64,000 nucleotides of DNA from Fibrobacterota bacterium (GTDB lineage: Bacteria; Fibrobacterota; Chitinivibrionia; Chitinivibrionales; FEN-1185): positions 27,499 to 91,498 of the forward strand of contig PLWQ01000033.1 in NCBI GenBank assembly GCA_003165595.1, in the 5' to 3' direction. The notes beneath the pieces were generated by a model. It searched no databases and had not been told where the DNA came from. It worked only from the letters and a program-made list of their open reading frames with translations. The translations under genes were made by a program, and so were the position numbers. Below are positions 1 to 64,000 of this stretch, piece after piece (position 1 is the first letter of the stretch; every line of letters begins with the position of its first letter).

Positions 1-1
1 C

Positions 2-262
2 GGCCGAACCCAGATCAACGTGGAGGCTCTCGCGGAGAAAGTTGAGGCAATGGTGTCGGGGCTCACCGCGCCGATAAAGATAGCGGTGATGGGCTGCATC
101 GTGAACGGGCCGGGCGAGGCTGCCGACGCGGACGTGGGAATAGCGGGCGGCAGGCACGAGGGCCAGATTTTTTTGAAAGGAAAGATGGTGGAGAAGGTGC
201 CGGAGGAGAAGCTGTTGGAGGTGCTGCGGGGGTATGTGGAGAGGTTGACGAAAGGAAACTAG
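2..262 (+). CDS. ispG: IspG (GcpE), 3' part only
   Basis: This is the C-terminal part of 4-hydroxy-3-methylbut-2-enyl diphosphate synthase, the [4Fe-4S] enzyme of the penultimate MEP-pathway step of isoprenoid synthesis. The reading frame is open from the window edge (frame 2) and begins GRTQ, which in the family directly follows the CPSC cysteine pair. The third cluster ligand is visible in the motif MGCIVNGPGEA (about residues 32-42 of the fragment), followed by the conserved ADVGIAGG. The gene ends with TAG at 260-262. The first part lies outside the window. It sits upstream of the polysaccharide locus on the same strand, 222 nt away, with no obvious functional link. Confidence 0.93.
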   Translation, partial: GRTQINVEALAEKVEAMVSGLTAPIKIAVMGCIVNGPGEAADADVGIAGGRHEGQIFLKGKMVEKVPEEKLLEVLRGYVERLTKGN

Positions 263-484
263 CGGCAGTTGCCCACAGCGGCAAAAACCGATTCGTCTGA
301 ATCCCATAGCGAGCGACTATAAGTACGTTTTCATTCCATGGGGATGGAAAGATTCCTCGCACTTTGCTGCGAGGTCTATCAATATATGGCGGGTCTTTAT
401 GCCTTGGGTGCTGCCGCGGGAATACAAAGTAGTATATTCTCTGAGCGGATTCACATTCTGGGTTCCACGCAAAGGAAAAACGTA

Positions 485-1513
485 ATGCGCATCCTTGTCA
501 CTGGCGCCGACGGATTTATTGGACAGCACTTGGTGCGTGCGCTGCTCGATGAAGGGCACCAGGTCCGTGGAATGTACAATGTGGAAAAACCGCTCTATTT
601 CTTCTCAAAGACGGAGATAGAATGGCGGAAAGCTGATTTGCGGGATGCAGCAACACTGGTGAAAATAGCGGAAAATATTGACGTCGTATATCATCTGGCG
701 GCGATTCCCAGAAACGACATGCGAAAAAGCTGGGACGACTACAAGGTTGTAAATGTCAATGGAACGGCCTCTCTTCTCGAGGAAAGTAACAAGGCTGGCG
801 TTCGGCGCTTCCTGTACGTCAGTTCCGTGGAAGCAGCAGGCTACGGCGATGGCATTCACCCCCGGGTCGAGACTGACCCGCCCCGTCCGGATAACAATTA
901 CGGCAAGAGCAAGCTGGAGGCCGAAGGGCTCGTGCTTGGAAAAAAGTGGAACATGGAATGCGTCGTCCTGCGGCTGCCCATGATTTACGGGCCCGGAACG
1001 TTTCTGATTGTTCCCAAACTCTTCGGTTTTGTCAAAAAACGGTTCTATCCTCTCATCGGCAAAGGCCAAGGTCTCATGGAATTCTGTTACGTTGGCAATG
1101 CGGTGAACGCGCTTGTGCTGGCAAGCCGCCACGAGAAAGCTCGAGGTGAGCTGTTCTATATCTCCGACAAACGTTCCTACCTGATCAAGGATGTTATCGC
1201 CTGTGTGGCGGAATCCATGAAGGTGAAGGTGCGGTTCATTCATATCCCTGTCTTAGTGGCAATGTGCGTGGCAGTGTGTTTTGAAGCGGTCGCAAAATTA
1301 TTCCCTTTTCCTCCCTTGGTTTCGCCATATTCGCGCAAGCCTTTCTTTACCCGGGAAACGGTGAGGTGGACGACAAAGAATTGGAATACCGTCTCTACCG
1401 AAAAGATCAGAACCATGCTGGGGTATGCTCCGACCGTGGACATTGCCGAAGGGTGCAAACGGACCGCCGAATGGCTCAAGGAACATGGGGATCAACAACA
1501 TTTGCAGGCGTAA
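485..1513 (+). CDS. NAD-dependent epimerase/dehydratase (extended SDR)
   Basis: A 342-residue extended short-chain dehydrogenase of the nucleotide-sugar epimerase/dehydratase type. The Rossmann motif TGADGFIG is at residues 6-13, a Ser-Ser pair lies in YVSSVEAAGYG (about 111-121), and the catalytic Tyr and Lys are in YGKSK (Y139, K143). ATG 485 is chosen because an AAAGGA-like ribosome site precedes it and because the Rossmann fold starts there; the frame stays open upstream to 338 but that extension resembles no family member. A hydrophobic stretch near residues 245-265 is unusual for a soluble SDR. It is the first gene of the polysaccharide locus and probably prepares an activated sugar. 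The substrate cannot be told from sequence. Confidence 0.85.
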   Translation: MRILVTGADGFIGQHLVRALLDEGHQVRGMYNVEKPLYFFSKTEIEWRKADLRDAATLVKIAENIDVVYHLAAIPRNDMRKSWDDYKVVNVNGTASLLEESNKAGVRRFLYVSSVEAAGYGDGIHPRVETDPPRPDNNYGKSKLEAEGLVLGKKWNMECVVLRLPMIYGPGTFLIVPKLFGFVKKRFYPLIGKGQGLMEFCYVGNAVNALVLASRHEKARGELFYISDKRSYLIKDVIACVAESMKVKVRFIHIPVLVAMCVAVCFEAVAKLFPFPPLVSPYSRKPFFTRETVRWTTKNWNTVSTEKIRTMLGYAPTVDIAEGCKRTAEWLKEHGDQQHLQA

Positions 1514-1523
1514 AGATTGAAGC

Positions 1524-2636
1524 ATGAACATCGGAATAAACGCTTCCGGCATCGGCAGGATAAAAGGCGGCGCCTCTTTTTACATAATCAACATCATTCG
1601 CGCACTGGCCGCGGTTGATCACGAACACAGGTATCTCATTTTTTGCACCGCTTACGGAAAAGACGAAATCGGCAATCTGCCTTCAAACTTCAAGCTCGTA
1701 GTCACTGCGCCGCAACATACCGTGCGACGGCTGTTATGGGAACAGACCGTCCTTCCTTTTTCGCTTTGCAGGAAATACGGCATCCAGGTACTGTTTTCGC
1801 CAAATTACACTTCCCCCCTTTTCCACCCAGGGTTTGCGTCGGTTGTCACGATCCACGACTTGAGTTTCTTTCCTCTAAGCAGACTCTATCCCCGTGGGCG
1901 GCGCCTGTTCAAGCCGATCATAAAATTGTCCGTTCTGCTGGCGGACAAAATTATTGCTGTTTCGGAATTCACGAAAAAGGATATCCTAAGATACGTGGGG
2001 AATTTTCCCGATAAAATATCTGTTGTATATGAAGCTGCTGAAGAAAGGTTTTCAGCCTCCGTGCCTGCTGAAGCAATTGATAATGCGAAGAAGAAGTTCG
2101 GCATTGCGAAGGAGTACGTCCTCTTCACAGGATTTCTGGAGCCGCGGAAGAATCTGGGACGGCTACTTGATGCTTTTGCGTTGATCGTGCGCGATATTCC
2201 GCATCAGCTTGTGATCGCCGGTGCCAAAGGCTGGTGGTACGATACGACGTTTAAAAAGGTGAAGTCTCTTGGTCTAGCTGACCGCGTTATTTTCACGGGG
2301 TATGTGCCTAGCGACGAGCTGCCTGCACTCTATGCCGGTGCCGCGCTGTTCGCCTTTCCAAGCCTGTATGAAGGATTCGGCATTTCGGTGCTGGAAGCTA
2401 TTTGTTGTGGGACGCCTGTTCTGGTTTCAAACAATACGGCCTTGCCCGAGGTGGCGGGGGAAGCGGGAGTGTATGTTGATCCATATAGCGTTGAGGACAT
2501 TGCGAAGCAATTGAAACGCGTGCTGTTTGACAATGCTGTCTATCAACAGCTGAAAGAGCGCTGCCCCGGCGTTGCAGGGAAGTTTTCGTGGAAAAAGGCG
2601 GCGGAAGAGACGCTGAGCGTTATGTCGCAATTGTAG
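1524..2636 (+). CDS. Glycosyltransferase family 4
   Basis: A 370-residue GT-B-fold glycosyltransferase. The C-terminal half carries the GT4 signature: the sugar-nucleotide motif GFLEPRKNLGRLLDAF (about 201-216), then EGFGISVLEAICCGTPVLVS with the E-x7-E pattern, then LPEVAGEAGVYVDP. The N-terminal acceptor domain is the usual length. It starts 10 nt after the epimerase and is probably cotranscribed. The family transfers sugars from nucleotide donors to growing lipid-linked polysaccharide on the cytoplasmic face of the inner membrane. Donor and acceptor are unknown. Confidence 0.9.
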   Translation: MNIGINASGIGRIKGGASFYIINIIRALAAVDHEHRYLIFCTAYGKDEIGNLPSNFKLVVTAPQHTVRRLLWEQTVLPFSLCRKYGIQVLFSPNYTSPLFHPGFASVVTIHDLSFFPLSRLYPRGRRLFKPIIKLSVLLADKIIAVSEFTKKDILRYVGNFPDKISVVYEAAEERFSASVPAEAIDNAKKKFGIAKEYVLFTGFLEPRKNLGRLLDAFALIVRDIPHQLVIAGAKGWWYDTTFKKVKSLGLADRVIFTGYVPSDELPALYAGAALFAFPSLYEGFGISVLEAICCGTPVLVSNNTALPEVAGEAGVYVDPYSVEDIAKQLKRVLFDNAVYQQLKERCPGVAGKFSWKKAAEETLSVMSQL

Positions 2637-2723
2637 TTGCGGTTGCAAGTATTCCACGGGACGGCATTCCGAGATATGTCAGCACAGCACCGCATTTGAT
2701 CATACTTGCCAAAAGGTGGCGCA

Positions 2724-3617
2724 ATGAACGCTAAGAAATCAACGTGGCTTTCAGAATGTAAAAACAATGTTTATTCACAACTGGGCGAAGACGGCGTTAT
2801 CAGCAAGATTCTTGAAATGCTCCCCTGCAAAGATCGATGGTGTGTTGAATTCGGCGCGTGGGACGGCAAGTACCTAAGCAATGTTGCCAATCTCATTCTA
2901 AATCAATCCTTTTCAGCGGTTCTCATTGAAGCAAACAAGGTAAAATTTAGAGAATTGAGAAAGAACTATGCCAATTTCAAAAATGTCTATTTACGGAATC
3001 AATTTGTTGGATTTGTGCATAACGACAATCTTGACAATATCCTTCAAGAAACCCCAATTCCTTTGGATTTTGATTTTCTATCTATCGACATAGACGGAAA
3101 TGACTATCATGTTTGGAAAGCAATTCGAAAATATAAGCCCAAGTCAATCTGCATTGAATTCAATCATACAATTCCAACTGAAATCGAATTTGTTCAAGAT
3201 GCCGATCCTCAAAAGAACCAAGGAGCAAGTCTTCTGTCACTGACCCTGTTGGGCAAAGAAATGGGGTATGAACTAGTATCCGTTCTTACGTGTAATGCAT
3301 TCTTTGTTAAGAAAGAATACTTTCCCTTGTTTTCGATAACCGATAATGCTCCGCAAACGCTTAGAACAGATTTACAGACCATAACGTACTTGTTTTCCGG
3401 TTTTGATGGTCATGTCTTTCTTAGAGGTTATAACAGACTTGCCCTGCACGCAATTGAATTGAGTGAATCGAAGTTTCAGCCCTTGCCAAAATTTCTCCAG
3501 AAAATGCGTGATCAATATGGATTTCATGAATTGGCAATCTATCTCATGATCCTGTTTCTCCGGAAACCACAATACTTTTGGAAAAAACTATGCGAACGAA
3601 TATTGCGAAGGAAGTAA
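2724..3617 (+). CDS. FkbM-like SAM methyltransferase-fold protein
   Basis: A 297-residue protein with the pattern of FkbM-like methyltransferases: YSQLGEDGVISKIL near the N terminus, then VEFGAWDGKYLSN (SAM-binding glycine motif), a VLIEAN acidic turn, FLSIDIDGNDYHVWKA and the following IEFN. ATG 2724 is chosen over the TTG at 2706 because GGTGG sits about 8 nt before it. The gene is clearly more AT-rich than its neighbours, suggesting separate acquisition. In polysaccharide loci such proteins are thought to O-methylate sugars, but neither activity nor substrate is shown here. It ends the first plus-strand block and converges on a minus-strand glycosyltransferase. Confidence 0.75.
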   Translation: MNAKKSTWLSECKNNVYSQLGEDGVISKILEMLPCKDRWCVEFGAWDGKYLSNVANLILNQSFSAVLIEANKVKFRELRKNYANFKNVYLRNQFVGFVHNDNLDNILQETPIPLDFDFLSIDIDGNDYHVWKAIRKYKPKSICIEFNHTIPTEIEFVQDADPQKNQGASLLSLTLLGKEMGYELVSVLTCNAFFVKKEYFPLFSITDNAPQTLRTDLQTITYLFSGFDGHVFLRGYNRLALHAIELSESKFQPLPKFLQKMRDQYGFHELAIYLMILFLRKPQYFWKKLCERILRRK

Positions 3618-3661
3618 AGTATCCCGTGTTCACTTTGTCGACCACGCAGCAAGGGCTATGG

Positions 3662-4756
3662 CTAGGTTCTTAATGGGAAAGATAATCGGTTGCCTAGTTC
3701 AACGAAAAGGCCCTTTGCTTGAGCAATATAGGTGGCTCTATCAGATAAGGTCTCAAATTTCATCAGGTTGTTTTGAGAAATTCTGATCCAGGCATTTCTG
3801 TTTGCTAGAGAATTTATGGCGTCCGCAATATCCCGCGGATTGTCGGTGGTGCATATAAAGCCGTTTTCATCGTGTATGACAAGTTCCGGAATGGCCCCGT
3901 GCCTGGAAGCAACAATCGGCAATCCGAATTTCATAGCTTCGGCATACACAATCCCATATCCTTCCATCTCGGAGACAAGAACGAAAATGTCGCTTGCCAC
4001 GTAAAGCGCATCGAGACGAGTTTTTTGCAAATAGCCATGAAAAGTACACGACTTAGAAACCCCCAGATCGTCAATTCTACTCAGAAGCGAATGATAGTAG
4101 GCCTCTGATTGTATGTGACCGGCAATATCCAGGTGAAACGGCAAAGAAAGAAACCGCAGCGATTCCACTATCAGGTGTATGTTTTTCCGCGGCTCAACGG
4201 TACCAACGGAAAGCAAGCGCATGCTGTTTGCAATACGGAATTCATGTTCAAGAGGCTTGTCTGCGGGAGAATCCTTGACGAAAGGAGGGATGACGCTAGA
4301 TCGAATGTTTCGTGGCGATGTTATAGACGCGAATGATGACTGCGAATACTTGCTGATGGTGATAACCGCGGTTAACGAGCGGGAAGAGAACGCTTCGATC
4401 GCCTTCAGAATCGTCCGAGCGAGAATGGGCTTCTTGTAGGGGAACTTGTAGTGATACAGCGTACCTATGACAGGAACGCGGGAAATATGCTTTGTCAACA
4501 AAAGGCCAAGAAGAAAACGCGTGCAATAATCGAGATCAAGAAGGATGCAGCACGGTTTGTTAATGCAAAGACTTTTGAAAAGATAGGAGAAATTTGCAGC
4601 AAAGATATTGGACCCTACCCTCCGGCCCTCCCATTCGACCACACTCATTCCAGCCAGCCTGGCAGCTTCAAGAAGGGCGGCATTGCATTTTTCGCCGCCA
4701 GTAATTTGATCGCCGGTACGGTACGAAATGAAATATAATGTTGACTGTGGGGTCAT
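3662..4756 (-). CDS. Glycosyltransferase family 4
   Basis: A 364-residue GT-B glycosyltransferase. Motifs in order are GTVEPRKNIHLIVESLRF (about 187-204), FHGYLQ, then SEMEGYGIVYAEAMKFGLPI with the E-x7-E donor-binding pair, then IPELVIHDENGFIC. Its start overlaps the stop of the upstream family-2 glycosyltransferase by 4 nt (ATGA), so the two are translationally coupled. It is the last gene of a minus-strand glycosyltransferase block and likely adds one residue of the polysaccharide repeat unit. Confidence 0.9.
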   Translation of the reverse strand: MTPQSTLYFISYRTGDQITGGEKCNAALLEAARLAGMSVVEWEGRRVGSNIFAANFSYLFKSLCINKPCCILLDLDYCTRFLLGLLLTKHISRVPVIGTLYHYKFPYKKPILARTILKAIEAFSSRSLTAVITISKYSQSSFASITSPRNIRSSVIPPFVKDSPADKPLEHEFRIANSMRLLSVGTVEPRKNIHLIVESLRFLSLPFHLDIAGHIQSEAYYHSLLSRIDDLGVSKSCTFHGYLQKTRLDALYVASDIFVLVSEMEGYGIVYAEAMKFGLPIVASRHGAIPELVIHDENGFICTTDNPRDIADAINSLANRNAWIRISQNNLMKFETLSDRATYIAQAKGLFVELGNRLSFPLRT

Positions 4757-5757
4757 GGCTCGGGTCGTGAAATATCGAAACAGGGGATTTTTTTGCGTTT
4801 GAAGAATATGTTCAATTCGATCATACGTTCTTTGATGAGAGGAACAATGGCTTTTCTCTGAGCGAAAAAATAATGGAGCCCGACAATAGCGTGAATGCGC
4901 GACCTAAAATAGACAAGAGGCAGTCTGTTCTTTATCGCAACTACACGGAAAATACGGAGTTCATAGAGAACGATAAAAACCAGGTGTCTTATTAGTGTTG
5001 ATGCCGGATATGTTTTAAATAGAAACCAAATTCTGTTTCTTTCCCTATAATAATAATACTGATCAATTTGTTTGCTGAAACTGGCGCCACCTCTCTTTCC
5101 TGCCTTGTGGTATACAACGGCAGATGGTACGTAAAGGCATTTCCAACCGTGCGCAAAGGCGCGAAGGCACAAATCAATTTCTTCAAAGTACGCAAAGAAA
5201 CGCTCGTCAAAGCCCTGCAGTTGGTCGATAAGTTCTTTTCTGTAGATAGCGGACCCGCCATTAGCTCCCAGAACGAACCCTGGCTGATCGTAGAGCGGGT
5301 TCTTGTTCATCTTTCTGTTGTGCCCGAAGGGAACGAAGCCCAAATGTCTAGCTAACACTTGGTAAAGGCCGTCGATTGTCGACTTGCCAAAATAATTCAT
5401 TTGTCGGCACGACACTATGCCGATTGCGGAATCTTCTTCAAGCCTGAGAATGGCTTCATCAAGCCACGCCGCATCGACAACCATATCGTTGTTGAGCGTC
5501 GCAATGTATTTACCGCGGGCTTGTCTAAAACCGGCATTATTTCCCGCGGCGTATCCCACGTTGTTTTCCAGTCGTATCAGGCGTGCCATATCATATTTTG
5601 CCACGATGTTACACGACCGATCGGTTGACCCATTGTCAACGAAAAGGATTTCAACCGGTTCATAATGGAGCGATCGCAGCGATTCCAGGCATTCGGGGAA
5701 AATGTCTTCGCCGTTCCAGTTTAGAATGATGATGCTGACAAGCGGGTTTCCCACCAT
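4753..5757 (-). CDS. Glycosyltransferase family 2
   Basis: A 334-residue GT-A inverting glycosyltransferase. It opens with VSIIILNWNG and DNGSTD, has the metal-binding DxD-like motif in TLNNDMVVDAAW (about residue 90), the acceptor loop GANGGSAIYRKELI, and EEIDLCLRAFAHGW with the catalytic-base region. A basic region with hydrophobic stretches near the C terminus suggests membrane association. This is the rhamnosyltransferase-like GT2 layout. It is coupled by a 4-nt overlap to the GT4 that follows it. A 164-nt AT-rich gap separates it from the gene upstream. Confidence 0.9.
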   Translation of the reverse strand: MVGNPLVSIIILNWNGEDIFPECLESLRSLHYEPVEILFVDNGSTDRSCNIVAKYDMARLIRLENNVGYAAGNNAGFRQARGKYIATLNNDMVVDAAWLDEAILRLEEDSAIGIVSCRQMNYFGKSTIDGLYQVLARHLGFVPFGHNRKMNKNPLYDQPGFVLGANGGSAIYRKELIDQLQGFDERFFAYFEEIDLCLRAFAHGWKCLYVPSAVVYHKAGKRGGASFSKQIDQYYYYRERNRIWFLFKTYPASTLIRHLVFIVLYELRIFRVVAIKNRLPLVYFRSRIHAIVGLHYFFAQRKAIVPLIKERMIELNIFFKRKKIPCFDISRPEP

Positions 5758-5921
5758 GAGTAACCAATTCTCGAAGAAATTCAGACCTCTGAGCTAGTTG
5801 CCCAGATTAGTTTCATCCTCGTCTACGAGCAGAAGTGTAATGAATTAACCATATATCACACAAACGAATAAGTAAATAGACAAAACGACTTCTTGATCAT
5901 CTCTTTAAAGCCAGGCATGCT

Positions 5922-6854
5922 TTACTTTTGTGCCCATCCTTGGGCCAAAACCTCACATGGAGTTTTCCAATTGCTGGATCCCAGTGCCCCATATCTGATG
6001 AAAGCAAACCAATATCTGAATAACAAATCCGACAATAGAATAGTGTGAATCAGCCTGATTTCAAGACTTGAACAGTGTTTTTCAAGGTAATGTCGCCAAC
6101 TCTGGTAAAACATTGCCTGAAGGGATCTGGCAATGGCGCCATCGGGAGTCTTTTTGCCGCTACTCGATCCGGCAAGGTGTACAACCCGGGTTTTCCCGCA
6201 ATAGTATGTTTTTAGGCCCCAATCCTTTGCTCGGCGCGCGAGATCAACATCTTCAAAATACATGAAGAAGGTCTCGTCTAAACCACCTAGGCTCTGTAAA
6301 TGAACAGTTCTGATTAGATAAAACGCCCCCATTACAAAATTAACCGGATATACTCCGTCATCATCCGCTTTTGGTACAACGCCTCGGCGATAATTTGGAC
6401 GGAATGTACACACTTCAAGTACCACGCTAAGCAATTCAGGAAAATGACCATAGGAGATGCCATTCGACAAGTCGCTGTTCAGCAGCTTACAACCGCATCC
6501 GAAGACTTCGGGGTGACTATCTATCCAGGTCAAGGCATGGGTGATAGAATCATCGATGAGGTATGCATCGCTATTAAACAACAGAGTATTGCGTCCCCTT
6601 ACGCGCGCAATTGCCCTATTATTCGCTCCAGCGAATCCAGAATTCTTGCCCGAGAAAATCAGCTGAATATCTGTGTGCTCTTCCAACAACTTTCTGAGTG
6701 TGTCCTGTGAACCATCCGTGGAGGCGTTATCAACAATGAACACTTCAAAGGCGACGTGCCCGGGGATGTGGCGGTAAAGACTTTTTACACACTCCTTTGT
6801 TAATTCCCCGGTGTTATAGTTTACCACTACCACAGAAATGTCAATTTGTCTCAT
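5922..6854 (-). CDS. Glycosyltransferase family 2
   Basis: A 310-residue GT-A glycosyltransferase. Visible motifs are SVVVVNYNTGELTKECV, DNASTDGS, LFNSDAYLIDD (the DxD equivalent reads NSD), MGAFYLIRT and FMYFEDVDLARR with the catalytic acidic residues. It resembles the gene at 4753-5757 in layout but not closely in sequence, so it is a distinct transferase rather than a recent duplicate. Its start overlaps the end of the upstream GT4-like gene by 4 nt (ATGA). Confidence 0.88.
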   Translation of the reverse strand: MRQIDISVVVVNYNTGELTKECVKSLYRHIPGHVAFEVFIVDNASTDGSQDTLRKLLEEHTDIQLIFSGKNSGFAGANNRAIARVRGRNTLLFNSDAYLIDDSITHALTWIDSHPEVFGCGCKLLNSDLSNGISYGHFPELLSVVLEVCTFRPNYRRGVVPKADDDGVYPVNFVMGAFYLIRTVHLQSLGGLDETFFMYFEDVDLARRAKDWGLKTYYCGKTRVVHLAGSSSGKKTPDGAIARSLQAMFYQSWRHYLEKHCSSLEIRLIHTILLSDLLFRYWFAFIRYGALGSSNWKTPCEVLAQGWAQK

Positions 6855-8185
6855 ACCCTTCCATACTTGGCAAATGTTTTCTTTGGCAACTTTTCCGAAC
6901 TCGAACCAATGGCACTCAGCAACTGCTGGGAAAAACCGGAAATATCACAAACCCGACGCACTTTCTCTAATGCATTATTACGAATCTGCAGCCAAATAGT
7001 TTGATCAGACAACAGTCGGATACAGGCCAGTGCAAACTCTTCCGCAGTACTTCCGCACAATATTTCTTTTTCAGGATACCAACCTAGCTGGGAACAAAGT
7101 AGAGGTGTCGCGACAACTGGTATTCCGTTGGCTGCAGCGTCATACACTTTCAGCGGCACACCTGCTGAATACCGTGTTGGTGCTGCAAAAATTTTATTTG
7201 AGTTGTAAAACGGCGTGAGATCATCGACCATGCCTACAACTTTCACAATGTCCGTTTGATATGCTTGCACCCGTTTCGATGAGTTAGGTCCAACGATCGT
7301 AAAACCGACATCCATCTGACGGCGTATCAGCGGTAATACGTCGGTAATGAAAAAGATGACCGCGTCTTCATTGGGGCTTGGTGAACTGAGTATTGGGCCT
7401 GCAAATAAAATGCCGCTCCTTTCCGAAAAAGGAGCTTTCGACGGCCGGATAGGCACAGTGTGACCAACGACTGCTACCTTCGGGCAGCCATACCCGCGAA
7501 AAAGGTTTGCTTCGGCATCTGAAACTGCCATTACCGAATCTGCCTTTCGTGCCAGGCCAAGCTCTTGTTCGACAAGTCTTTTCTCAGTTCTTGCAGCGAG
7601 GGGCTTTCCTATCAGTTTTCTATGCATTATTTGTCTTAACGCGAAGACCGCTTCTGCATCATACACGACTAACGCGTTTCCCTGGTAATGCCTGAGCGTG
7701 GCGTAGAGACGTTTCAAATTAGTTGGACGGCTGACGATAATTACTGTATAGTAGTTTTTCCGGAGCTTCAGTAAACTAGTGACAACGGGCCGTTCTGCCG
7801 GGGTAACTCCAAACAGAATCTCAACACCTGCTACCCTGAAACGTGCAACCGAAGGATTCAACGCCTTGTTTGGAATTAGAGGAATAAAAGTGATTTGAAA
7901 TCCCTGACCTACGAGAACATCAAGAATCTGGCATGTCCGCGGAGCGCCGCCTCCAATGCGCGGATCAGGAAGCACATCCTCAATAAACAGAAGCCGCGTT
8001 CCATTAGACGATGCGCAGGGTGACTGTAAACCATAGAGCTCCTTGTGGCGAATCAGATTGGATATGATTGTGGGAATAGTCTTGGGGAAACGATACGCAT
8101 CAGCAACGACAGAAGCAAAAAAATATCGGCGTGTTCCACGGGGGAAAAGTAATTCCAAGAAGGAGCTGATTGCCTCGCGAACCAT
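6851..8185 (-). CDS. GT-B glycosyltransferase (GT4-like)
   Basis: A 444-residue protein with a GT-B C-terminal domain: GILFAGPILSSPSPNEDAV, then FTIVGPNSS, VGMVDDLTPFYN, and PTRYSAGVPLKVYDAAANGIPVVAT in the donor-binding region. The E-x7-E motif is not canonical here, with SAGVPLKVYDA in its place, so it is a divergent GT4 or GT1-type enzyme. I chose ATG 8185, preceded by AGGG, over a TTG 36 nt upstream; the start is uncertain. It is first in the minus-strand block and is divergent from the export gene at 8546. Confidence 0.75.
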   Translation of the reverse strand: MVREAISSFLELLFPRGTRRYFFASVVADAYRFPKTIPTIISNLIRHKELYGLQSPCASSNGTRLLFIEDVLPDPRIGGGAPRTCQILDVLVGQGFQITFIPLIPNKALNPSVARFRVAGVEILFGVTPAERPVVTSLLKLRKNYYTVIIVSRPTNLKRLYATLRHYQGNALVVYDAEAVFALRQIMHRKLIGKPLAARTEKRLVEQELGLARKADSVMAVSDAEANLFRGYGCPKVAVVGHTVPIRPSKAPFSERSGILFAGPILSSPSPNEDAVIFFITDVLPLIRRQMDVGFTIVGPNSSKRVQAYQTDIVKVVGMVDDLTPFYNSNKIFAAPTRYSAGVPLKVYDAAANGIPVVATPLLCSQLGWYPEKEILCGSTAEEFALACIRLLSDQTIWLQIRNNALEKVRRVCDISGFSQQLLSAIGSSSEKLPKKTFAKYGRV

Positions 8186-8545
8186 GGAAAGTGCCCTGGA
8201 TACACCTAGGTTGAAAAACAAACGTGTTAATAAAATATATCTGATCAGGAAGAAGAAATACGTTGTAAGGTTAAGTATGGGGAACCCGGTATGTGGAGCG
8301 AAGAGCTACCGGAGATGGATGAAGGTGCATTGCTGTGCACCGAGTGTCTTCCAACGGCACGATTCCTTGGCATTATGGACAGTCCGAGACCAATTTTCTC
8401 CAAATTGTTCAAGTCCTACTTATGCGCAGCCCGCAGATTATTACCAAGGACTTTTTGACTTGGAATACCATTCTGATGTAATTTAAGACAATGTAAGAAT
8501 TTATGATCTTCTCGTTTCTTTTCAGCTAGCAGGTCTTTTCTGCCT
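8186..8545. promoter_or_regulatory. Divergent intergenic region with plus-strand promoter
   Basis: This 360-nt region separates the minus-strand glycosyltransferase block from the plus-strand export block. A sigma70-like promoter is visible on the plus strand: TTGACT at 8455-8460 and TGTAAT at 8477-8482, 16 nt apart, giving a leader of about 55 nt before the export gene. An AT-rich stretch near 8230-8275 could serve the minus strand, but no well-spaced pair was found. No gene was recognised inside. Confidence 0.5.
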
Positions 8546-10171
8546 ATGCGGGACATGTTCTTGAAAAAGGTGGAATTAAAAGTAATTGTTCTCCTGAGCC
8601 TACTAGTCCCTTTTCCCCTATATTCCGTCGATCTTTCCGACGATTCCAAGTTGGATGCCCTTGAGACCTCCAAGTCGAATGCCGGCGCTCTTGGCACATC
8701 TGCCCGCGGCAGCGGCCAATCTTCGGATCAGAATGACATGTTCAATTCAGTCAACCCGGATCAATATTATGTAGGTGGAGGCGATGTCTTCTTCATTTCG
8801 GTTGTTGGCAATGCGTCTATCCAATACACCGGAATAATCAATCAACAATGCGAATTATACCTTCCTGCTCTGGGCGTGATTAAGCTGGGGAAAATATCAC
8901 TCACCGAAGCAAAAAAGAAAATTGCTGAGTTTGTGCAGGGAAAATTAAGAAGAGCAAACACCATATATGTTGAACTGACGAAGGTAAAAAAAATAACGGT
9001 TTCAATAAGCGGCGCGGTTTCTAATCCTGGGACATATTCGTTGCCCGGCGCGTTCAGGGTGCTTGATGCGTTGCGCGCGGCCAACAATAACGTCATGCCG
9101 TCGTATAACGATTGTAATTTTAGAGAAATAATCTGTATTACGGGGGATAGTATCAGAATTATTGATTTGTTTCCTTATTTATTAAGAAACGATGTTGCCT
9201 CAAACCCGTATCTTTATCCAGGTAACACCATTAATATTCCTTACGCCACCCGGCATGTAGTACTTAATGCGCCAATAAGAGCTATTGTCAGCGGATGGGT
9301 TCCCATTAAAGAAAAAGAACCTCTTTCCGAATTTCTTTCTCTCTTTAAATTTGATGCCTCAGCCGACACGGCAAAGATTCTGTTCCGAAGAAATGTACCA
9401 GGCAATCAAAATTCCATCCAGACTGTTGCATGGAACGATGCGGCTTCAATTCTTCTGGAAGACAGAGACATCATAACGATTCCGCAGAAGAAGAATTACT
9501 CCAATATGCCTATGGCTTCCGTCACAGGCGAAGTTGCCAGCCCGGGTACATTTCCAATACTTGGAGATTCGACCACCGCAAGAGACCTTCTGGAATTGGC
9601 GGGAGGAGTTACAATATACGGTGACAAAACCCGTGCGGCGATTGTGCGGCATGGAAGAACAGAAAGTACGGATTCCGCGAAAATCTTGTCCTTGTTAAAA
9701 ATCCAGGCCATGGGAATCCGGCCGGAAATCAATGCCGGACTTTCAAAAATGACATTGCTTCAGGATTATTCGATTATCGAATTGACCGAGTCAAATTATT
9801 CGATAAAACTCTGTCCAAACGACAATATCGTGGTTCCGCGAAGAGACAATTTTGTGTACGTCAGCGGAAATGTCAAAATTCCCGGAGCCTATGAGTATCG
9901 CCCAGACAAACCATGCTCCTATTATGTCAAACTAGCTGGAGGATATACCAACAAGGCGGACAGGACTAATGTTTTTGGAATACGCAATTACAATGGCGTT
10001 TCGCAGGTAATTGACGTAAGCCACATTCGGTCCGCAGATGTCATTGTCGTCCCCGACTCGCAACAGGCTAAATTCCTGACAGTTATTTTTCTACCGATTC
10101 TAACAACGGCAGCAACGATAATTTCCGTCGTTCTGGCACTCTATACAGTAGCGCACTCTTCAGGAAGATAA
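8546..10171 (+). CDS. Wza-like polysaccharide export protein (SLBB)
   Basis: A 541-residue outer-membrane polysaccharide exporter. An N-terminal hydrophobic signal (about 12-27) is followed by a Ser/Asp-rich linker and a Poly_export domain (about 75-150) containing YYVGGGDVFFISVVG. Repeated SLBB beta-grasp modules follow, recognisable by VSISGAVSNPGTYSLPG, ASVTGEVASPGTFPILG and VYVSGNVKIPGAYEYRP. A hydrophobic helix (about 512-535) ends the protein and may be the outer-membrane helix, as in Wza. I see no lipobox cysteine, unlike E. coli Wza. With the Wzz-like, Wzy-like and flippase genes downstream, this indicates a Wzx/Wzy-dependent capsule or exopolysaccharide pathway. Confidence 0.88.
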   Translation: MRDMFLKKVELKVIVLLSLLVPFPLYSVDLSDDSKLDALETSKSNAGALGTSARGSGQSSDQNDMFNSVNPDQYYVGGGDVFFISVVGNASIQYTGIINQQCELYLPALGVIKLGKISLTEAKKKIAEFVQGKLRRANTIYVELTKVKKITVSISGAVSNPGTYSLPGAFRVLDALRAANNNVMPSYNDCNFREIICITGDSIRIIDLFPYLLRNDVASNPYLYPGNTINIPYATRHVVLNAPIRAIVSGWVPIKEKEPLSEFLSLFKFDASADTAKILFRRNVPGNQNSIQTVAWNDAASILLEDRDIITIPQKKNYSNMPMASVTGEVASPGTFPILGDSTTARDLLELAGGVTIYGDKTRAAIVRHGRTESTDSAKILSLLKIQAMGIRPEINAGLSKMTLLQDYSIIELTESNYSIKLCPNDNIVVPRRDNFVYVSGNVKIPGAYEYRPDKPCSYYVKLAGGYTNKADRTNVFGIRNYNGVSQVIDVSHIRSADVIVVPDSQQAKFLTVIFLPILTTAATIISVVLALYTVAHSSGR

Positions 10172-10192
10172 AAGCTAGGAAGACCCTGGTAC

Positions 10193-11368
10193 ATGGAAAA
10201 CCGGATCGACATAAAACCCTATGTGTTCGCCCTCATTCGGCACAGAAGGGCTATTCTGCTTCATTTCCTTATTGTAATAATTGCGGCCTCGGCTTATGCA
10301 TTTTTTGCGGCCAAAAAAGAATATAAGTCAGAAATGGTTTTCTTGCCGCCGATCAGCGAAAATTCGATCAGCAGCATTCTTCCTGGCGTTTCTTTGCCCA
10401 CTTCATCGTCGTCGGATATCATGCCCGAGCAGATCAGCACGATATTCTTGAGCAAAGCCCTTAAGCGCAAAATAATCGACAAATTTGATTTGTACCAGCA
10501 TTATAAGATGAATAAGAACCAAAACAAATTCGAGAACACCGTTAAACTCCTCAACAAGAGCTTGTTTTTGAATTCCGATGAAACCGGGTCTTTTGGATTC
10601 TCAAAGACCATTTCCTTTACCTTGAGCGCGTTCCATACCTCGCGCGATACAGCCTGGCAGATGGTCAAATATTCCTTTGACCTGCTCGATTCCGCAGTTC
10701 GGGCAATTTCGTCCGACAGGGCCCGACTGAATCGAGTATTCATTGAGGCGCAACTTGAAAAAAACAAGATTATTCTGGATAGCCTGCAAACTGCGGTGCG
10801 GAAATTCCAAATCGAGAACAAAGCGTATGACGTTCCGGAGCAGGTTAAGATGACGATTAAGGCATATGCTGATGTTAAGGCCGCGATGCTTGGCAATGAA
10901 ATAAAAATACAAACGATCCATAATGAATTCAGCGGTGAAACGCCGGAAATCGCCGCTTTACAAAAAAGCAACCTTGCCTTGCACGAAAAACTTGGGCAAA
11001 TCGAAACGAGCCAAAACCCGGCGGTCATGCCGAGTTTGGAGAATTCCACGAAGCTGTTGCCGCAATATGCCAACCTGATGCAGGACGTGGAGGTCCGCGA
11101 CCAACTTATTCTGTTTGTTACCAGGGAACTTGAACAAGCGAAAATAAAGGAAGCGAGGAACGTCTCTGGTCTCCTGGTTTCAGACCCACCTTACGTGCCG
11201 GAATACAAGGCGCGGCCAAAGAGAATGGCGATTATGGCGATTATGGTCGGCATTTATATGATGTTTGTTCTTTGTTTCTTCACGGTGGCGGAATTCTACA
11301 GCCTTTCTGTGAAAGACGGCGAATTTATAAACACATTGCGCCAGGCGTTCAAAAGACAATCCGTGTAG
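10193..11368 (+). CDS. Wzz-like chain-length/export co-polymerase
   Basis: A 391-residue inner-membrane protein with the polysaccharide co-polymerase layout. The first transmembrane helix is at about 21-41, a long periplasmic region with predicted coiled coil (about 170-315) follows, the Pro-rich PPYVPEYKARPKR precedes the second transmembrane helix (about 344-365), and a short cytoplasmic tail ends it. No Walker motifs and no tyrosine-rich tail are present, so it lacks the BY-kinase domain of Wzc-type proteins. It probably sets chain length together with the polymerase that follows. It starts 21 nt after the exporter gene. Confidence 0.85.
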   Translation: MENRIDIKPYVFALIRHRRAILLHFLIVIIAASAYAFFAAKKEYKSEMVFLPPISENSISSILPGVSLPTSSSSDIMPEQISTIFLSKALKRKIIDKFDLYQHYKMNKNQNKFENTVKLLNKSLFLNSDETGSFGFSKTISFTLSAFHTSRDTAWQMVKYSFDLLDSAVRAISSDRARLNRVFIEAQLEKNKIILDSLQTAVRKFQIENKAYDVPEQVKMTIKAYADVKAAMLGNEIKIQTIHNEFSGETPEIAALQKSNLALHEKLGQIETSQNPAVMPSLENSTKLLPQYANLMQDVEVRDQLILFVTRELEQAKIKEARNVSGLLVSDPPYVPEYKARPKRMAIMAIMVGIYMMFVLCFFTVAEFYSLSVKDGEFINTLRQAFKRQSV

Positions 11369-11415
11369 GTTCTATCTCGCCCGAAAACTCCTCCCTGTCA
11401 AAAATAGGCGAGAAT

Positions 11416-12837
11416 ATGGTTGCATCGAAGACCATGATGTTGTACGGAAAAGTTCTGAGCAACGGATCTCTTCCCCGGTTGTCCTTGATATTTGTGCCCT
11501 TCTTCTTTCTCCTGTTCATCTTACTTTGCTTTCAAATAAATAGGCCTTTGCTTTCCCTTGTCCCGTGCGCTGCTTTGATCTTGCTGATCGCTTGTGGCTA
11601 TTTTGGAACCATCCGGACGCTTGCGGCGGTTTCGATCTCAACATTTTGCCTATACTATTTGAAAATTATACCGGGCATTTTTACCTTGTTACCCGTAGAA
11701 ATACTCATATTGCTTTGTTTCCTTTTCTTTCCTTTGTTTGTGGGAAAGGATATCCGGAATTTCATACACTCGATCCCGTACAAGAAAAGCATGCTCCTTC
11801 TCTTGTTTTCAATACTTTTGACATCGATGTATATCTTCACAAAGTCGAACAACTACTTTGGACAGGCTGCTTACGGAAATTCAAAAGTTATCATATTTGT
11901 CCTGGGCTTTATTCTTGTGTTCTACTTACTTTATTATGAATTCATTTCAATCAGGATGGTTCTCAACTGCATTACAAGCGCTGGCGCCATATTCCTGGCA
12001 ATCATCGTCCTCTTTTATTTGAAAAACGGTGGATTGCGAGTAGTTCTTTCCGAGAGAATCGGAACAAGTATTGATATAGGCCCGAACACAATCGCCATGG
12101 CTCTGGACATGATCTTTCCCGTCACTTTCTTTTCCGCCCTGTATTGCAAGAGGAACATAATAACAAAAACAGCGTTGTTCTTGCTTTCGTTTCTATATCT
12201 TATTGTTCTGTTTTTGACCTATTCTAGGGGCAGTATTTTTGGGTTGATCGCGTTGGGTGTTTTTCTGGTTTTCCATAAAATCAAATTGCATAAAATCGCA
12301 ATATTTATGGTTATCTTGCTTTTGTCCCTTACAGTTTGGCAGGAAGGAATCTTTAAGAGATTCAATGCGCAGGATCGCGCCGTAATGGAATCCAATTTTG
12401 ATCGTGTAGTCCTACTGCAATCGGCAATGAAAATGATAAGAGAAAACCATATAATCTTTGGAAACGGGATGCTGACGTTCAGCCTCGCAAAATATGATTA
12501 CTCTTTCCCTAAATGGGCAGACAAACAAAAAGGCCTCTCTACCCACAGTCTTTATGTGGAACATTTTGTCGGCCTTGGTCTTTTTGGAATGCTTGGTATT
12601 TCGTCCATGCTATTTGGTACCTTATTCTCACTGGTGCGCTTGAAAGTGCCGGATAGCAACGAGGGAATCAAATTCGGACTTCTGTTTTCGTTGCTTTCAT
12701 GCATGCTGCACGGCTTTGTTGACTGCCAGGTGGGAAACCCAGCCTTCTCCCTGCCGCTTTTGGCGATTCTGGCATGTTCGGCAATTCTGAAATATAGGAA
12801 TGGCGACAAGCCTAGAAATCAACCAGAATCAGTTTGA
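11416..12837 (+). CDS. O-antigen polymerase/ligase-like membrane protein
   Basis: A 473-residue polytopic membrane protein with about a dozen hydrophobic segments. The Wzy_C/O-antigen-ligase motif region is clear: LTYSRGSIFGLIALGVF, then a large loop with GNGMLTFSLAKYDYSFP, then STHSLYVEHFVGLGLFGMLG containing the conserved His. ATG 11416 is chosen since AGGCGAG lies just upstream and the frame before it is not hydrophobic. It would polymerise repeat units in the periplasm or ligate the glycan to an acceptor; sequence alone does not separate these roles. Confidence 0.82.
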   Translation: MVASKTMMLYGKVLSNGSLPRLSLIFVPFFFLLFILLCFQINRPLLSLVPCAALILLIACGYFGTIRTLAAVSISTFCLYYLKIIPGIFTLLPVEILILLCFLFFPLFVGKDIRNFIHSIPYKKSMLLLLFSILLTSMYIFTKSNNYFGQAAYGNSKVIIFVLGFILVFYLLYYEFISIRMVLNCITSAGAIFLAIIVLFYLKNGGLRVVLSERIGTSIDIGPNTIAMALDMIFPVTFFSALYCKRNIITKTALFLLSFLYLIVLFLTYSRGSIFGLIALGVFLVFHKIKLHKIAIFMVILLLSLTVWQEGIFKRFNAQDRAVMESNFDRVVLLQSAMKMIRENHIIFGNGMLTFSLAKYDYSFPKWADKQKGLSTHSLYVEHFVGLGLFGMLGISSMLFGTLFSLVRLKVPDSNEGIKFGLLFSLLSCMLHGFVDCQVGNPAFSLPLLAILACSAILKYRNGDKPRNQPESV

Positions 12838-12866
12838 AACCGAACAAATCAACCGACACATTTGGT

Positions 12867-12904
12867 AAGTGTATTTTTGTTGTCTTCCATAAACACACTT
12901 TTGT
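12867..12904 (+). terminator. Possible terminator after the Wzy-like gene
   Basis: AAGTGTATTT (12867-12876) can pair with AAACACACTT (12891-12900) over 9 of 10 positions, with a 14-nt loop and a short T-rich tail. The stem is AT-rich, so this is a weak candidate only. Confidence 0.3.
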
Positions 12905-12924
12905 CAATGCAATAGAGATTAGCC

Positions 12925-13881
12925 ATGAAAATTCTCTACGTCTATGATGAACCGGGCTGGGCCATTCAAAAGGTTGGAGAGCTGTGGTTTGACGGCCTTA
13001 ACGGCCTTACGGGAATTGAGACAAACTTCTGTTCATTCAAGAATCTTCCGAAAATCCGAACCAGCAGATTTGATATCATTTGGTATGGTTATTTGGGAAC
13101 TTTTTTTAAAGAGATAAAACCTTCACAAAAGCCGTCATTTCTTCATAGAATACCTCCCGTAAAAAACATCGTAGCCTTAGGGAGAAGCGTTATTGCCGTT
13201 CACGATCCGAGCGAGCTATTCCCCTTGTCTCGACAATGGCAGGAGAGCGGGATCGGCCGGAAAATGCGATGGATACTTGGGAACGCTTTGGGGGTGGTTA
13301 CTGTCTGCAAAGAAATGGAGGAGGTTCTTTTGCGGAAGAAAATCAAGGCTTGCACTATTTCCACCATGAGCAGTCTGAACCCTCGGGACGAAAACGACAT
13401 TGTTACCAATAAGTGTTCTGCTTATGCAGCGTACAATCCTTATCCCCGTAAAAACAGTCCCTTGATGGAAAAGCTGAAATCGTTCTGTTTAGATACTTTG
13501 GGGATAAGTTTCGAATACAAATTGGGGCGCATACTGCTTTCGGAAAAAGAATATGTCAGCCAACTGGACTCCCATGAAATTTATCTGTGCACCTCGTTGC
13601 AGGAAGGAGGACCGATTCCGGCAATGGATGCGATGGTTCGCGGTGCTGTTGTTTTGTCAACGCCGGTTGGACAGATGCCTGAAATTATCACCAATGGCGA
13701 AAATGGATTTCTTTGTTCAAGTGAGGATGATTTCAAACGATATCTTCGACTTCTGGCCGACGACCACAACCAACTCCAGCGGTTGCGTTTGGCGAGCAGG
13801 CGTAAGATTGTTCTGCTTCGCAATAGGGAAGAAATACAAAAGAACATGCTTAGATTCCTTCAGCAACTTCGAACCACATGA
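12925..13881 (+). CDS. GT-B glycosyltransferase (GT4-like)
   Basis: A 318-residue protein, short for a GT4. The C-terminal half holds the family pattern: TSLQEGGPIPAMDAMVRGAV with glutamates in the donor site, then STPVGQMPEIITNGENGFLC. The N-terminal half begins MKILYVYDEPGWA, typical of the first beta strand. Its 3' end overlaps the flippase gene by 4 nt (ATGA), so it is coupled to export machinery. Donor and acceptor are unknown. Confidence 0.75.
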   Translation: MKILYVYDEPGWAIQKVGELWFDGLNGLTGIETNFCSFKNLPKIRTSRFDIIWYGYLGTFFKEIKPSQKPSFLHRIPPVKNIVALGRSVIAVHDPSELFPLSRQWQESGIGRKMRWILGNALGVVTVCKEMEEVLLRKKIKACTISTMSSLNPRDENDIVTNKCSAYAAYNPYPRKNSPLMEKLKSFCLDTLGISFEYKLGRILLSEKEYVSQLDSHEIYLCTSLQEGGPIPAMDAMVRGAVVLSTPVGQMPEIITNGENGFLCSSEDDFKRYLRLLADDHNQLQRLRLASRRKIVLLRNREEIQKNMLRFLQQLRTT

Positions 13882-15425
13882 AGAAACTATTCTTCTCTTC
13901 CGAGTCTTTCAAGAAAGGCTACCTTCGTTCCTCCGGCCTTAATATTATTTCAAAATTCGTTGCGTTTTTCAATACTCTGCTGATCGCCTATTTCTTTGGA
14001 ACTACAACTTCAACAGATTTCTATTTCTTTTGCATTGGCCTCGTTACGACCGTGTCCGCTTTCTTGACCGCCCTGGACATCAGTATCCTGATACCGGAAT
14101 CCATGCGCATCAAAGCGCAGCAATCCGAACCGGAGTTGCAACGCTTTCTCACCACATTTCTTTTCCTGGCGGCGGCGTTGTGTGTCGTTGTTTCACTGAT
14201 GGTGCTTATAAATCCCCAAAGCTCATTCATTCTTATATCAAAGTTCACGAAGGAAGTGCTAAACGCGAACTTGCTTATTGTCTATTTGTCCATGCCACTT
14301 CTTCTGCTCATTACGGTCAATACGTTCCTGACCGATATCCTTATTTCGTACAAGTTCTTCAGTGTTTCCGTTCTGTCCGGACTATTGAATTCGGTTCTTT
14401 CCATCCTCATCATAGTCGTATTCCATTCGAGCCTCCACATTCTTAGTATCCTTCTAAGCCTTCTTATTGCAAACCTTATCCAGCTTTTCATCAATGTTGT
14501 TCTGATGAAGAGCAGGCTGGGCTGGACATTTTGCCCGAGTGTCAAGGGTATCAAACGGAAAATAATTACCGACAGCATTGTGGCGCAGGCAGGCAATTTT
14601 ACAACGCTTCTCTCAACCTATGTTCCCCTGTGGCTCATATCAAGCTTTTCATCCGGTGTCCTGTCTTCCGTTAGCTACGCTTCAAGAATCCCGGATTTTA
14701 TTGCGCTGTTTGTTACGACGCAGTTCGGAACCGTTACGGGGATAAAGTTTAATGAATTGTATGCACAAAAGAGAACGGATGAAATTCGAAGGGTGTATGT
14801 TGAAGCCTCGGCCTTCCTGCAATTTGTTCTTGTCCCGATTTGCATTCTTGTCTTTATTTTCAGCGAGGATATCGTGGCTGTTCTTTTCGGCCATGGGGCT
14901 TTTAACAGGACGTCCGTCGCGAATACCGGGGAGCTCATGAAATATTTTGTGCTCATATTGCCATTCACAGCCCATAATACGCTGGTGGCCAGGTTATTCA
15001 TGGCCGCACAGAAAATAAAGAACTCATTTATTTTTCAAATGGTGATGAATGGCATTATGGTTATCGTGGTCTATGCGCTTATCAAAATGGTGGGCCCCAA
15101 AGGGTTGCCGATCGGCGTTTTGGCTACTTATGTTCTGATTTGTATTACATCGGATATAATCATGAAGAAGAATTTTGATTTTATCCCTTACAAAAAGACT
15201 CTTGTTTACAGCTTGAAGTGTTTGTTGATAAATTCGCCGGTATTCCTGATTGTGGCAGTTCTTAACAGAGTCATAGATTTGCATTCTTTATGGTACATGG
15301 GAGCAGTTGCCATTTTTTATGGCCTTGTACTTGTCATGCTCAATCATATTTTTAAGGTAAATACAACAATATCCGAGGCGGTGACGATCGCTTTGAGAAT
15401 CGGGAAAATGCATTCAAAGGAATAG
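13878..15425 (+). CDS. MurJ/MviN-like lipid-linked oligosaccharide flippase
   Basis: A 515-residue membrane protein with about 13-14 hydrophobic helices and the MOP-superfamily MurJ signature: ISKFVAFFNTLLIAYFFGT near the N terminus, VSYASRIPDFIALFVTTQFGTV mid-protein, and LFGHGAFNRTSVANTGELMKYF. In a polysaccharide locus such a protein most likely acts as the Wzx-type flippase that moves undecaprenyl-linked repeat units to the periplasm. Being a general lipid II flippase is a less likely alternative. The start overlaps the preceding glycosyltransferase stop. Confidence 0.85.
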   Translation: MKKLFFSSESFKKGYLRSSGLNIISKFVAFFNTLLIAYFFGTTTSTDFYFFCIGLVTTVSAFLTALDISILIPESMRIKAQQSEPELQRFLTTFLFLAAALCVVVSLMVLINPQSSFILISKFTKEVLNANLLIVYLSMPLLLLITVNTFLTDILISYKFFSVSVLSGLLNSVLSILIIVVFHSSLHILSILLSLLIANLIQLFINVVLMKSRLGWTFCPSVKGIKRKIITDSIVAQAGNFTTLLSTYVPLWLISSFSSGVLSSVSYASRIPDFIALFVTTQFGTVTGIKFNELYAQKRTDEIRRVYVEASAFLQFVLVPICILVFIFSEDIVAVLFGHGAFNRTSVANTGELMKYFVLILPFTAHNTLVARLFMAAQKIKNSFIFQMVMNGIMVIVVYALIKMVGPKGLPIGVLATYVLICITSDIIMKKNFDFIPYKKTLVYSLKCLLINSPVFLIVAVLNRVIDLHSLWYMGAVAIFYGLVLVMLNHIFKVNTTISEAVTIALRIGKMHSKE

Positions 15426-15586
15426 AGGAAAACGATAACGTAGTTTCGTAAGTTCTCCTGTCTATGATTATCAACACCTTAGCTGTTCGGTAGGAAATCC
15501 GTTTGCATCGCCACCTTTGACAAAGAGATCAACGGACTGTATTTTCTAAGCTCTGGAGAAGCACCAATTTATCATAAAGGAACGCT

Positions 15587-16408
15587 ATGGAAACTAATGA
15601 AAGCATCTATGCAAAATCCCGCACGGTGGAGAATATCAAAGACTGTTATTTCTATCAAACAGTAGAATTGCCGGGCTTTGGCCTCCTCAAGGGGGAGTGG
15701 GATTTGCGCGGCAGGGTGGACGAATATTTCGGGTTTGTACCCTTTAAAGGGAAGCGGATCCTGGAATTGGGTACTGCCAACGGGTTCTTGTGCTTCGAAA
15801 TGGAAAAAAGAGGCGCGGATGTCGTGGGATACGATCTCTCGGAAAAAGATGATTGGGATATAGTTCCGTTTGCCGGGAAAATCACCGAAGAGCAGATACA
15901 AGACCGGAAAAAAGCAATACGGGGTATCAATAATGCATGGTGGCTCACGCACCGCCTTCTTGGTTCAAAGGCACATGTAGTCTATGGGACCGTATACAAC
16001 GTCCCGCAGGACCTAGGCATGGTGGATATAGTGACCTTTGGAAGCATACTGCTACACCTGAGGGACCCTTTTCTTGCTTTGCAGAAGGCTTCGACGCTTG
16101 CTCGCGAGAGTATCATAGTTACCGAATGGCAAAGGAACATACCAAGAGCAGTGTACTCCCCGATTATTCCCAATTTCGTTCGAAAGAAATACATTAACCC
16201 AATCCTCTATGCCCCGCTCTTTTTACCCGATCCTGATAATCAAAGTTCCTGGGCAACATGGTGGTATTTTACCCCGGAAACTATTGTCCGTTTCCTCAAA
16301 ATCCTGGGCTTTCCTCAAGCAAGGGTGACTTTTCACAAAGAAAAGTTTTCAGAATCCAAGAAACCAATTAACCTTTTTACCGTTGTGGGGACAAGAGGAA
16401 AGGTGTAA
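15587..16408 (+). CDS. Class I SAM-dependent methyltransferase
   Basis: A 273-residue methyltransferase. The SAM-binding motif I is ILELGTANGFLCFEM (about 53-67), followed by VVGYDLSE (acidic residue after beta 2), then a central VDIVTFGSILLHLRDP (motif II/III region) and IIVTEW. AAGGAA precedes ATG 15587. A long insertion around 95-130 precedes the central motif. It is the last plus-strand gene of this block, 161 nt after the flippase. It may methylate a sugar or a terminal residue of the glycan; the target is unknown. Confidence 0.8.
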   Translation: METNESIYAKSRTVENIKDCYFYQTVELPGFGLLKGEWDLRGRVDEYFGFVPFKGKRILELGTANGFLCFEMEKRGADVVGYDLSEKDDWDIVPFAGKITEEQIQDRKKAIRGINNAWWLTHRLLGSKAHVVYGTVYNVPQDLGMVDIVTFGSILLHLRDPFLALQKASTLARESIIVTEWQRNIPRAVYSPIIPNFVRKKYINPILYAPLFLPDPDNQSSWATWWYFTPETIVRFLKILGFPQARVTFHKEKFSESKKPINLFTVVGTRGKV

Positions 16409-16457
16409 GCAAGGATATTGCACAATTTCCTGACCGCATAATAAACCACTCCGCCGC

Positions 16458-17987
16458 TCAAAAATACCGCAATTCCCTGCAACCCCTTCCTCGGGAAAAA
16501 AATCCCGGCAGGTTCGCAAATGCATTCAAGCGGATTTCCGCAGGAGAACGCACGAGGATGATTTCCTTGATGTTTCTTGTCTCAAGAAGTACTCTGAGCT
16601 GATTGGTATTGTACTCTGAAAAAAGCTGGGGAGGATCAGTCGCAAGAAGATTGCCAACGTGGTATACCGGCTCCGGATAGTAGGACGATGTTCCCCACAT
16701 TGTCTTGCAGTTCGGATGCGAAATTGTCCTGTACACTGCAGCTTTGTCAAAAAACCAAACGAGCATTCTATCCGTGCAGGGAAATCCGAAAAGGAGCCTT
16801 GTCGAATCCTGGTTGTTGACAATAGGAACCAATGCATCATACAGGACCTTGTCCTTTTTCTGGTTTTGCCATTCGTCCTTCACCAAGCCGGGTTCAACCT
16901 GAAAATGGTGATGCCTGAGATTTACTTGCCAGAACAGACTCCCCGCCATTATGGCTATTCCTGCCAGGAGCAGGAACCAATTCTTCCGGCGCAATCCAAT
17001 CATCAGAAACAGCGCAGTTCCAATCAATAATGGCAGATAATAGGAAGCCTTATCGGGATTCAAATAGTAACAGATGGTGTTCAAAACGGAAAACAGGAAA
17101 AGGGTACGGATTGCCCAGCCCTGCCTGTTCCAGGCTTGCTCTATGATGTGTCCTCGCAAATTGGATACCGCAATAAATGCGAGAACCACTATGGCTGCGG
17201 AACCAATAAGTCCCCCACCAAGGGAGAAAAGCTGTTGTATCTCCCAGATTGAAGCTTGAAGATGAGTATGGTAGCTTCTTGTTCCGCTCAGGAACTGTAT
17301 CCCGTATAAATGAATAACGGGATACAAGAACAGCACCGAGAACAGCAAAGATGATACGAGTAATCCGACGATAATCCAAATTCTAGCTGCCAACGGACGA
17401 GATTGCTTTTCGAAAATGATCGCACCAACCGCGGAAGGAAGGAAGAGAAACGCGGTCAACCGCGTGCTCACGCCCAAAGCAACCAGAATGCCAGCGACCA
17501 CGGAGGCTGCCAATGCACGGGGCAATCTTACCGACGGCTTTGAACAAAATGATAATACTATGGCTGCTGCAACCACAAAGAGTATCGAGACAGTGTAATC
17601 CATTGCCACGAAAGCGGTCATCATCCATAGAGGTACTGCGGCAAAGAAAATGCCGACGAGAAGCACCGTCAAAGGTTCTCCTCCGGCAAGCAATCCAAGA
17701 CAAAAAACCAGAGCAACCACAACTATTGAACAAGCTGCAACCGTGACTTTTGCCGGTCGGGCATCGGTTTGTGAGATGAAAAATGACATGCAACGCTCGA
17801 ATACCGGAAATCCCGGAAGTCGGGACGGTTCATACGGTTGATGATGTGCAAGCAGTTCCGCTACATGGGCTACGAGAAAAGCGTCACGGTCCGAACCGTA
17901 GGAGATTTTCTCTGAGAATACGGCAAGTGACAGATAGAGAATAGCTACGGCGAGTATCGCTCCGCCAAAGACAACCAACTTGTTCAT
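16458..17987 (-). CDS. GT-C membrane glycosyltransferase (GT39/ArnT-like)
   Basis: A 509-residue integral membrane protein with about 10-12 helices in the first 370 residues and a C-terminal soluble part. The first periplasmic loop contains SYGSDRDAFLVAHVAELL, with the acidic residues expected of a GT-C transferase using a polyprenyl-phosphate sugar donor. LPGFPVFE and the THLQASIWE loop are also typical of GT39-like proteins. It is at the end of the long minus-strand run. It probably decorates lipid or glycan in the periplasm; acceptor unknown. Confidence 0.72.
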   Translation of the reverse strand: MNKLVVFGGAILAVAILYLSLAVFSEKISYGSDRDAFLVAHVAELLAHHQPYEPSRLPGFPVFERCMSFFISQTDARPAKVTVAACSIVVVALVFCLGLLAGGEPLTVLLVGIFFAAVPLWMMTAFVAMDYTVSILFVVAAAIVLSFCSKPSVRLPRALAASVVAGILVALGVSTRLTAFLFLPSAVGAIIFEKQSRPLAARIWIIVGLLVSSLLFSVLFLYPVIHLYGIQFLSGTRSYHTHLQASIWEIQQLFSLGGGLIGSAAIVVLAFIAVSNLRGHIIEQAWNRQGWAIRTLFLFSVLNTICYYLNPDKASYYLPLLIGTALFLMIGLRRKNWFLLLAGIAIMAGSLFWQVNLRHHHFQVEPGLVKDEWQNQKKDKVLYDALVPIVNNQDSTRLLFGFPCTDRMLVWFFDKAAVYRTISHPNCKTMWGTSSYYPEPVYHVGNLLATDPPQLFSEYNTNQLRVLLETRNIKEIILVRSPAEIRLNAFANLPGFFSRGRGCRELRYF

Positions 17988-18108
17988 CTCGACGATTTTC
18001 CCGTCTTGGGATGGAAATTTACTTTCACGCTAACCGATCCTTTGAAACCATAGCCAATTGCCCACTCATGCGCCTCAAGGATTGTGCAAGTGGCCAAGAA
18101 CGGTGGTG

Positions 18109-18756
18109 TCAAGCCTTTCTCGCCAACACCCTGTATGCGGAAGAAATACGATGCACGTACGCATTCGAATGCTTGCATTGATATCGCAATATCGGAAAGA
18201 TCAGGTATCTCAATGCTCTGTAGAAAACAGATTGTTTGGATGTCAACCACTCCTGCATTATCCATGATACGGTGTGATAGACATTGAGAAAGCCTTCGAT
18301 CGTAACGACTTCAAAATGATTTGTTTCAACTATTCTTTGCAAACCATCCTTTGTAAACCTTTGAAAGTCCGTTGGGTCCAGATGTTCCGGTTGAAGAAAC
18401 GGGACGGCTAGGTAGAGGTAACCGCCCTTTTTCATGACCCGATAGAATTCCCGCATTACCCTCAACGGGTCTTCTACATGTTCCAGCACAGCGTTGCACA
18501 CGATCGCATCAAAAAAATCGTCTTCAACCGGAATTTCATGAAGGGGAGAATAAATGTGGATATTCTTGTTATGAATGCCTGTTGGAATATCCTGGTTGTA
18601 TAATTCCCCTTCCACTAGATGAGATATATCTCTATCCCCGGCTCCGGCGTTCAGCACCCTTCCTTTTAAATACTTCACATATTCACCAATCTGTGAATCA
18701 ATGGAAGGCCAGTAGGTTGCAGTATTGAAAAAGGATCTTATTCTATCTAGTTTCAT
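18109..18756 (-). CDS. Class I SAM-dependent methyltransferase
   Basis: A 215-residue methyltransferase. Motif I is VLNAGAGDRDIS, followed by CNAVLEHVEDPLRVMREFYRVMKKGGYLYLAVPF, the Methyltransf_11 central region. The C terminus, HRISSAYRVLARKA, fits a normal family end. ATG 18756 is chosen because it lies 16 nt after the upstream gene's stop and follows GGGAC; the frame also opens at 18798, which would overlap that gene by 26 nt. A second open frame covers 17984-18265 but looks like a shadow. About 120 nt separate this gene from the GT-C gene downstream. Confidence 0.8.
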   Translation of the reverse strand: MKLDRIRSFFNTATYWPSIDSQIGEYVKYLKGRVLNAGAGDRDISHLVEGELYNQDIPTGIHNKNIHIYSPLHEIPVEDDFFDAIVCNAVLEHVEDPLRVMREFYRVMKKGGYLYLAVPFLQPEHLDPTDFQRFTKDGLQRIVETNHFEVVTIEGFLNVYHTVSWIMQEWLTSKQSVFYRALRYLIFPILRYQCKHSNAYVHRISSAYRVLARKA

Positions 18757-18772
18757 CGAAACGTCCCGGGCA

Positions 18773-19600
18773 TCATGGATTTCGTTGGTTTCGAACAATA
18801 TGCCTTTTTATGGTTTGAACAGGGTGAAGCAATTTGTCTTTTATCAGCCTGTCTATTATTGATCTGTGGCACATGGTTTGAATATGGTAGATTTCCCTAA
18901 TTAACTCTTCAAGGTTCGCCATATAAAATTCCTCGTGATTGCGAATTATTTGCGCGTGCATTTTCACCTTATTCTGCTCTGTCATTGAATGAACCATCGA
19001 CTTCTTTCGTACCCGGTATTCATGCAAAACTTCAGGAATTCTGTAAACCTTCTTGCCTGTGGAAATAATAGAAAGCCAGAAATCCCAGTCTTCCCAGCCA
19101 TATTTCATGTTTGGATTATACCCCTTTAGTCTCTCCCAATCACTACGCCAAAAAAATGCGCAGTGAAAAATCAGGTTATGAAAGAGCATTTCCTTCAAAG
19201 AATATTCGGGGAGAAGCCATCTCCCGTGTTTTTCACCGAAAAATTCTGCATTGCAATATACTATGCCGATCTCTTTATCTGTTTGCAATATTCTTACAGA
19301 CTTTTCGAGATACGTGGGTGCGATTTTGTCATCCGAATCAAGCGGCAGAATGATCGGCGCCTGCGCCTCGCGGATACCGTTATTACGAGCAGATGCGAGT
19401 CCTTGGTTAGATGTATGAAGGACTCTTATTTTGGGATGGTGTATGTTTTTGAGAATTTCAACGGTTTGTGGATCCGTCGAACCATCATTAACAACGATAA
19501 TTTCGAAATTTTGGAAGGTTTGGTTCAGAACCGAATCTATAGTTTCATGAATATACTGCCCATGATTGAAGCACGGTATTATGACGCTTACGTCAGGCAT
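18773..19600 (-). CDS. Glycosyltransferase family 2
   Basis: A 275-residue GT-A glycosyltransferase. Motifs: VSVIIPCFNHGQYIHETIDSV, VNDGSTDPQT, ILPLDSDDKIAPTYLEK (DxD-type metal site), and YGWEDWDFWLSI with the ED catalytic-base region. ATG 19600 is taken rather than TTG 19609. It is followed closely by the methyltransferase, and preceded by a 107-nt gap. The canonical DSDD and WEDWD motifs make it a confident member; the sugar transferred is not predictable. Confidence 0.9.
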   Translation of the reverse strand: MPDVSVIIPCFNHGQYIHETIDSVLNQTFQNFEIIVVNDGSTDPQTVEILKNIHHPKIRVLHTSNQGLASARNNGIREAQAPIILPLDSDDKIAPTYLEKSVRILQTDKEIGIVYCNAEFFGEKHGRWLLPEYSLKEMLFHNLIFHCAFFWRSDWERLKGYNPNMKYGWEDWDFWLSIISTGKKVYRIPEVLHEYRVRKKSMVHSMTEQNKVKMHAQIIRNHEEFYMANLEELIREIYHIQTMCHRSIIDRLIKDKLLHPVQTIKRHIVRNQRNP

Positions 19601-19707
19601 AGAATCCAACCTATGTTTCGGCTATTGCGTAGCAAAACCGAAAAATCGAGAGCGGGTTTCACTACGCATTCAATCACCAAGTAATTTACTTGTTGGTGGT
19701 TTTTCAG

Positions 19708-21258
19708 TCAAGGAGAGACCACTGTCGGCAAGTATTCGATTATCGAGTATTCCAGCGGCTGCTGATTCCTTGGTTTTTTACAATTCCAATACTTGACAAC
19801 CCAAAGGTTTTTCTCCATGCTGCCATTCTGACATCGGCACTTGATACAATTAGGAACCAAGCAGTTATTTGAAGCCTCGTTATTGCATGGATACCAATCC
19901 GCAAAGTACCCAAGATACCTATTCGAAAGTGTGCAAGCTGTCTCAGTTAATAGCCCGGCTCGCATGAGAGCATCTCCTGAAATTGCTGAGCTATCCTTTG
20001 GAACATCAACAGCGCTCCAGGAACATATTTTGAATCCCCGGTCCACAAAGTACGTCATTGCTGTCGCGGCATTGTAGACGCTCCTAGATGTACTGTCGTC
20101 TAACCAGCTTCGCATAGTGTAATACCATATATTCATGATGACATTATCCTTGATCCATTGCCTTCCGGCCGCAGGAAGATAATTGACTTTCCTGCCCTTA
20201 AACAGCATACCGGCAGTGTCGGGGAAATCAAGGACATCCATATTCCGGCCTTCACGCGCGGCGAGTTTGACTGTTTCATTATCGTTGTTCAAGAAAAAAT
20301 GGTAGGGGACTCCGCCATAATATTCCGGATCGAACATTTCGGCCAGAATCATGACCTTTGTTTTACCGGGAAAAGAGCTATCGATTGCGGTCTTTGCCCT
20401 TTTGTAAATGTTGTAGGCATACAGGCACTTTACGCCCATAGCCTTGTCTTTGAATTGACAGATATATTCCGAATCGATAGCGCCGCCCGATGACGGTCGC
20501 AATTGTTGCATGCCAGGCAACAGGTATCGCCTGTAGCCGCCTCCGGAGATCGTATCTATCCACCAGTTTTCATCATATGACAAAAGAATATATGGCAAAA
20601 AATCCGGCGCTCCGGACAATGAGTCATGGTATCGATATTCAGCGAGAGTATCGTACGGGTGCATTCCATGGGCCATTATGTATTCTTCTCTTACCCGTGC
20701 GATAATCTCTCCAAAATAAGCATCAAAGCCTTTCCAGTGAGGCCTGGTTGAGTCATCTGCAAGGGGCGTACACCAGGCATCCTTCCCGCAGTTGTCATTA
20801 CCACATCGTTTTGCGCTACCGTGATTCATTGCAATTTCCGGGAGACAAGCCCAATCCGAACCGTATTGGGTCGAAACGGTAAAGCTTGGGATAAGCATAA
20901 GCTTATACTTCCAGGCTTTTACGAAAGCTTCCCTGAAGGTTTCCCAGACTTTCTTTTGACCATCGGGGAAGACATGCATGGCTGTCGGATAGAATACGGA
21001 TTCGCGCAGTTTTAGATCATCATATTCAGCAACGGTACCTGAGGCGACCACGTAGTTGTAACCATTTGATTGGAGCCTTTTCAGGAGAGAATCGGGAACA
21101 TAGCTTTTGGGCCATCCGCAGCATGACTTATTAATCCTGAGCCTTTCTGGGGACAACAATAAGATGCCTTGCATGTTGGCGCCTCTCACTTCCAGATGCT
21201 TTTGGCCAGACACGAGCATGCAAAGACAAGACACCAAAAGAAGGGTTCTTCTGAACAA
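19708..21258 (-). CDS. Secreted protein of unknown function, possibly glycoside-hydrolase-like
   Basis: A 516-residue protein with an N-terminal signal sequence (hydrophobic residues about 5-17, then GQKH). I do not recognise a named family. The body is rich in aromatic and acidic residues, with patterns such as YVVASGTVAEYDDLK, YILLSYDENWWIDT, KVMILAEMFDPEYYGG and FKICSWSAVDVP. Alternating strands ending in D/E/W suggest a TIM-barrel carbohydrate-active fold. The last 60 residues contain clustered cysteines, likely disulfides. It starts with TTG behind GAGG, 15 nt after the radical SAM gene, so the two are probably one transcript. A role in trimming or recognising the surface glycan is inference. 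Confidence 0.6.
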   Translation of the reverse strand: MFRRTLLLVSCLCMLVSGQKHLEVRGANMQGILLLSPERLRINKSCCGWPKSYVPDSLLKRLQSNGYNYVVASGTVAEYDDLKLRESVFYPTAMHVFPDGQKKVWETFREAFVKAWKYKLMLIPSFTVSTQYGSDWACLPEIAMNHGSAKRCGNDNCGKDAWCTPLADDSTRPHWKGFDAYFGEIIARVREEYIMAHGMHPYDTLAEYRYHDSLSGAPDFLPYILLSYDENWWIDTISGGGYRRYLLPGMQQLRPSSGGAIDSEYICQFKDKAMGVKCLYAYNIYKRAKTAIDSSFPGKTKVMILAEMFDPEYYGGVPYHFFLNNDNETVKLAAREGRNMDVLDFPDTAGMLFKGRKVNYLPAAGRQWIKDNVIMNIWYYTMRSWLDDSTSRSVYNAATAMTYFVDRGFKICSWSAVDVPKDSSAISGDALMRAGLLTETACTLSNRYLGYFADWYPCNNEASNNCLVPNCIKCRCQNGSMEKNLWVVKYWNCKKPRNQQPLEYSIIEYLPTVVSP

Positions 21259-21273
21259 ACAGGCCTCTTTCCG

Positions 21274-22743
21274 TCATACGAATCTACGATAGACCCGCGC
21301 CACAAGCGCCCTCACCAGAAACGTCCCTGAAATCTTCTCCAGCATTCTCATCGCAATATATCCCCTCCATAGAGGCTGCCGGGGGAACAGCGCTCCCATA
21401 ATGAGCCGCACGGGCAAGAGTATCAGCGCTCCCTCATCGAACATGAAGAAATTGTGATTCCATGCCGCGGCGACCGACACCAGCGCCTTGAGTTTCTTTA
21501 TGGTGAGCGAGCCGGGTTGGTAGGCAACGGGCTGGAGAAAGTTGTCGTCCGGTGAACGCTTCTGCTCGGCCTTCCACGTGTCTGCAATGGGCGCGCCATT
21601 GTACACTCTGATGCCTACCGCAATGCTCACAAGGTCCAGCATGGAAGCCGTGCGGGAAATGTTTGAGAACGTTTCCCTGATAGTTTCCGTGGTTTCGCCG
21701 GGCGCGCCAATGATCAGGTACCATATCACGGGAATGCGGGTTTTGTGAATAACAGCCGCTGCGGCCCTGATATCGTCCACCGTGAAATTCTTTGCAAGGG
21801 ATTTGAGCATGGGATCGTTCATGGCCTCGATGCTGAAGCACGCTTCGATGAATCCGGCCTTCTGCATGAGCCCGGCAAGCTCGCTGTCCATGAACCGCGG
21901 GTTCAACCCCATGGTCAGCAGGCGCAGGTTTAACTTTCGGGAAATTACTTCCCTCAGCACTGCCTTTGCGTGGCCGAGCGGCACGTTGAATGTGCTGTCC
22001 ACGATTTCCACCGTGCGAATATTCGTGGCTTTCACGAAATCCTCGATTTCGTCCGCCACGGCCGCCGGAGATCGCAGGCGGTAGGCCCGGCCTTCGAGGC
22101 GGTTGTAGGTGCAATAGGTGCACGCAAGCGCGCAACCGCGCTTGGTCTGGATCGAAAACGGCGTGTTGTACAGCTTGTAAAGGCCTATGTCAAGGTATTT
22201 CTGCGGCCGCGCCGCCGGGAGGCTGTCGAGGTTGTCCACGAAATCCGGGGCGTTGACCTCCGTTACCACTCCGTTGCGCCGCATAACGAGCCCCGGCAGG
22301 CCGCTTGTGCTTTGCCCCGCCTGCATGCGCCGTGCAAACGCGGCCATGGCGCTTTCGCCGTCTCCCTGGACGGCATACTCGCAGTCGAAATACGAAAGCA
22401 GCTCCGGGCCGTTGATGCCCGCCGCCGCTCCTCCCAGCACGATGGGGCCGGCAAACGCCCGCTTGAGCGGAAGGAGCATGTCTTCCTTTACTTTGTCAAG
22501 CATGAACGCGGGGCGGACGCCGTTGGCCGTATCGATATTCCGGATGCCGACGCCCACCATGTCCGGCGAAAATGAAGAGACCGCGGCGGCGATTGTGCGG
22601 CCCGGGGCCAGGGAGAAGCACAGGTCAAGCACCCGCACCTGGTGGCCGGCCGCCTCGAGGGATGCCGCCACGGAGCACAGCCCGATGGGCATCACCGGGA
22701 AAGGGACCTTGTGCCTGTTTGTATTGATGAGAAGAATGCGCAT
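21274..22743 (-). CDS. B12-binding-domain radical SAM protein
   Basis: A 489-residue protein. The N-terminal part (about 1-150) has the cobalamin-binding-like layout: MRILLINTN, PIGLCSVAASLEAAGHQVRVLD, GPIVLGGAAA. The radical SAM core follows, with the cluster motif CALACTYC (C-x3-C-x2-C, about residue 209) after TKRGC, and downstream LTMGLNPRF and ACFSIEAMNDPMLKSL. The His of the typical DxHxxG cobalamin motif is not evident, so B12 binding is uncertain. It lies between DUF4175 and the secreted protein, 12 and 15 nt away. Reaction unknown. Confidence 0.85.
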   Translation of the reverse strand: MRILLINTNRHKVPFPVMPIGLCSVAASLEAAGHQVRVLDLCFSLAPGRTIAAAVSSFSPDMVGVGIRNIDTANGVRPAFMLDKVKEDMLLPLKRAFAGPIVLGGAAAGINGPELLSYFDCEYAVQGDGESAMAAFARRMQAGQSTSGLPGLVMRRNGVVTEVNAPDFVDNLDSLPAARPQKYLDIGLYKLYNTPFSIQTKRGCALACTYCTYNRLEGRAYRLRSPAAVADEIEDFVKATNIRTVEIVDSTFNVPLGHAKAVLREVISRKLNLRLLTMGLNPRFMDSELAGLMQKAGFIEACFSIEAMNDPMLKSLAKNFTVDDIRAAAAVIHKTRIPVIWYLIIGAPGETTETIRETFSNISRTASMLDLVSIAVGIRVYNGAPIADTWKAEQKRSPDDNFLQPVAYQPGSLTIKKLKALVSVAAAWNHNFFMFDEGALILLPVRLIMGALFPRQPLWRGYIAMRMLEKISGTFLVRALVARVYRRFV

Positions 22744-22755
22744 AAGGAAAGGAGC

Positions 22756-25700
22756 CTATTTTTCCTTAAGGAACAGAACGCCGAGTGAATCGAAGTAGCT
22801 CTTTACGGAAAACCGGTAGCTCTCCGGAAAATTGCCCGCAAACGCCCGCTGACGCAGCCGGTAGTAGGTGTCCAGACCCCGTGAATCGTTTGACGCGCCG
22901 AGGTCGTCCTGCTGCGGCGAAAAGACCGATTTCGCCGACTGCGAAGTCCGCTGTTCCTTGCCCTCGTCCTGTTTGTGCTGCGATAGCGAGGTCTCGAGCA
23001 TACGCGACAGAAACCGGTCCTGACGGTCGCGCAGCTCTTGAGACGGGTTGGCGAACATGGTCGAGAGCTTCCTTGCCTCGTCTTCGAGTTCTCTTGCCCT
23101 TTTGTCAAGTGATGTGCCGGCCTCTTTCCCGTATTTGTCTGCAAGCCGCTTAAGCTCGTCGGCGATCGCTTTTTGCGCGGCGGCTGCCTGGGCCTTCGCG
23201 CGCTGCGAGCCGGAGCCCTGCTTGCCGCCTGCCTGCTTCGATCCTTTTCCGTCATTGCCCTCGGTCCCGCCCTCGCCGAGCATGCCGCGCAGCAGTTCGC
23301 CGGTGGCGGCGTTGAGAAGAGCCTGCCGGGACGACAGCCGGCGCAGACCGGACATCATGCCGCCCATGCCGCTGCTTTGCGCCTGCGACTCGCCGCTCAA
23401 CTGCCCAAGCGCGTCGAGCGAGGTCTGGGCGATGGCGCCGAGGTCCGATGCCGGTCCCTCGGAGAAGATCTGCCGGTTGGCTCCGGACAAGAGCGAAGTT
23501 GCATCCCGGAGCGAAGCTGCCGCATGGTCGTAGGATTTCTTGAGCGAGAGCAGCGACTGGGGCGACACCATGGCGAGGCGGTTCATCTTTTCCATGCTGC
23601 TCAAAAGAGCGCTCGAAAGGTTCTGTTCGAGCTCCGCCGTCTCTCCGGCGGACCCATCCGGCGCACGGGAGGCCTCGGCAATCGACTGCTGCATCCGGGC
23701 CATGCTCAGCGCATCGTGGGTGATGTCTAGAAGCACCTCGCGTTCCTTCCCGAATCGCCTGGCCATGGCGCTACTTTGCATATCGGATAGATTCTCCGCA
23801 AGAGAGGAAAGGAGCCCGGCCATGGCGCTCATGTCGTCCTTTGAAGGCAGAACCTTGCCCCTCAGGCTCGATTGCATGGATTTTTGAAGTGGACACAGCT
23901 TATCGAGCGCGGGAAGCTGGATTTTGGAGAACAAAGCCGAGTCGGATTGCTGCGCATTCTTGTCTACATCCGAAAGCAGGCCGTTTACCCCCTTGCAGAC
24001 GCCTTCTTGTTTGGAAAGACATTCGCCGGCGTTGCGCGGCAGCGAAGCTGCATCCTGCTGCTCCCTGGCGAGGCGCTCGGCGTTTGCGGCAAGCCTGGCA
24101 AGCGCCTGGTCGCGTTTGAGCGCCTGGAGGAACTTGAGCGTTGTTTCAAGCCTGGATGCCAGGTCCGGAAGCGTGTTCTTGAGTTTTTCCAGCGATTCCC
24201 GGAGGTCGCGCATGGACACGGATTCGTTGCCCTTGGGCGTTGAAAAAAGCAGGCTGTCGCCGTACTGCTGCCGAAGGTCTTCGATTGCCTTCTGCACCTC
24301 GTTCATCTTCGACAGCAGGTCCGAGGGCGCCGACTGTTCCTGTTTGAGTTTGTCAACAGCTTCCCGGAACGACTGCACGGCCTTGGACAGCGAGTCGGCC
24401 TGCGCGGCCATTTCCTGCTTGAGGTCGCGGACGATCTGCTGTTGCTCCCACGAGAGTGACTTTTTCCCCTGGGCCGATTGCATGAGGCCGGCAAGGGACT
24501 GCTGAAGGTCGCTGTTCTTCCGTTGCGCCGATTGCAGCGCGTGCTCTGTGTAGTCCTGTTCCTGCGATACGTCCTGGTGAATTTCCTCGAAGCTCGGCAC
24601 GCGAAAGAAGAAAGTGTCCGACGCAACGCACTGAGAACCACGAAAGGCCCGGTTGTCGCACGCGTTGGCCCAGTATCGCAAAGTGTCGCCCGGGTACAGC
24701 GAAAAGCCGGACAGCGCGAGGGGCAGTTGGAGACGGGCCAGCTTTACCATGCTGTCCCGCTGCGAAAAAACGCGCTGGACGTAAGGCAGGGCCTGCTCCG
24801 CGTTCTTTTGCGTCGTCACCGACATGCCGCGGATTCCTATATCGTCAATCGCCTCGACCCACAGCGTTTCACGCATGGCCGCGGAACAGTCTTTGTTCCG
24901 GCCGGGCTTTTCGAAATAGACCGACGGCGGGGCGTCGGGGATCACCTCCATGGAGAAAAGCGGGATCGAATCGCTAGCCTGGCCGAAGGTGTCGACAAGA
25001 GCGAAGGTATAGCTGCGGCGAGACGCGACAACCACCTCGCCCTCCGCCTCGCTCCCGGTAACGGACAGCGCCATGGTATCCGCGCCGGGCGACACGAATT
25101 TTGCGCGTTTGAGCGGATAGGCCGCGCTCAGATAAAAATGCGCCTCTGTCCCCGGGTACGCGGCGAAATTCCCCTGCCCTTCGGGAAGCGCGGCCGGCTT
25201 GAGCCCGGTATAGCGGGGAGGCGTTACAAGGATTCGAAGTCCCGACAACTGGGGCTTCGGGACAACGAATAGCGTATCCGGCGGGAAAGCGGTATTTCCC
25301 AATGTAAATTGATACGCAACCGACCGGGTGACGGCGCCGAGCGAAAGCGAGAACCGGCCGGAGTCGCCTGGCGACAACAGCGAGTTCGCAACCGGGGTGC
25401 CGTCGAGAGCGGCGCAGATCAGGCGGCATGACGGGAAGTACGGCGAAACCGGGGAAAGCCGCACCGTGCACGACGCGCCGGTGGGCACATGCACCGTTCC
25501 CGGCCACACCACGGCGTGCACGGGGCTAAAATAGGAAAAAGGCAGCTTCCAGAACGCGGCGCATCTCGGTTGCAAGAACAGCCCGCTCAGCACAAGAGCG
25601 GCAGCCGAAACGGCCAGCGCTATGCCGAGCCGCCGCAAGCCGGGGGCAGCCGGTCGTGATGGACAAAGGTGAATTGCGGCGGCCCCCTGCTCGTACACCG

Positions 25701-26064
25701 CGGCGGCAAGATCGGCCGAGCCGGCCGGCTTGGAACGTGAGAGTTCCAGGGAAAGCGACAGCCACGGATGCGGCAGGCGCGCCTGAGATTCGGCGGTGCA
25801 GGCCACGGCCGCAAGGCCGGGCCTGCGCCACCAGAAGATGTCGATTGCTGATGCCGCCGCACCGGCCGCAAGCGCCGCGACCAATAGATCCCAGAGAACG
25901 GGAAGCACCACCCATGGAAACACGGCGAAAAGAACCTGGACAAGCGCGCATCCGGCGCATACGGCGGCAAGGATCATCAGGCACCGCCGCACCAGGGCTG
26001 CTGCGGCAAATCGCCGCCGCAGCATGCGCACAAAGAGCGTAACTTCCTTGAGATGTTGGTTCAT
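22756..26064 (-). CDS. DUF4175-family membrane/coiled-coil protein
   Basis: A 1102-residue protein. Two hydrophobic helices near the N terminus (about 27-70) and another at about 150-168 anchor it. Beta-rich, Ig-like periplasmic segments follow (about 190-500), containing LRILVTPPRYTGLKPAALPEG. A long Gln/Lys/Glu-rich coiled-coil region then runs from about 510 to 900, and a low-complexity Gly/Gln/Lys segment (about 960-1000) precedes the C terminus. This is the layout of DUF4175 proteins, which in Bacteroidetes-type genomes sit beside DUF4159 and MoxR/DUF58 genes. The start overlaps the DUF4159 gene by 4 nt. Function is unknown; a cell-envelope role is the usual guess. Confidence 0.75.
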   Translation of the reverse strand: MNQHLKEVTLFVRMLRRRFAAAALVRRCLMILAAVCAGCALVQVLFAVFPWVVLPVLWDLLVAALAAGAAASAIDIFWWRRPGLAAVACTAESQARLPHPWLSLSLELSRSKPAGSADLAAAVYEQGAAAIHLCPSRPAAPGLRRLGIALAVSAAALVLSGLFLQPRCAAFWKLPFSYFSPVHAVVWPGTVHVPTGASCTVRLSPVSPYFPSCRLICAALDGTPVANSLLSPGDSGRFSLSLGAVTRSVAYQFTLGNTAFPPDTLFVVPKPQLSGLRILVTPPRYTGLKPAALPEGQGNFAAYPGTEAHFYLSAAYPLKRAKFVSPGADTMALSVTGSEAEGEVVVASRRSYTFALVDTFGQASDSIPLFSMEVIPDAPPSVYFEKPGRNKDCSAAMRETLWVEAIDDIGIRGMSVTTQKNAEQALPYVQRVFSQRDSMVKLARLQLPLALSGFSLYPGDTLRYWANACDNRAFRGSQCVASDTFFFRVPSFEEIHQDVSQEQDYTEHALQSAQRKNSDLQQSLAGLMQSAQGKKSLSWEQQQIVRDLKQEMAAQADSLSKAVQSFREAVDKLKQEQSAPSDLLSKMNEVQKAIEDLRQQYGDSLLFSTPKGNESVSMRDLRESLEKLKNTLPDLASRLETTLKFLQALKRDQALARLAANAERLAREQQDAASLPRNAGECLSKQEGVCKGVNGLLSDVDKNAQQSDSALFSKIQLPALDKLCPLQKSMQSSLRGKVLPSKDDMSAMAGLLSSLAENLSDMQSSAMARRFGKEREVLLDITHDALSMARMQQSIAEASRAPDGSAGETAELEQNLSSALLSSMEKMNRLAMVSPQSLLSLKKSYDHAAASLRDATSLLSGANRQIFSEGPASDLGAIAQTSLDALGQLSGESQAQSSGMGGMMSGLRRLSSRQALLNAATGELLRGMLGEGGTEGNDGKGSKQAGGKQGSGSQRAKAQAAAAQKAIADELKRLADKYGKEAGTSLDKRARELEDEARKLSTMFANPSQELRDRQDRFLSRMLETSLSQHKQDEGKEQRTSQSAKSVFSPQQDDLGASNDSRGLDTYYRLRQRAFAGNFPESYRFSVKSYFDSLGVLFLKEK

Positions 26065-26723
26065 GGATTAAAGAACCAGGCAACGATGTTTACGCCCATG
26101 TCAAGCGCGGCGCGATGCAGCACGGGAGGGTCCGGGTAGACGCCGACATCTTCCATGCCGTCGCCGATGTCCGAGCTGAACGCGTAGAAAACCACCAGGC
26201 GGTTGTCAAAGAAGATCCCCAGACCCTTGGCCGGAAGACCGTCGTGCTCGTGAATCTTGGGCAGGCCGGCCAGCTTATGTACGCTGGAGTAGATCGGGTG
26301 GGACAAGGGCACTATAACGAGCGGGTTTTCCGGAAACAGGGCGTTCATCTCGCTCCGGAACGACTTGTCCATGCCGTAGTCGTCGTTGGCAAGGAGGAAA
26401 CCTCCGTTGACGAGAAAGGTCCTGAGTCTCACCCGTTCTTCAGGTGAAAAATGCACGTTGCCGTGGCCGGTCATGTAGAGAAACGGGTAGTGGAACAGGG
26501 TGGGGTCCATTATCCGGACAACTGCAACGGTATCGCAAACGGGAATGGCGGTTTCCTTCTTTACAGCGTCCACAAGGTTGGGCAGCGATGAAGGTCCGTT
26601 GTACCAATCGCCGCCGCCGCCATACCGGAGGCGGGCAATGGTAAGTTCGCATTTGTCGGCAGGAAGCGCCGCCGCGACCAGCGATATGACGAAGAGGATT
26701 GCAGCGCAGGACATTTTTCTCAT
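26061..26723 (-). CDS. DUF4159 domain protein, exported
   Basis: A 220-residue protein with a signal peptide (about 1-21) and a DUF4159 domain over the rest. Typical elements are LTIARLRYGGGGDWYNGP, LFHYPFLYMTGHGNVHFSPEE, LRTFLVNGGFLLANDDYG and MGVNIVAWF. The family has a class-I glutamine-amidotransferase-like (ThuA-like) fold. The start is uncertain: ATG 26723 has a poor ribosome site and a second Met is three codons later. It is the first gene of a minus-strand run continuing into DUF4175 and the radical SAM gene. DUF4159 proteins commonly accompany MoxR-ATPase and BatA-like envelope systems, but those partners are not in the window. Confidence 0.82.
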   Translation of the reverse strand: MRKMSCAAILFVISLVAAALPADKCELTIARLRYGGGGDWYNGPSSLPNLVDAVKKETAIPVCDTVAVVRIMDPTLFHYPFLYMTGHGNVHFSPEERVRLRTFLVNGGFLLANDDYGMDKSFRSEMNALFPENPLVIVPLSHPIYSSVHKLAGLPKIHEHDGLPAKGLGIFFDNRLVVFYAFSSDIGDGMEDVGVYPDPPVLHRAALDMGVNIVAWFFNP

Positions 26724-27129
26724 GGGTTGCCGCGCGGGATGGTGAAGATCCGCGCATCGGCTAAAATAGCATATTCTCCGGGCGGGCGTTGAGTCTCACG
26801 ACAAACACATCGCGGGCAGTTCATTGTGGTGCAAATCCGGCATAGTGAGGGAGAATTGCGGAAGTTTCCGTGCCTTGCCTTTTGCGTTAGGTGGACCGGA
26901 GTAATGCGCCTGCCCAACCGGAAGGGCAGAAAGCGCCGCTAGAGCGCAGTGCAGCCTGACCGCGGCTTGTAGAGGCGCTGCGCCGCAACGTCTCTACAAG
27001 CCCTTGCGGCAGGCGGCACCGAGGCCGACCGGCCGAGCCCGCAGGGAGACCGACCCCGGAAAACAGAGGCGCAAAATCTTGCGCCTCTGTTTTCCGGGGG
27101 AACGCCCAGCCTTTTTCTGAATTGAATTC
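26724..27129. repeat. Intergenic region with family-A GC-rich repeat
   Basis: A 406-nt gap between DUF4159 and secF. About 26935-27110 is a copy of repeat family A: it has the core GGCACCGAGGCCG followed by GGCCGAG, a variable hairpin, and the end GGGGAACGCCC. Two inverted repeats lie inside. One is CTTGTAGAGGCG pairing with CGTCTCTACAAG (about 26968-27001, imperfect). The other is a perfect 21-bp stem at 27054-27074/27079-27099 with a 4-nt loop. No credible gene is seen here. Confidence 0.7.
27054..27099 (-). terminator. Long perfect hairpin downstream of secF
   Basis: A 21-bp perfect inverted repeat with loop AATC lies 31 nt downstream of the secF stop on the minus strand. There is no T-run after it in that direction, so it is more likely an mRNA 3'-end stabiliser or a repeat-family stem than a classic intrinsic terminator. 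Confidence 0.4.
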
Positions 27130-28050
27130 TTATTTCAGTTTCGGCGGAAACCGCTTGTTCCACAACAAGACTATGGGGCTGGCTATGTAGACGGTAGAAT
27201 ACACACCGCTCGCGCACCCGACGAGCATGGCCAGGGAAAAGTCCTGGATCACCTGGCCGCCAAAGAATGAAAACGCGATAAGCACGAAAAGCACGGTGCC
27301 GGTGGTAATAATGGTTCGAGACAGGGTTTGGTTTATGCTCTTATTGATCATGGACTCCACATTGGGGCCCAAGAGCCTGCCGCCCATGTTTTCGCGTACC
27401 CGGTCGAACACCACGATGGTGTCGTTGAGAGAGTACCCCACAATGGTGAGCAGCGCCGCGATGATTCCGAGGGAGATTTCCCTGTTGGTAAGCGAGAAGA
27501 AGCCGAGTGTTATGAAAACGTCGTGAAACAGGCTCAACTCGCCGCCGAGACCGTAGGGAATATTGAAACGAATTCCCATATAAATAACGATGCCCACAAG
27601 GGAAAGAAGCACGGCCCAGAACGCCTTCATCGCGAACTCTGCCCCGATTTTCGATCCCACTTTTTCTTCCCTGCGAACTTCAAACTTGTTCTGGCCATAG
27701 CCGCTGGTAATTGCGCCTTTCACGGCGTCACCAACGGCAGTGCCCTCCGCCTGCTTCTTCACCGTAATCTGGATTTCGTTGTTCTTTGCAGGTCCAATGG
27801 TCTTTATTTCGGGCTGGCCATAGGACAGCGCGGTGACGATGGATCGGATCTTGCCTATGTCGCCGCTTACGGGCTTCTCGAACTTGAGCTGGATTTCGGT
27901 GCCCCCGGTAAACTCGATGGAGGTGTTGAACCCTTTGTGATAAATTATGGATCCTACCGTTATCAAGAGCAGCACACCCGAGATGGAAAAAGCGATTTTC
28001 CAAACCCCGATAAAATTGACGTTGGGAACTTTTTTAAAGATCTGAATCAT
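27130..28050 (-). CDS. secF: Protein translocase subunit SecF
   Basis: A 306-residue RND-type membrane protein of the SecDF complex, which uses the proton gradient to pull secretory proteins through SecYEG. Six transmembrane helices with a large first periplasmic loop are visible. Signatures are FTGGTEIQLKFEKP (the SecF FxGG motif), the VGYSLNDTIVVFDRVREN segment in transmembrane 4-5, and LSRTIITTGTVLFVLIAF. It starts 32 nt after the secD stop, so the pair is an operon in the usual D-then-F order. A YajC gene is not present next to it. Confidence 0.97.
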   Translation of the reverse strand: MIQIFKKVPNVNFIGVWKIAFSISGVLLLITVGSIIYHKGFNTSIEFTGGTEIQLKFEKPVSGDIGKIRSIVTALSYGQPEIKTIGPAKNNEIQITVKKQAEGTAVGDAVKGAITSGYGQNKFEVRREEKVGSKIGAEFAMKAFWAVLLSLVGIVIYMGIRFNIPYGLGGELSLFHDVFITLGFFSLTNREISLGIIAALLTIVGYSLNDTIVVFDRVRENMGGRLLGPNVESMINKSINQTLSRTIITTGTVLFVLIAFSFFGGQVIQDFSLAMLVGCASGVYSTVYIASPIVLLWNKRFPPKLK

Positions 28051-28082
28051 AGAATGAACATCCTTTGCCTGTTTCTATAGTG

Positions 28083-29783
28083 TTAAATGCTGAGTTTTTC
28101 CCCGGTTTTCGGCGTGAACACGTTATACATGATATGGGTGATATAGAGCGAGGTAAACATCGAAATGATAAGGCCGAACATGAGGGTAATCGCAAAACCC
28201 TTGATGGGGCCCGTGCCTATCCAGAAGAGAATGCCCGCTTTAATGAGCATGGTGAGGTTTGAATCCAGGATAACCACAAACACTCGTTTATATCCTATAT
28301 CGATGGCGCTCCTCACGGTCTTGCCGAGATGCAGCTCCTCTCGTATGCGCTCGCAGATGAGAACGTTGGCGTCGACCGCGACGGCAATGTTGAGCACGAG
28401 ACCGCAGATTCCGGGAATGGTGAGCGTGGCGTTGATGCTTGCCATTGTCGCCAGAACAAACAACAGGTTCAGGATAAGAGCGAACACCGCATATACGCCG
28501 CTTAACTTATAGTAAATAATGATAAACAGAAACACAAGGGCCGAACCGAGGAGACCCGCTATGACGCAATCGTGGATGGAATCCTGGCCCAGCGATGGTC
28601 CAATGGTTCGCTGTTCCATGATCCTCACGGGCGCGGGCAGTGCGCCGGCGCGCAACACAATTGCAAGGTCTTTCGCTTCTTCCATGGTGAAACTGCCTTC
28701 GATCTGCGCCCGCCCGGACGGTATCTTCGACCGGATCACCGGTGCCGAGTACACCGTGCTGTCGAGCACGATGGCAAGGTATTTTCCCACGTTGGCGCCC
28801 GTGACGCGCGCAAAGGAGCGCGCGCCGTTGTTGTTCATTTCGAGTTCGACGATGGCCGCACCGGCAGAGAAACCGCCACGGTCCAGGGAACCGCGCGCGT
28901 CCTTGATGGCGTCGCCCCGCATTTCGGGGCTCGATTTTACATAGTAGAGCATTCGGTACACGGAGCTGTTCGCGACCTTTGTCTCGTGTCCCCAGAGAAA
29001 ATTGGACCCGCCCAGGCCGGAGCGTTGAAGCGCCTCGTGGACGTCTTTACGCGCAAGAATCTTTTCGACCTGCGCTTTGTTGCTTTCCAGGACCCCGATC
29101 TGCTCGCCGATGCCGGACAGGAGTTCGGAAAACGACGTGACCGGCTCCTTTTGCGTTCCCGTTGCGGTGGATTCGGCCGCAGCCGCGGCGGTGTCTTTGC
29201 CTGTTTCTTTTCCTTCAAACAGGCTCTGCGCCTTGGATTGGGCTTCCTTGTTCTTTGCAACGGTTGTGTCGGCGCTTGCGGCAGCTGCGGACGTATCCGC
29301 TATTTTCTGCCCCTTGAGAACATTGTCGACAACCTTTATCGCCTTGTCGAGTTCCGCGGGTTCCCGAAGCAGATTGAATTCGAGTTGTGCGGTAGAGCCG
29401 ATCACCCGGGATGCGGCGCCTTCGTCGCGGAAACCCGGCAGTTCAACGATGATCCGGTCTTTCCCCTGCTTCTGAAGGCTCGGCTCGGCAACGCCGAGGC
29501 CGTTGATGCGATTCTCGATGACGGTGTAGGCGCGATCAAGAATATCGCCCGTCGCTTCCTTGGGCAGGTTCGACCTGTCTATTTCCAGGACGATCCTCAT
29601 GCCTCCCTGGATGTCGAGCCCCAGATTGATGATCTTCTTGAAAATTGTAGGATGAGTTTGGGCATATTTGTCCTGTTCCTCCGGACTCTTTGAATAAAAC
29701 AGGATGGAGTCCTTGAGAAAAAAGAGCGCCAGCCCGATGAGGCCGACAGTGACGATGAGGCCGACGGTGATTTTCCTGTTCAT
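28083..29783 (-). CDS. secD: Protein translocase subunit SecD
   Basis: A 566-residue SecD. The N-terminal helix (about 6-26) is followed by LGLDIQGGMRIVLEID, the DxxGG motif of the family, then the P1 periplasmic domain and transmembrane helices 2-6, with GLVLNIAVAVDANVLICERIREEL as the TM4 signature. ATG 29783 is used because MNRKITVGLIV is the normal start; the open frame extends 16 codons upstream without family likeness. Residues about 155-225 form an Ala/Thr/Lys-rich, low-complexity insertion in the periplasmic part, longer than in E. coli-type SecD. Confidence 0.96.
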   Translation of the reverse strand: MNRKITVGLIVTVGLIGLALFFLKDSILFYSKSPEEQDKYAQTHPTIFKKIINLGLDIQGGMRIVLEIDRSNLPKEATGDILDRAYTVIENRINGLGVAEPSLQKQGKDRIIVELPGFRDEGAASRVIGSTAQLEFNLLREPAELDKAIKVVDNVLKGQKIADTSAAAASADTTVAKNKEAQSKAQSLFEGKETGKDTAAAAAESTATGTQKEPVTSFSELLSGIGEQIGVLESNKAQVEKILARKDVHEALQRSGLGGSNFLWGHETKVANSSVYRMLYYVKSSPEMRGDAIKDARGSLDRGGFSAGAAIVELEMNNNGARSFARVTGANVGKYLAIVLDSTVYSAPVIRSKIPSGRAQIEGSFTMEEAKDLAIVLRAGALPAPVRIMEQRTIGPSLGQDSIHDCVIAGLLGSALVFLFIIIYYKLSGVYAVFALILNLLFVLATMASINATLTIPGICGLVLNIAVAVDANVLICERIREELHLGKTVRSAIDIGYKRVFVVILDSNLTMLIKAGILFWIGTGPIKGFAITLMFGLIISMFTSLYITHIMYNVFTPKTGEKLSI

Positions 29784-29890
29784 GGCGTTACAGAGATTCC
29801 TTTCGGTGAAATTGCGGCCGCTACGGCACAATCAAACGTGTGCCGGTTGGAAAACGGCCTGTGATTTCGTGTTGCTGAGAGCAGTCCCGG

Positions 29891-30295
29891 TTACGATACC
29901 GGAAGCGCATTGTCTTTCGTCTGCAAAAACTCCCGGACTTTTTCCACGATATCCTTCGGGTTCTGCGGTTTGGTAAGATACAGGTCGCACCCGAGGCGCT
30001 GTCCTTCGCGGTAATCGTGTTCCTGGTTGAGCGCGGTAAACAGAAAAATGATAATGTCCTTTGTTTCCGGATTGTTCTTCACCCATTCGCATACGTCAAA
30101 ACCCGACTGGCCGAACAGAATAACATCGAGTATGATGAGGTGCGGCCGCTCCTTCTTGACCACCTGCATTGCCTGGTTGGCGGTAATGGCCTCAAAGACG
30201 GTGTATCCTTCCAATTCCAGAAACAGTTTGAGAATCTTCCGGATGCCGGGCTCATCATCAACAAGCAGGATGCGGTATGGGTTCTGCTTGGCCAC
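29891..30295 (-). CDS. Single-domain response regulator (CheY-like)
   Basis: A 134-residue receiver domain without an output domain. Acidic-pocket residues D13 and D14 (VDDE), phosphoacceptor D57 (LIILDVIL), Thr87 (LFTAL) and Lys109 (LTKP) are all in place. GTG 30295 is chosen because AGGAATTATC lies directly before it; the longer open frame to 30442 has no family likeness. It would relay phosphate or regulate a partner protein by binding. No kinase gene is adjacent; the nearest in the window is the hybrid kinase at 45-49 kb. It lies 107 nt upstream of secD. Confidence 0.88.
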   Translation of the reverse strand: MAKQNPYRILLVDDEPGIRKILKLFLELEGYTVFEAITANQAMQVVKKERPHLIILDVILFGQSGFDVCEWVKNNPETKDIIIFLFTALNQEHDYREGQRLGCDLYLTKPQNPKDIVEKVREFLQTKDNALPVS

Positions 30296-30537
30296 GATAA
30301 ATTCCTGTCGGTTAAGCGGGTTGTTCTCACTTGCCGGACGTTCGTCGGTCGCTGTTGACGAAGGCACAACTCTTGTTGACGTGACGGGCGTCCCGCTCCC
30401 CGTGGCAGAGAAGGCTCCACGGGGTACCACCAAACCGGTCACCTAAAATAATATTTGGTTCCGGCGGATACCTATGAGGAATGTTTCTTTTAAGAAGAGG
30501 CGCGGAGGGTGGCGCCGGTACGGTGAACTTTGTACCG

Positions 30538-31935
30538 CTAGAACGACAGTGCCTCCAGCGGCGCGGGATAATGCACGTTTTTGTATCCTTTCGCCAGCAG
30601 TGCGTCGCGAAGCGGCAGGGCCTGGTCTTCCTCGCCGTGCACAAGAACGATGTGGCGGAGCTTGTCGGGCGGCGTGAGCAAGGCGTAGTCGAGAAGCTCC
30701 TGCGAGTCGGCATGCGCGCTGAACGCATCGAGGATCTTTATTTTGCATTTTACCGTGTGCTCCACGCCGAAAATACGGACTACCCTGTTGCCGTCCATCA
30801 GTTTGCGGGCAAGCGTTTCCTTCGCGGCATAGCCGACGAATAGAACGAGGTTCTTGGGGTTTTCGACGTTGTTTCTCAGGTGATGCAGAATCCGTCCGCC
30901 TTCGCACATGCCGGAGGACGAGATGATGATATGCGGATAAGTGAGTCCGTTGAGGGACTTTGATTCATCGATTCCATTCACATATTTGAGCCGCGAAAAC
31001 CCGAATGGATCTTCGTGGCCCGACAGGAAGATGCGGTCGGTCTCCCGGTCCATGCACTCCGGGTGATTCCTAAAGATATTGGTTGCGTCGCAGGCAAGAG
31101 GGCTGTCCACGTAGATTGGCATGTCCGGTATGCGGTCTTCGTTGAACAGCTTGTGAAGATGATACACGAGCTGTTGCGTTCGTCCCACGGCAAATGCCGG
31201 GATGATGATTTTGCCGCCGCCGGCCGCCGTTTCCCTGATAGTGGAGGCAAGGTCCTCTTCAACGTGGTCCGACGGGCCGTGCCTGCGGTTGCCGTAGGTA
31301 CTTTCCATAAGGAGGACGTCGATGTCGCGGAGAACGTTCGGGTCCTGGATCACGGCCATGTTCGGCCGACCAATGTCACCGGTAAATCCGAACCTCACCA
31401 TGCGTCCGTTCTCGCTGATCTCAAACGATGCTCCGGCCGACCCGAGAATGTGGCCCGCGTCTCGAAACGTAACGCTCACGCCGGGCACAGGGGAAAAGGG
31501 TCTGTTGTACGGGACAGCCACGAACTTGTCCATGCAGGCCTCGGCGTCCTGTATCGTGTACAGGGGCACCAGCGGAGTGTCGTGACGCTTGCGCTTCTGA
31601 ACGTTGACAAATTCTAAATCCTTCATTTGCAGGTATGCCGAATCGCGAAGCATGATGCGGCACAAATCCACCGTTGGCGGGGTGGCATAAATGGGACCGG
31701 AGAATCCCTTCTTGACCAGGTTGGGAATGTTGCCGCTGTGGTCGATGTGCGCGTGCGACAGGATAAGGCACTCGATCTTCTTGGGGTCGAACGCGAAGTT
31801 CAGGTTTTTCTCATACGATTCGCTTCGACGGCCCTGGAACAGCCCGCACTCGATGCAGAGCGAATGGCCATTGACAGAAAGAACGTGTTGCGAACCGGTA
31901 ACGGTGTGCGCGCCTCCGAAGAATTGCAGCCTCAT
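30538..31935 (-). CDS. MBL-fold beta-CASP RNA-processing-type hydrolase
   Basis: A 465-residue metallo-beta-lactamase protein with the beta-CASP layout of CPSF73/RNase J-like nucleases. Zinc ligands are in LSHAHIDHSGNIP (HxHxDH, about residue 58), AGHILGSA, and FTGDIGRP. The beta-CASP motifs follow: VDSPLACDATNIF, SSGMCEGGRILHHL, and FSAHADSQELLDY with the terminal His (RNA-specificity domain). ATG 31935 is chosen since GGAGGGG precedes it and the fold starts MRLQFFGGAHTVTGS. Family members process RNA, but a target cannot be named. Its 5' leader has a terminator-like hairpin. Confidence 0.9.
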   Translation of the reverse strand: MRLQFFGGAHTVTGSQHVLSVNGHSLCIECGLFQGRRSESYEKNLNFAFDPKKIECLILSHAHIDHSGNIPNLVKKGFSGPIYATPPTVDLCRIMLRDSAYLQMKDLEFVNVQKRKRHDTPLVPLYTIQDAEACMDKFVAVPYNRPFSPVPGVSVTFRDAGHILGSAGASFEISENGRMVRFGFTGDIGRPNMAVIQDPNVLRDIDVLLMESTYGNRRHGPSDHVEEDLASTIRETAAGGGKIIIPAFAVGRTQQLVYHLHKLFNEDRIPDMPIYVDSPLACDATNIFRNHPECMDRETDRIFLSGHEDPFGFSRLKYVNGIDESKSLNGLTYPHIIISSSGMCEGGRILHHLRNNVENPKNLVLFVGYAAKETLARKLMDGNRVVRIFGVEHTVKCKIKILDAFSAHADSQELLDYALLTPPDKLRHIVLVHGEEDQALPLRDALLAKGYKNVHYPAPLEALSF

Positions 31936-31975
31936 ACGCAGGCCCCTCCAAAACATGGGTTTGTGCATTGTTTCC

Positions 31976-32011
31976 AAAAAAAGAGCCCGGGGCTTTCGGG
32001 AACCCGGGCTC
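31976..32011 (-). terminator. Terminator-like hairpin in the leader of the MBL gene
   Basis: On the minus strand, GAGCCCGGG (32011-32003) pairs with CCCGGGCTC (31991-31983) in a 9-bp GC-rich stem, followed directly by seven Ts (31982-31976). It lies 41 nt upstream of the MBL start codon and downstream of a promoter on the same strand, so it would interrupt the leader of that gene. No minus-strand gene exists upstream for it to terminate. Confidence 0.65.
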
Positions 32012-32089
32012 GTTCAGTCCGGCAAGACCCAGCAAGGGGGACAAGGGTGGGTTGTGTCGGAACTGAAATTCTGTGTTTCCGCAACTTCA

Positions 32090-32117
32090 ATTATACCATG
32101 CAATCAACGAAAATCAA
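32090..32117 (-). promoter_or_regulatory. Sigma70-like promoter for the MBL gene
   Basis: On the minus strand TTGATT (32117-32112) is followed after 16 nt by a perfect TATAAT (32095-32090). Transcription would begin near 32083 and give a leader of about 150 nt that contains the hairpin with the T-run. The rest of the 31936-32266 gap holds no gene. Confidence 0.6.
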
Positions 32118-32181
32118 CCTCAAAATACCTGCAGTACGGCTGAGCCGGGATGGCCTATTATGTTACAATAGTTTGGCAGTG

Positions 32182-32210
32182 TTGCTCCTAGCCCTGGAAA
32201 ATTGTATACT
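32182..32210 (+). promoter_or_regulatory. Sigma70-like promoter for the beta-barrel gene
   Basis: TTGCTC (32182-32187) and TATACT (32205-32210) are 17 nt apart on the plus strand. They lie about 55 nt upstream of the start codon of the small outer-membrane protein, which has a strong AAGGAGG site at 32253-32259. Confidence 0.55.
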
Positions 32211-32266
32211 ACCTCCATTACCTGATTGAAAGACGACATACATCGTAGCCTTAAGGAGGCACCGCA

Positions 32267-32929
32267 ATGAAGATCTTCTCCATCGGGAAAGTGGGGGCTG
32301 CGGCGCTGCTGGCGGCACTCATCGCGCAGAGCTCGCCCTGCATGGAACTATCGGTGGGCGCGAAACTCGGACTCAACGCGTCGGGCGTCATTGGAGACAC
32401 GTCCAACGCCATGGTGCCCAGGATTGGGGTCAACGCATGCGCGTTTGCGAGTGAGTGGCTCACCGAGAGCTTTGGCCTTCAGGAGGAAATCGGGCTCGGG
32501 TTCAGGGGTGAGAACTGGAAAAACCCCGACAGTCTCTACCCTCTTGCCAACACGTATCCCAACAATTTTACCTATCTCGAAATACCCGTTCTCGCCAAGT
32601 GGAAATTTTACAAACACGACATGATCCGCCCCGTCCTGTACGGAGGCCCGGATTTTGCTTTCCCCATTATCTCGGAATCCGTTTACCTGAACGGCAACAC
32701 GACAGACATGATTTCGAAGACGCAGCCGTTCGACCTGGGGCTGTGTGCTGGCCTGTCTGTGGATATCAAACACGGCAACGCAATAATCCCAATCGACATC
32801 AGGTATATATGGGGCGCAACGCCGTTCCTCAAGGACCCCGATTATACGCTCGCAATGCACCACAGCGTATTCTCGATCTCGGCCGGGTTCGGGTGGATCC
32901 TCGATTTTGTGAAGAAGAGCGAGTACTAG
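32267..32929 (+). CDS. Small outer-membrane beta-barrel protein
   Basis: A 220-residue protein with a signal peptide (about 1-25, KVGAAALLAALIAQSSPCM). The mature part has the alternating pattern of an eight-stranded barrel: LSVGAKLGLNASGV, FGLQEEIGLGFRGENW, YLEIPVLAKWKFY, RPVLYGGPDFAFP, and a final SISAGFGWILDFV. This is the OMP_b-brl_2 (porin-family) layout, common in FCB bacteria. It has its own promoter and strong ribosome site and stands alone. Its role is unknown. Confidence 0.75.
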   Translation: MKIFSIGKVGAAALLAALIAQSSPCMELSVGAKLGLNASGVIGDTSNAMVPRIGVNACAFASEWLTESFGLQEEIGLGFRGENWKNPDSLYPLANTYPNNFTYLEIPVLAKWKFYKHDMIRPVLYGGPDFAFPIISESVYLNGNTTDMISKTQPFDLGLCAGLSVDIKHGNAIIPIDIRYIWGATPFLKDPDYTLAMHHSVFSISAGFGWILDFVKKSEY

Positions 32930-33038
32930 CGGCGGGGCGGAAGATTCACCGCGGAGGGCACGGGGAAGAAAATTGAAAGTGTCAATCTGTCGGGGCCGGT
33001 TGGCACTTTGGAATTTGGAATCTGTACGTGGAATTCCC

Positions 33039-33427
33039 TCAGCGCCTCGCTTGCCCCGCGCATCTGAACCCTACATACTCGCAGGAAGAAGATGCCGCAG
33101 TGGGGTAGGTGGCCGAACGGCAGGTTGGCCTCAGATTGAAGATGCCGTGTTCAAAAGATCCACCCTTAATGACTCGCTCAAATTCGTTGTTTGCATTTTG
33201 TGCGCCGATGGGATTTGTGACGGGTTTGGCCACATGCGGCCCTTTCAAATCATTTGTCCATTCAAAGACATTCCCGGCCATATCGTACAAGCCTAAGGAA
33301 TTCGACATCTTTGTCGCAACTGAGAAGGTTGTTCCGTTGCTATTGCGATTATACCAGGCGTAGAGCGACGCGGTAGAGGTATCGCTCGACGAAACAAAAA
33401 ACCCCTCGTTTGTTTATTACCTACAAC
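33039..33427 (-). pseudogene. 3' remnant of a formylglycine-generating-enzyme-like (SUMF1) gene
   Basis: The minus-strand frame from about 33407 to 33039 encodes the C-terminal end of an FGE-sulfatase (SUMF1-type) domain. It reads LYAWYNRNSNGTTFSVATK, then NSLGLYDMAGNVFEWTND, then RVIKGGSF and YVGFRCAGQ. These are the family's final blocks. Upstream in frame, a TAA is met at once (near 33416-33418), within the terminator of the tRNA genes, and no start codon or N-terminal two thirds exist. The break therefore falls exactly where the tRNA transcription unit begins, suggesting loss by recombination near the tRNA genes. Translation from Met 33308 would give a non-functional 89-residue piece. Confidence 0.75.
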
Positions 33428-33440
33428 AAGAGGGGTTTTT
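33397..33440 (-). terminator. Intrinsic terminator of the tRNA unit
   Basis: GAGGGGTTTTT at 33430-33440 is complementary to AAAAACCCCTC at 33397-33407, giving an 11-bp stem. On the minus strand the stem is followed by a T-rich stretch, so it can end transcription of the tRNA-Pro/tRNA-Arg unit just after tRNA-Arg. It also has a T-run on the plus strand and could work in both directions. Confidence 0.75.
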
Positions 33441-33444
33441 GATT

Positions 33445-33518
<74 letters not shown>

Positions 33519-33525
33519 AAAATGG

Positions 33526-33908
<383 letters not shown>

Positions 33909-34217
33909 CTACTTGGTTGTTGCTAAATACTTGATGAAGTTTCCGATCTTGCCTGAAAGGTTTTGAGCTGTAATCACGAAAACGTCGAATGTCTTTTGGT
34001 CGATGTACCCTATATCAAAGGCTACATACAGGAGCGATCGCAATTCACCGGCAGAGGCCTTGGCAATATACAGGAATTGGCAGAATTCCTTGTCGCTTTT
34101 TCTTTCAAAGCCTTCGGCGATGTTCGACATGATTGAAACTGCAGCCCGCTGGATCTGGTCTTTGAGCCCCCAGTCTTTTCTGAAGTATTCATTGCCGGTA
34201 CTCTTAGACTTTTGCAC
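33909..34217 (-). CDS. Four-helix-bundle (S23/IVP family) protein, N-terminally short
   Basis: A 102-residue member of the 23S rRNA intervening-sequence/four-helix-bundle family. The hallmark DWGLKDQIQRAAVSIMSNIAEGF is present, followed by EFCQFLYIAKASAGELRS and a last helix. Family members usually have some 20-30 more residues at the N terminus, including an FEDLxVWQKA helix, which is missing here. The gap to the end of the upstream gene is only 14 nt, so the missing helix cannot fit; the gene is probably truncated or began inside a rearrangement. Function of the family is poorly known. Confidence 0.7.
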   Translation of the reverse strand: MQKSKSTGNEYFRKDWGLKDQIQRAAVSIMSNIAEGFERKSDKEFCQFLYIAKASAGELRSLLYVAFDIGYIDQKTFDVFVITAQNLSGKIGNFIKYLATTK

Positions 34218-34231
34218 ACCGCCTTCGCCAT

Positions 34232-35374
34232 TCAGAACGCCACCGTCACCCGCAAACCGTAGGCGACGACGCCGTAGGGGACCGGTACGAGCCCGGTTGA
34301 CGAGGCGGGATAGCCCTGGACGTACGCGACGATGGTCGCGTTTTGCAGGACATTGTAGGAGTACTGTCCGGTGTAAACGCCCGATTTCGCGGTGATGTCC
34401 GCGATGGCGCTGAGGGAGACGTTCATGAGGTCGTTGATCTTATAGCGGACCACGCCGAACCCGTAGTGATTGTGCGAGAGGGTCACGTTTGTTTGAAGAA
34501 TTGAAAATTGTGCAGTGCCGGATGGCGGTTGCGGGCGCTCGTTATACAGATACTCGGCAACAAAATACCAGTCGTCGCCGAGGGAATAGTCTGCGCCCAG
34601 CATGCCGATAAACGAACGGTACCCGCCGCCTCTCCAGTGCTCCACCAGTTCGCCATAGACGCCCGCCACCAGATCGCCCTTGAACTCCAGGCCCGTAATA
34701 TATTCGCGATTTGCACCCTGATAGATGCCGACGCCCGCCATGTCGAAGCTGCCGGCATGACCGTAGGCCTTTATCGCGCCCGCGACGCCATCGGCACGGG
34801 AGCTTATCTTGACTATTGCGTCGACCCCGGATAAGTCGCTGAGCGGCACGCGAACCCGCGCCACGTCGCTGCCGCGCCGGCGCAGCGAAAGGTCGAGAAT
34901 ATTGACCGAAGAGAAGACGTCGATGGGCGAGAAGACCAGGCCTTCTCCAAAAGAGATAATCTGCCGGCCCAGCGAGAAATCGGCAAACGGCAGGTACAGC
35001 GCACCGTACAATTTGCGGATATCAAGCACAAGCGCAGCCGACGGCGATTGCAGCACCGCTGCCCCGGGAGCGGAATCGGCCTTGCGAAATGCGTCGGCGT
35101 AGGCGCCCAGCAAGAGCCACAGATCGGCGCTAGCGTCGAATTTGAGATGCGTGGTTTTCGTGTTCTGCGCGTTGAGTGTAAGAAGGTTCGCTCCTGCCAC
35201 GTCGAACTGCTGCGCCAGGGGCTTGCTCCTATCCACGGTTTGCAGTCCAATCACGTCGTTCTGCAGATCGCCGAAAAAAATTAGGCCCTGCTCGCCGGGT
35301 GATTGGGCCCAGGAGGAGAAGGCAAGCATTGACAGGAGGATCACTGATGTTGATTGTGAAGAAATGGTTTTCAT
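34232..35374 (-). CDS. Outer-membrane beta-barrel protein
   Basis: A 380-residue protein with a signal peptide (about 1-23, ending SSWAQ). The mature part shows many amphipathic strands and ends RVTVAF, with a terminal Phe as in outer-membrane barrels. LYLPFADFSLGRQIISFG and YSLGDDWYFVAEYLYNE look like porin strands. ATG 35374 is chosen since AGGAG precedes it and the signal peptide begins there. It lies downstream of the ABC export locus and LolA-like gene on the same strand, separated by a repeat. It may be the outer-membrane component or receiver of that system; this is inference from position. Confidence 0.7.
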   Translation of the reverse strand: MKTISSQSTSVILLSMLAFSSWAQSPGEQGLIFFGDLQNDVIGLQTVDRSKPLAQQFDVAGANLLTLNAQNTKTTHLKFDASADLWLLLGAYADAFRKADSAPGAAVLQSPSAALVLDIRKLYGALYLPFADFSLGRQIISFGEGLVFSPIDVFSSVNILDLSLRRRGSDVARVRVPLSDLSGVDAIVKISSRADGVAGAIKAYGHAGSFDMAGVGIYQGANREYITGLEFKGDLVAGVYGELVEHWRGGGYRSFIGMLGADYSLGDDWYFVAEYLYNERPQPPSGTAQFSILQTNVTLSHNHYGFGVVRYKINDLMNVSLSAIADITAKSGVYTGQYSYNVLQNATIVAYVQGYPASSTGLVPVPYGVVAYGLRVTVAF

Positions 35375-35730
35375 GATAGCTCCTGCGGTTTCAAATTCTT
35401 CTTGATTGGTAAATGGCAATGTAGATCAGAAAGTATGCTTTGTCAATCAATGTCCGCCCTGAAACTCAACTCTTTGCACTCACCTTCCATCCATGCTGCA
35501 GCAGTCGCTCGCACGCATGCGTTAGGACGGACCACAATGCGCGCCAGAGCGCGGTGCCGGCCGAGCCGCGCCGCAGGCGATCCTGGCGGTCCGGCACCGA
35601 GGCCGAACGGCCGAGTATGGAGGGAGGGCCGACCCGAGCCTGCGTTCTAACGCAGGCGAGGGGAACGCCCAAACCTATTGTCAAGATTTGAGACAGACTG
35701 TACTTTCCCCCACTAATATTACTACTATTA
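35375..35730. repeat. Intergenic region with family-A GC-rich repeat
   Basis: This 356-nt gap holds a family-A copy at about 35523-35670. It has the core GGCACCGAGGCCG plus GGCCGAG, the hairpin GCCTGCGTT/AACGCAGGC (about 35638-35657), and the end GGGGAACGCCC. The rest is AT-rich, including an ATT-rich run near 35715-35735. No gene is seen. The repeat may separate the LolA-like gene from the beta-barrel gene transcriptionally. Confidence 0.65.
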
Positions 35731-36462
35731 TTATCTTTGCAAATTCTGCAAACTGAAAATGCTCGGATCAAGCTTGACGTCGAAGCTCACATCATTCATT
35801 TCGAAAACGGTTTTAGTGTCTTTACGCAACTTGTTGATCATCTCGACCTTTGTCGGAAAATACCGGCTGCCGATCTTCTTGACGTCAAGCACATGCGACA
35901 CCTTGAGCAGCGTGCCGCTTTTTGCGTACATTTCTTCCTGCCGCTGGATAAACAGTTCCTTGTCTACCCACATTTTGCGTTTGTAGTACGGCGCGTCTTT
36001 GACGGTTGCATTGAGTGTGAGCACGTAGCACCCGTGGCCTTCGAACTGCTCCTCGCCGTCGAGCGTGGCCGCGTACTTCTTGTGCAGCGCGTCGGACTCC
36101 AGCGCGTCCTCGTACGAAACGTCGGACCCCATCATGCCTTCCTTGAGCATGTGGCCGGAGATCTTGACAACATCCTGTTCCGACGGGAAATAAATCCAAA
36201 GCTCCTTGTCGATTTTCAGGTACTTGGTGCCGCGGTCTTCGGGATTGGTGAACTCGGCGAGCGCCTTCTGGGTGCCGAGCCCGAGGGCCTTCATGGTCTT
36301 TGTCCTCACCTCGCCGCCCACATGGATTTCCATGGTTGCGGTATAGGAAATTGTGCCGTAGTCCCGGTTCTTGTCGATTCGAGACAGAATATCCTCCGGC
36401 GTGATGGCGAAAAGCGTTGCAGGAAACAAGAGCAGCGTGACGATGATTATTTGTGACCTCAT
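35731..36462 (-). CDS. Outer-membrane lipoprotein-sorting (LolA-like, COG2834) protein
   Basis: A 243-residue periplasmic protein with a signal peptide (about 1-19, ending LFA). The half-barrel LolA/LppX-like pattern is visible: ILSRIDKNRDYGTISYTATMEI, then LGTQKALAEFTNPEDRGTKYLKI, LWIYFPSEQDVVKIS, and a final VEMINKLRKDTKTVFEMNDVSFD. This family often accompanies FtsX-type ABC exporters or RND permeases and is thought to ferry lipids or lipoproteins across the periplasm. A GGAGG-type site precedes ATG 36462. Its position after two FtsX permeases fits this role. Confidence 0.85.
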   Translation of the reverse strand: MRSQIIIVTLLLFPATLFAITPEDILSRIDKNRDYGTISYTATMEIHVGGEVRTKTMKALGLGTQKALAEFTNPEDRGTKYLKIDKELWIYFPSEQDVVKISGHMLKEGMMGSDVSYEDALESDALHKKYAATLDGEEQFEGHGCYVLTLNATVKDAPYYKRKMWVDKELFIQRQEEMYAKSGTLLKVSHVLDVKKIGSRYFPTKVEMINKLRKDTKTVFEMNDVSFDVKLDPSIFSLQNLQR

Positions 36463-36530
36463 GGCATCCTCCCAGAATGAGAAAACTCAAGCATGAAATG
36501 CGTCCTCAGAGTCTTTGGCAACTAGTTTTG

Positions 36531-36668
36531 TGGGTGCCCCCCAACCGAAAATTGATTCTTGCAACTACTCCAACAAGGGGGTCACCCATGAGGGGGTAGC
36601 GAGAGACCCCGCAGGCCGGAGGCCGAGGAGGCTCGAGCGAGGGGGATACTTCCCCCGCAATAAAAGCC
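36531..36668 (-). repeat. Family-B GC-rich repeat downstream of ABC permease
   Basis: Read on the minus strand, this begins 10 nt after the stop of the ABC-2 permease with GGCTTTTATTGCGGGGGAAG, then TATCCCCC, an AGCC-rich block, CTGCGGGGTCT, and a late GGTGACCCCC. It ends with GGGGGGCACCCA. The same order is found at 61203 and 63744. The opening GGGGGAA/TCCCCC can form a hairpin. No gene is seen here. Confidence 0.65.
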
Positions 36669-36677
36669 TTGACATAA

Positions 36678-37466
36678 TTAGACATGGTCCGCATACCTCC
36701 ACCATGCAACCGTGCCTAAAAACCCAAGCAAGATCGTTGCGCAGTATATTGTCCAGCTTGCCGGGCCGGGATGCGGCAGCGCAGATCCTGCCGCGCCTGA
36801 GACCAATGCCGGGAAAGCCCATGGAAAGTACTGCGCGGCGAGCGGCATGCCTACGCCTACGAGCTGGGTAAGGATAAGCGTCAGAATGACAAAGCCAACC
36901 GGCAGCAGGTATCCGCGGCCGACGCCCGCCACAAGAGCCACGGGAGCACACAGCAGAATGGTGAGAATTGCGCTTTTTGTAAATACTTCCAGGAATGGCC
37001 AGACCAGTCCGCCCGACCAGCCGGGAACATGCAGAGCCAGCCCGGTAATCATTCCGGCGGCAAGGAGCGTAGCGGCGAGCGCGATATTCCAGATGAAGCC
37101 TATCGCGAATTTCGCCGATACGATTGCGAAACGGGAAACCGGCAGCGCGAGCAGATCTTTTACAGTGCGGTCGGAGAATTCACGGCCAAATATCCAGCTC
37201 GTGACAATGCCGAAACCCATGACACCCAGCGCCAGAATACTCTGAACGAGAAACCCGAAGAAGGATGGCCAATCGCCTTTTCCTATCGCCGAGGTCTTGG
37301 CGCTCAGCGTTGCCGACCTGCCCGAGATTTCCGGATGCTGAGCGACGAACATCAGAAGGCCCATCACGATTCCGATAAAAGCGAAAACCGCAACGGTTCC
37401 TATGAGCATTTTTGACCGCCGCACCTTGAGGCTTTCAACCCACAGCGCCGAGCCAAATCCGTTCAT
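36678..37466 (-). CDS. ABC-2-type permease
   Basis: A 262-residue membrane protein with six predicted helices of the ABC2_membrane type. The opening MNGFGSALWVESLKVRRSKML, a cytoplasmic GREFSDRTVKDLLALPVSRFAIVSAK (the coupling-helix region of this family) and the C-terminal helices are typical. Its start overlaps the ATPase stop by 4 nt (ATGA), and GGAGG precedes ATG 37466. With the upstream ATPase it forms a two-gene exporter, as in bacteriocin-immunity or NosFY-type systems; substrate unknown. Confidence 0.87.
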   Translation of the reverse strand: MNGFGSALWVESLKVRRSKMLIGTVAVFAFIGIVMGLLMFVAQHPEISGRSATLSAKTSAIGKGDWPSFFGFLVQSILALGVMGFGIVTSWIFGREFSDRTVKDLLALPVSRFAIVSAKFAIGFIWNIALAATLLAAGMITGLALHVPGWSGGLVWPFLEVFTKSAILTILLCAPVALVAGVGRGYLLPVGFVILTLILTQLVGVGMPLAAQYFPWAFPALVSGAAGSALPHPGPASWTIYCATILLGFLGTVAWWRYADHV

Positions 37467-38401
37467 GCCGCTCCTCCCGCTGATCCAACCACGCGCAGAA
37501 AATACGATTCCAGGTCCTCTTCGTCCGCCTTCAGCATGAAGGGCACGATGCCGGCCTGAACAAGCATGGAGTTGATATTGTCCGGCTTGTCAATTGCCGC
37601 CGAATCAAGAATCTCCAGAAAGCCGTTTTCCGCCAAAGTGGCCCTGAATCCCTTTTGGGAGAGAAAATCGGATGCGGCGGAAGGATCGCGGACTCCCAGC
37701 AAAAGCCGACGCTTGCGCTCGCGGTCAAGCTCAGTTGCGTCCATTTCCCTCACAAGCCTGCCCCGATGAATGATTCCGATGCGCGTTGCAACCTTTGATA
37801 CTTCTCCCAGAATGTGGCTGGACACAAACACCGTAGCCCCGCGGTTTTGCGCCAGATCGGTCAGCAGCTCCCGGATTTCCACTATTCCGGCAGGGTCAAG
37901 CCCGTTTGCAGGTTCGTCGAGGATAAGAATGTCCGGATTATGGATGAGTGCCTTTGCCAGGCCGAGCCGCTGAGAATTGCCAAGCGAGAGGGTTCTTGCC
38001 TTTCTTGCCGAATACTGCGACAGGGCGAGGCGGTCCATCACCGAGTCCACCGCTTTGGGATCGGCAACCGCCCGCAGCCGCCTCATTGCCTCCAGGTTTT
38101 CCCTCACCGTGAGTTCCGGATACGAATACGGCACCTCAACCAGGTATCCTGTCGATTTCCAGATGTCAAGGCTGCCCGCAGACACTTTTTTGCCGTCGAT
38201 CCTTGCTTCACCCGAGCTTGGCCCGATCATTCCCAGGAGCATGCGGATGGTGGTCGTCTTTCCCGCCCCGTTGAGCCCCAAAAACCCGTAAATCTCGCCC
38301 TTGCGGACGCTGATGTTGATTGTGTCAACAGCCGTGAAGCGTCCGAATTTCTTGGTGAGGTCGTGTGTCTCGATGACGTTTGGCATAGTGACCCGATTCA
38401 T
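37463..38401 (-). CDS. ABC transporter ATP-binding protein (ABC-2 partner)
   Basis: A 312-residue ATPase. Walker A is GLNGAGKTTT, the signature is LSLGNSQRLGLAKALI (LSxG variant), Walker B is ILILDEPANGLDP, followed by VFVSSHILGEV with the switch His. A C-terminal extension of about 90 residues matches the DrrA/CcmA/NatA-type subfamily. ATG 38401 follows GGGGA; ATG 38386 is an alternative, and the open frame continues to 38566 without family likeness. It pairs with the permease that follows. Confidence 0.9.
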   Translation of the reverse strand: MNRVTMPNVIETHDLTKKFGRFTAVDTINISVRKGEIYGFLGLNGAGKTTTIRMLLGMIGPSSGEARIDGKKVSAGSLDIWKSTGYLVEVPYSYPELTVRENLEAMRRLRAVADPKAVDSVMDRLALSQYSARKARTLSLGNSQRLGLAKALIHNPDILILDEPANGLDPAGIVEIRELLTDLAQNRGATVFVSSHILGEVSKVATRIGIIHRGRLVREMDATELDRERKRRLLLGVRDPSAASDFLSQKGFRATLAENGFLEILDSAAIDKPDNINSMLVQAGIVPFMLKADEEDLESYFLRVVGSAGGAA

Positions 38402-38647
38402 TCTGTTCCCCGCCGCGAAGCGGCGCACCGCAATGGATGCGTTGCGAAGGCGTGACGCGCCCAATAAGAAGGGCGCAATTTGGCACGGACGCCTCGCGAG
38501 CGTCAAGCGAGCGACCTTGGCGCGCCCCTTTGCTGGAAGGGGTGTGGGTGCCATGTAGGGGCGCAAAATTTTGCGCCCCTACATGGCACCCCAGGGGAAA
38601 CCGGCTACGGTTTCCCCACCAGCCATTCACTACTATTGTCTATTAAG
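38402..38647. repeat. Family-C repeat with long palindromes
   Basis: The 246 nt between the FtsX permease and the next ATPase are almost entirely structured. The region includes the family-C pattern (GCGTTGCG, GCTGGAAGGGGTGTG and a terminal hairpin GGGGAAACCG/CGGTTTCCCC at 38594-38617, then CACCAG). A perfect 46-nt palindrome is at 38546-38591, centred on AAAATTTT. The same terminal block recurs near 61640-61665. Confidence 0.7.
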
Positions 38648-39886
38648 CTAGACACTCTTTATCGCATCCACCACGTTCATCCCCGCCGCCTGACGCGCGG
38701 GCGCCACCGACACGAGCGCGGCAAGCACCGTGCCCAGAACAACCGAATAGATGATGTTTGCAGCGCCTATCGTCGGGTATAGCACATTGTCAAGCGGGAT
38801 GCTTATCCTGCTCATGTACGCCGTGAGATCGAGCCCGTAAGCGTGGAAGATTGCCACGGACGCGCCGCCCAGCGCAACGCCTGCCAGGCTTCCCACAAAC
38901 CCGAGCGCCATGCCTTCCACCAGGAACATGATTAGCACCTGGCTTCTCCGAAAGCCCATGGATTTGAGAATGCCGATCTCCTTGCGACGTTCCAGCACCG
39001 CCATCATCATGATGTTGCTGATGATGAACGCCCCCAGCAGCGCGATAACCACATAGATCCACTCGTAGATGCGCGTGACGAGCACCACGGTGGTGTAGGT
39101 ATCGCCGATGTGCGTCCAGGATGTCACGCAAATTGACGTATCGGATATGCCTGCCCGTATGCGGTTTGCCACCATGTCGGCATTGCGGTAGTTCTTGAGC
39201 ATGATGATGATTTGCTGGACCGCGTCTCCGGTGCGCAGAAGGTCTTGCGCGTCGCTCAGGCCTATCTGGAGCATCCTGTCGTCGAACACGTTCATGCCTG
39301 TGGAAAAAAGCCCTACGATCACGAATTTCTTCAGGTGCAAGGCATAATCGCTTCCCGAGGTCATCATGCGAACCGTGTCGCCCACACGGTACCGCAGGTT
39401 CTTTGCCAGAGCGCTGCCCAGGATGAGGTCGCGTGGTCCGGAAAGATACCGTCCGCCCGGAAGGATCGACTTCTGCAGAAGAAGAAGGTTCTTTTCCTTT
39501 TCCGGATCACCGGCAAGCGCAAGCGCCGACTTGTTGAGACCGTTGTTGGAAAGGAGCACGCCGAAGGTTATCCGGGGGGAAACGAGTTCGATTTCGCGGG
39601 CAACGGCAGGGTCGCGTTCGATGGCGCGAATAATGGAATCGGGCCTGGGAACCGTGTAGGTAACGGGAAGAAATCTGCTGCGTTCCTCGAACTTTTTTGC
39701 CGCTATGCGGATATGACCAGCGTCGTTCTTGGTGGCGTTCTTGACAAACGATTGCACGAAGCCGCTCACGAACCCCTGCGCAAACACGATAACCGAGAGC
39801 GAAATGGCCACCGACACAAACGCAAGGATCGACCGGCGCCTGTTTCTGCCCACGTTCCTCATTGCTAGACGGATGAGAGAGAACAT
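38648..39886 (-). CDS. FtsX/MacB-type ABC permease
   Basis: A 412-residue permease. The first helix (about 22-42) opens with SLIRLAMRNVGRNRRRSILAF, a large periplasmic MacB-like domain follows (about 45-265), and then three helices include the FtsX motif ERRKEIGILKSMGFRRSQVLIMFLVEGMALG. This is the mechanotransmission-type permease seen in LolCE and MacB. It sits in series with a second FtsX permease and one ATPase, so the two likely form a heterodimeric LolCDE-like exporter. Confidence 0.92.
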   Translation of the reverse strand: MFSLIRLAMRNVGRNRRRSILAFVSVAISLSVIVFAQGFVSGFVQSFVKNATKNDAGHIRIAAKKFEERSRFLPVTYTVPRPDSIIRAIERDPAVAREIELVSPRITFGVLLSNNGLNKSALALAGDPEKEKNLLLLQKSILPGGRYLSGPRDLILGSALAKNLRYRVGDTVRMMTSGSDYALHLKKFVIVGLFSTGMNVFDDRMLQIGLSDAQDLLRTGDAVQQIIIMLKNYRNADMVANRIRAGISDTSICVTSWTHIGDTYTTVVLVTRIYEWIYVVIALLGAFIISNIMMMAVLERRKEIGILKSMGFRRSQVLIMFLVEGMALGFVGSLAGVALGGASVAIFHAYGLDLTAYMSRISIPLDNVLYPTIGAANIIYSVVLGTVLAALVSVAPARQAAGMNVVDAIKSV

Positions 39887-40005
39887 CTGTTACCTCGTCG
39901 GATGATTACATTCCAGATTCCAGATTGCAAATTCCAGATTGAAAAACCGCTGGACATTCTGAATTCTTGTTTTAGACTGTCAACTTTCAACTCTGGTGAC
40001 ATTGA

Positions 40006-41262
40006 TCAATTGAAACGTAGCGCCTCGGTCACCGGTATTTTCGACGCCCTGCGCGCCGGAAGTATCCCGGCAACGGTCGCAACCGCGATGCCGAGCACAA
40101 AGACCACCACAGTGGCCGCCACGTTCCATTCCCCGTACACATTACCGGCAATGCCGTAGGAGGCGGTGGCGATGCTGCCCGCGACCTTCTCCATAGGAAT
40201 GCCCTTTGTCACAAGCAGCAGATTGAGGAGCGAACCAAGAACGCAGCCGAGCACGCTTCCCAGCAGGCCGGTAATCACTCCTTCCAGAACGAACATTGCC
40301 GAAATTTCCTGCGGCTTCATGCCGTGCGCGCGCAGCACGCCGATTTCCCGGATGCGTTCATACACGCTCATGAACACGGTATTGAAGATACCCACAACGG
40401 CGATCACGAGAATGATTCCCATTATGATAAACCCGCTCATGCGCTTTGCGTGTGTGAGTTCCATCACGCCGGCGCCAAGGTCCAAGAACGAGTTGACGCG
40501 CAGGGAAGGAAAATCGGCCTGAAGATGTTTTTGGATATCTCGCGTCTCGGCCGAAAAAGCCGGAAGGCTTCCGGTCCTCGCAACCGCGACATCAAGCTCG
40601 GTGGTTGAGTTTTCCAGATCAAGAAAATCGTTCGCGGCGGCAAATGTCATGAACACGCCGCTGTGGTTGATGCCCGGATCGGCCGTGGAAAGCACGCCCA
40701 CGATTTTGAACACATCGGCGTTGCGGCTGTCGTATTTGGTAAGAGCGTACAGCGTGATATTGTCGCCCACGCCCACACCCAGGTCCTGCGCAAGCTGCCG
40801 CCCGATGATGATTTCCCGTGAATTGTCCGCACCGAAATACGAGCCCGTGAGGTACGGTTTAAGGCCGAACACCAGCGTGTCTGCTGCCGGATCTACAACC
40901 GTGCCCACCACCGGAACGGTTTCGTCGTAGTTGGACAATTGCCCAAGAAACTGGGTGCGCCGCGTAACATGGGAAACGCGTTTGTTCTGTGCCAGCGCCG
41001 CGGCCAGGGGAGCAAGCGAACTGTCGAGCGTCAGGTTGAGCGGGAATGACTCTTTGTCTTTGTCGTAGTCCGCGGTCTGGATCTTGAGCGCGCCGGACGA
41101 AAGGTTGATCAGGTTGTCGATGCTCATGCGGTCGACGCCGGTGAGCATGGAATCCATGCAGATGAACACGATGAGCCCGGCTGCGATGGTGAGCGCCGAG
41201 AGAACCGTGCGCCGCTTATGGCGGCCGATGTTGCGAAATGCTATCTTGATGATCATCCCCAT
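40006..41262 (-). CDS. FtsX/MacB-type ABC permease
   Basis: A 418-residue permease related to the next gene in layout: IKIAFRNIGRHKRRTVLSALTI at the N terminus, a periplasmic domain, and SVYERIREIGVLRAHGMKPQEISAMFVLEGVITGLLG in the FtsX core. Its ATG overlaps the ATPase stop as TAATG (41262), so it is coupled to the LolD-like ATPase. A 119-nt gap with AT-rich direct repeats separates it from the second permease. Confidence 0.92.
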   Translation of the reverse strand: MGMIIKIAFRNIGRHKRRTVLSALTIAAGLIVFICMDSMLTGVDRMSIDNLINLSSGALKIQTADYDKDKESFPLNLTLDSSLAPLAAALAQNKRVSHVTRRTQFLGQLSNYDETVPVVGTVVDPAADTLVFGLKPYLTGSYFGADNSREIIIGRQLAQDLGVGVGDNITLYALTKYDSRNADVFKIVGVLSTADPGINHSGVFMTFAAANDFLDLENSTTELDVAVARTGSLPAFSAETRDIQKHLQADFPSLRVNSFLDLGAGVMELTHAKRMSGFIIMGIILVIAVVGIFNTVFMSVYERIREIGVLRAHGMKPQEISAMFVLEGVITGLLGSVLGCVLGSLLNLLLVTKGIPMEKVAGSIATASYGIAGNVYGEWNVAATVVVFVLGIAVATVAGILPARRASKIPVTEALRFN

Positions 41263-41951
41263 TACTGCCTCCGTTCGTCTTTCTCGATTGCTCCGTCCCT
41301 CAGCGTGATGATGCGTTTGGCGTGGCGCTCCATGCGCAGGTCGTGCGTGGAAAAAACAAATGTGGTCGCACGCTCCGTGTTCATCCGTTGCATAATGGAG
41401 ATCACGTCTTCGGCTGTCGTAGAGTCGAGATTGGCGGTGGGCTCATCGGCAAGCACCACGAGCGGATCCTTTACAAGCGCTCGTGCGATGGCCACGCGCT
41501 GCTCCTGTCCGCCGGAAAGTTCTTTGGGAAGGCGGTCGGCCATGCCGCCCAGTCCCACGCTCTCGATGACGGCCAAAGCTTTTTGCGCCATTTCCGCTTT
41601 CGAGTATTTGCGCTCGATCACAAGCGGCAGTTCTACGTTTTCCCGCACAGTGAGCACCGGAATTAGGTTATAGGATTGGAATATGAACGCGATGTTATCG
41701 CGGCGGTAGTCCGAAAGCTGCTGTTCGGAAAGTCCGCCGAGCTCGCGGCCGTTGTACAGCACGCTTCCGCTCGTTGGCGTGTCGAGGCATCCCACGATAT
41801 TGAGCAACGTGCTCTTTCCCGAGCCCGACGGGCCCACGATCGAAAGAAACTCGCCCTTTTCGATGGCAAGGTTCACGCCGGAAAGGGCCGTGACGCTTTT
41901 GTCACCCTTGCGGTATTCCTTCTTTACGTTCCTGATGTCGAGGAGAGGCAT
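41262..41951 (-). CDS. LolD/MacB-type ABC ATPase
   Basis: A 229-residue ATPase. Walker A is GPSGSGKSTLLN, Q-loop FQSYNLIPVLTV, signature LSGGQEQRVAIARAL, Walker B LVVLADEPTANLDS and the switch His in FVFSTHDLRM. The sequence order and 229-residue length are those of LolD/FtsE/MacB-type ATPases working with FtsX permeases. AAGGAG lies 11 nt before ATG 41951. It is the first gene of the exporter proper, 90 nt after the winged-helix regulator. Confidence 0.94.
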   Translation of the reverse strand: MPLLDIRNVKKEYRKGDKSVTALSGVNLAIEKGEFLSIVGPSGSGKSTLLNIVGCLDTPTSGSVLYNGRELGGLSEQQLSDYRRDNIAFIFQSYNLIPVLTVRENVELPLVIERKYSKAEMAQKALAVIESVGLGGMADRLPKELSGGQEQRVAIARALVKDPLVVLADEPTANLDSTTAEDVISIMQRMNTERATTFVFSTHDLRMERHAKRIITLRDGAIEKDERRQ

Positions 41952-42041
41952 GATAACAATGCTCCTTTCGATCCAGTTTAAAGTTCAAAGTTGAAAGTAG
42001 AAAGTTTCTACCGATTTGTTCTTCTTCCTGACTTTTGACTT
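41952..42041. repeat. AT-rich AAAGTTGAAAG repeats between regulator and ABC genes
   Basis: This 90-nt gap contains TTTAAAGTTCAAAGTTGAAAG on one side and CTTTCAACTTTTAACTTTCAA on the other (running into 42065), an imperfect inverted and direct repeat. Similar AAAGTTGAAAGT words occur near 39970 and 43155. It could form a hairpin in the transcript. Confidence 0.45.
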
Positions 42042-42362
42042 TCAACTTTTAACTTTCAACTTTTTAATGAGCCCGTCCATTTGTTCCACGTATCGTTTGA
42101 GCGCCGTGCTGCCTTTTGCCGTGAGAGACGCCTGCGTGAGCGGCTTGTTGTCCCGGAACTCCTTGGTGATCCGTATGTATCCCGCTTCCTCGAGCGTCTT
42201 GAGTTGCACGGACAAATTCCCTGATGTAAACTCAAGCTTCTCCCGTATTTCGCCGAACGGAACGGCGCTCTTGTCGTGGCTGGCAAGGTAGGTGAGGATA
42301 AGCAGCCGCGCGCGTTCGTGAACGATCTTGTCGCTTACGAGTAAACTGATGTCAGGTTCCAC
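42042..42362 (-). CDS. Winged-helix transcriptional regulator
   Basis: A 106-residue single-domain winged-helix protein, of the type listed as HTH_34 (MarR/ArsR-like). Helix-turn-helix: PFGEIREKLEFTSGNLSVQLKTLEEAGYIRITKEF, with recognition helix GNLSVQLKTLEEAG; the wing follows and a C-terminal helix dimerises. It has a GTG start. It lies 4 nt after the membrane protein and directly upstream of the ABC exporter genes on the same strand, so it probably autoregulates this locus. No ligand-binding domain is seen. Confidence 0.87.
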   Translation of the reverse strand: MEPDISLLVSDKIVHERARLLILTYLASHDKSAVPFGEIREKLEFTSGNLSVQLKTLEEAGYIRITKEFRDNKPLTQASLTAKGSTALKRYVEQMDGLIKKLKVKS

Positions 42363-42366
42363 GTAC

Positions 42367-43041
42367 CTATGCCTCCGTCCGCTTCTTCGGCGGCAGATAC
42401 CAGATGATGGTCAGAAGCAGCAATCCGCATCCAAGGGTGCTGGCCAGGCTCAGGAACGCGGAAACAGGGTTGAAAACAATAATGACGCAGCCGGATATGA
42501 TAAACCAATATGCCATGGCGAGAAACTCGTCCATCCTGAGCCATGAGTGAAAGGTGTTGTACAGGAGGCCGGCTCCTATGGACAAAATGGGAATGATCAG
42601 ATGTGAATTTCCGTGAAACCCCGCATAAACACAGGCGAACAGCATCACCAGTCCCGTGGGAATGAAATGGTGATACATGCGGGCGGAATAATACTCCTTG
42701 ATAAGCCGGAGCCAGGTCATGCCGGGTTCAAAGGAGCGAGCGGATTTGAGGACGCCGGTATTCTTGATGACGCCGAGAAGGATGAAATCAAGAGCGATGG
42801 CGCAGATGCCGATCACCTTGTAAGTCGTTGGAATCGCCGCAAACCTCCCGAAATGCCTGATGAGCATCTGAAAAACGCCGCAGAACAGGAATATCGAGAC
42901 CGCCGACAGCAGGATGGTAAGCCGGAGTGACGTCCGGAAGTCGATACGGTTGAGAATTGAGGCGTTCTTCTCAATGGCCTTTTTCACAAAGGAAATGTCC
43001 TCTGTGAGCTGGCTTATTTGTTCGCGGGAAAGGTCCTCCAT
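42367..43041 (-). CDS. Polytopic membrane protein, unknown
   Basis: A 224-residue protein. An amphipathic N-terminal segment (about 1-35, with SREQISQLTEDISFVKKAIEKN) is followed by five or six hydrophobic helices (about 40-63, 73-93, 124-143, 147-163, 170-190, 193-215). I recognise no named family. AGGAGG precedes ATG 43041. It is cotranscribed with the winged-helix regulator; pairs of a small membrane protein and a PadR/HTH_34-like regulator occur upstream of ABC exporters and may form a sensing unit. Confidence 0.7.
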   Translation of the reverse strand: MEDLSREQISQLTEDISFVKKAIEKNASILNRIDFRTSLRLTILLSAVSIFLFCGVFQMLIRHFGRFAAIPTTYKVIGICAIALDFILLGVIKNTGVLKSARSFEPGMTWLRLIKEYYSARMYHHFIPTGLVMLFACVYAGFHGNSHLIIPILSIGAGLLYNTFHSWLRMDEFLAMAYWFIISGCVIIVFNPVSAFLSLASTLGCGLLLLTIIWYLPPKKRTEA

Positions 43042-43414
43042 AAGGCCTCCTTTAGAATCGCAAAGTAGTTTATACTGTAAACTTATTTATAAATATAGCA
43101 CAAAAGGGAGGCGGTGTCAAGGGATTTGATTCCACAGCAACTCTGGGGACTTGGAAAGTAGTTGAAAGTTCAAAGTTGATAGCGGGAGAATATTGACATT
43201 TCGTAATCTGATCTCAAGAATTGTGGCAACAACCTTCTACCCAGCGCCAGGTTGGACCGCCAGGCGCGCAAGAGCGCGGGGCCGGCCGACCCGGCCGATA
43301 GGCATAGGGCGGCCCGGCACCGAGGCCTGTGGCCGAGCCTAAAGGGAGAACCGCCGCTGCAAAGCAGCGGGGCGCCCTTATTTTTTTCAAGACCCGATCA
43401 AAAATAATTGGACC
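43042..43414. repeat. Intergenic region with family-A GC-rich repeat
   Basis: A 373-nt gap. The family-A copy spans about 43244-43377: GCGCCAGGTTGGA, GGCCGGCCGACCCGGCCG, the core GGCACCGAGGCC, GGCCGAGCC, the hairpin CCGCTGC/GCAGCGG (43354-43370), the end GGGGCGCCC and a T-run. It is very similar to 55581-55713. Upstream (43150-43185) is an AAAGTTGAAAGT-like AT-rich word. No gene is seen. Confidence 0.75.
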
Positions 43415-44554
43415 CTATTCCTCCAACATGTCCTCGTCTTCAACTGGCATAAACCACTTTTGCGCGATAAATGTCGGAATCACCGCGCTGGCCACCACGA
43501 CGCCGACGAGAAGGGAATATTGTGATTGATTGATGATGCCAGCCTGCAGGCCGAAGAGGCTGGAAATAGTGCCGAAGGTGAGACCGGTGCTCATCAGGAG
43601 CGTGGTATACATGCTTCCCTTTGGAATGTATTTCTTTGCCAGAAAGTAAACTCCGAGGAATTTTGACGCTATCTTGAGGCCGAAGAAGAGGAGAAAGAGC
43701 CCGATTCCTGCGCCGATCATCGGATATGATATTCTCATGCCGCCCACGATAAAAAAGATCGGGGTTATGAGCGCGTAGGCCACGGTGCGGGTGCGCTTCA
43801 TCACAAGGTGATGTTCCGCTTCTTTGGCAAAGTACCCCGACATGCAGAGGCCAAGGACAAAGGCGGGCAACACGGCGTGGCCGTTGCCGAGCTTTGCAAA
43901 GAAGATTAAGATAAGCAGAAGGACGAAAATGTACTTTATCTCAGATTCCACCACCTTGTTCTTGAACATGACATGATCAAAGAGGTAGTGGGAGAACTTG
44001 GAGGCCACAACAATGACTGCCGCGGATACCGCGTAGAACAGAAGCGTGAACCATGAGAGTTTCACAAAGATCACGCTCAGCGCAAGCGCGGTTCCCATGT
44101 CGGTGATGAAGGTGGATGCCATGAGCAATTTACCGATGCGTGTGTCCGACATGCCGCTCTCCACAAGCACCGAATAGACCACGGCAAGCGATGTTGTTGA
44201 AAGCGCGATGCCCGCCACGAGCGACGGACGCAGGTCCCAGTGAAGGCCGAAGCGGCACACGAGCATCACAACGGCAAACGGCACTGCAAAAGAAAATGCG
44301 CCGATGAGAAAACTTCCCTTGAAGTTTTCCCGCATCATCTTGGTGTCGATTTCCGTGCCGGCAAGGAAGGTAAGAATTATCCCGCCGAAGGTTGCAAGGT
44401 ACTGCATCCATTCCTGCGTGTGAAGCCCAAGGTTGCCGGCAATCGACCCAAGGGCGATTTCGATGATGGCAACGGAAAGGCCGAGTCGCAGCGAAATGAG
44501 GCTGGCGACAAAAACAATAATGCCGACAATCAACGGGGTGGCGTCGGACAGCAT
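43415..44554 (-). CDS. Cation/proton antiporter (CPA2/KefB-like)
   Basis: A 379-residue membrane protein with about 11-13 helices. The CPA2 signature is seen in TFLAGTEIDTKMMREN after the third helix, and in the paired helices GIALSTTSLAVVYSVLVESG and KLLMASTFITDMGTALAL, where an Asp sits in the ion-binding region. No TrkA-N or other regulatory domain follows, so it is the short, transporter-only form. ATG 44554 follows AAGGAG. It would exchange Na+ or K+ for protons across the inner membrane; specificity is uncertain. Confidence 0.87.
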   Translation of the reverse strand: MLSDATPLIVGIIVFVASLISLRLGLSVAIIEIALGSIAGNLGLHTQEWMQYLATFGGIILTFLAGTEIDTKMMRENFKGSFLIGAFSFAVPFAVVMLVCRFGLHWDLRPSLVAGIALSTTSLAVVYSVLVESGMSDTRIGKLLMASTFITDMGTALALSVIFVKLSWFTLLFYAVSAAVIVVASKFSHYLFDHVMFKNKVVESEIKYIFVLLLILIFFAKLGNGHAVLPAFVLGLCMSGYFAKEAEHHLVMKRTRTVAYALITPIFFIVGGMRISYPMIGAGIGLFLLFFGLKIASKFLGVYFLAKKYIPKGSMYTTLLMSTGLTFGTISSLFGLQAGIINQSQYSLLVGVVVASAVIPTFIAQKWFMPVEDEDMLEE

Positions 44555-44744
44555 CAAATGCTCCTTGCAAAGGGGATCGTGGGTGCAAAAAGACGGGAAT
44601 CTGCGTCGAAGTAGGAGTCATCAGCCAGTTGTAAGGCGGTTTGCGGTGAACTCCATCACCGTAATTGGACCGGACAGGGACCGTATCGACCCGGGAATTC
44701 GTATTCTAACATGGATGAGGGACGCGCAACGCAAGAAATTTCCG

Positions 44745-44969
44745 TCACGAGCACCGGCTTCCCTTTTCCTGCTCCCAATGCTTGCGGAACGCGAGCGCAT
44801 GCTGCTCGATCCATTCCTTGCAGATTTCGTTCATCGACCGGTCGTTGAGCGGGTCGTGACCCAGACGTTCACCCAGGTACCATTTGTATTTTTCGATCTC
44901 AACGATTTCGGCCTTGATCGTTTCCTCCATCTCCTTGCCGGAGACGGCGGCCCCGTTTTTTTGTTCCAT
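44745..44969 (-). CDS. Small conserved-type protein, unknown
   Basis: A 74-residue, highly charged protein. The motif KYKWYLGERLGHDPLNDRSMNEICKEWIEQHALAFRKHW resembles small proteins of the 'HKW-SE..GHD' type that occur widely in bacteria with no known function. Coding is supported by this motif and an AGGAG just before the ATG, though the spacing is short. It stands alone between the antiporter and the kinase, on the same strand as both. Confidence 0.6.
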   Translation of the reverse strand: MEQKNGAAVSGKEMEETIKAEIVEIEKYKWYLGERLGHDPLNDRSMNEICKEWIEQHALAFRKHWEQEKGSRCS

Positions 44970-45196
44970 GCTCCTGCTTCACCGATTAAATGATGCCCCC
45001 ACCCCGCGGTAATTTTTCCCGGCAATCAACGCGGTTTCATCCACGACTGAAAACAAAATAATTCAAAAACCTGACATGAATACAAGAAAGTAACCCCATC
45101 GCACGCCCGACGTGTCACCGTACGACATCCCAGCGGCCGACCCGCTGCCGCAAAGACGTCCTGAGCCGGCGGGACATCTTCAGGAAAAATCGTCCG

Positions 45197-48100
45197 CTAT
45201 CGAGACATCATGGCCCTCATCACGTCCTCCAGCTCGGCCAGGTTGTACGGCTTCCGAATCGAAGCGTCGAACGCGAAATCGCGGGGCCGTGCAATCACCG
45301 GGTCGTCGGAATAGCCGCTTGATGCGACAATCTTGACAGTTGGTGCAAGCTTCCGGAGTTGATCCTTGGTTGCCGTGCCGCCCATTCCGCCGGGGACGGT
45401 GAGGTCGAGAATAACAACGTCGAACGGCTTGCCCGATTGTGCCGCGCTTTGGAATTCGTCAATCGCCTCCTGCCCGTGCGAGGCCACCGTCACGGCATAG
45501 CCCATGTTGCCGAGCATGGACTGCGCCACGTCACGGATGACATCCTCGTCGTCCATCACCAGCACCCGGCCGCTGCCCTTGAAACTGTTGCGTTGCTCAG
45601 CGACGTGCGCCGGCACCGCGGCCTTCCGGGACGCCGGAAGATAGATGGTGAACGTCGCGCCCATGCCCGGCCCGCTCTGCGCTTCGAGGGCGCCCTCATG
45701 CCGCTTCACAATAGAGTATGACGTTGCCAGCCCGAGGCCGCTACCTTTTTGTTTGGTGGTAAAAAACGGGTCAAAGATGCGCGATAGGTGCTCTTTGGCG
45801 ATGCCGACCCCCTGGTCGCAAATGGAAACGCGCACGTAATTGCCCGCCGCAAGCTCCAGTGGGATCTCCCCGTCTGCCGGGACGTTTTCGGCGGTTATCG
45901 CCACTTCGCCGCCCATGGGCATCGCATCGCGCGCATTGATGACGATATTGTCGAGCACCTGGCTAATCTGGTTTTCGTCAACGTCGCACAGCCACAGGTC
46001 GTCCGCCAGGTCGAACGTCGCCCTCACCGATGACCCGCTCAGGGCAAAATGCACCGCATCGCGGATAAGGGGAGACAGCGAGTGAGGCTTTCGCGATGGC
46101 GCGCCTCCCTTGGAAAAGGTGAGGAGCTGGCCGGTAAGATCCTTTGCCCGTCCGAACACCGAAAACGCCTTGTCGAGATAATCCGCTGCCTTGTCGTTTT
46201 TCTTCACGCTCGATTTTGCAAGGTCGAGGTACCCGAACAGCCCGCTGAGCAGGTTGTTGAAATCGTGCGCGATGCCGCCGGCGAGCACGCCCAGCGATTC
46301 CAGCTTCTGCGTATTTCGAAGCGCCAGATCCGCCTTGAGCTTCTCGGAAATATCGCGGAATACGAGCACAACGCCGATGACGACGCTGTCTTTGTCCCGG
46401 ATGGGCGCACCGCTGTCGGCAATGGGGATTTCGCGGCCGTCTTTACTGATGAGAACCGTGTGGTTGGCCAGGCCGACAACCAGTCCCGAACTCAGCACTT
46501 TCTCAACCGGGCTTTCGAAGGGCTGCCGGGTGTCTTCGTTGATAATATCGAAAACGCCGGACAGCGGCCTGCCCCGGGCTTCGGCAAAAGGAACGCCGGT
46601 GAGCTGCTCCGCCACCTTGTTCATGAGCGAGACGCGGCCGTCAACATCGGTGGCGATGACGGCGTCGCCGATGCTGCGGAGCGTCACCGCCAGACGTTCC
46701 TTTTCGGCAACCAGCGCGTCTTCGGCGCGTTTCTTCTCTGTGATATCCTCGAGAATCACCAGGCTGTATTGGTGCGTTCCCCGATCGTCGCGCAAGGATG
46801 ACAGGGTGAGTGATCCATACAGGGTTTCGCCCGACTTCTTGACATACCGTTTTTCTGTTTTATAAACGGGGATTTCACCGCGGATGAGCTGTCCTACCGC
46901 GACCGCGTCACCGGTGAGGTGGTCGGGATGAGTGATGTCCTTAAAGGTGAGCTTCAACAGCTCCTGCTCGGTATACCCGAGCATAGCGCAGAACGCGGGG
47001 TTTACCGCGACGAAGACATTGTTTTTGTCCGACAGCGCCTTGCCAAGCGAGCTCTGTTCAAAAATCCGCCTGAACTTCTCCTCGCTCTCCTTGAGCGCCT
47101 GTTCGGCCATGTACCGTTCCGATATATCCAGAATCGTAGTCACCCGCAAATTCCTGCCGCCAGTTTGCATTGTGCGGCCCCGGATTTCCACGGGAAATTC
47201 ACCGCCGCCCTTTCGAACCGCATGGAGTTCAATGGCGCCCGGTGTCTGCCGTTGCATGGTCGGGATAACCTTTTCGCGATCGGACGAAGCGACAAAGTCC
47301 CGAATCGGCTTGCCAATCACCTCCTCGCGGGTGAATCCGAACATGCGTGTCAGCTGGTCGTTAATGTCGATAATGAGCCCTTGTTCACTCAGACAAACCC
47401 CTTCGAAAGCGGCATCAGTCAAGGCCCGGAGCCGTGCCTCGCTTTCCCTGAGCAATTCCTCTGCTTGTTTCCATTCGCTGACGTCGCGGAACACCAGTAC
47501 CACGCCCAGAATATTTCCCTGAGCGTCGCGGATGGGCGCGCCGCTGTCTGCGATCGCGTGTTCGGTGCCATCCCGGGCGATGAGGGCGGTATGGTTGGCG
47601 AGGCCGACAACCGTTCCGTTTTTCAGCACCTTTTCAACCGGGTTTTCGCATTTTGCCCGGGTCTGCTCGTTGATAATATGGAAAACCTCGAACAGCGGCC
47701 GGCCCGCGGCCTCGGTTACCACCCAGCCCGTGAGCTGCTCGGCCACCCCGTTCATCAGGGCTATCTCGCCTTTGGTGTCCGTTGTTATCACGCCGTCGCC
47801 GATGCTGCGCAGTGTCACGAGCAGGCGCTCCTTTTCCGCGGCCAGCGACGCGGCGAGTTCCGATGTTTCCTTTTCCGCAAGATACAGGCGCTTGTACGCC
47901 TTCGACGACCGGTTTCGCTGAACCAGGGCGGTGACGACGCCGATCAACATGATAAGCAGAATGACCGCAACCATCGCGCGAACAAAAAGGGTCTGCGTGT
48001 CCGCGAACGCTTCGCTTTTGTCCAGCTTGGCGATCATGAACCAGGGCGTTCCGGGAATGGGCCGGGCAACGGCGAGCACGGGAACACCACGGTAGTCCCT

Positions 48101-48928
48101 GCCTTCCATGGCGCCCCTGAAACCGGCAATGGCCCTGGAAGCGGGAAGTGCCGTGTCGTCCAAAGGGAGCCTCAGCGTAAGCGCGGCGTGCCTTTTATGC
48201 CGCAGTCGGTTGAGGAATATAACGCTGTCACCTTCTTTACGAACAAGAAGCACTTCCGCCGTGGGGCTGGGCAAAGGCCACGACTGAATGATCGGGAACA
48301 GGAAGTTCTTGGGGTCTATGTCCAGATCAACCGCGCCAATGGACGCGGTGTCTTTGCCCGCACGCGGGTACACCGGGACTATGAGGTCGAAATGGAGGTC
48401 GTTGGGGCCGGTGCCGTCCCTATGCAAATCGGACAGCATGATCCTGTGCAGCGAGAGCGAGGAATCGAAAAGAGGGCGTATTCCGGGCGCAATAGCCATG
48501 GCAAAGGTGTCGGGAAACGACAGTATCTTCCCACCACGGGCATCGAACAGTGTTACCGAGCGGTAGTGCCCTGCAATGACGAGCTGCGAAAGCCATTTGG
48601 AAAGCTCGGTCTTCGATGCTGCATCACGCACCGAACGGAAATGTTTTTCGAGAAGCAAGGAAACAAACGGATCACACCTGATCATCTCCGCATCCGTAAG
48701 CCGCTCATTCCGCCAGTTGATTATCTGGCCCGCTTTCAGGTCCGCGATCGTTGAAAGCTCGGCTTGTGCTTCCCGCTTGATCGCTTTTTCACGCTGCGTG
48801 TAGAACAGCCAGCCCAGGCCGATGATGCATAGCGAAAGGACAGCAAAAACGGAGATGAGAAAACCAGGACTTCCGCCGAAATTGACCGGAGATTGCAGAG
48901 CCGGAGGCATGGATTTGTTACGCGTCAT
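45197..48928 (-). CDS. Multi-PAS hybrid sensor histidine kinase
   Basis: A 1243-residue membrane hybrid kinase. Order: transmembrane helix (about 24-43), periplasmic dCache-like sensor (about 45-310), second helix (about 316-338), four PAS domains (about 360-870), HisKA with phosphoacceptor His about 888 in GVLAGGIAHDFNNLL, HATPase with N-box LDNIVINARDAMP, then CDQGVGI and GSGLGL, and a C-terminal receiver with Asp about 1175 (VILDLTVPGG) and Lys about 1226 (IRKPY). PAS 1 and PAS 4 are near-duplicates (VTLRSIGDxVIxTDxxG...MNxVAEQLTG). The second ATG (48928) is chosen as GAGGAG is well spaced. It may phosphorylate its own receiver; target unknown. Confidence 0.93.
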   Translation of the reverse strand: MTRNKSMPPALQSPVNFGGSPGFLISVFAVLSLCIIGLGWLFYTQREKAIKREAQAELSTIADLKAGQIINWRNERLTDAEMIRCDPFVSLLLEKHFRSVRDAASKTELSKWLSQLVIAGHYRSVTLFDARGGKILSFPDTFAMAIAPGIRPLFDSSLSLHRIMLSDLHRDGTGPNDLHFDLIVPVYPRAGKDTASIGAVDLDIDPKNFLFPIIQSWPLPSPTAEVLLVRKEGDSVIFLNRLRHKRHAALTLRLPLDDTALPASRAIAGFRGAMEGRDYRGVPVLAVARPIPGTPWFMIAKLDKSEAFADTQTLFVRAMVAVILLIMLIGVVTALVQRNRSSKAYKRLYLAEKETSELAASLAAEKERLLVTLRSIGDGVITTDTKGEIALMNGVAEQLTGWVVTEAAGRPLFEVFHIINEQTRAKCENPVEKVLKNGTVVGLANHTALIARDGTEHAIADSGAPIRDAQGNILGVVLVFRDVSEWKQAEELLRESEARLRALTDAAFEGVCLSEQGLIIDINDQLTRMFGFTREEVIGKPIRDFVASSDREKVIPTMQRQTPGAIELHAVRKGGGEFPVEIRGRTMQTGGRNLRVTTILDISERYMAEQALKESEEKFRRIFEQSSLGKALSDKNNVFVAVNPAFCAMLGYTEQELLKLTFKDITHPDHLTGDAVAVGQLIRGEIPVYKTEKRYVKKSGETLYGSLTLSSLRDDRGTHQYSLVILEDITEKKRAEDALVAEKERLAVTLRSIGDAVIATDVDGRVSLMNKVAEQLTGVPFAEARGRPLSGVFDIINEDTRQPFESPVEKVLSSGLVVGLANHTVLISKDGREIPIADSGAPIRDKDSVVIGVVLVFRDISEKLKADLALRNTQKLESLGVLAGGIAHDFNNLLSGLFGYLDLAKSSVKKNDKAADYLDKAFSVFGRAKDLTGQLLTFSKGGAPSRKPHSLSPLIRDAVHFALSGSSVRATFDLADDLWLCDVDENQISQVLDNIVINARDAMPMGGEVAITAENVPADGEIPLELAAGNYVRVSICDQGVGIAKEHLSRIFDPFFTTKQKGSGLGLATSYSIVKRHEGALEAQSGPGMGATFTIYLPASRKAAVPAHVAEQRNSFKGSGRVLVMDDEDVIRDVAQSMLGNMGYAVTVASHGQEAIDEFQSAAQSGKPFDVVILDLTVPGGMGGTATKDQLRKLAPTVKIVASSGYSDDPVIARPRDFAFDASIRKPYNLAELEDVMRAMMSR

Positions 48929-49186
48929 CGGCATCTCCTCGCATGCTTTGACGCCTGCCGGGCGGCAGGTGCCGGGGAAAGGATTCTATGCTAATATAAG
49001 CATTAGGAGTCCGGAATGAAATCATTTGTTGGAGCGTGATTCTTGCCCCACCGCACTCTATCACCAGTGTCTGTCGTTGCCTGCATTCGAAAGCAACCAA
49101 TCGACGCGCTTATTCCGGCCAAGTCCGAAATAGTATATTAGGTCCTTTGTGCCGGCACTCATTAAAAATTGACGGACTGGAATCAT

Positions 49187-50491
49187 ATGGACCCTATTAC
49201 GCTCCTCCCCGCTTTTGCCAGGGTCGGGGCATCGTTCCTGGGCATTCTTGTCGCCTACCGCTTCGGGCTCGGGCTCGGCTACTCGATACTCCTTTTCGCC
49301 TCCATATTGACATTGTGGACCGGCGCCGGACTCGCCGGCGTCGCATTCCAGGCCCGCATGATGGCATCGCCGGAAAACTATCTGCTGCTTGCCGTTGTCC
49401 TGATGCTGTTGTTTTTTACCGAAGCGCTCGATAAAACCGGCAGAATGCGGCGCACCATCGATGCTCTGGAAGCATGGCTCAAGAGTCCGCGGCTTCTGCT
49501 TGCAGGTTTTCCCGCCCTCGTGGGGCTGCTGCCCATGCCGGGTGGCGCCCTGTTCTCCGCGCCGCTCGTTGCAGCGGTGGACAAGGACAACCGGCTCCAG
49601 CCTGCTCACAAGGTGGCCATCAATTACTGGTTCAGGCATATCTGGGAATACTGGTGGCCGCTGTATCCGGGGATAATTCTGGCGATCAAGTACTCTGGAA
49701 TTTCATCCGCGCTGTTCTTTCTGATCCAGATGCCCTACACCGTCGTTTCCGCGGCGGCGGGATTTTTCTTTATTATGCGGAAAGTGGATGAACCGCAAGG
49801 CGGCGTATCGCTGGGCACACTCGATATCCGTGCTGCCGTGTCGGCGCTATGGCCCATTGCGATACTGGTTGTCCTGTCGCTTGCCGGATCGTTTGCGCTC
49901 CCGGCCATTGGAATGACAAGGACCCTTGCAAATATGGTGGGCATGGTTGCAGGGTTGGTTGTAGGACTTGTCGCTGTGTTTGCCGGGAAGCCTGCCGCGC
50001 TCGGCCGCGCGGCGACCATGTTTGCAAAAAAGAATACCTGGGACATGATGCTGCTCGTGCTCGGAATCCAGGTGTTTTCCGCGGCGCTTACCTGTCCGCT
50101 TAACGGCGGGACGCACACGACTCTTGTCACCGGCATGCGAGATGAGTTTCTTTCCATGGGAATACCTATGGGGCTCGTTATCGCGCTCATACCGTTTATC
50201 TCCGGCGCCGTGACGGGCGTGGCATTCGGTTTTGTGGGTGCGAGTTTTCCCATCGTGTTCGCCCTGCTCGGCACGTCACCCGCCCTTCATGTCGTGTGCG
50301 CGGCGACGGTATTCGCCTTCGGGTGCGGATACGTGGGCATGCTCCTGTCGCCGGTGCACATCTGTTTCGTGGTGACAAACGAATACTTCAAAACAGGGCT
50401 GTATAGCTCGTACCGGTACATTCTCGCGCCCGCGCTTGCCGTGCTTGCGGCATGTTTGATCATGTCGGGCGTGTATTATTATCTCCTTTAA
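49187..50491 (+). CDS. DUF401 integral membrane protein
   Basis: A 434-residue membrane protein with about 10-12 helices, matching the DUF401 family. Signatures are MPGGALFSAPLVAAVD, INYWFRHIWEYWWPLYPGIILA and, near the end, FGCGYVGMLLSPVHICFVVTNEYF. The family is related to the ion-transporter superfamily and its substrate is unknown. ATG 49187 is chosen over TTG 49169. It is divergent from the hybrid kinase and runs into the reductase gene 10 nt downstream. Confidence 0.87.
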   Translation: MDPITLLPAFARVGASFLGILVAYRFGLGLGYSILLFASILTLWTGAGLAGVAFQARMMASPENYLLLAVVLMLLFFTEALDKTGRMRRTIDALEAWLKSPRLLLAGFPALVGLLPMPGGALFSAPLVAAVDKDNRLQPAHKVAINYWFRHIWEYWWPLYPGIILAIKYSGISSALFFLIQMPYTVVSAAAGFFFIMRKVDEPQGGVSLGTLDIRAAVSALWPIAILVVLSLAGSFALPAIGMTRTLANMVGMVAGLVVGLVAVFAGKPAALGRAATMFAKKNTWDMMLLVLGIQVFSAALTCPLNGGTHTTLVTGMRDEFLSMGIPMGLVIALIPFISGAVTGVAFGFVGASFPIVFALLGTSPALHVVCAATVFAFGCGYVGMLLSPVHICFVVTNEYFKTGLYSSYRYILAPALAVLAACLIMSGVYYYLL

Positions 50492-50501
50492 TGGGAGGCC
50501 T

Positions 50502-51407
50502 ATGAAGAAACTCCTGGTTACCGGTGCATCCGGATTTCTCGGGTACAACGTGTGCGCGGTCGCGCGCGATTCGTGGGACGTATTCGGAACGTTTCACAAG
50601 CATCCCATGGCTATGGACAACGTAAAAACCCTGCAGGTCGATCTTGCCGACCAGGAACCGCTCTCCATCATCTTACGCGACATCCGGCCCGACGCGGTGA
50701 TCCACTGCGCGGCAAATCCCGATCCGAATTATTGTCAGCAGAATCCGGCCACATCGTACCGGAACAATGTGCAGGCGTCAATCGTGGTCGCCTCACTGTG
50801 CGCCAAGCAGGGCATTGCCTGCGTGTACACGTCGACCGACCTGGTGTTCGGCGGCGACAGGGCGCCCTACGACGAACTGTGCCCCACGGGCCCCATAAGC
50901 GTCTACGGAGAACACAAAGTAGCGGCCGAAAAGGGCATGACCGAGGCATATCCCGATGTTACCGTCTGCCGCATGCCGCTCATGTTCGGCGACGCGCCGC
51001 CGCCTGCAAAAAGTTTCATTCAGCCCATGATTTCCGCTCTTGTCAACGATCGGGAGCTGAGGCTCTTTTCCGACGAGCACCGCACGCCGGTAAGCGGCGT
51101 TACCGCGGCCCGGGGTCTGCTCCTCGCGCTCGAGATGTCTCCCGGACTCCTGCATCTTGGCGGAAGGGAACGGATTTCCCGGTATGATTTCGGCCGTCTG
51201 CTCGCCGCGGCGCTCGGCAGGGATGGTGCCGCACTCGTGCCAGCGCTGCAGAAAGAGCTTGCGTTTCCCGCGCCGCGGCCCAGGGATGTTTCGCTCACGA
51301 GCGAAAAGGCGTTTGATCTCGGATACGATCCGAAACCGCTTGCGGAACAACTTGCGGAGTTGGAATGCGTAAGGTCGGCCGGAAGGACCCGCAATCCGGC
51401 CTCATAG
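50502..51407 (+). CDS. dTDP-4-dehydrorhamnose reductase-like SDR
   Basis: A 301-residue extended SDR of the RmlD type. The N-terminal Rossmann motif VTGASGFLGYNV, the CAANPDPNYC segment, the STDLVFGGDRAPYDE motif and catalytic YGEHK (Tyr and Lys) are present, as is the substrate-domain pattern VCRMPLMFG. GGGAGG precedes ATG 50502, 10 nt after DUF401, so the two are one transcript. RmlD enzymes make dTDP-L-rhamnose, but this protein stands away from other rml genes and could act on a related dTDP-sugar or other substrate. Confidence 0.82.
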   Translation: MKKLLVTGASGFLGYNVCAVARDSWDVFGTFHKHPMAMDNVKTLQVDLADQEPLSIILRDIRPDAVIHCAANPDPNYCQQNPATSYRNNVQASIVVASLCAKQGIACVYTSTDLVFGGDRAPYDELCPTGPISVYGEHKVAAEKGMTEAYPDVTVCRMPLMFGDAPPPAKSFIQPMISALVNDRELRLFSDEHRTPVSGVTAARGLLLALEMSPGLLHLGGRERISRYDFGRLLAAALGRDGAALVPALQKELAFPAPRPRDVSLTSEKAFDLGYDPKPLAEQLAELECVRSAGRTRNPAS

Positions 51408-51472
51408 TCGCGCTGGAGGCAACCGTCCGGGCGCCTCTTCACAGATGCGTCGGCATGCAGCCGCGGGGGAGG

Positions 51473-52060
51473 TCAGGACTCAACTGCGGGGCTTGCCATA
51501 CCCCAGTTGGAGGGGAACACGCCGGTGGGACATATCGCCTGGCAGTCCATGCATTTCTTGCAGGTGTCGTCGTACCGGGACAGCGGAATCCATGCCACTT
51601 CACGGTGAACGCCGCGTCCCACGAACCCGATGCAGTCCGCCTTTTTCACTTCTTGACAATAGCGAACACACAGCCCGCACAGAACGCAGTACTCCAGTGA
51701 CCGTTTGTACCGTGAGCGGGAGACTCCGTAGCGCCGGGCGTAACGCTGAATGTCGGTATTCTCGTGCAAAGAAGCGAACAGGATCTCCAGCACCAGCTTT
51801 CTGGCCCGTTGCACGCGCGGGGAGTCGGTTTCCACGGTGAGGCCGTTCTTGACGTAATATCCGCACGAAGCCACCAGCTGCGAGCGGGCGCCCTGTTTCA
51901 ATTCAACAAGGCACAGTCTGCAACTGCCGTGAGGCAGCAGGTCCTTGTGATGGCAGAGCGTGGGAACGTCGATGCCGAGCGATCGTGCGGCATCCAGAAT
52001 GGTTTCACCGCTGCGGGCCTCGACGGATTTTCCGTCTATGGTCAGTGTGATGGAGTTCAT
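51473..52060 (-). CDS. HoxU/NuoG-N-like 2Fe-2S/4Fe-4S protein
   Basis: A 195-residue iron-sulfur protein. The N-terminal plant-type [2Fe-2S] domain has LCHHKDLLPHGSCRLCLVEL and a later Cys (VASCGYY). A NuoG-type [4Fe-4S]-binding domain follows, but its usual His-Cys3 ligands are missing (the segment reads LHENTDIQRYARRYG). Two ferredoxin clusters remain: CVLCGLCVRYCQEV and CKKCMDCQAICP. ATG 52060 is preceded by AGG and starts MNSITLTIDGK; the longer frame is rejected. It transfers electrons between the flavoprotein and an acceptor. The gene is last in the NADH module. Confidence 0.83.
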   Translation of the reverse strand: MNSITLTIDGKSVEARSGETILDAARSLGIDVPTLCHHKDLLPHGSCRLCLVELKQGARSQLVASCGYYVKNGLTVETDSPRVQRARKLVLEILFASLHENTDIQRYARRYGVSRSRYKRSLEYCVLCGLCVRYCQEVKKADCIGFVGRGVHREVAWIPLSRYDDTCKKCMDCQAICPTGVFPSNWGMASPAVES

Positions 52061-52097
52061 ACAACCTGCACGATCCTGCTGGCCCGGAAAGGCCCTG

Positions 52098-53981
52098 CTA
52101 TTGCTTTTGTAAATTTGCAAGCGAAGACGCGGGCGACATCTTGGTCACTGCGCCGAACTTTGACGGGCACACCTCCAGACAGACTCCGCACTTGATGCAC
52201 AGCGCCTGATCGATGCGGTGGGCCGACTTGGCAACGCCACCGATCGCGCAAACGGGGCACTGTTTGCGGCAGAGCCCGCATCCCGTGCATTTCGCCGCGG
52301 CGATGTGAAACGCAATAAGCGATTTGCAGGCCAGGGCGCTGCAGCGCTTTTGAAAAATGTGCTCCTCGTATTCCTTCCTGAAATACCGCAGCGTGCTCAT
52401 CACCGGGTTAGCGGCGGAACTGCCCAGCCCGCACAGCGACGCTTCGGACAGGAGCACGGCGATGTCTTCCAGAAAGTCAAGGTCGTCGGGTTTGCCCTGC
52501 CCTTTCACGATGCGATTGAGAATCGACGACATTTCGGAGATGCCCTCGCGGCATGGCAGGCATTTTCCGCATGATTCCTCCTTGAGGAAATCGACGAAGT
52601 ACCTCGCGACGTCAACCATGCACGAATCGTCGTCCATCACGATCATGCCGCCGGAGCCCATCATGGAGCCGAGCCCGGCAAGCGTGTCGAAATCCACCTT
52701 CGCGTCGAGGTGCTGCGCCGGGATGCAGCCGCCGGAAGGGCCGCCCGTCTGGACCGCCTTGAAGGTCTTGCCGTTCTGCATCCCGCCGCCGATATCGAAA
52801 ACGATCTGCCGCAACGTGGCGCCCATGGGCACTTCAACGAGCCCGGTATTTCTCACCTTGCCAACCAGCGAGAAAATCTTGGTCCCCGTGCTCGCGGCGG
52901 TGCCGGCTGACGAAAACCAGTCGGCGCCTTTTGCCACTATCAAGGGAACATTTGCCCACGTTTCCACATTGTTAAGCGTAGTGGGTTTTCCCCTCAGGCC
53001 GCTCTCGGACATGCGGACATATTTGAGCCGCGGCTCGCCCACATGGCCTTCAATAGCCGAGAGAAGCGCGCTGGATTCTCCCGAAACAAACGCGCCGGCG
53101 CCCTGGTGAATGCCAACGCGAAAAGAGAAAGGCGAACCCAGAATGTTGTCCCCGAGAAGTCCTTTTTCCTCGGCTTGAGCAATTGCCCGCCGGGCGTTTT
53201 CGAGCGCCAGGGGGTACTCCTGCCTGATGTAGAAATAGCCCTGGGCCGCGCCGACGGCGTAGGCGCCGATCAGGAGCCCTTCCAGCACCGAATGGGGATT
53301 TCCTTCCAGCAGGCTTCGGTCCATGTAGGCGCCGGGATCGCCCTCGTCGCCATTGACAACCACATATTTTACGGGATCGGCAGCGCTTCGAGTCGCTTCC
53401 CATTTTGTCGCGGTTGGAAAGCCGCCGCCGCCGCGCCCCCGAAGGCCGGCTTTCCGAATCTCTTCGATCACCTGCTGCGGCGTCAGGGAAAAGAGCGCGC
53501 GCGCCAGAGCCGCGTACCCGCCGCATCCGATGTAGTCGTTGATGTCGGTCGGGTCCAACACGGTGTTGTTGGCCAGCAGGCGCCGTTTCTGATGGGCGTA
53601 GAACGGAATCTCGGAATGCCGGGCGAAAAGCTTTCCGCCGTCCCGCCAGACAAGATCTTCCACCACAAGGCCGTTCTCAACGGTTTTCGAAACAATTTCC
53701 GGAATGCGCTCCGGGGTAACGCTCAGATAGCAGATCTCAGAGGGGAACACGATGAGAATGGGGCCGCGCTCACAAAAACCGTGGCAGCCGGTCCGTTTGA
53801 CAGTCACATTTCTCAGCCCGCGTTTCGCAAGCTCGGCACTAAGCGCATCAAAGACTTTCTTCGATCCGTTCGCGCCGCACCCGGTTCCGCAGCACAGGGA
53901 AAGCGTCACGCCGGCCTTGTTTCCCTCAGCGACACGCTGCCGGAGGTTTTCGAGATCTTGCGCTGACGCCAATTTGTTCAC
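52098..53981 (-). CDS. NuoF/HoxF/HydB-like NADH-oxidising flavoprotein
   Basis: A 627-residue fusion: N-terminal thioredoxin-like [2Fe-2S] domain (about 25-115; CCGTGCG and GCHGFC), FMN/NADH domain (GLRGRGGGGFPTATKW about 175, then GDEGDPGAYMDRSLLEGNPHS), SLBB, an ESCGKCLPCREG [4Fe-4S] site (about 460), and two C-terminal ferredoxin clusters (CTGCGLCRKQCP, CIKCGVCLEVCP). This is the HydB or formate-dehydrogenase-beta architecture of NAD-linked, often electron-bifurcating complexes. It starts with GTG, 9 nt after the NuoE-like gene. The partner enzyme is not in the window. Confidence 0.9.
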   Translation of the reverse strand: MNKLASAQDLENLRQRVAEGNKAGVTLSLCCGTGCGANGSKKVFDALSAELAKRGLRNVTVKRTGCHGFCERGPILIVFPSEICYLSVTPERIPEIVSKTVENGLVVEDLVWRDGGKLFARHSEIPFYAHQKRRLLANNTVLDPTDINDYIGCGGYAALARALFSLTPQQVIEEIRKAGLRGRGGGGFPTATKWEATRSAADPVKYVVVNGDEGDPGAYMDRSLLEGNPHSVLEGLLIGAYAVGAAQGYFYIRQEYPLALENARRAIAQAEEKGLLGDNILGSPFSFRVGIHQGAGAFVSGESSALLSAIEGHVGEPRLKYVRMSESGLRGKPTTLNNVETWANVPLIVAKGADWFSSAGTAASTGTKIFSLVGKVRNTGLVEVPMGATLRQIVFDIGGGMQNGKTFKAVQTGGPSGGCIPAQHLDAKVDFDTLAGLGSMMGSGGMIVMDDDSCMVDVARYFVDFLKEESCGKCLPCREGISEMSSILNRIVKGQGKPDDLDFLEDIAVLLSEASLCGLGSSAANPVMSTLRYFRKEYEEHIFQKRCSALACKSLIAFHIAAAKCTGCGLCRKQCPVCAIGGVAKSAHRIDQALCIKCGVCLEVCPSKFGAVTKMSPASSLANLQKQ

Positions 53982-53990
53982 GGCCGTTCC

Positions 53991-54461
53991 TTACTTGTAT
54001 TGGCCCAGAATCCTGTCGAAATCAGAATTCGACGGATTACTGAAGTACGATTCGTCGATTGCAATCACCGGGCCCAGGGCGCAGCAACCCATGCAGTTTA
54101 CGGTCAGGAGCGTAAACCTGCCGTCGCTTGAGGTTCCGCCCGACTTGACGCCCAGTTTCCGGGAAATCCGGTCGAGCAGCGTGGGCGCTCCGCGCACGTG
54201 GCACGCAGTGCCCAGGCACACGGTGACGAGATGTCTGCCGCGCTCGGTGAGGCTGAAGGCTTTGTAGAATGTGGCGATCTCGTACACTCTGGGCAGCGGC
54301 ACATGGAGACGTTCCGCGATATGTTCCAGGGATTCTCCGGAAAGCCAGCGGTTTTCCTTCTGCACGTCGAGAAGTATCTGGATGAGTGTGCCGCGCTCGC
54401 CGCCGTAGCGGTTTATGATTTTGTCGACAAGCGCGAACGCGGATGCGCCATCATCGGTCAC
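53991..54461 (-). CDS. NuoE/HydC-like [2Fe-2S] subunit
   Basis: A 156-residue thioredoxin-like [2Fe-2S] protein. The N-terminal helical part has ILLDVQKENRWLSGESLEHIAERL and IATFYKAFSL, and the ligands are VCLGTACHVRG with its Cys pair and NCMGCCALGP with the second pair. It has a GTG start after GGAGGA. It is the first gene of the three-gene module and would take part in NAD(H) oxidation together with the flavoprotein. Confidence 0.9.
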   Translation of the reverse strand: MTDDGASAFALVDKIINRYGGERGTLIQILLDVQKENRWLSGESLEHIAERLHVPLPRVYEIATFYKAFSLTERGRHLVTVCLGTACHVRGAPTLLDRISRKLGVKSGGTSSDGRFTLLTVNCMGCCALGPVIAIDESYFSNPSNSDFDRILGQYK

Positions 54462-54663
54462 AAAGTCCTCCAGGACGAAAGTTCTAGAATATACTTCGCC
54501 AGCAAGAATGGTAGTGGCATTTGGGATTCCGCGGCAGGTCTTTAATCATATCCTGCGCTGGGATACCGCAGGGCGCGACAAAGATTCGCAACGGTTTCGA
54601 GAGGGGAGTATTTTGGGAGGAATAAGCCCGCCGCAGGCGGGTTAAGGAAAGGACGTCGTTTTC

Positions 54664-55494
54664 GTGAACAACAGCGGATATTTGCGATTTATTCCGGCGG
54701 TAAAATCGCCGGAAGAATCGTCGGGTGACCTCTGGTTCGTCTTTCGCGGCGGATCGTTGCTGACTATCGGCGGCGATTCCGACCGGCGGATCCCGCGGCG
54801 GTCGGAGATGCAATCTCTTCTTGAATTGTTGACAGATAAGATTTACCTCGGAACGCTTGACGGCAAAGGCTGCCTGGCTGCGGAACTCAACGGGTCTGCC
54901 GGCCTCACGCCGGGGTTCGAAGCAATTGACCTGCGGAAGCTGCTCGACAGCCTGGACGAAACAACCTTTCTGGCGGCCGGCAGGGCTGCACAACTCCTGG
55001 CATGGCGCAGAAACACCCGGTACTGCGGACGGTGCGGAAAATTGACGGAAGAAAAGCAAGACGAGCGTGCGCGCATTTGCACTGCGTGCGGCCTGTCGTT
55101 TTTCCCGCGCCTGTCGCCCGCGGTGATCGTGGCCGTGGTGCGGGACCGGTCGATTCTGCTCGCCCGGGGGAAAAACTCAACGCTGCCGTTCTGGAGCGTT
55201 CTTGCCGGGTTCGTTGAACCGGGAGAATCGCTGGAACAATGCGTGCGCCGCGAGGTGTTCGAGGAAGTGCGGCTCGCGGTGAAAAACATCCGCTATTTTG
55301 CCAGTCAGCCCTGGCCTTTTCCGGATTCGTTTATGATAGCTTTCACGGCCGAGTACGAGAGCGGCGACATTCATATTGACAACATGGAATTGGAAGCCGC
55401 TGCGTGGTATACGGTGCAGTCGCTGCCGCAGGTTCCGCGGAAGGGATCCGTGTCCAGGCGGCTTATAGATTGGTTTGCAAATACGTACGGATAG
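54664..55494 (+). CDS. nudC: NADH pyrophosphatase / deNADding hydrolase NudC
   Basis: A 276-residue NudC. The zinc ribbon is CGRCGKLTEE...CTACGL, with FFPRLSPAVIV after it. The Nudix box GFVEPGESLEQCVRREVFEEV fits G-x5-E-x7-REUxEE, though the box's last Gly is replaced by Arg (EEVRLAV). The family's array motif SQPWPFPDS is intact. It hydrolyses NAD(H) to NMN and AMP and, in E. coli, removes NAD caps from RNA. GTG 54664 is the start, with a distant AAAGGA. It stands alone between two divergent or unrelated units. Confidence 0.9.
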   Translation: MNNSGYLRFIPAVKSPEESSGDLWFVFRGGSLLTIGGDSDRRIPRRSEMQSLLELLTDKIYLGTLDGKGCLAAELNGSAGLTPGFEAIDLRKLLDSLDETTFLAAGRAAQLLAWRRNTRYCGRCGKLTEEKQDERARICTACGLSFFPRLSPAVIVAVVRDRSILLARGKNSTLPFWSVLAGFVEPGESLEQCVRREVFEEVRLAVKNIRYFASQPWPFPDSFMIAFTAEYESGDIHIDNMELEAAAWYTVQSLPQVPRKGSVSRRLIDWFANTYG

Positions 55495-55790
55495 CATCAG
55501 GGGCTTTCCCGCAGCAGCAGGTGGAAATCGCTGTTGTCAACGCGCCTTTTGAAAAGATCGGCAAATTCCCCTCTGCCCGTGCGCCAGGTTGGACTGCAAG
55601 GCGTGCCAGAGCACGGGGCCGGCCGACCCGGCCGTAGGCATAGGGCGGACCGGCACCGAGGCCGATTGGCCGAGCCTGAAAGGAGAACCGCCACCGTCTT
55701 CGGCGGGGCGCCCATATTCTTTTTCCTGCTTTAAGATCAGCCTGACATCCGGGAATCTCCCGCGGAAATTCTGAATGCAAAAAATTCTTC
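55495..55790. repeat. Intergenic region with family-A GC-rich repeat
   Basis: Between nudC and the ilv promoter. The family-A copy at 55581-55713 is almost identical in plan to the one at 43244-43377: it starts GCGCCAGGTTGGA, contains GGCCGGCCGACCCGGCCG, GGCACCGAGGCCG and GGCCGAGCC, a hairpin CCACCG/CGGCGG, and ends GGGGCGCCC followed by T-rich sequence. No gene is seen. Confidence 0.75.
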
Positions 55791-55819
55791 TTGACCAAAC
55801 AAACATTTCAAGGTATATT
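55791..55819 (+). promoter_or_regulatory. ilv operon promoter
   Basis: TTGACC (55791-55796) and TATATT (55814-55819) are separated by 17 nt, a sound sigma70-type promoter. Transcription would start near 55826, about 15 nt before the leader-peptide ATG. Confidence 0.75.
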
Positions 55820-55840
55820 CTAATCACACAAAGGATCATC

Positions 55841-55939
55841 ATGTTCGCATCATCCAAGAAGAATTCCCTTATTAGCCTCGCTCTCATTTTGAACGTGGTA
55901 GTAGCTATTCTATTGCCGCACAGGGAGACGGGCTTGTAA
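55841..55939 (+). CDS. ilv operon leader peptide
   Basis: A 32-residue open frame (ATG 55841 to TAA 55937) preceded by AAAGGATC. After a short N-terminal part, residues 10-25 read LISLALILNVVVAILL: twelve of sixteen are Leu, Ile or Val, the products of the operon. The stop codon lies 5 nt after the left half of the antiterminator. This is the classic arrangement of a ribosome-mediated attenuator, in which stalling at scarce Leu/Ile/Val codons decides the RNA fold. It is too short to be called by ordinary gene finders. Confidence 0.88.
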   Translation: MFASSKKNSLISLALILNVVVAILLPHRETGL

Positions 55940-55999
55940 GAAAGACAAGCAGAAAATCACAAAGACCCGTCTCCCGAAAAGAGGCGGGTCTTTTTTTTT
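55923..55999 (+). promoter_or_regulatory. Antiterminator/terminator switch of the ilv operon
   Basis: GGGAGACGGG (55923-55932) and CCCGTCTCCC (55966-55975) are perfectly complementary over 10 bp and form the antiterminator. The second arm also begins the terminator: AGACCCGTCTC (55963-55973) pairs with GAGGCGGGTCT (55981-55991) over 11 bp with one G-T pair, followed by nine Ts (55991-55999). The two folds exclude each other. A small hairpin CTTGT/ACAAG lies between them (about 55933-55948). A ribosome at the leader stop would mask 55923-55932 and favour termination. Confidence 0.88.
55963..55999 (+). terminator. ilv leader intrinsic terminator
   Basis: An 11-bp GC-rich stem (extendable by A-T pairs) with loop CCGAAAA, ending in nine consecutive Ts. 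It is placed 143 nt upstream of ilvB and acts inside the leader, not at a gene end. Confidence 0.88.
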
Positions 56000-56141
56000 G
56001 TCATCGGCGCTGCCGCAGCGTCTCTGGAGGCCGGAACCTCATTCCTTGATTACGTACAAGGGAAGAGGTATTTTTGGAGACTCTCTCAAACGGCACTGTG
56101 AAAGCGCTTGACGAGTGCACAATCAACGGCGTGGAGGAAAG

Positions 56142-57872
56142 GTGAAGAAGAAAGGTGCCGAGATTCTGGTTGATGCCCTGATCAAGGAGGGCGTCGATGT
56201 CCTGTTCGGCTATCCGGGCGGACAGGCGATTCCGATTTTTGACGCGTTGTACGATGCGAAGGAACTGTCGGTGGTGCTCGTGCGCCACGAACAGGCGGCG
56301 GCGCACGCGGCCGACGGGTACGCACGCGCAACGGGCAAGGTGGGCGTGTGCATCGCAACGTCGGGTCCGGGCGCAACAAACCTCATTACCGGCATCGCCA
56401 ACGCGTATCTCGATTCCATACCCATGGTTGCGATAACCGGCCAGGTTTCAACGCCCTATCTCGGGACGGACGCATTCCAGGAAGCCGACATGGTGGGCAT
56501 CAGCCGGCCGGTCACCAAGCACAATTTTCTGGTGAAGGATATCCGGGAGCTGCCCGCGATCCTGAAGCAGGCGTTTTACATAGCGCGAACCGGCAGGCCG
56601 GGCCCGGTTCTGGTCGACCTTCCGCAGGACGTTTCCCGCGCGGTTCTTGACGATTACGAGTACCCGCAGGAAATCTCCATGCGCAGCTACAAGCCGACCA
56701 TCGTGGGCCATCCGCGCCAGATCCAGAAGGCCGCCGAGCTTATCAAGACGGCCGAGAGGCCGATGATCTATGCGGGTGGCGGGGTCATTACGTCGGGCGC
56801 GCACGAGGAGCTGTTCGAACTGGCAACCAAGCTCAATGCGCCGGTGACGCTTACCCTCATGGGGCTGGGCGCATTTCCGGGCGAGCATGAACTGTTTATG
56901 GGCATGCCGGGCATGCACGGATCAAAGACCGCGAACCTTGCTTTTCAGGAAGCCGATTTGATTATTTCTGTGGGCGCGCGGTTCGACGACCGGGTTACCG
57001 GTCATGTGGGATCGTTTGCGCCGAAGGCGAAAATCATCCATCTCGACATCGATCCGGCCGCCATATCGAAGATCGTGCGGGTGGACATTCCGGTGGTGGG
57101 CGACGCGAAGAACGTCCTTGCCGCGCTCAACAAGCTTGTGGCGCCGCGCGAGCCCTCCGAATGGAACGAGACCATTAGGAAATGGAAAGACGGGAAGCTG
57201 TTTTCGTACAAGCAGTCCGACAAGGTAATCAAGCCGCAGTACGTGATAGAACAGCTGTACAATTTGACAAAGGACAGTGATGCGCTCATTGCCACGGAGG
57301 TGGGCCAGCATCAGATGTGGACGGCGCAGTACTACCGGTTTGCGCGTCCGCGTACCTTTCTCTCCTCGGGCGGATTGGGAACCATGGGATTCGGCCTGCC
57401 CGCGGCAATGGGGGCGAGCCTCGGCCTCGGAAGGAGAACCGTGGTGGATGTCGCGGGAGACGGCTCTATACAAATGAACATACAGGAGCTTGCGACCATA
57501 GCAATCAACCGCATCCCCGTAAAGGTCGTGATTCTCAACAACGAGTATCTGGGCATGGTGCGGCAGTGGCAGGAAATGTTCTGGAACAAGCGTTACAGTT
57601 CGACATGTCTGCGCGGCGGCACGCTGTGCGACGAGTGCAAAGGCCCCGGCCATTGCAAGATCGCCTATGTCCCGGATTTTGTCAAGCTGGCCGAAAGCTA
57701 CAGCATACCCGGCTTCCGCGCGACCAAGCCGTCCGACGTGGCCGATACGCTCCGGCAGGGGTTGGAGATAGAAGGCCCGGCGCTCATGGAATTCGCGGTT
57801 GCCAACGAAGAGAATGTGTTTCCCATGGTCCCCGCGGGCAAACCGCTCGACCAGGTGATGGAGGAATTATGA
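56142..57872 (+). CDS. ilvB: Acetolactate synthase large subunit IlvB
   Basis: A 576-residue ThDP/FAD enzyme that condenses two pyruvates (or pyruvate and 2-oxobutyrate) in the first committed step of Val/Leu/Ile synthesis. The ThDP glutamate is in VRHEQAAAHAADGYAR, the N-terminal domain begins GYPGGQAIPIFD, the FAD-region has GARFDDRVTG, and the ThDP motif is GDGSIQMNIQEL...NNEYLGMVRQW. GTG 56142 is chosen since GGAGGA stands directly before it. An unusual insertion of four cysteines (C489, C496, C499, C505) follows NKRYSST, before VPDFVKLAE. ilvN overlaps its stop. Confidence 0.96.
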   Translation: MKKKGAEILVDALIKEGVDVLFGYPGGQAIPIFDALYDAKELSVVLVRHEQAAAHAADGYARATGKVGVCIATSGPGATNLITGIANAYLDSIPMVAITGQVSTPYLGTDAFQEADMVGISRPVTKHNFLVKDIRELPAILKQAFYIARTGRPGPVLVDLPQDVSRAVLDDYEYPQEISMRSYKPTIVGHPRQIQKAAELIKTAERPMIYAGGGVITSGAHEELFELATKLNAPVTLTLMGLGAFPGEHELFMGMPGMHGSKTANLAFQEADLIISVGARFDDRVTGHVGSFAPKAKIIHLDIDPAAISKIVRVDIPVVGDAKNVLAALNKLVAPREPSEWNETIRKWKDGKLFSYKQSDKVIKPQYVIEQLYNLTKDSDALIATEVGQHQMWTAQYYRFARPRTFLSSGGLGTMGFGLPAAMGASLGLGRRTVVDVAGDGSIQMNIQELATIAINRIPVKVVILNNEYLGMVRQWQEMFWNKRYSSTCLRGGTLCDECKGPGHCKIAYVPDFVKLAESYSIPGFRATKPSDVADTLRQGLEIEGPALMEFAVANEENVFPMVPAGKPLDQVMEEL

Positions 57873-58351
57873 ACACGCGCACCATTTCGGTCCTTGTCGA
57901 GAATCACAGCGGAACCCTGTCGCGGATATCCGGCCTTTTCGCAAGCCGCGGCTACAACATTTCGAGCTTGACGGTTGGGGAAACAGAAGACCAGTCGATT
58001 TCGCGCATGACCATAGTCGTGGAAGGGGACGACGCGATTATAGAGCAGGTTGTAAAGCAGCTCAACAAGCTCATCGATGTGATCAAGGTGATCGATTTCG
58101 AAGGCAGCCCGGTGATCGAGCGGGAATTTATCCTCGTCCGGGTCGACTCGACGAAGTCGAGCCGGCACGAGATCGTGGAGCTTGCCGACTTGTTCGGCGC
58201 AAAAGTGGCGTACGTGGGTGCCTCGTCCATCACGTTCGAGTTGTGTGCGCCGTGCGACATTATCAACGATTTCATCGTGCTCATCAAACCCTACGGTGTC
58301 AAGGAGCTCATTCGCACGGGCAAGGTTGCAATGGCTCAGGCGAGGAAATAG
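57869..58351 (+). CDS. ilvN: Acetolactate synthase regulatory subunit IlvN
   Basis: A 160-residue small subunit. The N-terminal ACT domain reads ISVLVENHSGTLSRISGLFASRGYNISSLTVG, which binds valine for feedback control, and the C-terminal ALS_ss_C domain includes EREFILVRV and GVKELIRTGKVAMAQ. The start (ATG 57869) overlaps the ilvB stop by 4 nt and follows GGAGGA, so the two subunits are made together. An extension of the frame upstream inside ilvB is a shadow. Confidence 0.96.
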   Translation: MNTRTISVLVENHSGTLSRISGLFASRGYNISSLTVGETEDQSISRMTIVVEGDDAIIEQVVKQLNKLIDVIKVIDFEGSPVIEREFILVRVDSTKSSRHEIVELADLFGAKVAYVGASSITFELCAPCDIINDFIVLIKPYGVKELIRTGKVAMAQARK

Positions 58352-58362
58352 ACAGAGGAAGA

Positions 58363-58444
58363 CCTCACCCCATCGCCCCGGCCTTCGGCCAACCCTCTTC
58401 CCCTCTCCTTGACAAGGAGAGGGGAAGAGGGTAAAGGGGTGAGG
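58363..58444 (+). repeat. Long nested hairpin between ilvN and ilvC
   Basis: CCTCACCCC (58363-58371) pairs with GGGGTGAGG (58436-58444). Inside, CCCTCTTCCCCTCTCCTT (58393-58410) pairs with an 18-nt perfect complement (58414-58431), and a small GGCC/GGCC hairpin is at 58380-58389. There is no T-run, so the structure is likely an mRNA-stabilising or repeat-type element. It separates ilvBN from ilvC in the transcript. Confidence 0.75.
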
Positions 58445-58497
58445 TGGAAATGGAAAACTCACAGTCTTCACCATCATATACAAAGGAGAACGCTCTT

Positions 58498-59598
58498 ATG
58501 GCAGTCATCGATTTCGGCGGAGTCAAGGAAACGGTCGTCACACGCAAAGAATTCCCCCTTGCCAAGGCACGCGCAATGCTCAAGAAGGAAGTTGTTGCCG
58601 TTATCGGGTACGGCGTTCAGGGTCCGGCCCAGTCGCTTAACATGAAGGACAACGGCATCAACGTTATTATCGGCCAGGCAAAGGAATACAAGAAGGACTG
58701 GGACCGGGCGGTACGGGACGGCTGGGTTCCCGGCAAGACGCTGTTCCCGATTGAGGAAGCGGTCCAGCGCGGTACCATTATCCAGATGCTGGTCTCCGAT
58801 GCGGCGCAGCGCAAGATATGGCCAACGGTCAAGAAGTTTCTCAAACCGGGCGATGCGCTGTACTTTTCGCACGGATTCTCTATTGTTTATAAGGAACAGA
58901 CCGGCGTGATCCCGCCCAAGAATGTTGACGTCATCATGGTTGCGCCCAAAGGCAGCGGCACCTCTGTGCGACGCAATTTCCTGAGCGGCGCGGGCATCAA
59001 TTCGAGCTTCGCCGTGTTCCAGGACGCAACCGGCTGCGCCGCAGATCGCTGCATGGCGGTCGGCATCGCAATCGGATCGGGATATCTCTTCCCGACCACG
59101 TTCAAGAATGAAGTGTACAGCGACCTCACTGGAGAACGCGGCGTGCTCATGGGCGCGCTGGCCGGCATCATGCAGGCCCAATACGACGTGCTCCGCAGGA
59201 ACGGTCATTCACCGTCCGAGGCCTTCAACGAGACGTCGGAAGAGCTCACGCAGAGCCTCATCCGTCTTGTTGACGAAAACGGAATGGACTGGATGTACTC
59301 GAACTGTTCGGTAACCGCGCAGCACGGTGCACTCAAATGGAGGCCCATTTTCCGCAGCGCGAACCTGCCGGTATTCGAAAAACTTTACAAATCGGTAAAG
59401 ACGGGTCAGGAGACGCGTGAAGTGCTCCGGGATTGCAGCGGCAAGGACTACCAGAAGTTCCTGAGCAAGAAACTTGGCGAGATTCACGACTCGGAGATGT
59501 GGCGGACCGGTGCAGCCGTGAGGGCCCTGCGGCCACGTGAAAAAGCGAAGGCCATTTCCGCGGGGACCAAAGGAATAGGTGGACGGGGACAGAATTAA
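58498..59598 (+). CDS. ilvC: Ketol-acid reductoisomerase IlvC
   Basis: A 366-residue enzyme that isomerises and reduces acetohydroxy acids with NADPH and Mg2+. The nucleotide-binding motif is GYGVQGPAQSLN, followed by KTLFPIEEAVQRGTIIQMLVSDAAQ, LYFSHGFS and VAPKGSGTSVRR. The Mg2+-site region is EVYSDLTGERGVLMGALAG...SEAFNETSEELTQSL. The whole reads closer to the yeast Ilv5/Bacteroidetes type (MDWMYSNCSVTAQHGALKW, then PVFEKLY) than to the short E. coli or Bacillus types. ATG 58498 follows AAAGGAG. Confidence 0.95.
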   Translation: MAVIDFGGVKETVVTRKEFPLAKARAMLKKEVVAVIGYGVQGPAQSLNMKDNGINVIIGQAKEYKKDWDRAVRDGWVPGKTLFPIEEAVQRGTIIQMLVSDAAQRKIWPTVKKFLKPGDALYFSHGFSIVYKEQTGVIPPKNVDVIMVAPKGSGTSVRRNFLSGAGINSSFAVFQDATGCAADRCMAVGIAIGSGYLFPTTFKNEVYSDLTGERGVLMGALAGIMQAQYDVLRRNGHSPSEAFNETSEELTQSLIRLVDENGMDWMYSNCSVTAQHGALKWRPIFRSANLPVFEKLYKSVKTGQETREVLRDCSGKDYQKFLSKKLGEIHDSEMWRTGAAVRALRPREKAKAISAGTKGIGGRGQN

Positions 59599-59606
59599 TA
59601 ACAATG

Positions 59607-59634
59607 GTAGGGGTTGAAAATTTTCAACCCCTAC
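59607..59634. repeat. Perfect 28-nt palindrome between ilvC and leuA
   Basis: GTAGGGGTTGAAAA is followed at once by its exact complement TTTTCAACCCCTAC. The centre AAAATTTT and the GTAGGGG/CCCCTAC ends match the core of the palindrome at 38546-38591. It lies 8 nt after the ilvC stop. Confidence 0.85.
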
Positions 59635-59654
59635 AACAAGAACCCAGGACAATC

Positions 59655-61196
59655 ATGAAAGACAAAGTATTGATATTCGACACCACGCTGCGGGACGGCG
59701 AGCAGGCGCTGGCATCAAGCCTGTCGGTGGACCAGAAACTGCGCATTGCGCGGCAGCTGGCGCGGCTCAGGGTCGACATCATCGAGGCCGGCTTTCCCAT
59801 CAGTTCGCCGGGCGATTTCGAGAGCGTGTCGACCATTGCGCACGAAATAGAAGGTCCCGTGATTTGCGGCCTGGCGCGGCTTATCGACAAAGACATTGTC
59901 GCATGCGGTAAGGCGCTGGCGGGCGCGGCGCGGCCCAGGATACACACGTTTGTGGGAACGTCGGCGATCCACATGGAAAAGAAACTGCGCAAAACCAACG
60001 ACGAAGTCGTTGCAATGGCGGTGCACGCCATCAAGCTGTGCCGCAAATTCTGCGACGACGTGGAATTTTCTCCCGAAGACGCGGGCCGCACCGAGATAGA
60101 TTTTCTGTGCCGCATCGTGGAGGCGGCGATCAAGTCCGGCGCTACCACCATCAATATTCCCGACACGGTGGGATACACCACGCCGGAAAAGTTCGCCTGG
60201 ATAATCGACTCGGTATTCAACCGCGTGCCCAACGTCGACAAGGCGGTAATTTCGGTGCATTGCCACAACGACCTGGGCATGGCGACCGCCAACTCGGTGA
60301 CCGCGGTTGCCCACGGCGCGCGCCAGGTGGAATGCGCCGTCAACGGGCTGGGCGAGCGCGCCGGCAACGCCGCGCTGGAAGAAGTGGTGATGACGCTTGA
60401 CGTTCGCAAAGACCTGTTCAACCTGTCGGTGGGCGTTGACACGCGTGAAATCATGCGCACGAGCAAACTCGTGCGAGACGTGTGCAACATGCCGGTGCAG
60501 CCCAACAAGGCCGTGGTGGGGAGCAACGCGTTCGCGCATTCGTCGGGCATTCACCAGGACGGGGTGCTCAAGTCGCGCAAGACCTACGAGATCATGACGC
60601 CGCAATCGATCGGCCTGTCCGACAACCGGATGAACCTCACGAGCCGGTCCGGCAGCCACATGGTGAAGTCGCGGCTGATGGCGCTGGGATACAACGAGAA
60701 GGAATTCGACATCGAGGCGTTTTACAAACGTTTTATCGAACTGGCCGACAAAAAAGGAACGGTCTACGACGACGACCTGGTGTCGCTTATGGAATCAAAG
60801 GGCGAATCCGACATGACCGACGCGTTTTCGCTCGACTATCTCAATGTGTCGAGCGGCAAAGGCACGGTGCCCACGGCAACGGTGCGAATTGTCGCGCGCG
60901 GGAAAGTGTCCATGGAAGCGGCTTGCGGCGACGGCGCGGTCGACGCGGCAACAAAAGCCATCGACCGGATCACGGGCTATTCGATAGCCATTGAGGATTT
61001 TTCCCTCACCTCGCTCACCGAAGGCAGGGAAGCGCTGGGCAAGGTGAAGATCGTGGCGCGCGCCAACGAAGGGGTTTTCACCGGCATCGGCACAAGCACC
61101 GACATCGTGGAGGCGTCGGCGCTGGCGTACATGGACGTTGTCAACAAGATCGCGCGGATGAAGAAGTTCAAGAAGAAATTGCCCAACGCTAAGTAG
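59655..61196 (+). CDS. leuA: 2-isopropylmalate synthase LeuA
   Basis: A 513-residue enzyme that condenses acetyl-CoA with 2-oxoisovalerate, the first step of leucine synthesis. The HMGL TIM barrel starts FDTTLRDGEQALASSLSV (about 8-25), has the metal-binding HCHNDLGMATAN (about 210) and NGLGERAGNAALEEV. A complete C-terminal regulatory domain (about 385-510), with ATVRIVARGKVSMEAACGDG, gives leucine feedback. This is the long form of LeuA. ATG 59655 follows AGGA. Confidence 0.96.
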   Translation: MKDKVLIFDTTLRDGEQALASSLSVDQKLRIARQLARLRVDIIEAGFPISSPGDFESVSTIAHEIEGPVICGLARLIDKDIVACGKALAGAARPRIHTFVGTSAIHMEKKLRKTNDEVVAMAVHAIKLCRKFCDDVEFSPEDAGRTEIDFLCRIVEAAIKSGATTINIPDTVGYTTPEKFAWIIDSVFNRVPNVDKAVISVHCHNDLGMATANSVTAVAHGARQVECAVNGLGERAGNAALEEVVMTLDVRKDLFNLSVGVDTREIMRTSKLVRDVCNMPVQPNKAVVGSNAFAHSSGIHQDGVLKSRKTYEIMTPQSIGLSDNRMNLTSRSGSHMVKSRLMALGYNEKEFDIEAFYKRFIELADKKGTVYDDDLVSLMESKGESDMTDAFSLDYLNVSSGKGTVPTATVRIVARGKVSMEAACGDGAVDAATKAIDRITGYSIAIEDFSLTSLTEGREALGKVKIVARANEGVFTGIGTSTDIVEASALAYMDVVNKIARMKKFKKKLPNAK

Positions 61197-61684
61197 AAAT
61201 GCTTTTAGGCGGGGGAAGTTTCCCCCTGGCCCCAAGCCTCCTCACCGCGCTTCGCGCGTCTGCGGGGTCTTGGGGCACACCGCCTCCGCAGGTGGCCCCC
61301 TTGAAGGTGAAGCGGCGAGACCGCAGCTCTGCTGCGGGGGCACCCAGAGACGGCAGTTGAAAGGGTTGACGAGTAGACGCGTAAACGGGTAAACAAAATA
61401 GTAAGAGGTTTCGGTTGATAGTTGATGCCATACCGCAGAGAAGGCGTTGCGGGAACGCGACGCGCGCGCGTCGTGAGCGGTGCGCATCGCGCGCGGTCCC
61501 GCTGGAAAGGGTGTGCCCCCGGATCGCCGGCGTGTAGCGCCGGAGCCGAAGGCCAGGACGGCCGAGAGGCGACCTGCAAAGCAGGGGCCGACAGGCCACC
61601 GAGCGGGATGCGAGGTGCAACCCGGGGGCCAGGGGAAACCGTGCGGCGGTGTCCCCACCAGACGAAATAGCTGGATTTACAAGT
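61197..61684. repeat. Repeat-filled intergenic region (families B and C)
   Basis: A 488-nt gap after leuA without a credible gene. A family-B repeat occupies about 61203-61355, in gene orientation and 7 nt after the stop: GCTTTTAGGCGGGGGAAG, TTTCCCCC, AGCC, CTGCGGGGTCT and GGTGGCCCCC. After an 80-nt AT-richer spacer, a family-C repeat (about 61437-61667) follows: AAGGCGTTGCGGGAACGCGACGCG, GCTGGAAAGGGTGTG, and a final AGGGGAAACCG...GTGTCCCCACCAG block. Confidence 0.7.
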
Positions 61685-62608
61685 ATGAACCATCCACTCG
61701 CATTATCAAGAATTAAAACCGGGCTGGTCCTCATCGACATTCAGGACAAGTTCGCTTCGGCCATTCCCGGGTTCGACGGGCTGGTCGCGAACGCGGCCAG
61801 GCTTGTGCTCACGTTTCAGATGTACAAACTTCCCGTTGTGGTAACCGAGCAGTATCCCAAAGGCCTGGGAACCACGGTGGAGAAATTGCGCGCGCTGTTT
61901 CCCATGTTCGAGGCGATCGAGAAAATGGAGCTGTCCGCGGCCGACAACCAGGCGTTTGCAAACCGCGTGCGCGAGCTCGGGATCGAAACCTTTGTCGTGT
62001 GCGGAATCGAGACGCACGTCTGTGTAAACCAGACCGTTCTTGGTCTGCTGGCGCAGGGCGCAACCGTGCACGTTCCTGCCGATGCAGTCGGGTCGCGGCA
62101 TCGTCTCGATCATGATATTACGCTCAGAAAAATGGAGCAGGCCGGGGCGATAATCTCCACGACGGAGACGTGCCTGTTTGAGCTTGTGGAGCGCGCGGGC
62201 GGCCAGGATTTCAAGAACATCCAGCGCATGGTCAAGGGTCGGCTTCGGGACACGGGGCATGCGGCAACCGCTCGGCCCGTTCCCGCGATGCCGGCCGCAG
62301 CAGCCGGGCCCGAGCCCTTGCCGGAACCGGTTCTCACCGAGTCGAATGGCGATGCGCCGGTTACTACCGAGGAACTTGGCAATTCTTTACCGGCGCCGAA
62401 ACCGCCTGAGGTCGCCCCGGAAAAGGATGACTCGGTTGTTGACGCCATGCTTGATTCGATCGACAAGAAAGTGGAAGCTCTCGATCCGATCGGTGGGGCG
62501 GACTTTGATCTGGACAAGGACATTGCCGATCTCGACAGTCTCCTCAAAGTCGACGGCATCGAGAGCGAGCCTTTGAAGCTAGACGATGACGAGAAACCCG
62601 GCGCATAG
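61685..62608 (+). CDS. Isochorismatase-family (YcaC-like) hydrolase with C-terminal extension
   Basis: A 307-residue protein. Residues 1-185 form an isochorismatase-like hydrolase: catalytic Asp in LVLIDIQDKF (D18), Lys in AIEKMELSA, and nucleophile C113 in CGIETHVCVNQT. Residues 186-307 are a separate Pro/Ala/Glu-rich segment, then an acidic region rich in Leu-Asp (SVVDAMLDSIDKKVEALD, DLDKDIADLDSLLKVD), not normally part of the family. ATG 61685 is used; its ribosome site is weak. It lies between leuA and leuB, but isochorismatase-type chemistry has no known step in leucine synthesis. Function unknown. Confidence 0.8.
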   Translation: MNHPLALSRIKTGLVLIDIQDKFASAIPGFDGLVANAARLVLTFQMYKLPVVVTEQYPKGLGTTVEKLRALFPMFEAIEKMELSAADNQAFANRVRELGIETFVVCGIETHVCVNQTVLGLLAQGATVHVPADAVGSRHRLDHDITLRKMEQAGAIISTTETCLFELVERAGGQDFKNIQRMVKGRLRDTGHAATARPVPAMPAAAAGPEPLPEPVLTESNGDAPVTTEELGNSLPAPKPPEVAPEKDDSVVDAMLDSIDKKVEALDPIGGADFDLDKDIADLDSLLKVDGIESEPLKLDDDEKPGA

Positions 62609-62666
62609 TGTGGGCGCGAAGGGTGGAGTTGCGGATATTCACAGTGTAACGAACGGAGAATCTTCA

Positions 62667-63731
62667 ATGAAATCGTACAACATCGCCGTCATCCCCGGCG
62701 ACGGAACCGGCCCGGAAGTAGTGAGGGAGGGCCTCAAAGTCCTCAACGTTGCCGCGGCAAAGTACAACCTGAAATTGAATTTTGTAAACTATGATTTCGG
62801 AGGTGAGCGCTATTTGAAAACCGGCGAGACGCTGCCCGACAGCGCCATCGAAGAACTCCGCAAGCACGACTCGATTTTTCTGGGTGCCATCGGACATCCG
62901 GACGTAAAACCGGGCGTCCTGGAAACGGGCATCCTGCTCAAGGCGAGATTCGCGCTCGATCAGTACATCAATTTGCGGCCTGTCAAGCTTTATCCGAATG
63001 TGGAAACGCCGCTCAAAGACAAGGGGCCCGAGCATATCGACTTCGTGGTGATACGTGAAAATACGGGCGGCATCTACACCGGGGTGGGCGGGACAATGCA
63101 AAAAGGAACGCCGCTTGAGGTCGCGACGCAGGTGATGCTGTACTCCCGGCCCATGGTTGAGCGGTGTATGCGCTACGCCTACGAGTTCACGCGCAAGCGG
63201 AACAGGCGCAAACTGCTCACGCTGGTGCACAAGTGCAACGTGCTCACCTACACCGGCGATTTATGGGTGCGCGTGCACAAGGAAATGGGCGACAAAGACT
63301 ATCCGGACATCAAACAGGACTACAATCATGTTGACGCATGCACAATGTGGTTTGTGAAGAGCCCGGAATTCTACGACGTGATCGTCACCGAAAACCTGTT
63401 CGGCGACATCATCACCGATCTTGCGGCCATGATTCAGGGCGGCCTGGGCATCGCGGCCGGCGGCAACATCAACCCCGAGGGCGTATCGATGTTCGAGCCC
63501 ATGGGCGGCAGCGCACCCAAATACACGGGCAAGAACGTAATCAACCCGCTCGCCGCGATTTCGGCGGCAGGCATGATGCTCGAGACGATCGGCGAGCCGG
63601 CAGCGGGCAACGCCGTGGAAAGGGCCGTGCACGATTCGCTGGCATCGGGCAAAATCAAGAGCCTCGCGGCCGGCAAGATGGGAATGGGGACTACGGAAGT
63701 TGGGGATTTTGTAGCGACATTTGTCAAGTGA
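62667..63731 (+). CDS. leuB: 3-isopropylmalate dehydrogenase LeuB
   Basis: A 354-residue beta-decarboxylating dehydrogenase. Typical elements: IAVIPGDGTGPEVVREGLKVL, IFLGAIGHPDVKPG, ALDQYINLRPVKLYP, the substrate site VVIRENTGGIYTG, and the metal/NAD region ENLFGDIITDLAAMIQGGLGIA...PMGGSAPKYTGKN. It converts 3-isopropylmalate to 2-oxoisocaproate precursor with NAD+. Homologous isocitrate and tartrate dehydrogenases cannot be fully excluded, but the leuA context supports LeuB. ATG 62667 follows GGAG. leuC and leuD are not in the window. Confidence 0.88.
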   Translation: MKSYNIAVIPGDGTGPEVVREGLKVLNVAAAKYNLKLNFVNYDFGGERYLKTGETLPDSAIEELRKHDSIFLGAIGHPDVKPGVLETGILLKARFALDQYINLRPVKLYPNVETPLKDKGPEHIDFVVIRENTGGIYTGVGGTMQKGTPLEVATQVMLYSRPMVERCMRYAYEFTRKRNRRKLLTLVHKCNVLTYTGDLWVRVHKEMGDKDYPDIKQDYNHVDACTMWFVKSPEFYDVIVTENLFGDIITDLAAMIQGGLGIAAGGNINPEGVSMFEPMGGSAPKYTGKNVINPLAAISAAGMMLETIGEPAAGNAVERAVHDSLASGKIKSLAAGKMGMGTTEVGDFVATFVK

Positions 63732-64000
63732 AATGCAAAGGCTTTTGGGTGGGGGAAGTGTGCTTTCCGCCCTTTCCGTTGGACGGGCACAATCCCTCGC
63801 TTCAGCCGCCTTCGGCGTCTTCCGCCACCCCCTCGTGGGTGGCCCCCAAGAAAGAGTGGCTGCGAAACGAGACACCGGCTCGGGGGCGCCCAGAAGCAGT
63901 AGTTGGTGGGGAGGACGTGTAAACGCGGGATGGGCTTTTTGGAAGGCTGCGAAGCGGCCTACCAATGAGAAGGCGTTGCGGAAACACAACACTCGCGTTG
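63732..64000 (+). repeat. Family-B then family-C repeats after leuB
   Basis: After the leuB stop, a family-B copy starts at about 63744 (GGCTTTTGGGTGGGGGAAG, TTTCCGCCC, AGCCGCC, ACCCCCTCGTGGGTGGCCCCC, ending GGGGGCGCCCAGAAG near 63900). A spacer with GACGTGTAAACGCGGGATG follows, then the start of a family-C copy at about 63969 (GAAGGCGTTGCGGAAACAC) that is cut by the window end. The order is the same as after leuA. No gene is seen. Confidence 0.65.

Follow-up and report, generated by a model that had tools for sequence, protein, structure and literature searches.

The ilvB-ilvN-ilvC-leuA-leuB operon of the apparently uncultured Fibrobacterota bacterium studied here is very likely controlled by ribosome-mediated transcription attenuation in its four-segment form, and a second promoter probably follows the attenuator. 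The operon lies in the window, the whole stretch of 64,000 nt that was analysed, which stems from a genome of 5.39 Mb in 42 contigs. A preliminary description had proposed peptide-dependent transcription attenuation in front of ilvB. This was by far the best explanation, as the leader codons and RNA arms are kept in relatives and both helices co-vary. The FCB-like host assumed in that description was correct, since Chitinivibrionia belong to the Fibrobacterota within the FCB group. The proposed extent of 55791-56000 contains all the parts that had been named, but relevant features run past 56000, namely a promoter-like element at 56046-56074.

The first gene of the operon is ilvB (56142-57872) for the large subunit of acetolactate synthase (TIGR00118, 817 bits, cut-off 538), which starts with GTG and has the Shine-Dalgarno sequence GGAGGAA at 56133-56139. 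It is followed by ilvN for the small subunit (57869-58351), named from inspection of the sequence and from its position; the ilvN frame overlaps the ilvB stop codon, and the gene adjoins ilvB in relatives too. Further downstream are ilvC for ketol-acid reductoisomerase (58498-59598; TIGR00465, 307 bits, cut-off 226), leuA for 2-isopropylmalate synthase (59655-61196; TIGR00973, 721 bits, cut-off 599) and leuB for 3-isopropylmalate dehydrogenase (62667-63731; NF002898, 492 bits, cut-off 393, and conserved order). All five genes are on the + strand. The same order was kept in genomes G022, G010, G006, G011, G003, G032 and G027, which agrees with the view that the operon continues into leuA and leuB. 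This continuation is interrupted by a gap of 0.45 kb and an isochorismatase-like gene (61685-62608) between leuA and leuB, and the latter was also present in G006 and G011. Genome G013 lacks ilvC and leuB at this locus, and the operon genes are rearranged in G166, which is outside the order and has no attenuator.

The leader has its own promoter, P1, with the sequence TTGACC-17-TATATT at 55791-55819 of the + strand, exactly as previously described. It was the sole + strand match of our promoter scan within 55300-64000, and its start site is predicted at about 55826. A Shine-Dalgarno-like AAAGGA (55830-55835, + strand) is located 5 nt before the ATG of the leader frame MFASSKKNSLISLALILNVVVAILLPHRETGL (55841-55939, + strand), which comprises 32 codons and a TAA stop codon and was recognised from the sequence and from relatives. 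Twelve of the 16 codons from codon 10 to codon 25 (55868-55915) are Leu, Ile or Val codons, in accordance with the earlier count, and the frame is thus predicted to be a short translated frame with clustered regulated codons. A scan for Leu/Ile/Val-rich ATG frames followed by a terminator gave exactly one match on both strands of the window. The same scan over about 350,000 strand-bases, comprising the window and nine relative loci, found ilvB leaders only.

The leader frame is followed by a predicted intrinsic terminator between the leader and the first structural gene, as had been claimed. Its 13-bp stem spans 55961-55993 and runs into nine Ts (55991-55999), with a folding energy of -21.1 kcal/mol and a z value of -5.2. 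The 5' side of the terminator (segment 3, 55961-55975, core 55966-55975) co-varies with the segments 2 and 4; the 3' side with the T run at its end (segment 4, 55981-55999) was defined by folding and scan. The perfect 10-bp antiterminator reported before was borne out: GGGAGACGGG (55923-55932) and CCCGTCTCCC (55966-55975) form 10 of 10 Watson-Crick pairs. The upstream arm is the core of segment 2, GGGAGACGGGCTTGTAAG (55923-55940), which was delimited by comparison of genomes and passes through the stop codon. The antiterminator would exclude the terminator, and its upstream arm is placed where a ribosome that has reached the stop codon could cover it. All elements named in the preliminary description were therefore present, but it had overlooked a further pairing, in which segment 1, CTTATTAGCCTCGCTCTC (55868-55885), acts as a putative anti-antiterminator by pairing with segment 2 (duplex of -21.3 kcal/mol). 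All four segments are on the + strand.

Folding of the leader in its different states, which had been suggested as a check, supported this arrangement. When the leader was folded without segment 3, the early codons at 55868-55885 paired with 55923-55940, a stretch that covers arm 2 and the stop codon and ends at the base after it. With segment 3 added and segment 4 still missing, the 2:3 helix displaced 1:2 in the window with a probability of 0.97, and the full leader returned to 1:2 plus 3:4. This succession is the classical four-segment logic. The complete four-segment form including the 1:2 pairing thus appears to be in place, although 1:2 is less well proven pair by pair than 2:3 and 3:4.

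In the proposed mechanism RNA polymerase would start at P1, and the 32 codons of the leader would be translated by a ribosome. Shortage of charged tRNA for Leu, Ile or Val would stall this ribosome at codons 10-25, where it blocks segment 1, so that segment 2 is free to form 2:3, the terminator is avoided and the operon genes are transcribed. With an ample supply of all three, the ribosome would reach the stop codon and cover segment 2, 3:4 would form, and transcription would end in vivo within the nine Ts. An untranslated leader would form 1:2 and, as a consequence, 3:4 would terminate again. Transcripts from the second promoter would evade the switch and provide a basal level. Anatomy alone is not proof of such control, because the similar ilvB leader of Streptomyces coelicolor did not respond to changes of the control codons, according to the account cited in PMC1262725.

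Most genomes of the order and of the phylum have an ilvB orthologue. Among the 35 members of the order with readable DNA upstream of ilvB, 33 had the device consisting of leader, arm and terminator in this position. The leader was Leu/Ile/Val-rich in all 33 genomes and contained all three residues in 31 of them, and multivalent control by Leu, Ile and Val, as suggested earlier, is well supported as a prediction by these codons. Both exceptions, with ilvB but without leader and terminator, belong to the termite-gut genus g8 (L114 in G008 and L033 in G018), where the device was perhaps lost under a steady supply of amino acids. Apart from g8, the joint loss of leader codons and arms named beforehand as an argument against attenuation was not seen in relatives. 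Leader and terminator were found in none of 28 ilvB upstream regions of at least 500 nt from other families of the phylum, and we rejected a phylum-wide device for this reason.

Both helices co-vary in the 33 genomes. For the antiterminator 2:3, 93% of cells were paired and 29 double-change cells were counted, compared to 8.7 +/- 2.4 after shuffling (0/2000); arm 2 was misplaced by the MAFFT alignment in G013, G016 and G020 and was set by hand in these three, which introduces a mild bias. For the terminator 3:4, 92% of cells were paired, with 31 double-change cells compared to 13.1 +/- 3.2 (0/2000). When only one genome per genus was used and whole arms were swapped between genera, the values were 16 versus 5.5 for 2:3 and 20 versus 9.1 for 3:4 (0/5000 each). 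In G010, G036 and G026, segment 3 has CCTG in place of CCCG, and segments 2 and 4 both have CAGG in place of CGGG accordingly. One base is hence held by two mutually exclusive partners, as the C-to-T exchange is met by G-to-A exchanges on both sides. Imperfect 2:3 helices occur in G023, G034, G017 and G030. For 1:2, pairing of segment 1 with the nucleotides following arm 2 of the same genome gave -7.3 kcal/mol over the 33 genomes, versus -5.7 +/- 0.3 kcal/mol for permuted combinations (0/20,000). Arm 2 paired upstream with a mean probability of 0.78, versus 0.57 for shuffled leaders.

These data also bear on a rival explanation, according to which a real intrinsic terminator stops upstream transcription, the gene for a small hydrophobic peptide stands before it by chance or for an unrelated reason, and there is no regulation. 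The terminator is strong, and hydrophobic peptides resembling the leader are common as membrane peptides. The leader does have the hydrophobic composition of a small membrane peptide, which counts against an attenuator, but a membrane peptide leaves the co-varying RNA arms unexplained. The leader arm and the 5' side of the terminator co-vary across 20 genera, the arm keeps a nearly constant distance to the stop codon, a promoter of its own precedes the leader, and the arrangement occurred solely before ilvB in the DNA scanned. Given the co-variation, we regard an unregulated terminator as strongly disfavoured and very improbable. A leader arising by chance was rejected because the match in the formal window scan was unique, the device was found in 33 of 35 order members and the arms co-vary. 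The RETG-like motif at the C-terminus of the leader peptide is best explained as arising from the RNA arm encoded there.

The spacing within the leader fits an attenuator operated by a ribosome. The last Leu/Ile/Val codon is separated from arm 2 by a median of 10 nt (range 3-17) and by 7 nt in the window. The distance from the start of arm 2 to the stop codon is 14 nt in most genomes (median 14), and it lies between 1 and 17 nt in every genome but G013. A ribosome reaches roughly 10-14 nt past its A site. With this reach, a stall on the control codons would free most of arm 2, and a ribosome at the stop codon would cover it. The geometry is different in family f7 (G013, G016, G020), where the start of the arm coincides with the stop codon or comes after it.

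A terminator and an antiterminator before an amino acid operon are also the layout of a T-box or riboswitch, which would sense tRNA or a metabolite directly with no ribosome on the leader. The T-box model of Rfam did not match the leader at the gathering score and was not in the permissive list either. No other Rfam family reached the gathering score for the leader; the families of attenuator leaders stayed below their cut-offs, with Thr_leader at 19.7 bits versus 55 for gathering. What is conserved are codons and the spacing to the stop codon, and no aptamer. We rejected direct sensing by the RNA on the basis of the Rfam thresholds and consider it even less probable than an unregulated terminator.

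Behind the terminator of the attenuator, a second promoter-like element, P2 (TTGATT-17-TATTTT, 56046-56074, + strand), precedes ilvB. It was detected in 21 of the 33 genomes, compared to 0.05 expected from shuffles. Its -35 and -10 sequences TTGATT and TATTTT are near-invariant, and the tight pattern occurs 0-3 times per genome with the ilvB site included, so that it is nearly unique. P2 as a copy of a common housekeeping promoter was rejected because of this low number. P2 is probably a bypass promoter giving expression outside the switch. It had been proposed that one switch could set the whole pathway; the extent of the operon agrees with this, but the statement is likely too strong, since P2 is located downstream of the terminator and probably bypasses it. 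As P2 is more constant in sequence than P1, it may instead have another protein-binding role.

The attenuator could also be real but minor, with P2 driving most ilvB transcription during ordinary growth and the attenuated P1 transcript mainly adding a boost during starvation. This is compatible with the attenuator described above and differs from it in weight. The presence of P2 in 21 genomes, its near-invariant boxes, its near-uniqueness and the fit of TATTTT to the TAnnTT of the P1 -10 box speak for it. The P2 start is only a predicted one, and P2 was not found in most members of genus g4 and family f7 nor in G003 and G009, which would leave the attenuated route alone there. On balance, a minor role of the attenuator is possible but rather doubtful.

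A TTG-type -35 region and a TAnnTT -10 region were located upstream of the leader in 29 of the 33 genomes. The search forced the TA and the final T of the -10 region and left only the T at position 5 unforced, and this T was present in 29 of 29 P1 sites. All P1 -10 boxes, at 55814-55819 in the window and in 29 relatives, fit TAnnTT, and the P2 -10 box at 56069-56074 is alike. The promoter element of Bacteroidota is TAnnTTTG. The TAnnTT boxes are nearer to this element than to TATAAT, yet they have a TTG -35 region at 17 nt, possibly reflecting a promoter grammar of the lineage. In most f2 and f3 relatives 6-9 nt separate the end of the -10 box from the leader ATG, and a leaderless leader mRNA is therefore predicted for them. 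In the window the -10 box ends 21 nt before the ATG, which leaves a short 5' UTR with AAAGGA, and a leaderless state is not clear here.

The attenuators of the enteric ilvBN, ilvGMEDA and leu operons consist of a residue-rich leader peptide, alternating RNA segments and a terminator with a U run. The device described here shares all of these features and the position before a branched-chain operon. It differs in its phylum, in the joining of ilv and leu genes in one operon and in the conserved promoter-like site after the terminator. Similar arrangements of a short Leu/Val/Ile frame and overlapping antiterminator and terminator before ilvB are known from ilvB1 of Mycobacterium tuberculosis (PMC13236596) and ilvBNC of Corynebacterium (PMC11857589, PMC10272879), both Actinobacteria. 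The ilvB1 leader has four regulatory codons (LVVI) compared to twelve here, and the ilvB attenuator of C. glutamicum has an anti-antiterminator, as in our case. An mRNA that begins with the leader frame, as predicted for most relatives, resembles the leaderless mycobacterial cysteine attenuators (Canestrari 2020, as cited in PMC13236596); those are described there as acting on cysteine genes by translation attenuation, and the window leader has a short 5' UTR. At the time of a survey from 2010, leader peptides were known only from Proteobacteria and Actinobacteria, and the survey extended them to Firmicutes (PMC2965389). Our literature search, with incomplete coverage, found no paper on leader-peptide attenuation in Fibrobacter or Fibrobacterota. 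The mechanism is classical, of the enteric and actinobacterial ilv kind (PMC13236596, PMC11857589, PMC1262725), and as we found no earlier description in Fibrobacterota, we regard it as a known mechanism in a new phylum.

Leader-peptide attenuation is thereby extended to a phylum of the FCB group with comparative evidence from 33 genomes, which form a natural set of variants with co-varying arms and a fixed spacing for the ribosome. A prediction from the device is that the coupling of transcription and translation in this lineage is tight enough to permit attenuation. Limitation of branched-chain amino acids in uncultured bacteria may also be easy to read out through it. As a tentative and rather uncertain reading, the lineage may have a dual design of independent origin in Fibrobacterota, in which a lineage-wide, multivalent, mostly leaderless four-segment attenuator is combined with a dedicated near-invariant bypass promoter and has a counterpart, once in tandem, at a second AHAS operon.

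At this second operon, four loci of relatives (L133, L136, L137, L138) carry a paralogous AHAS gene with a Val-rich leader and a terminator, and the arm spans the stop codon (CCG TAG GGG). L138 (G021:C315:31700-33000) has two complete leader/antiterminator/terminator modules in tandem, and L136 a second terminator without leader. Two leader frames in series, as in L138, are also known from Salmonella mgtCBR (PMC3641672), which responds to different signals; the tandem is absent from the window. In about 20 genomes per gene, with a few loci clipped at contig ends, the regions before hisG and trpE showed no His- or Trp-rich leader with a convincing terminator, and general leader attenuation in the order was rejected on this basis. 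A TTG-start frame with two Trp codons was seen before a hairpin at L221. Within 500 nt upstream of ilvB, a Leu/Ile/Val-rich leader with a terminator was present at 4 of 74 loci of other groups, from a Victivallis MAG, a PVC-group MAG, a Kiritimatiellota MAG and a Deltaproteobacteria MAG (L071, L082, L062, L085). This suggests leader-peptide attenuation in PVC bacteria too. Elsewhere in the window, the - strand harbors a fluoride riboswitch (RF01734, 57.8 bits, 44605-44669) and two adjacent tRNA genes (33445-33599).
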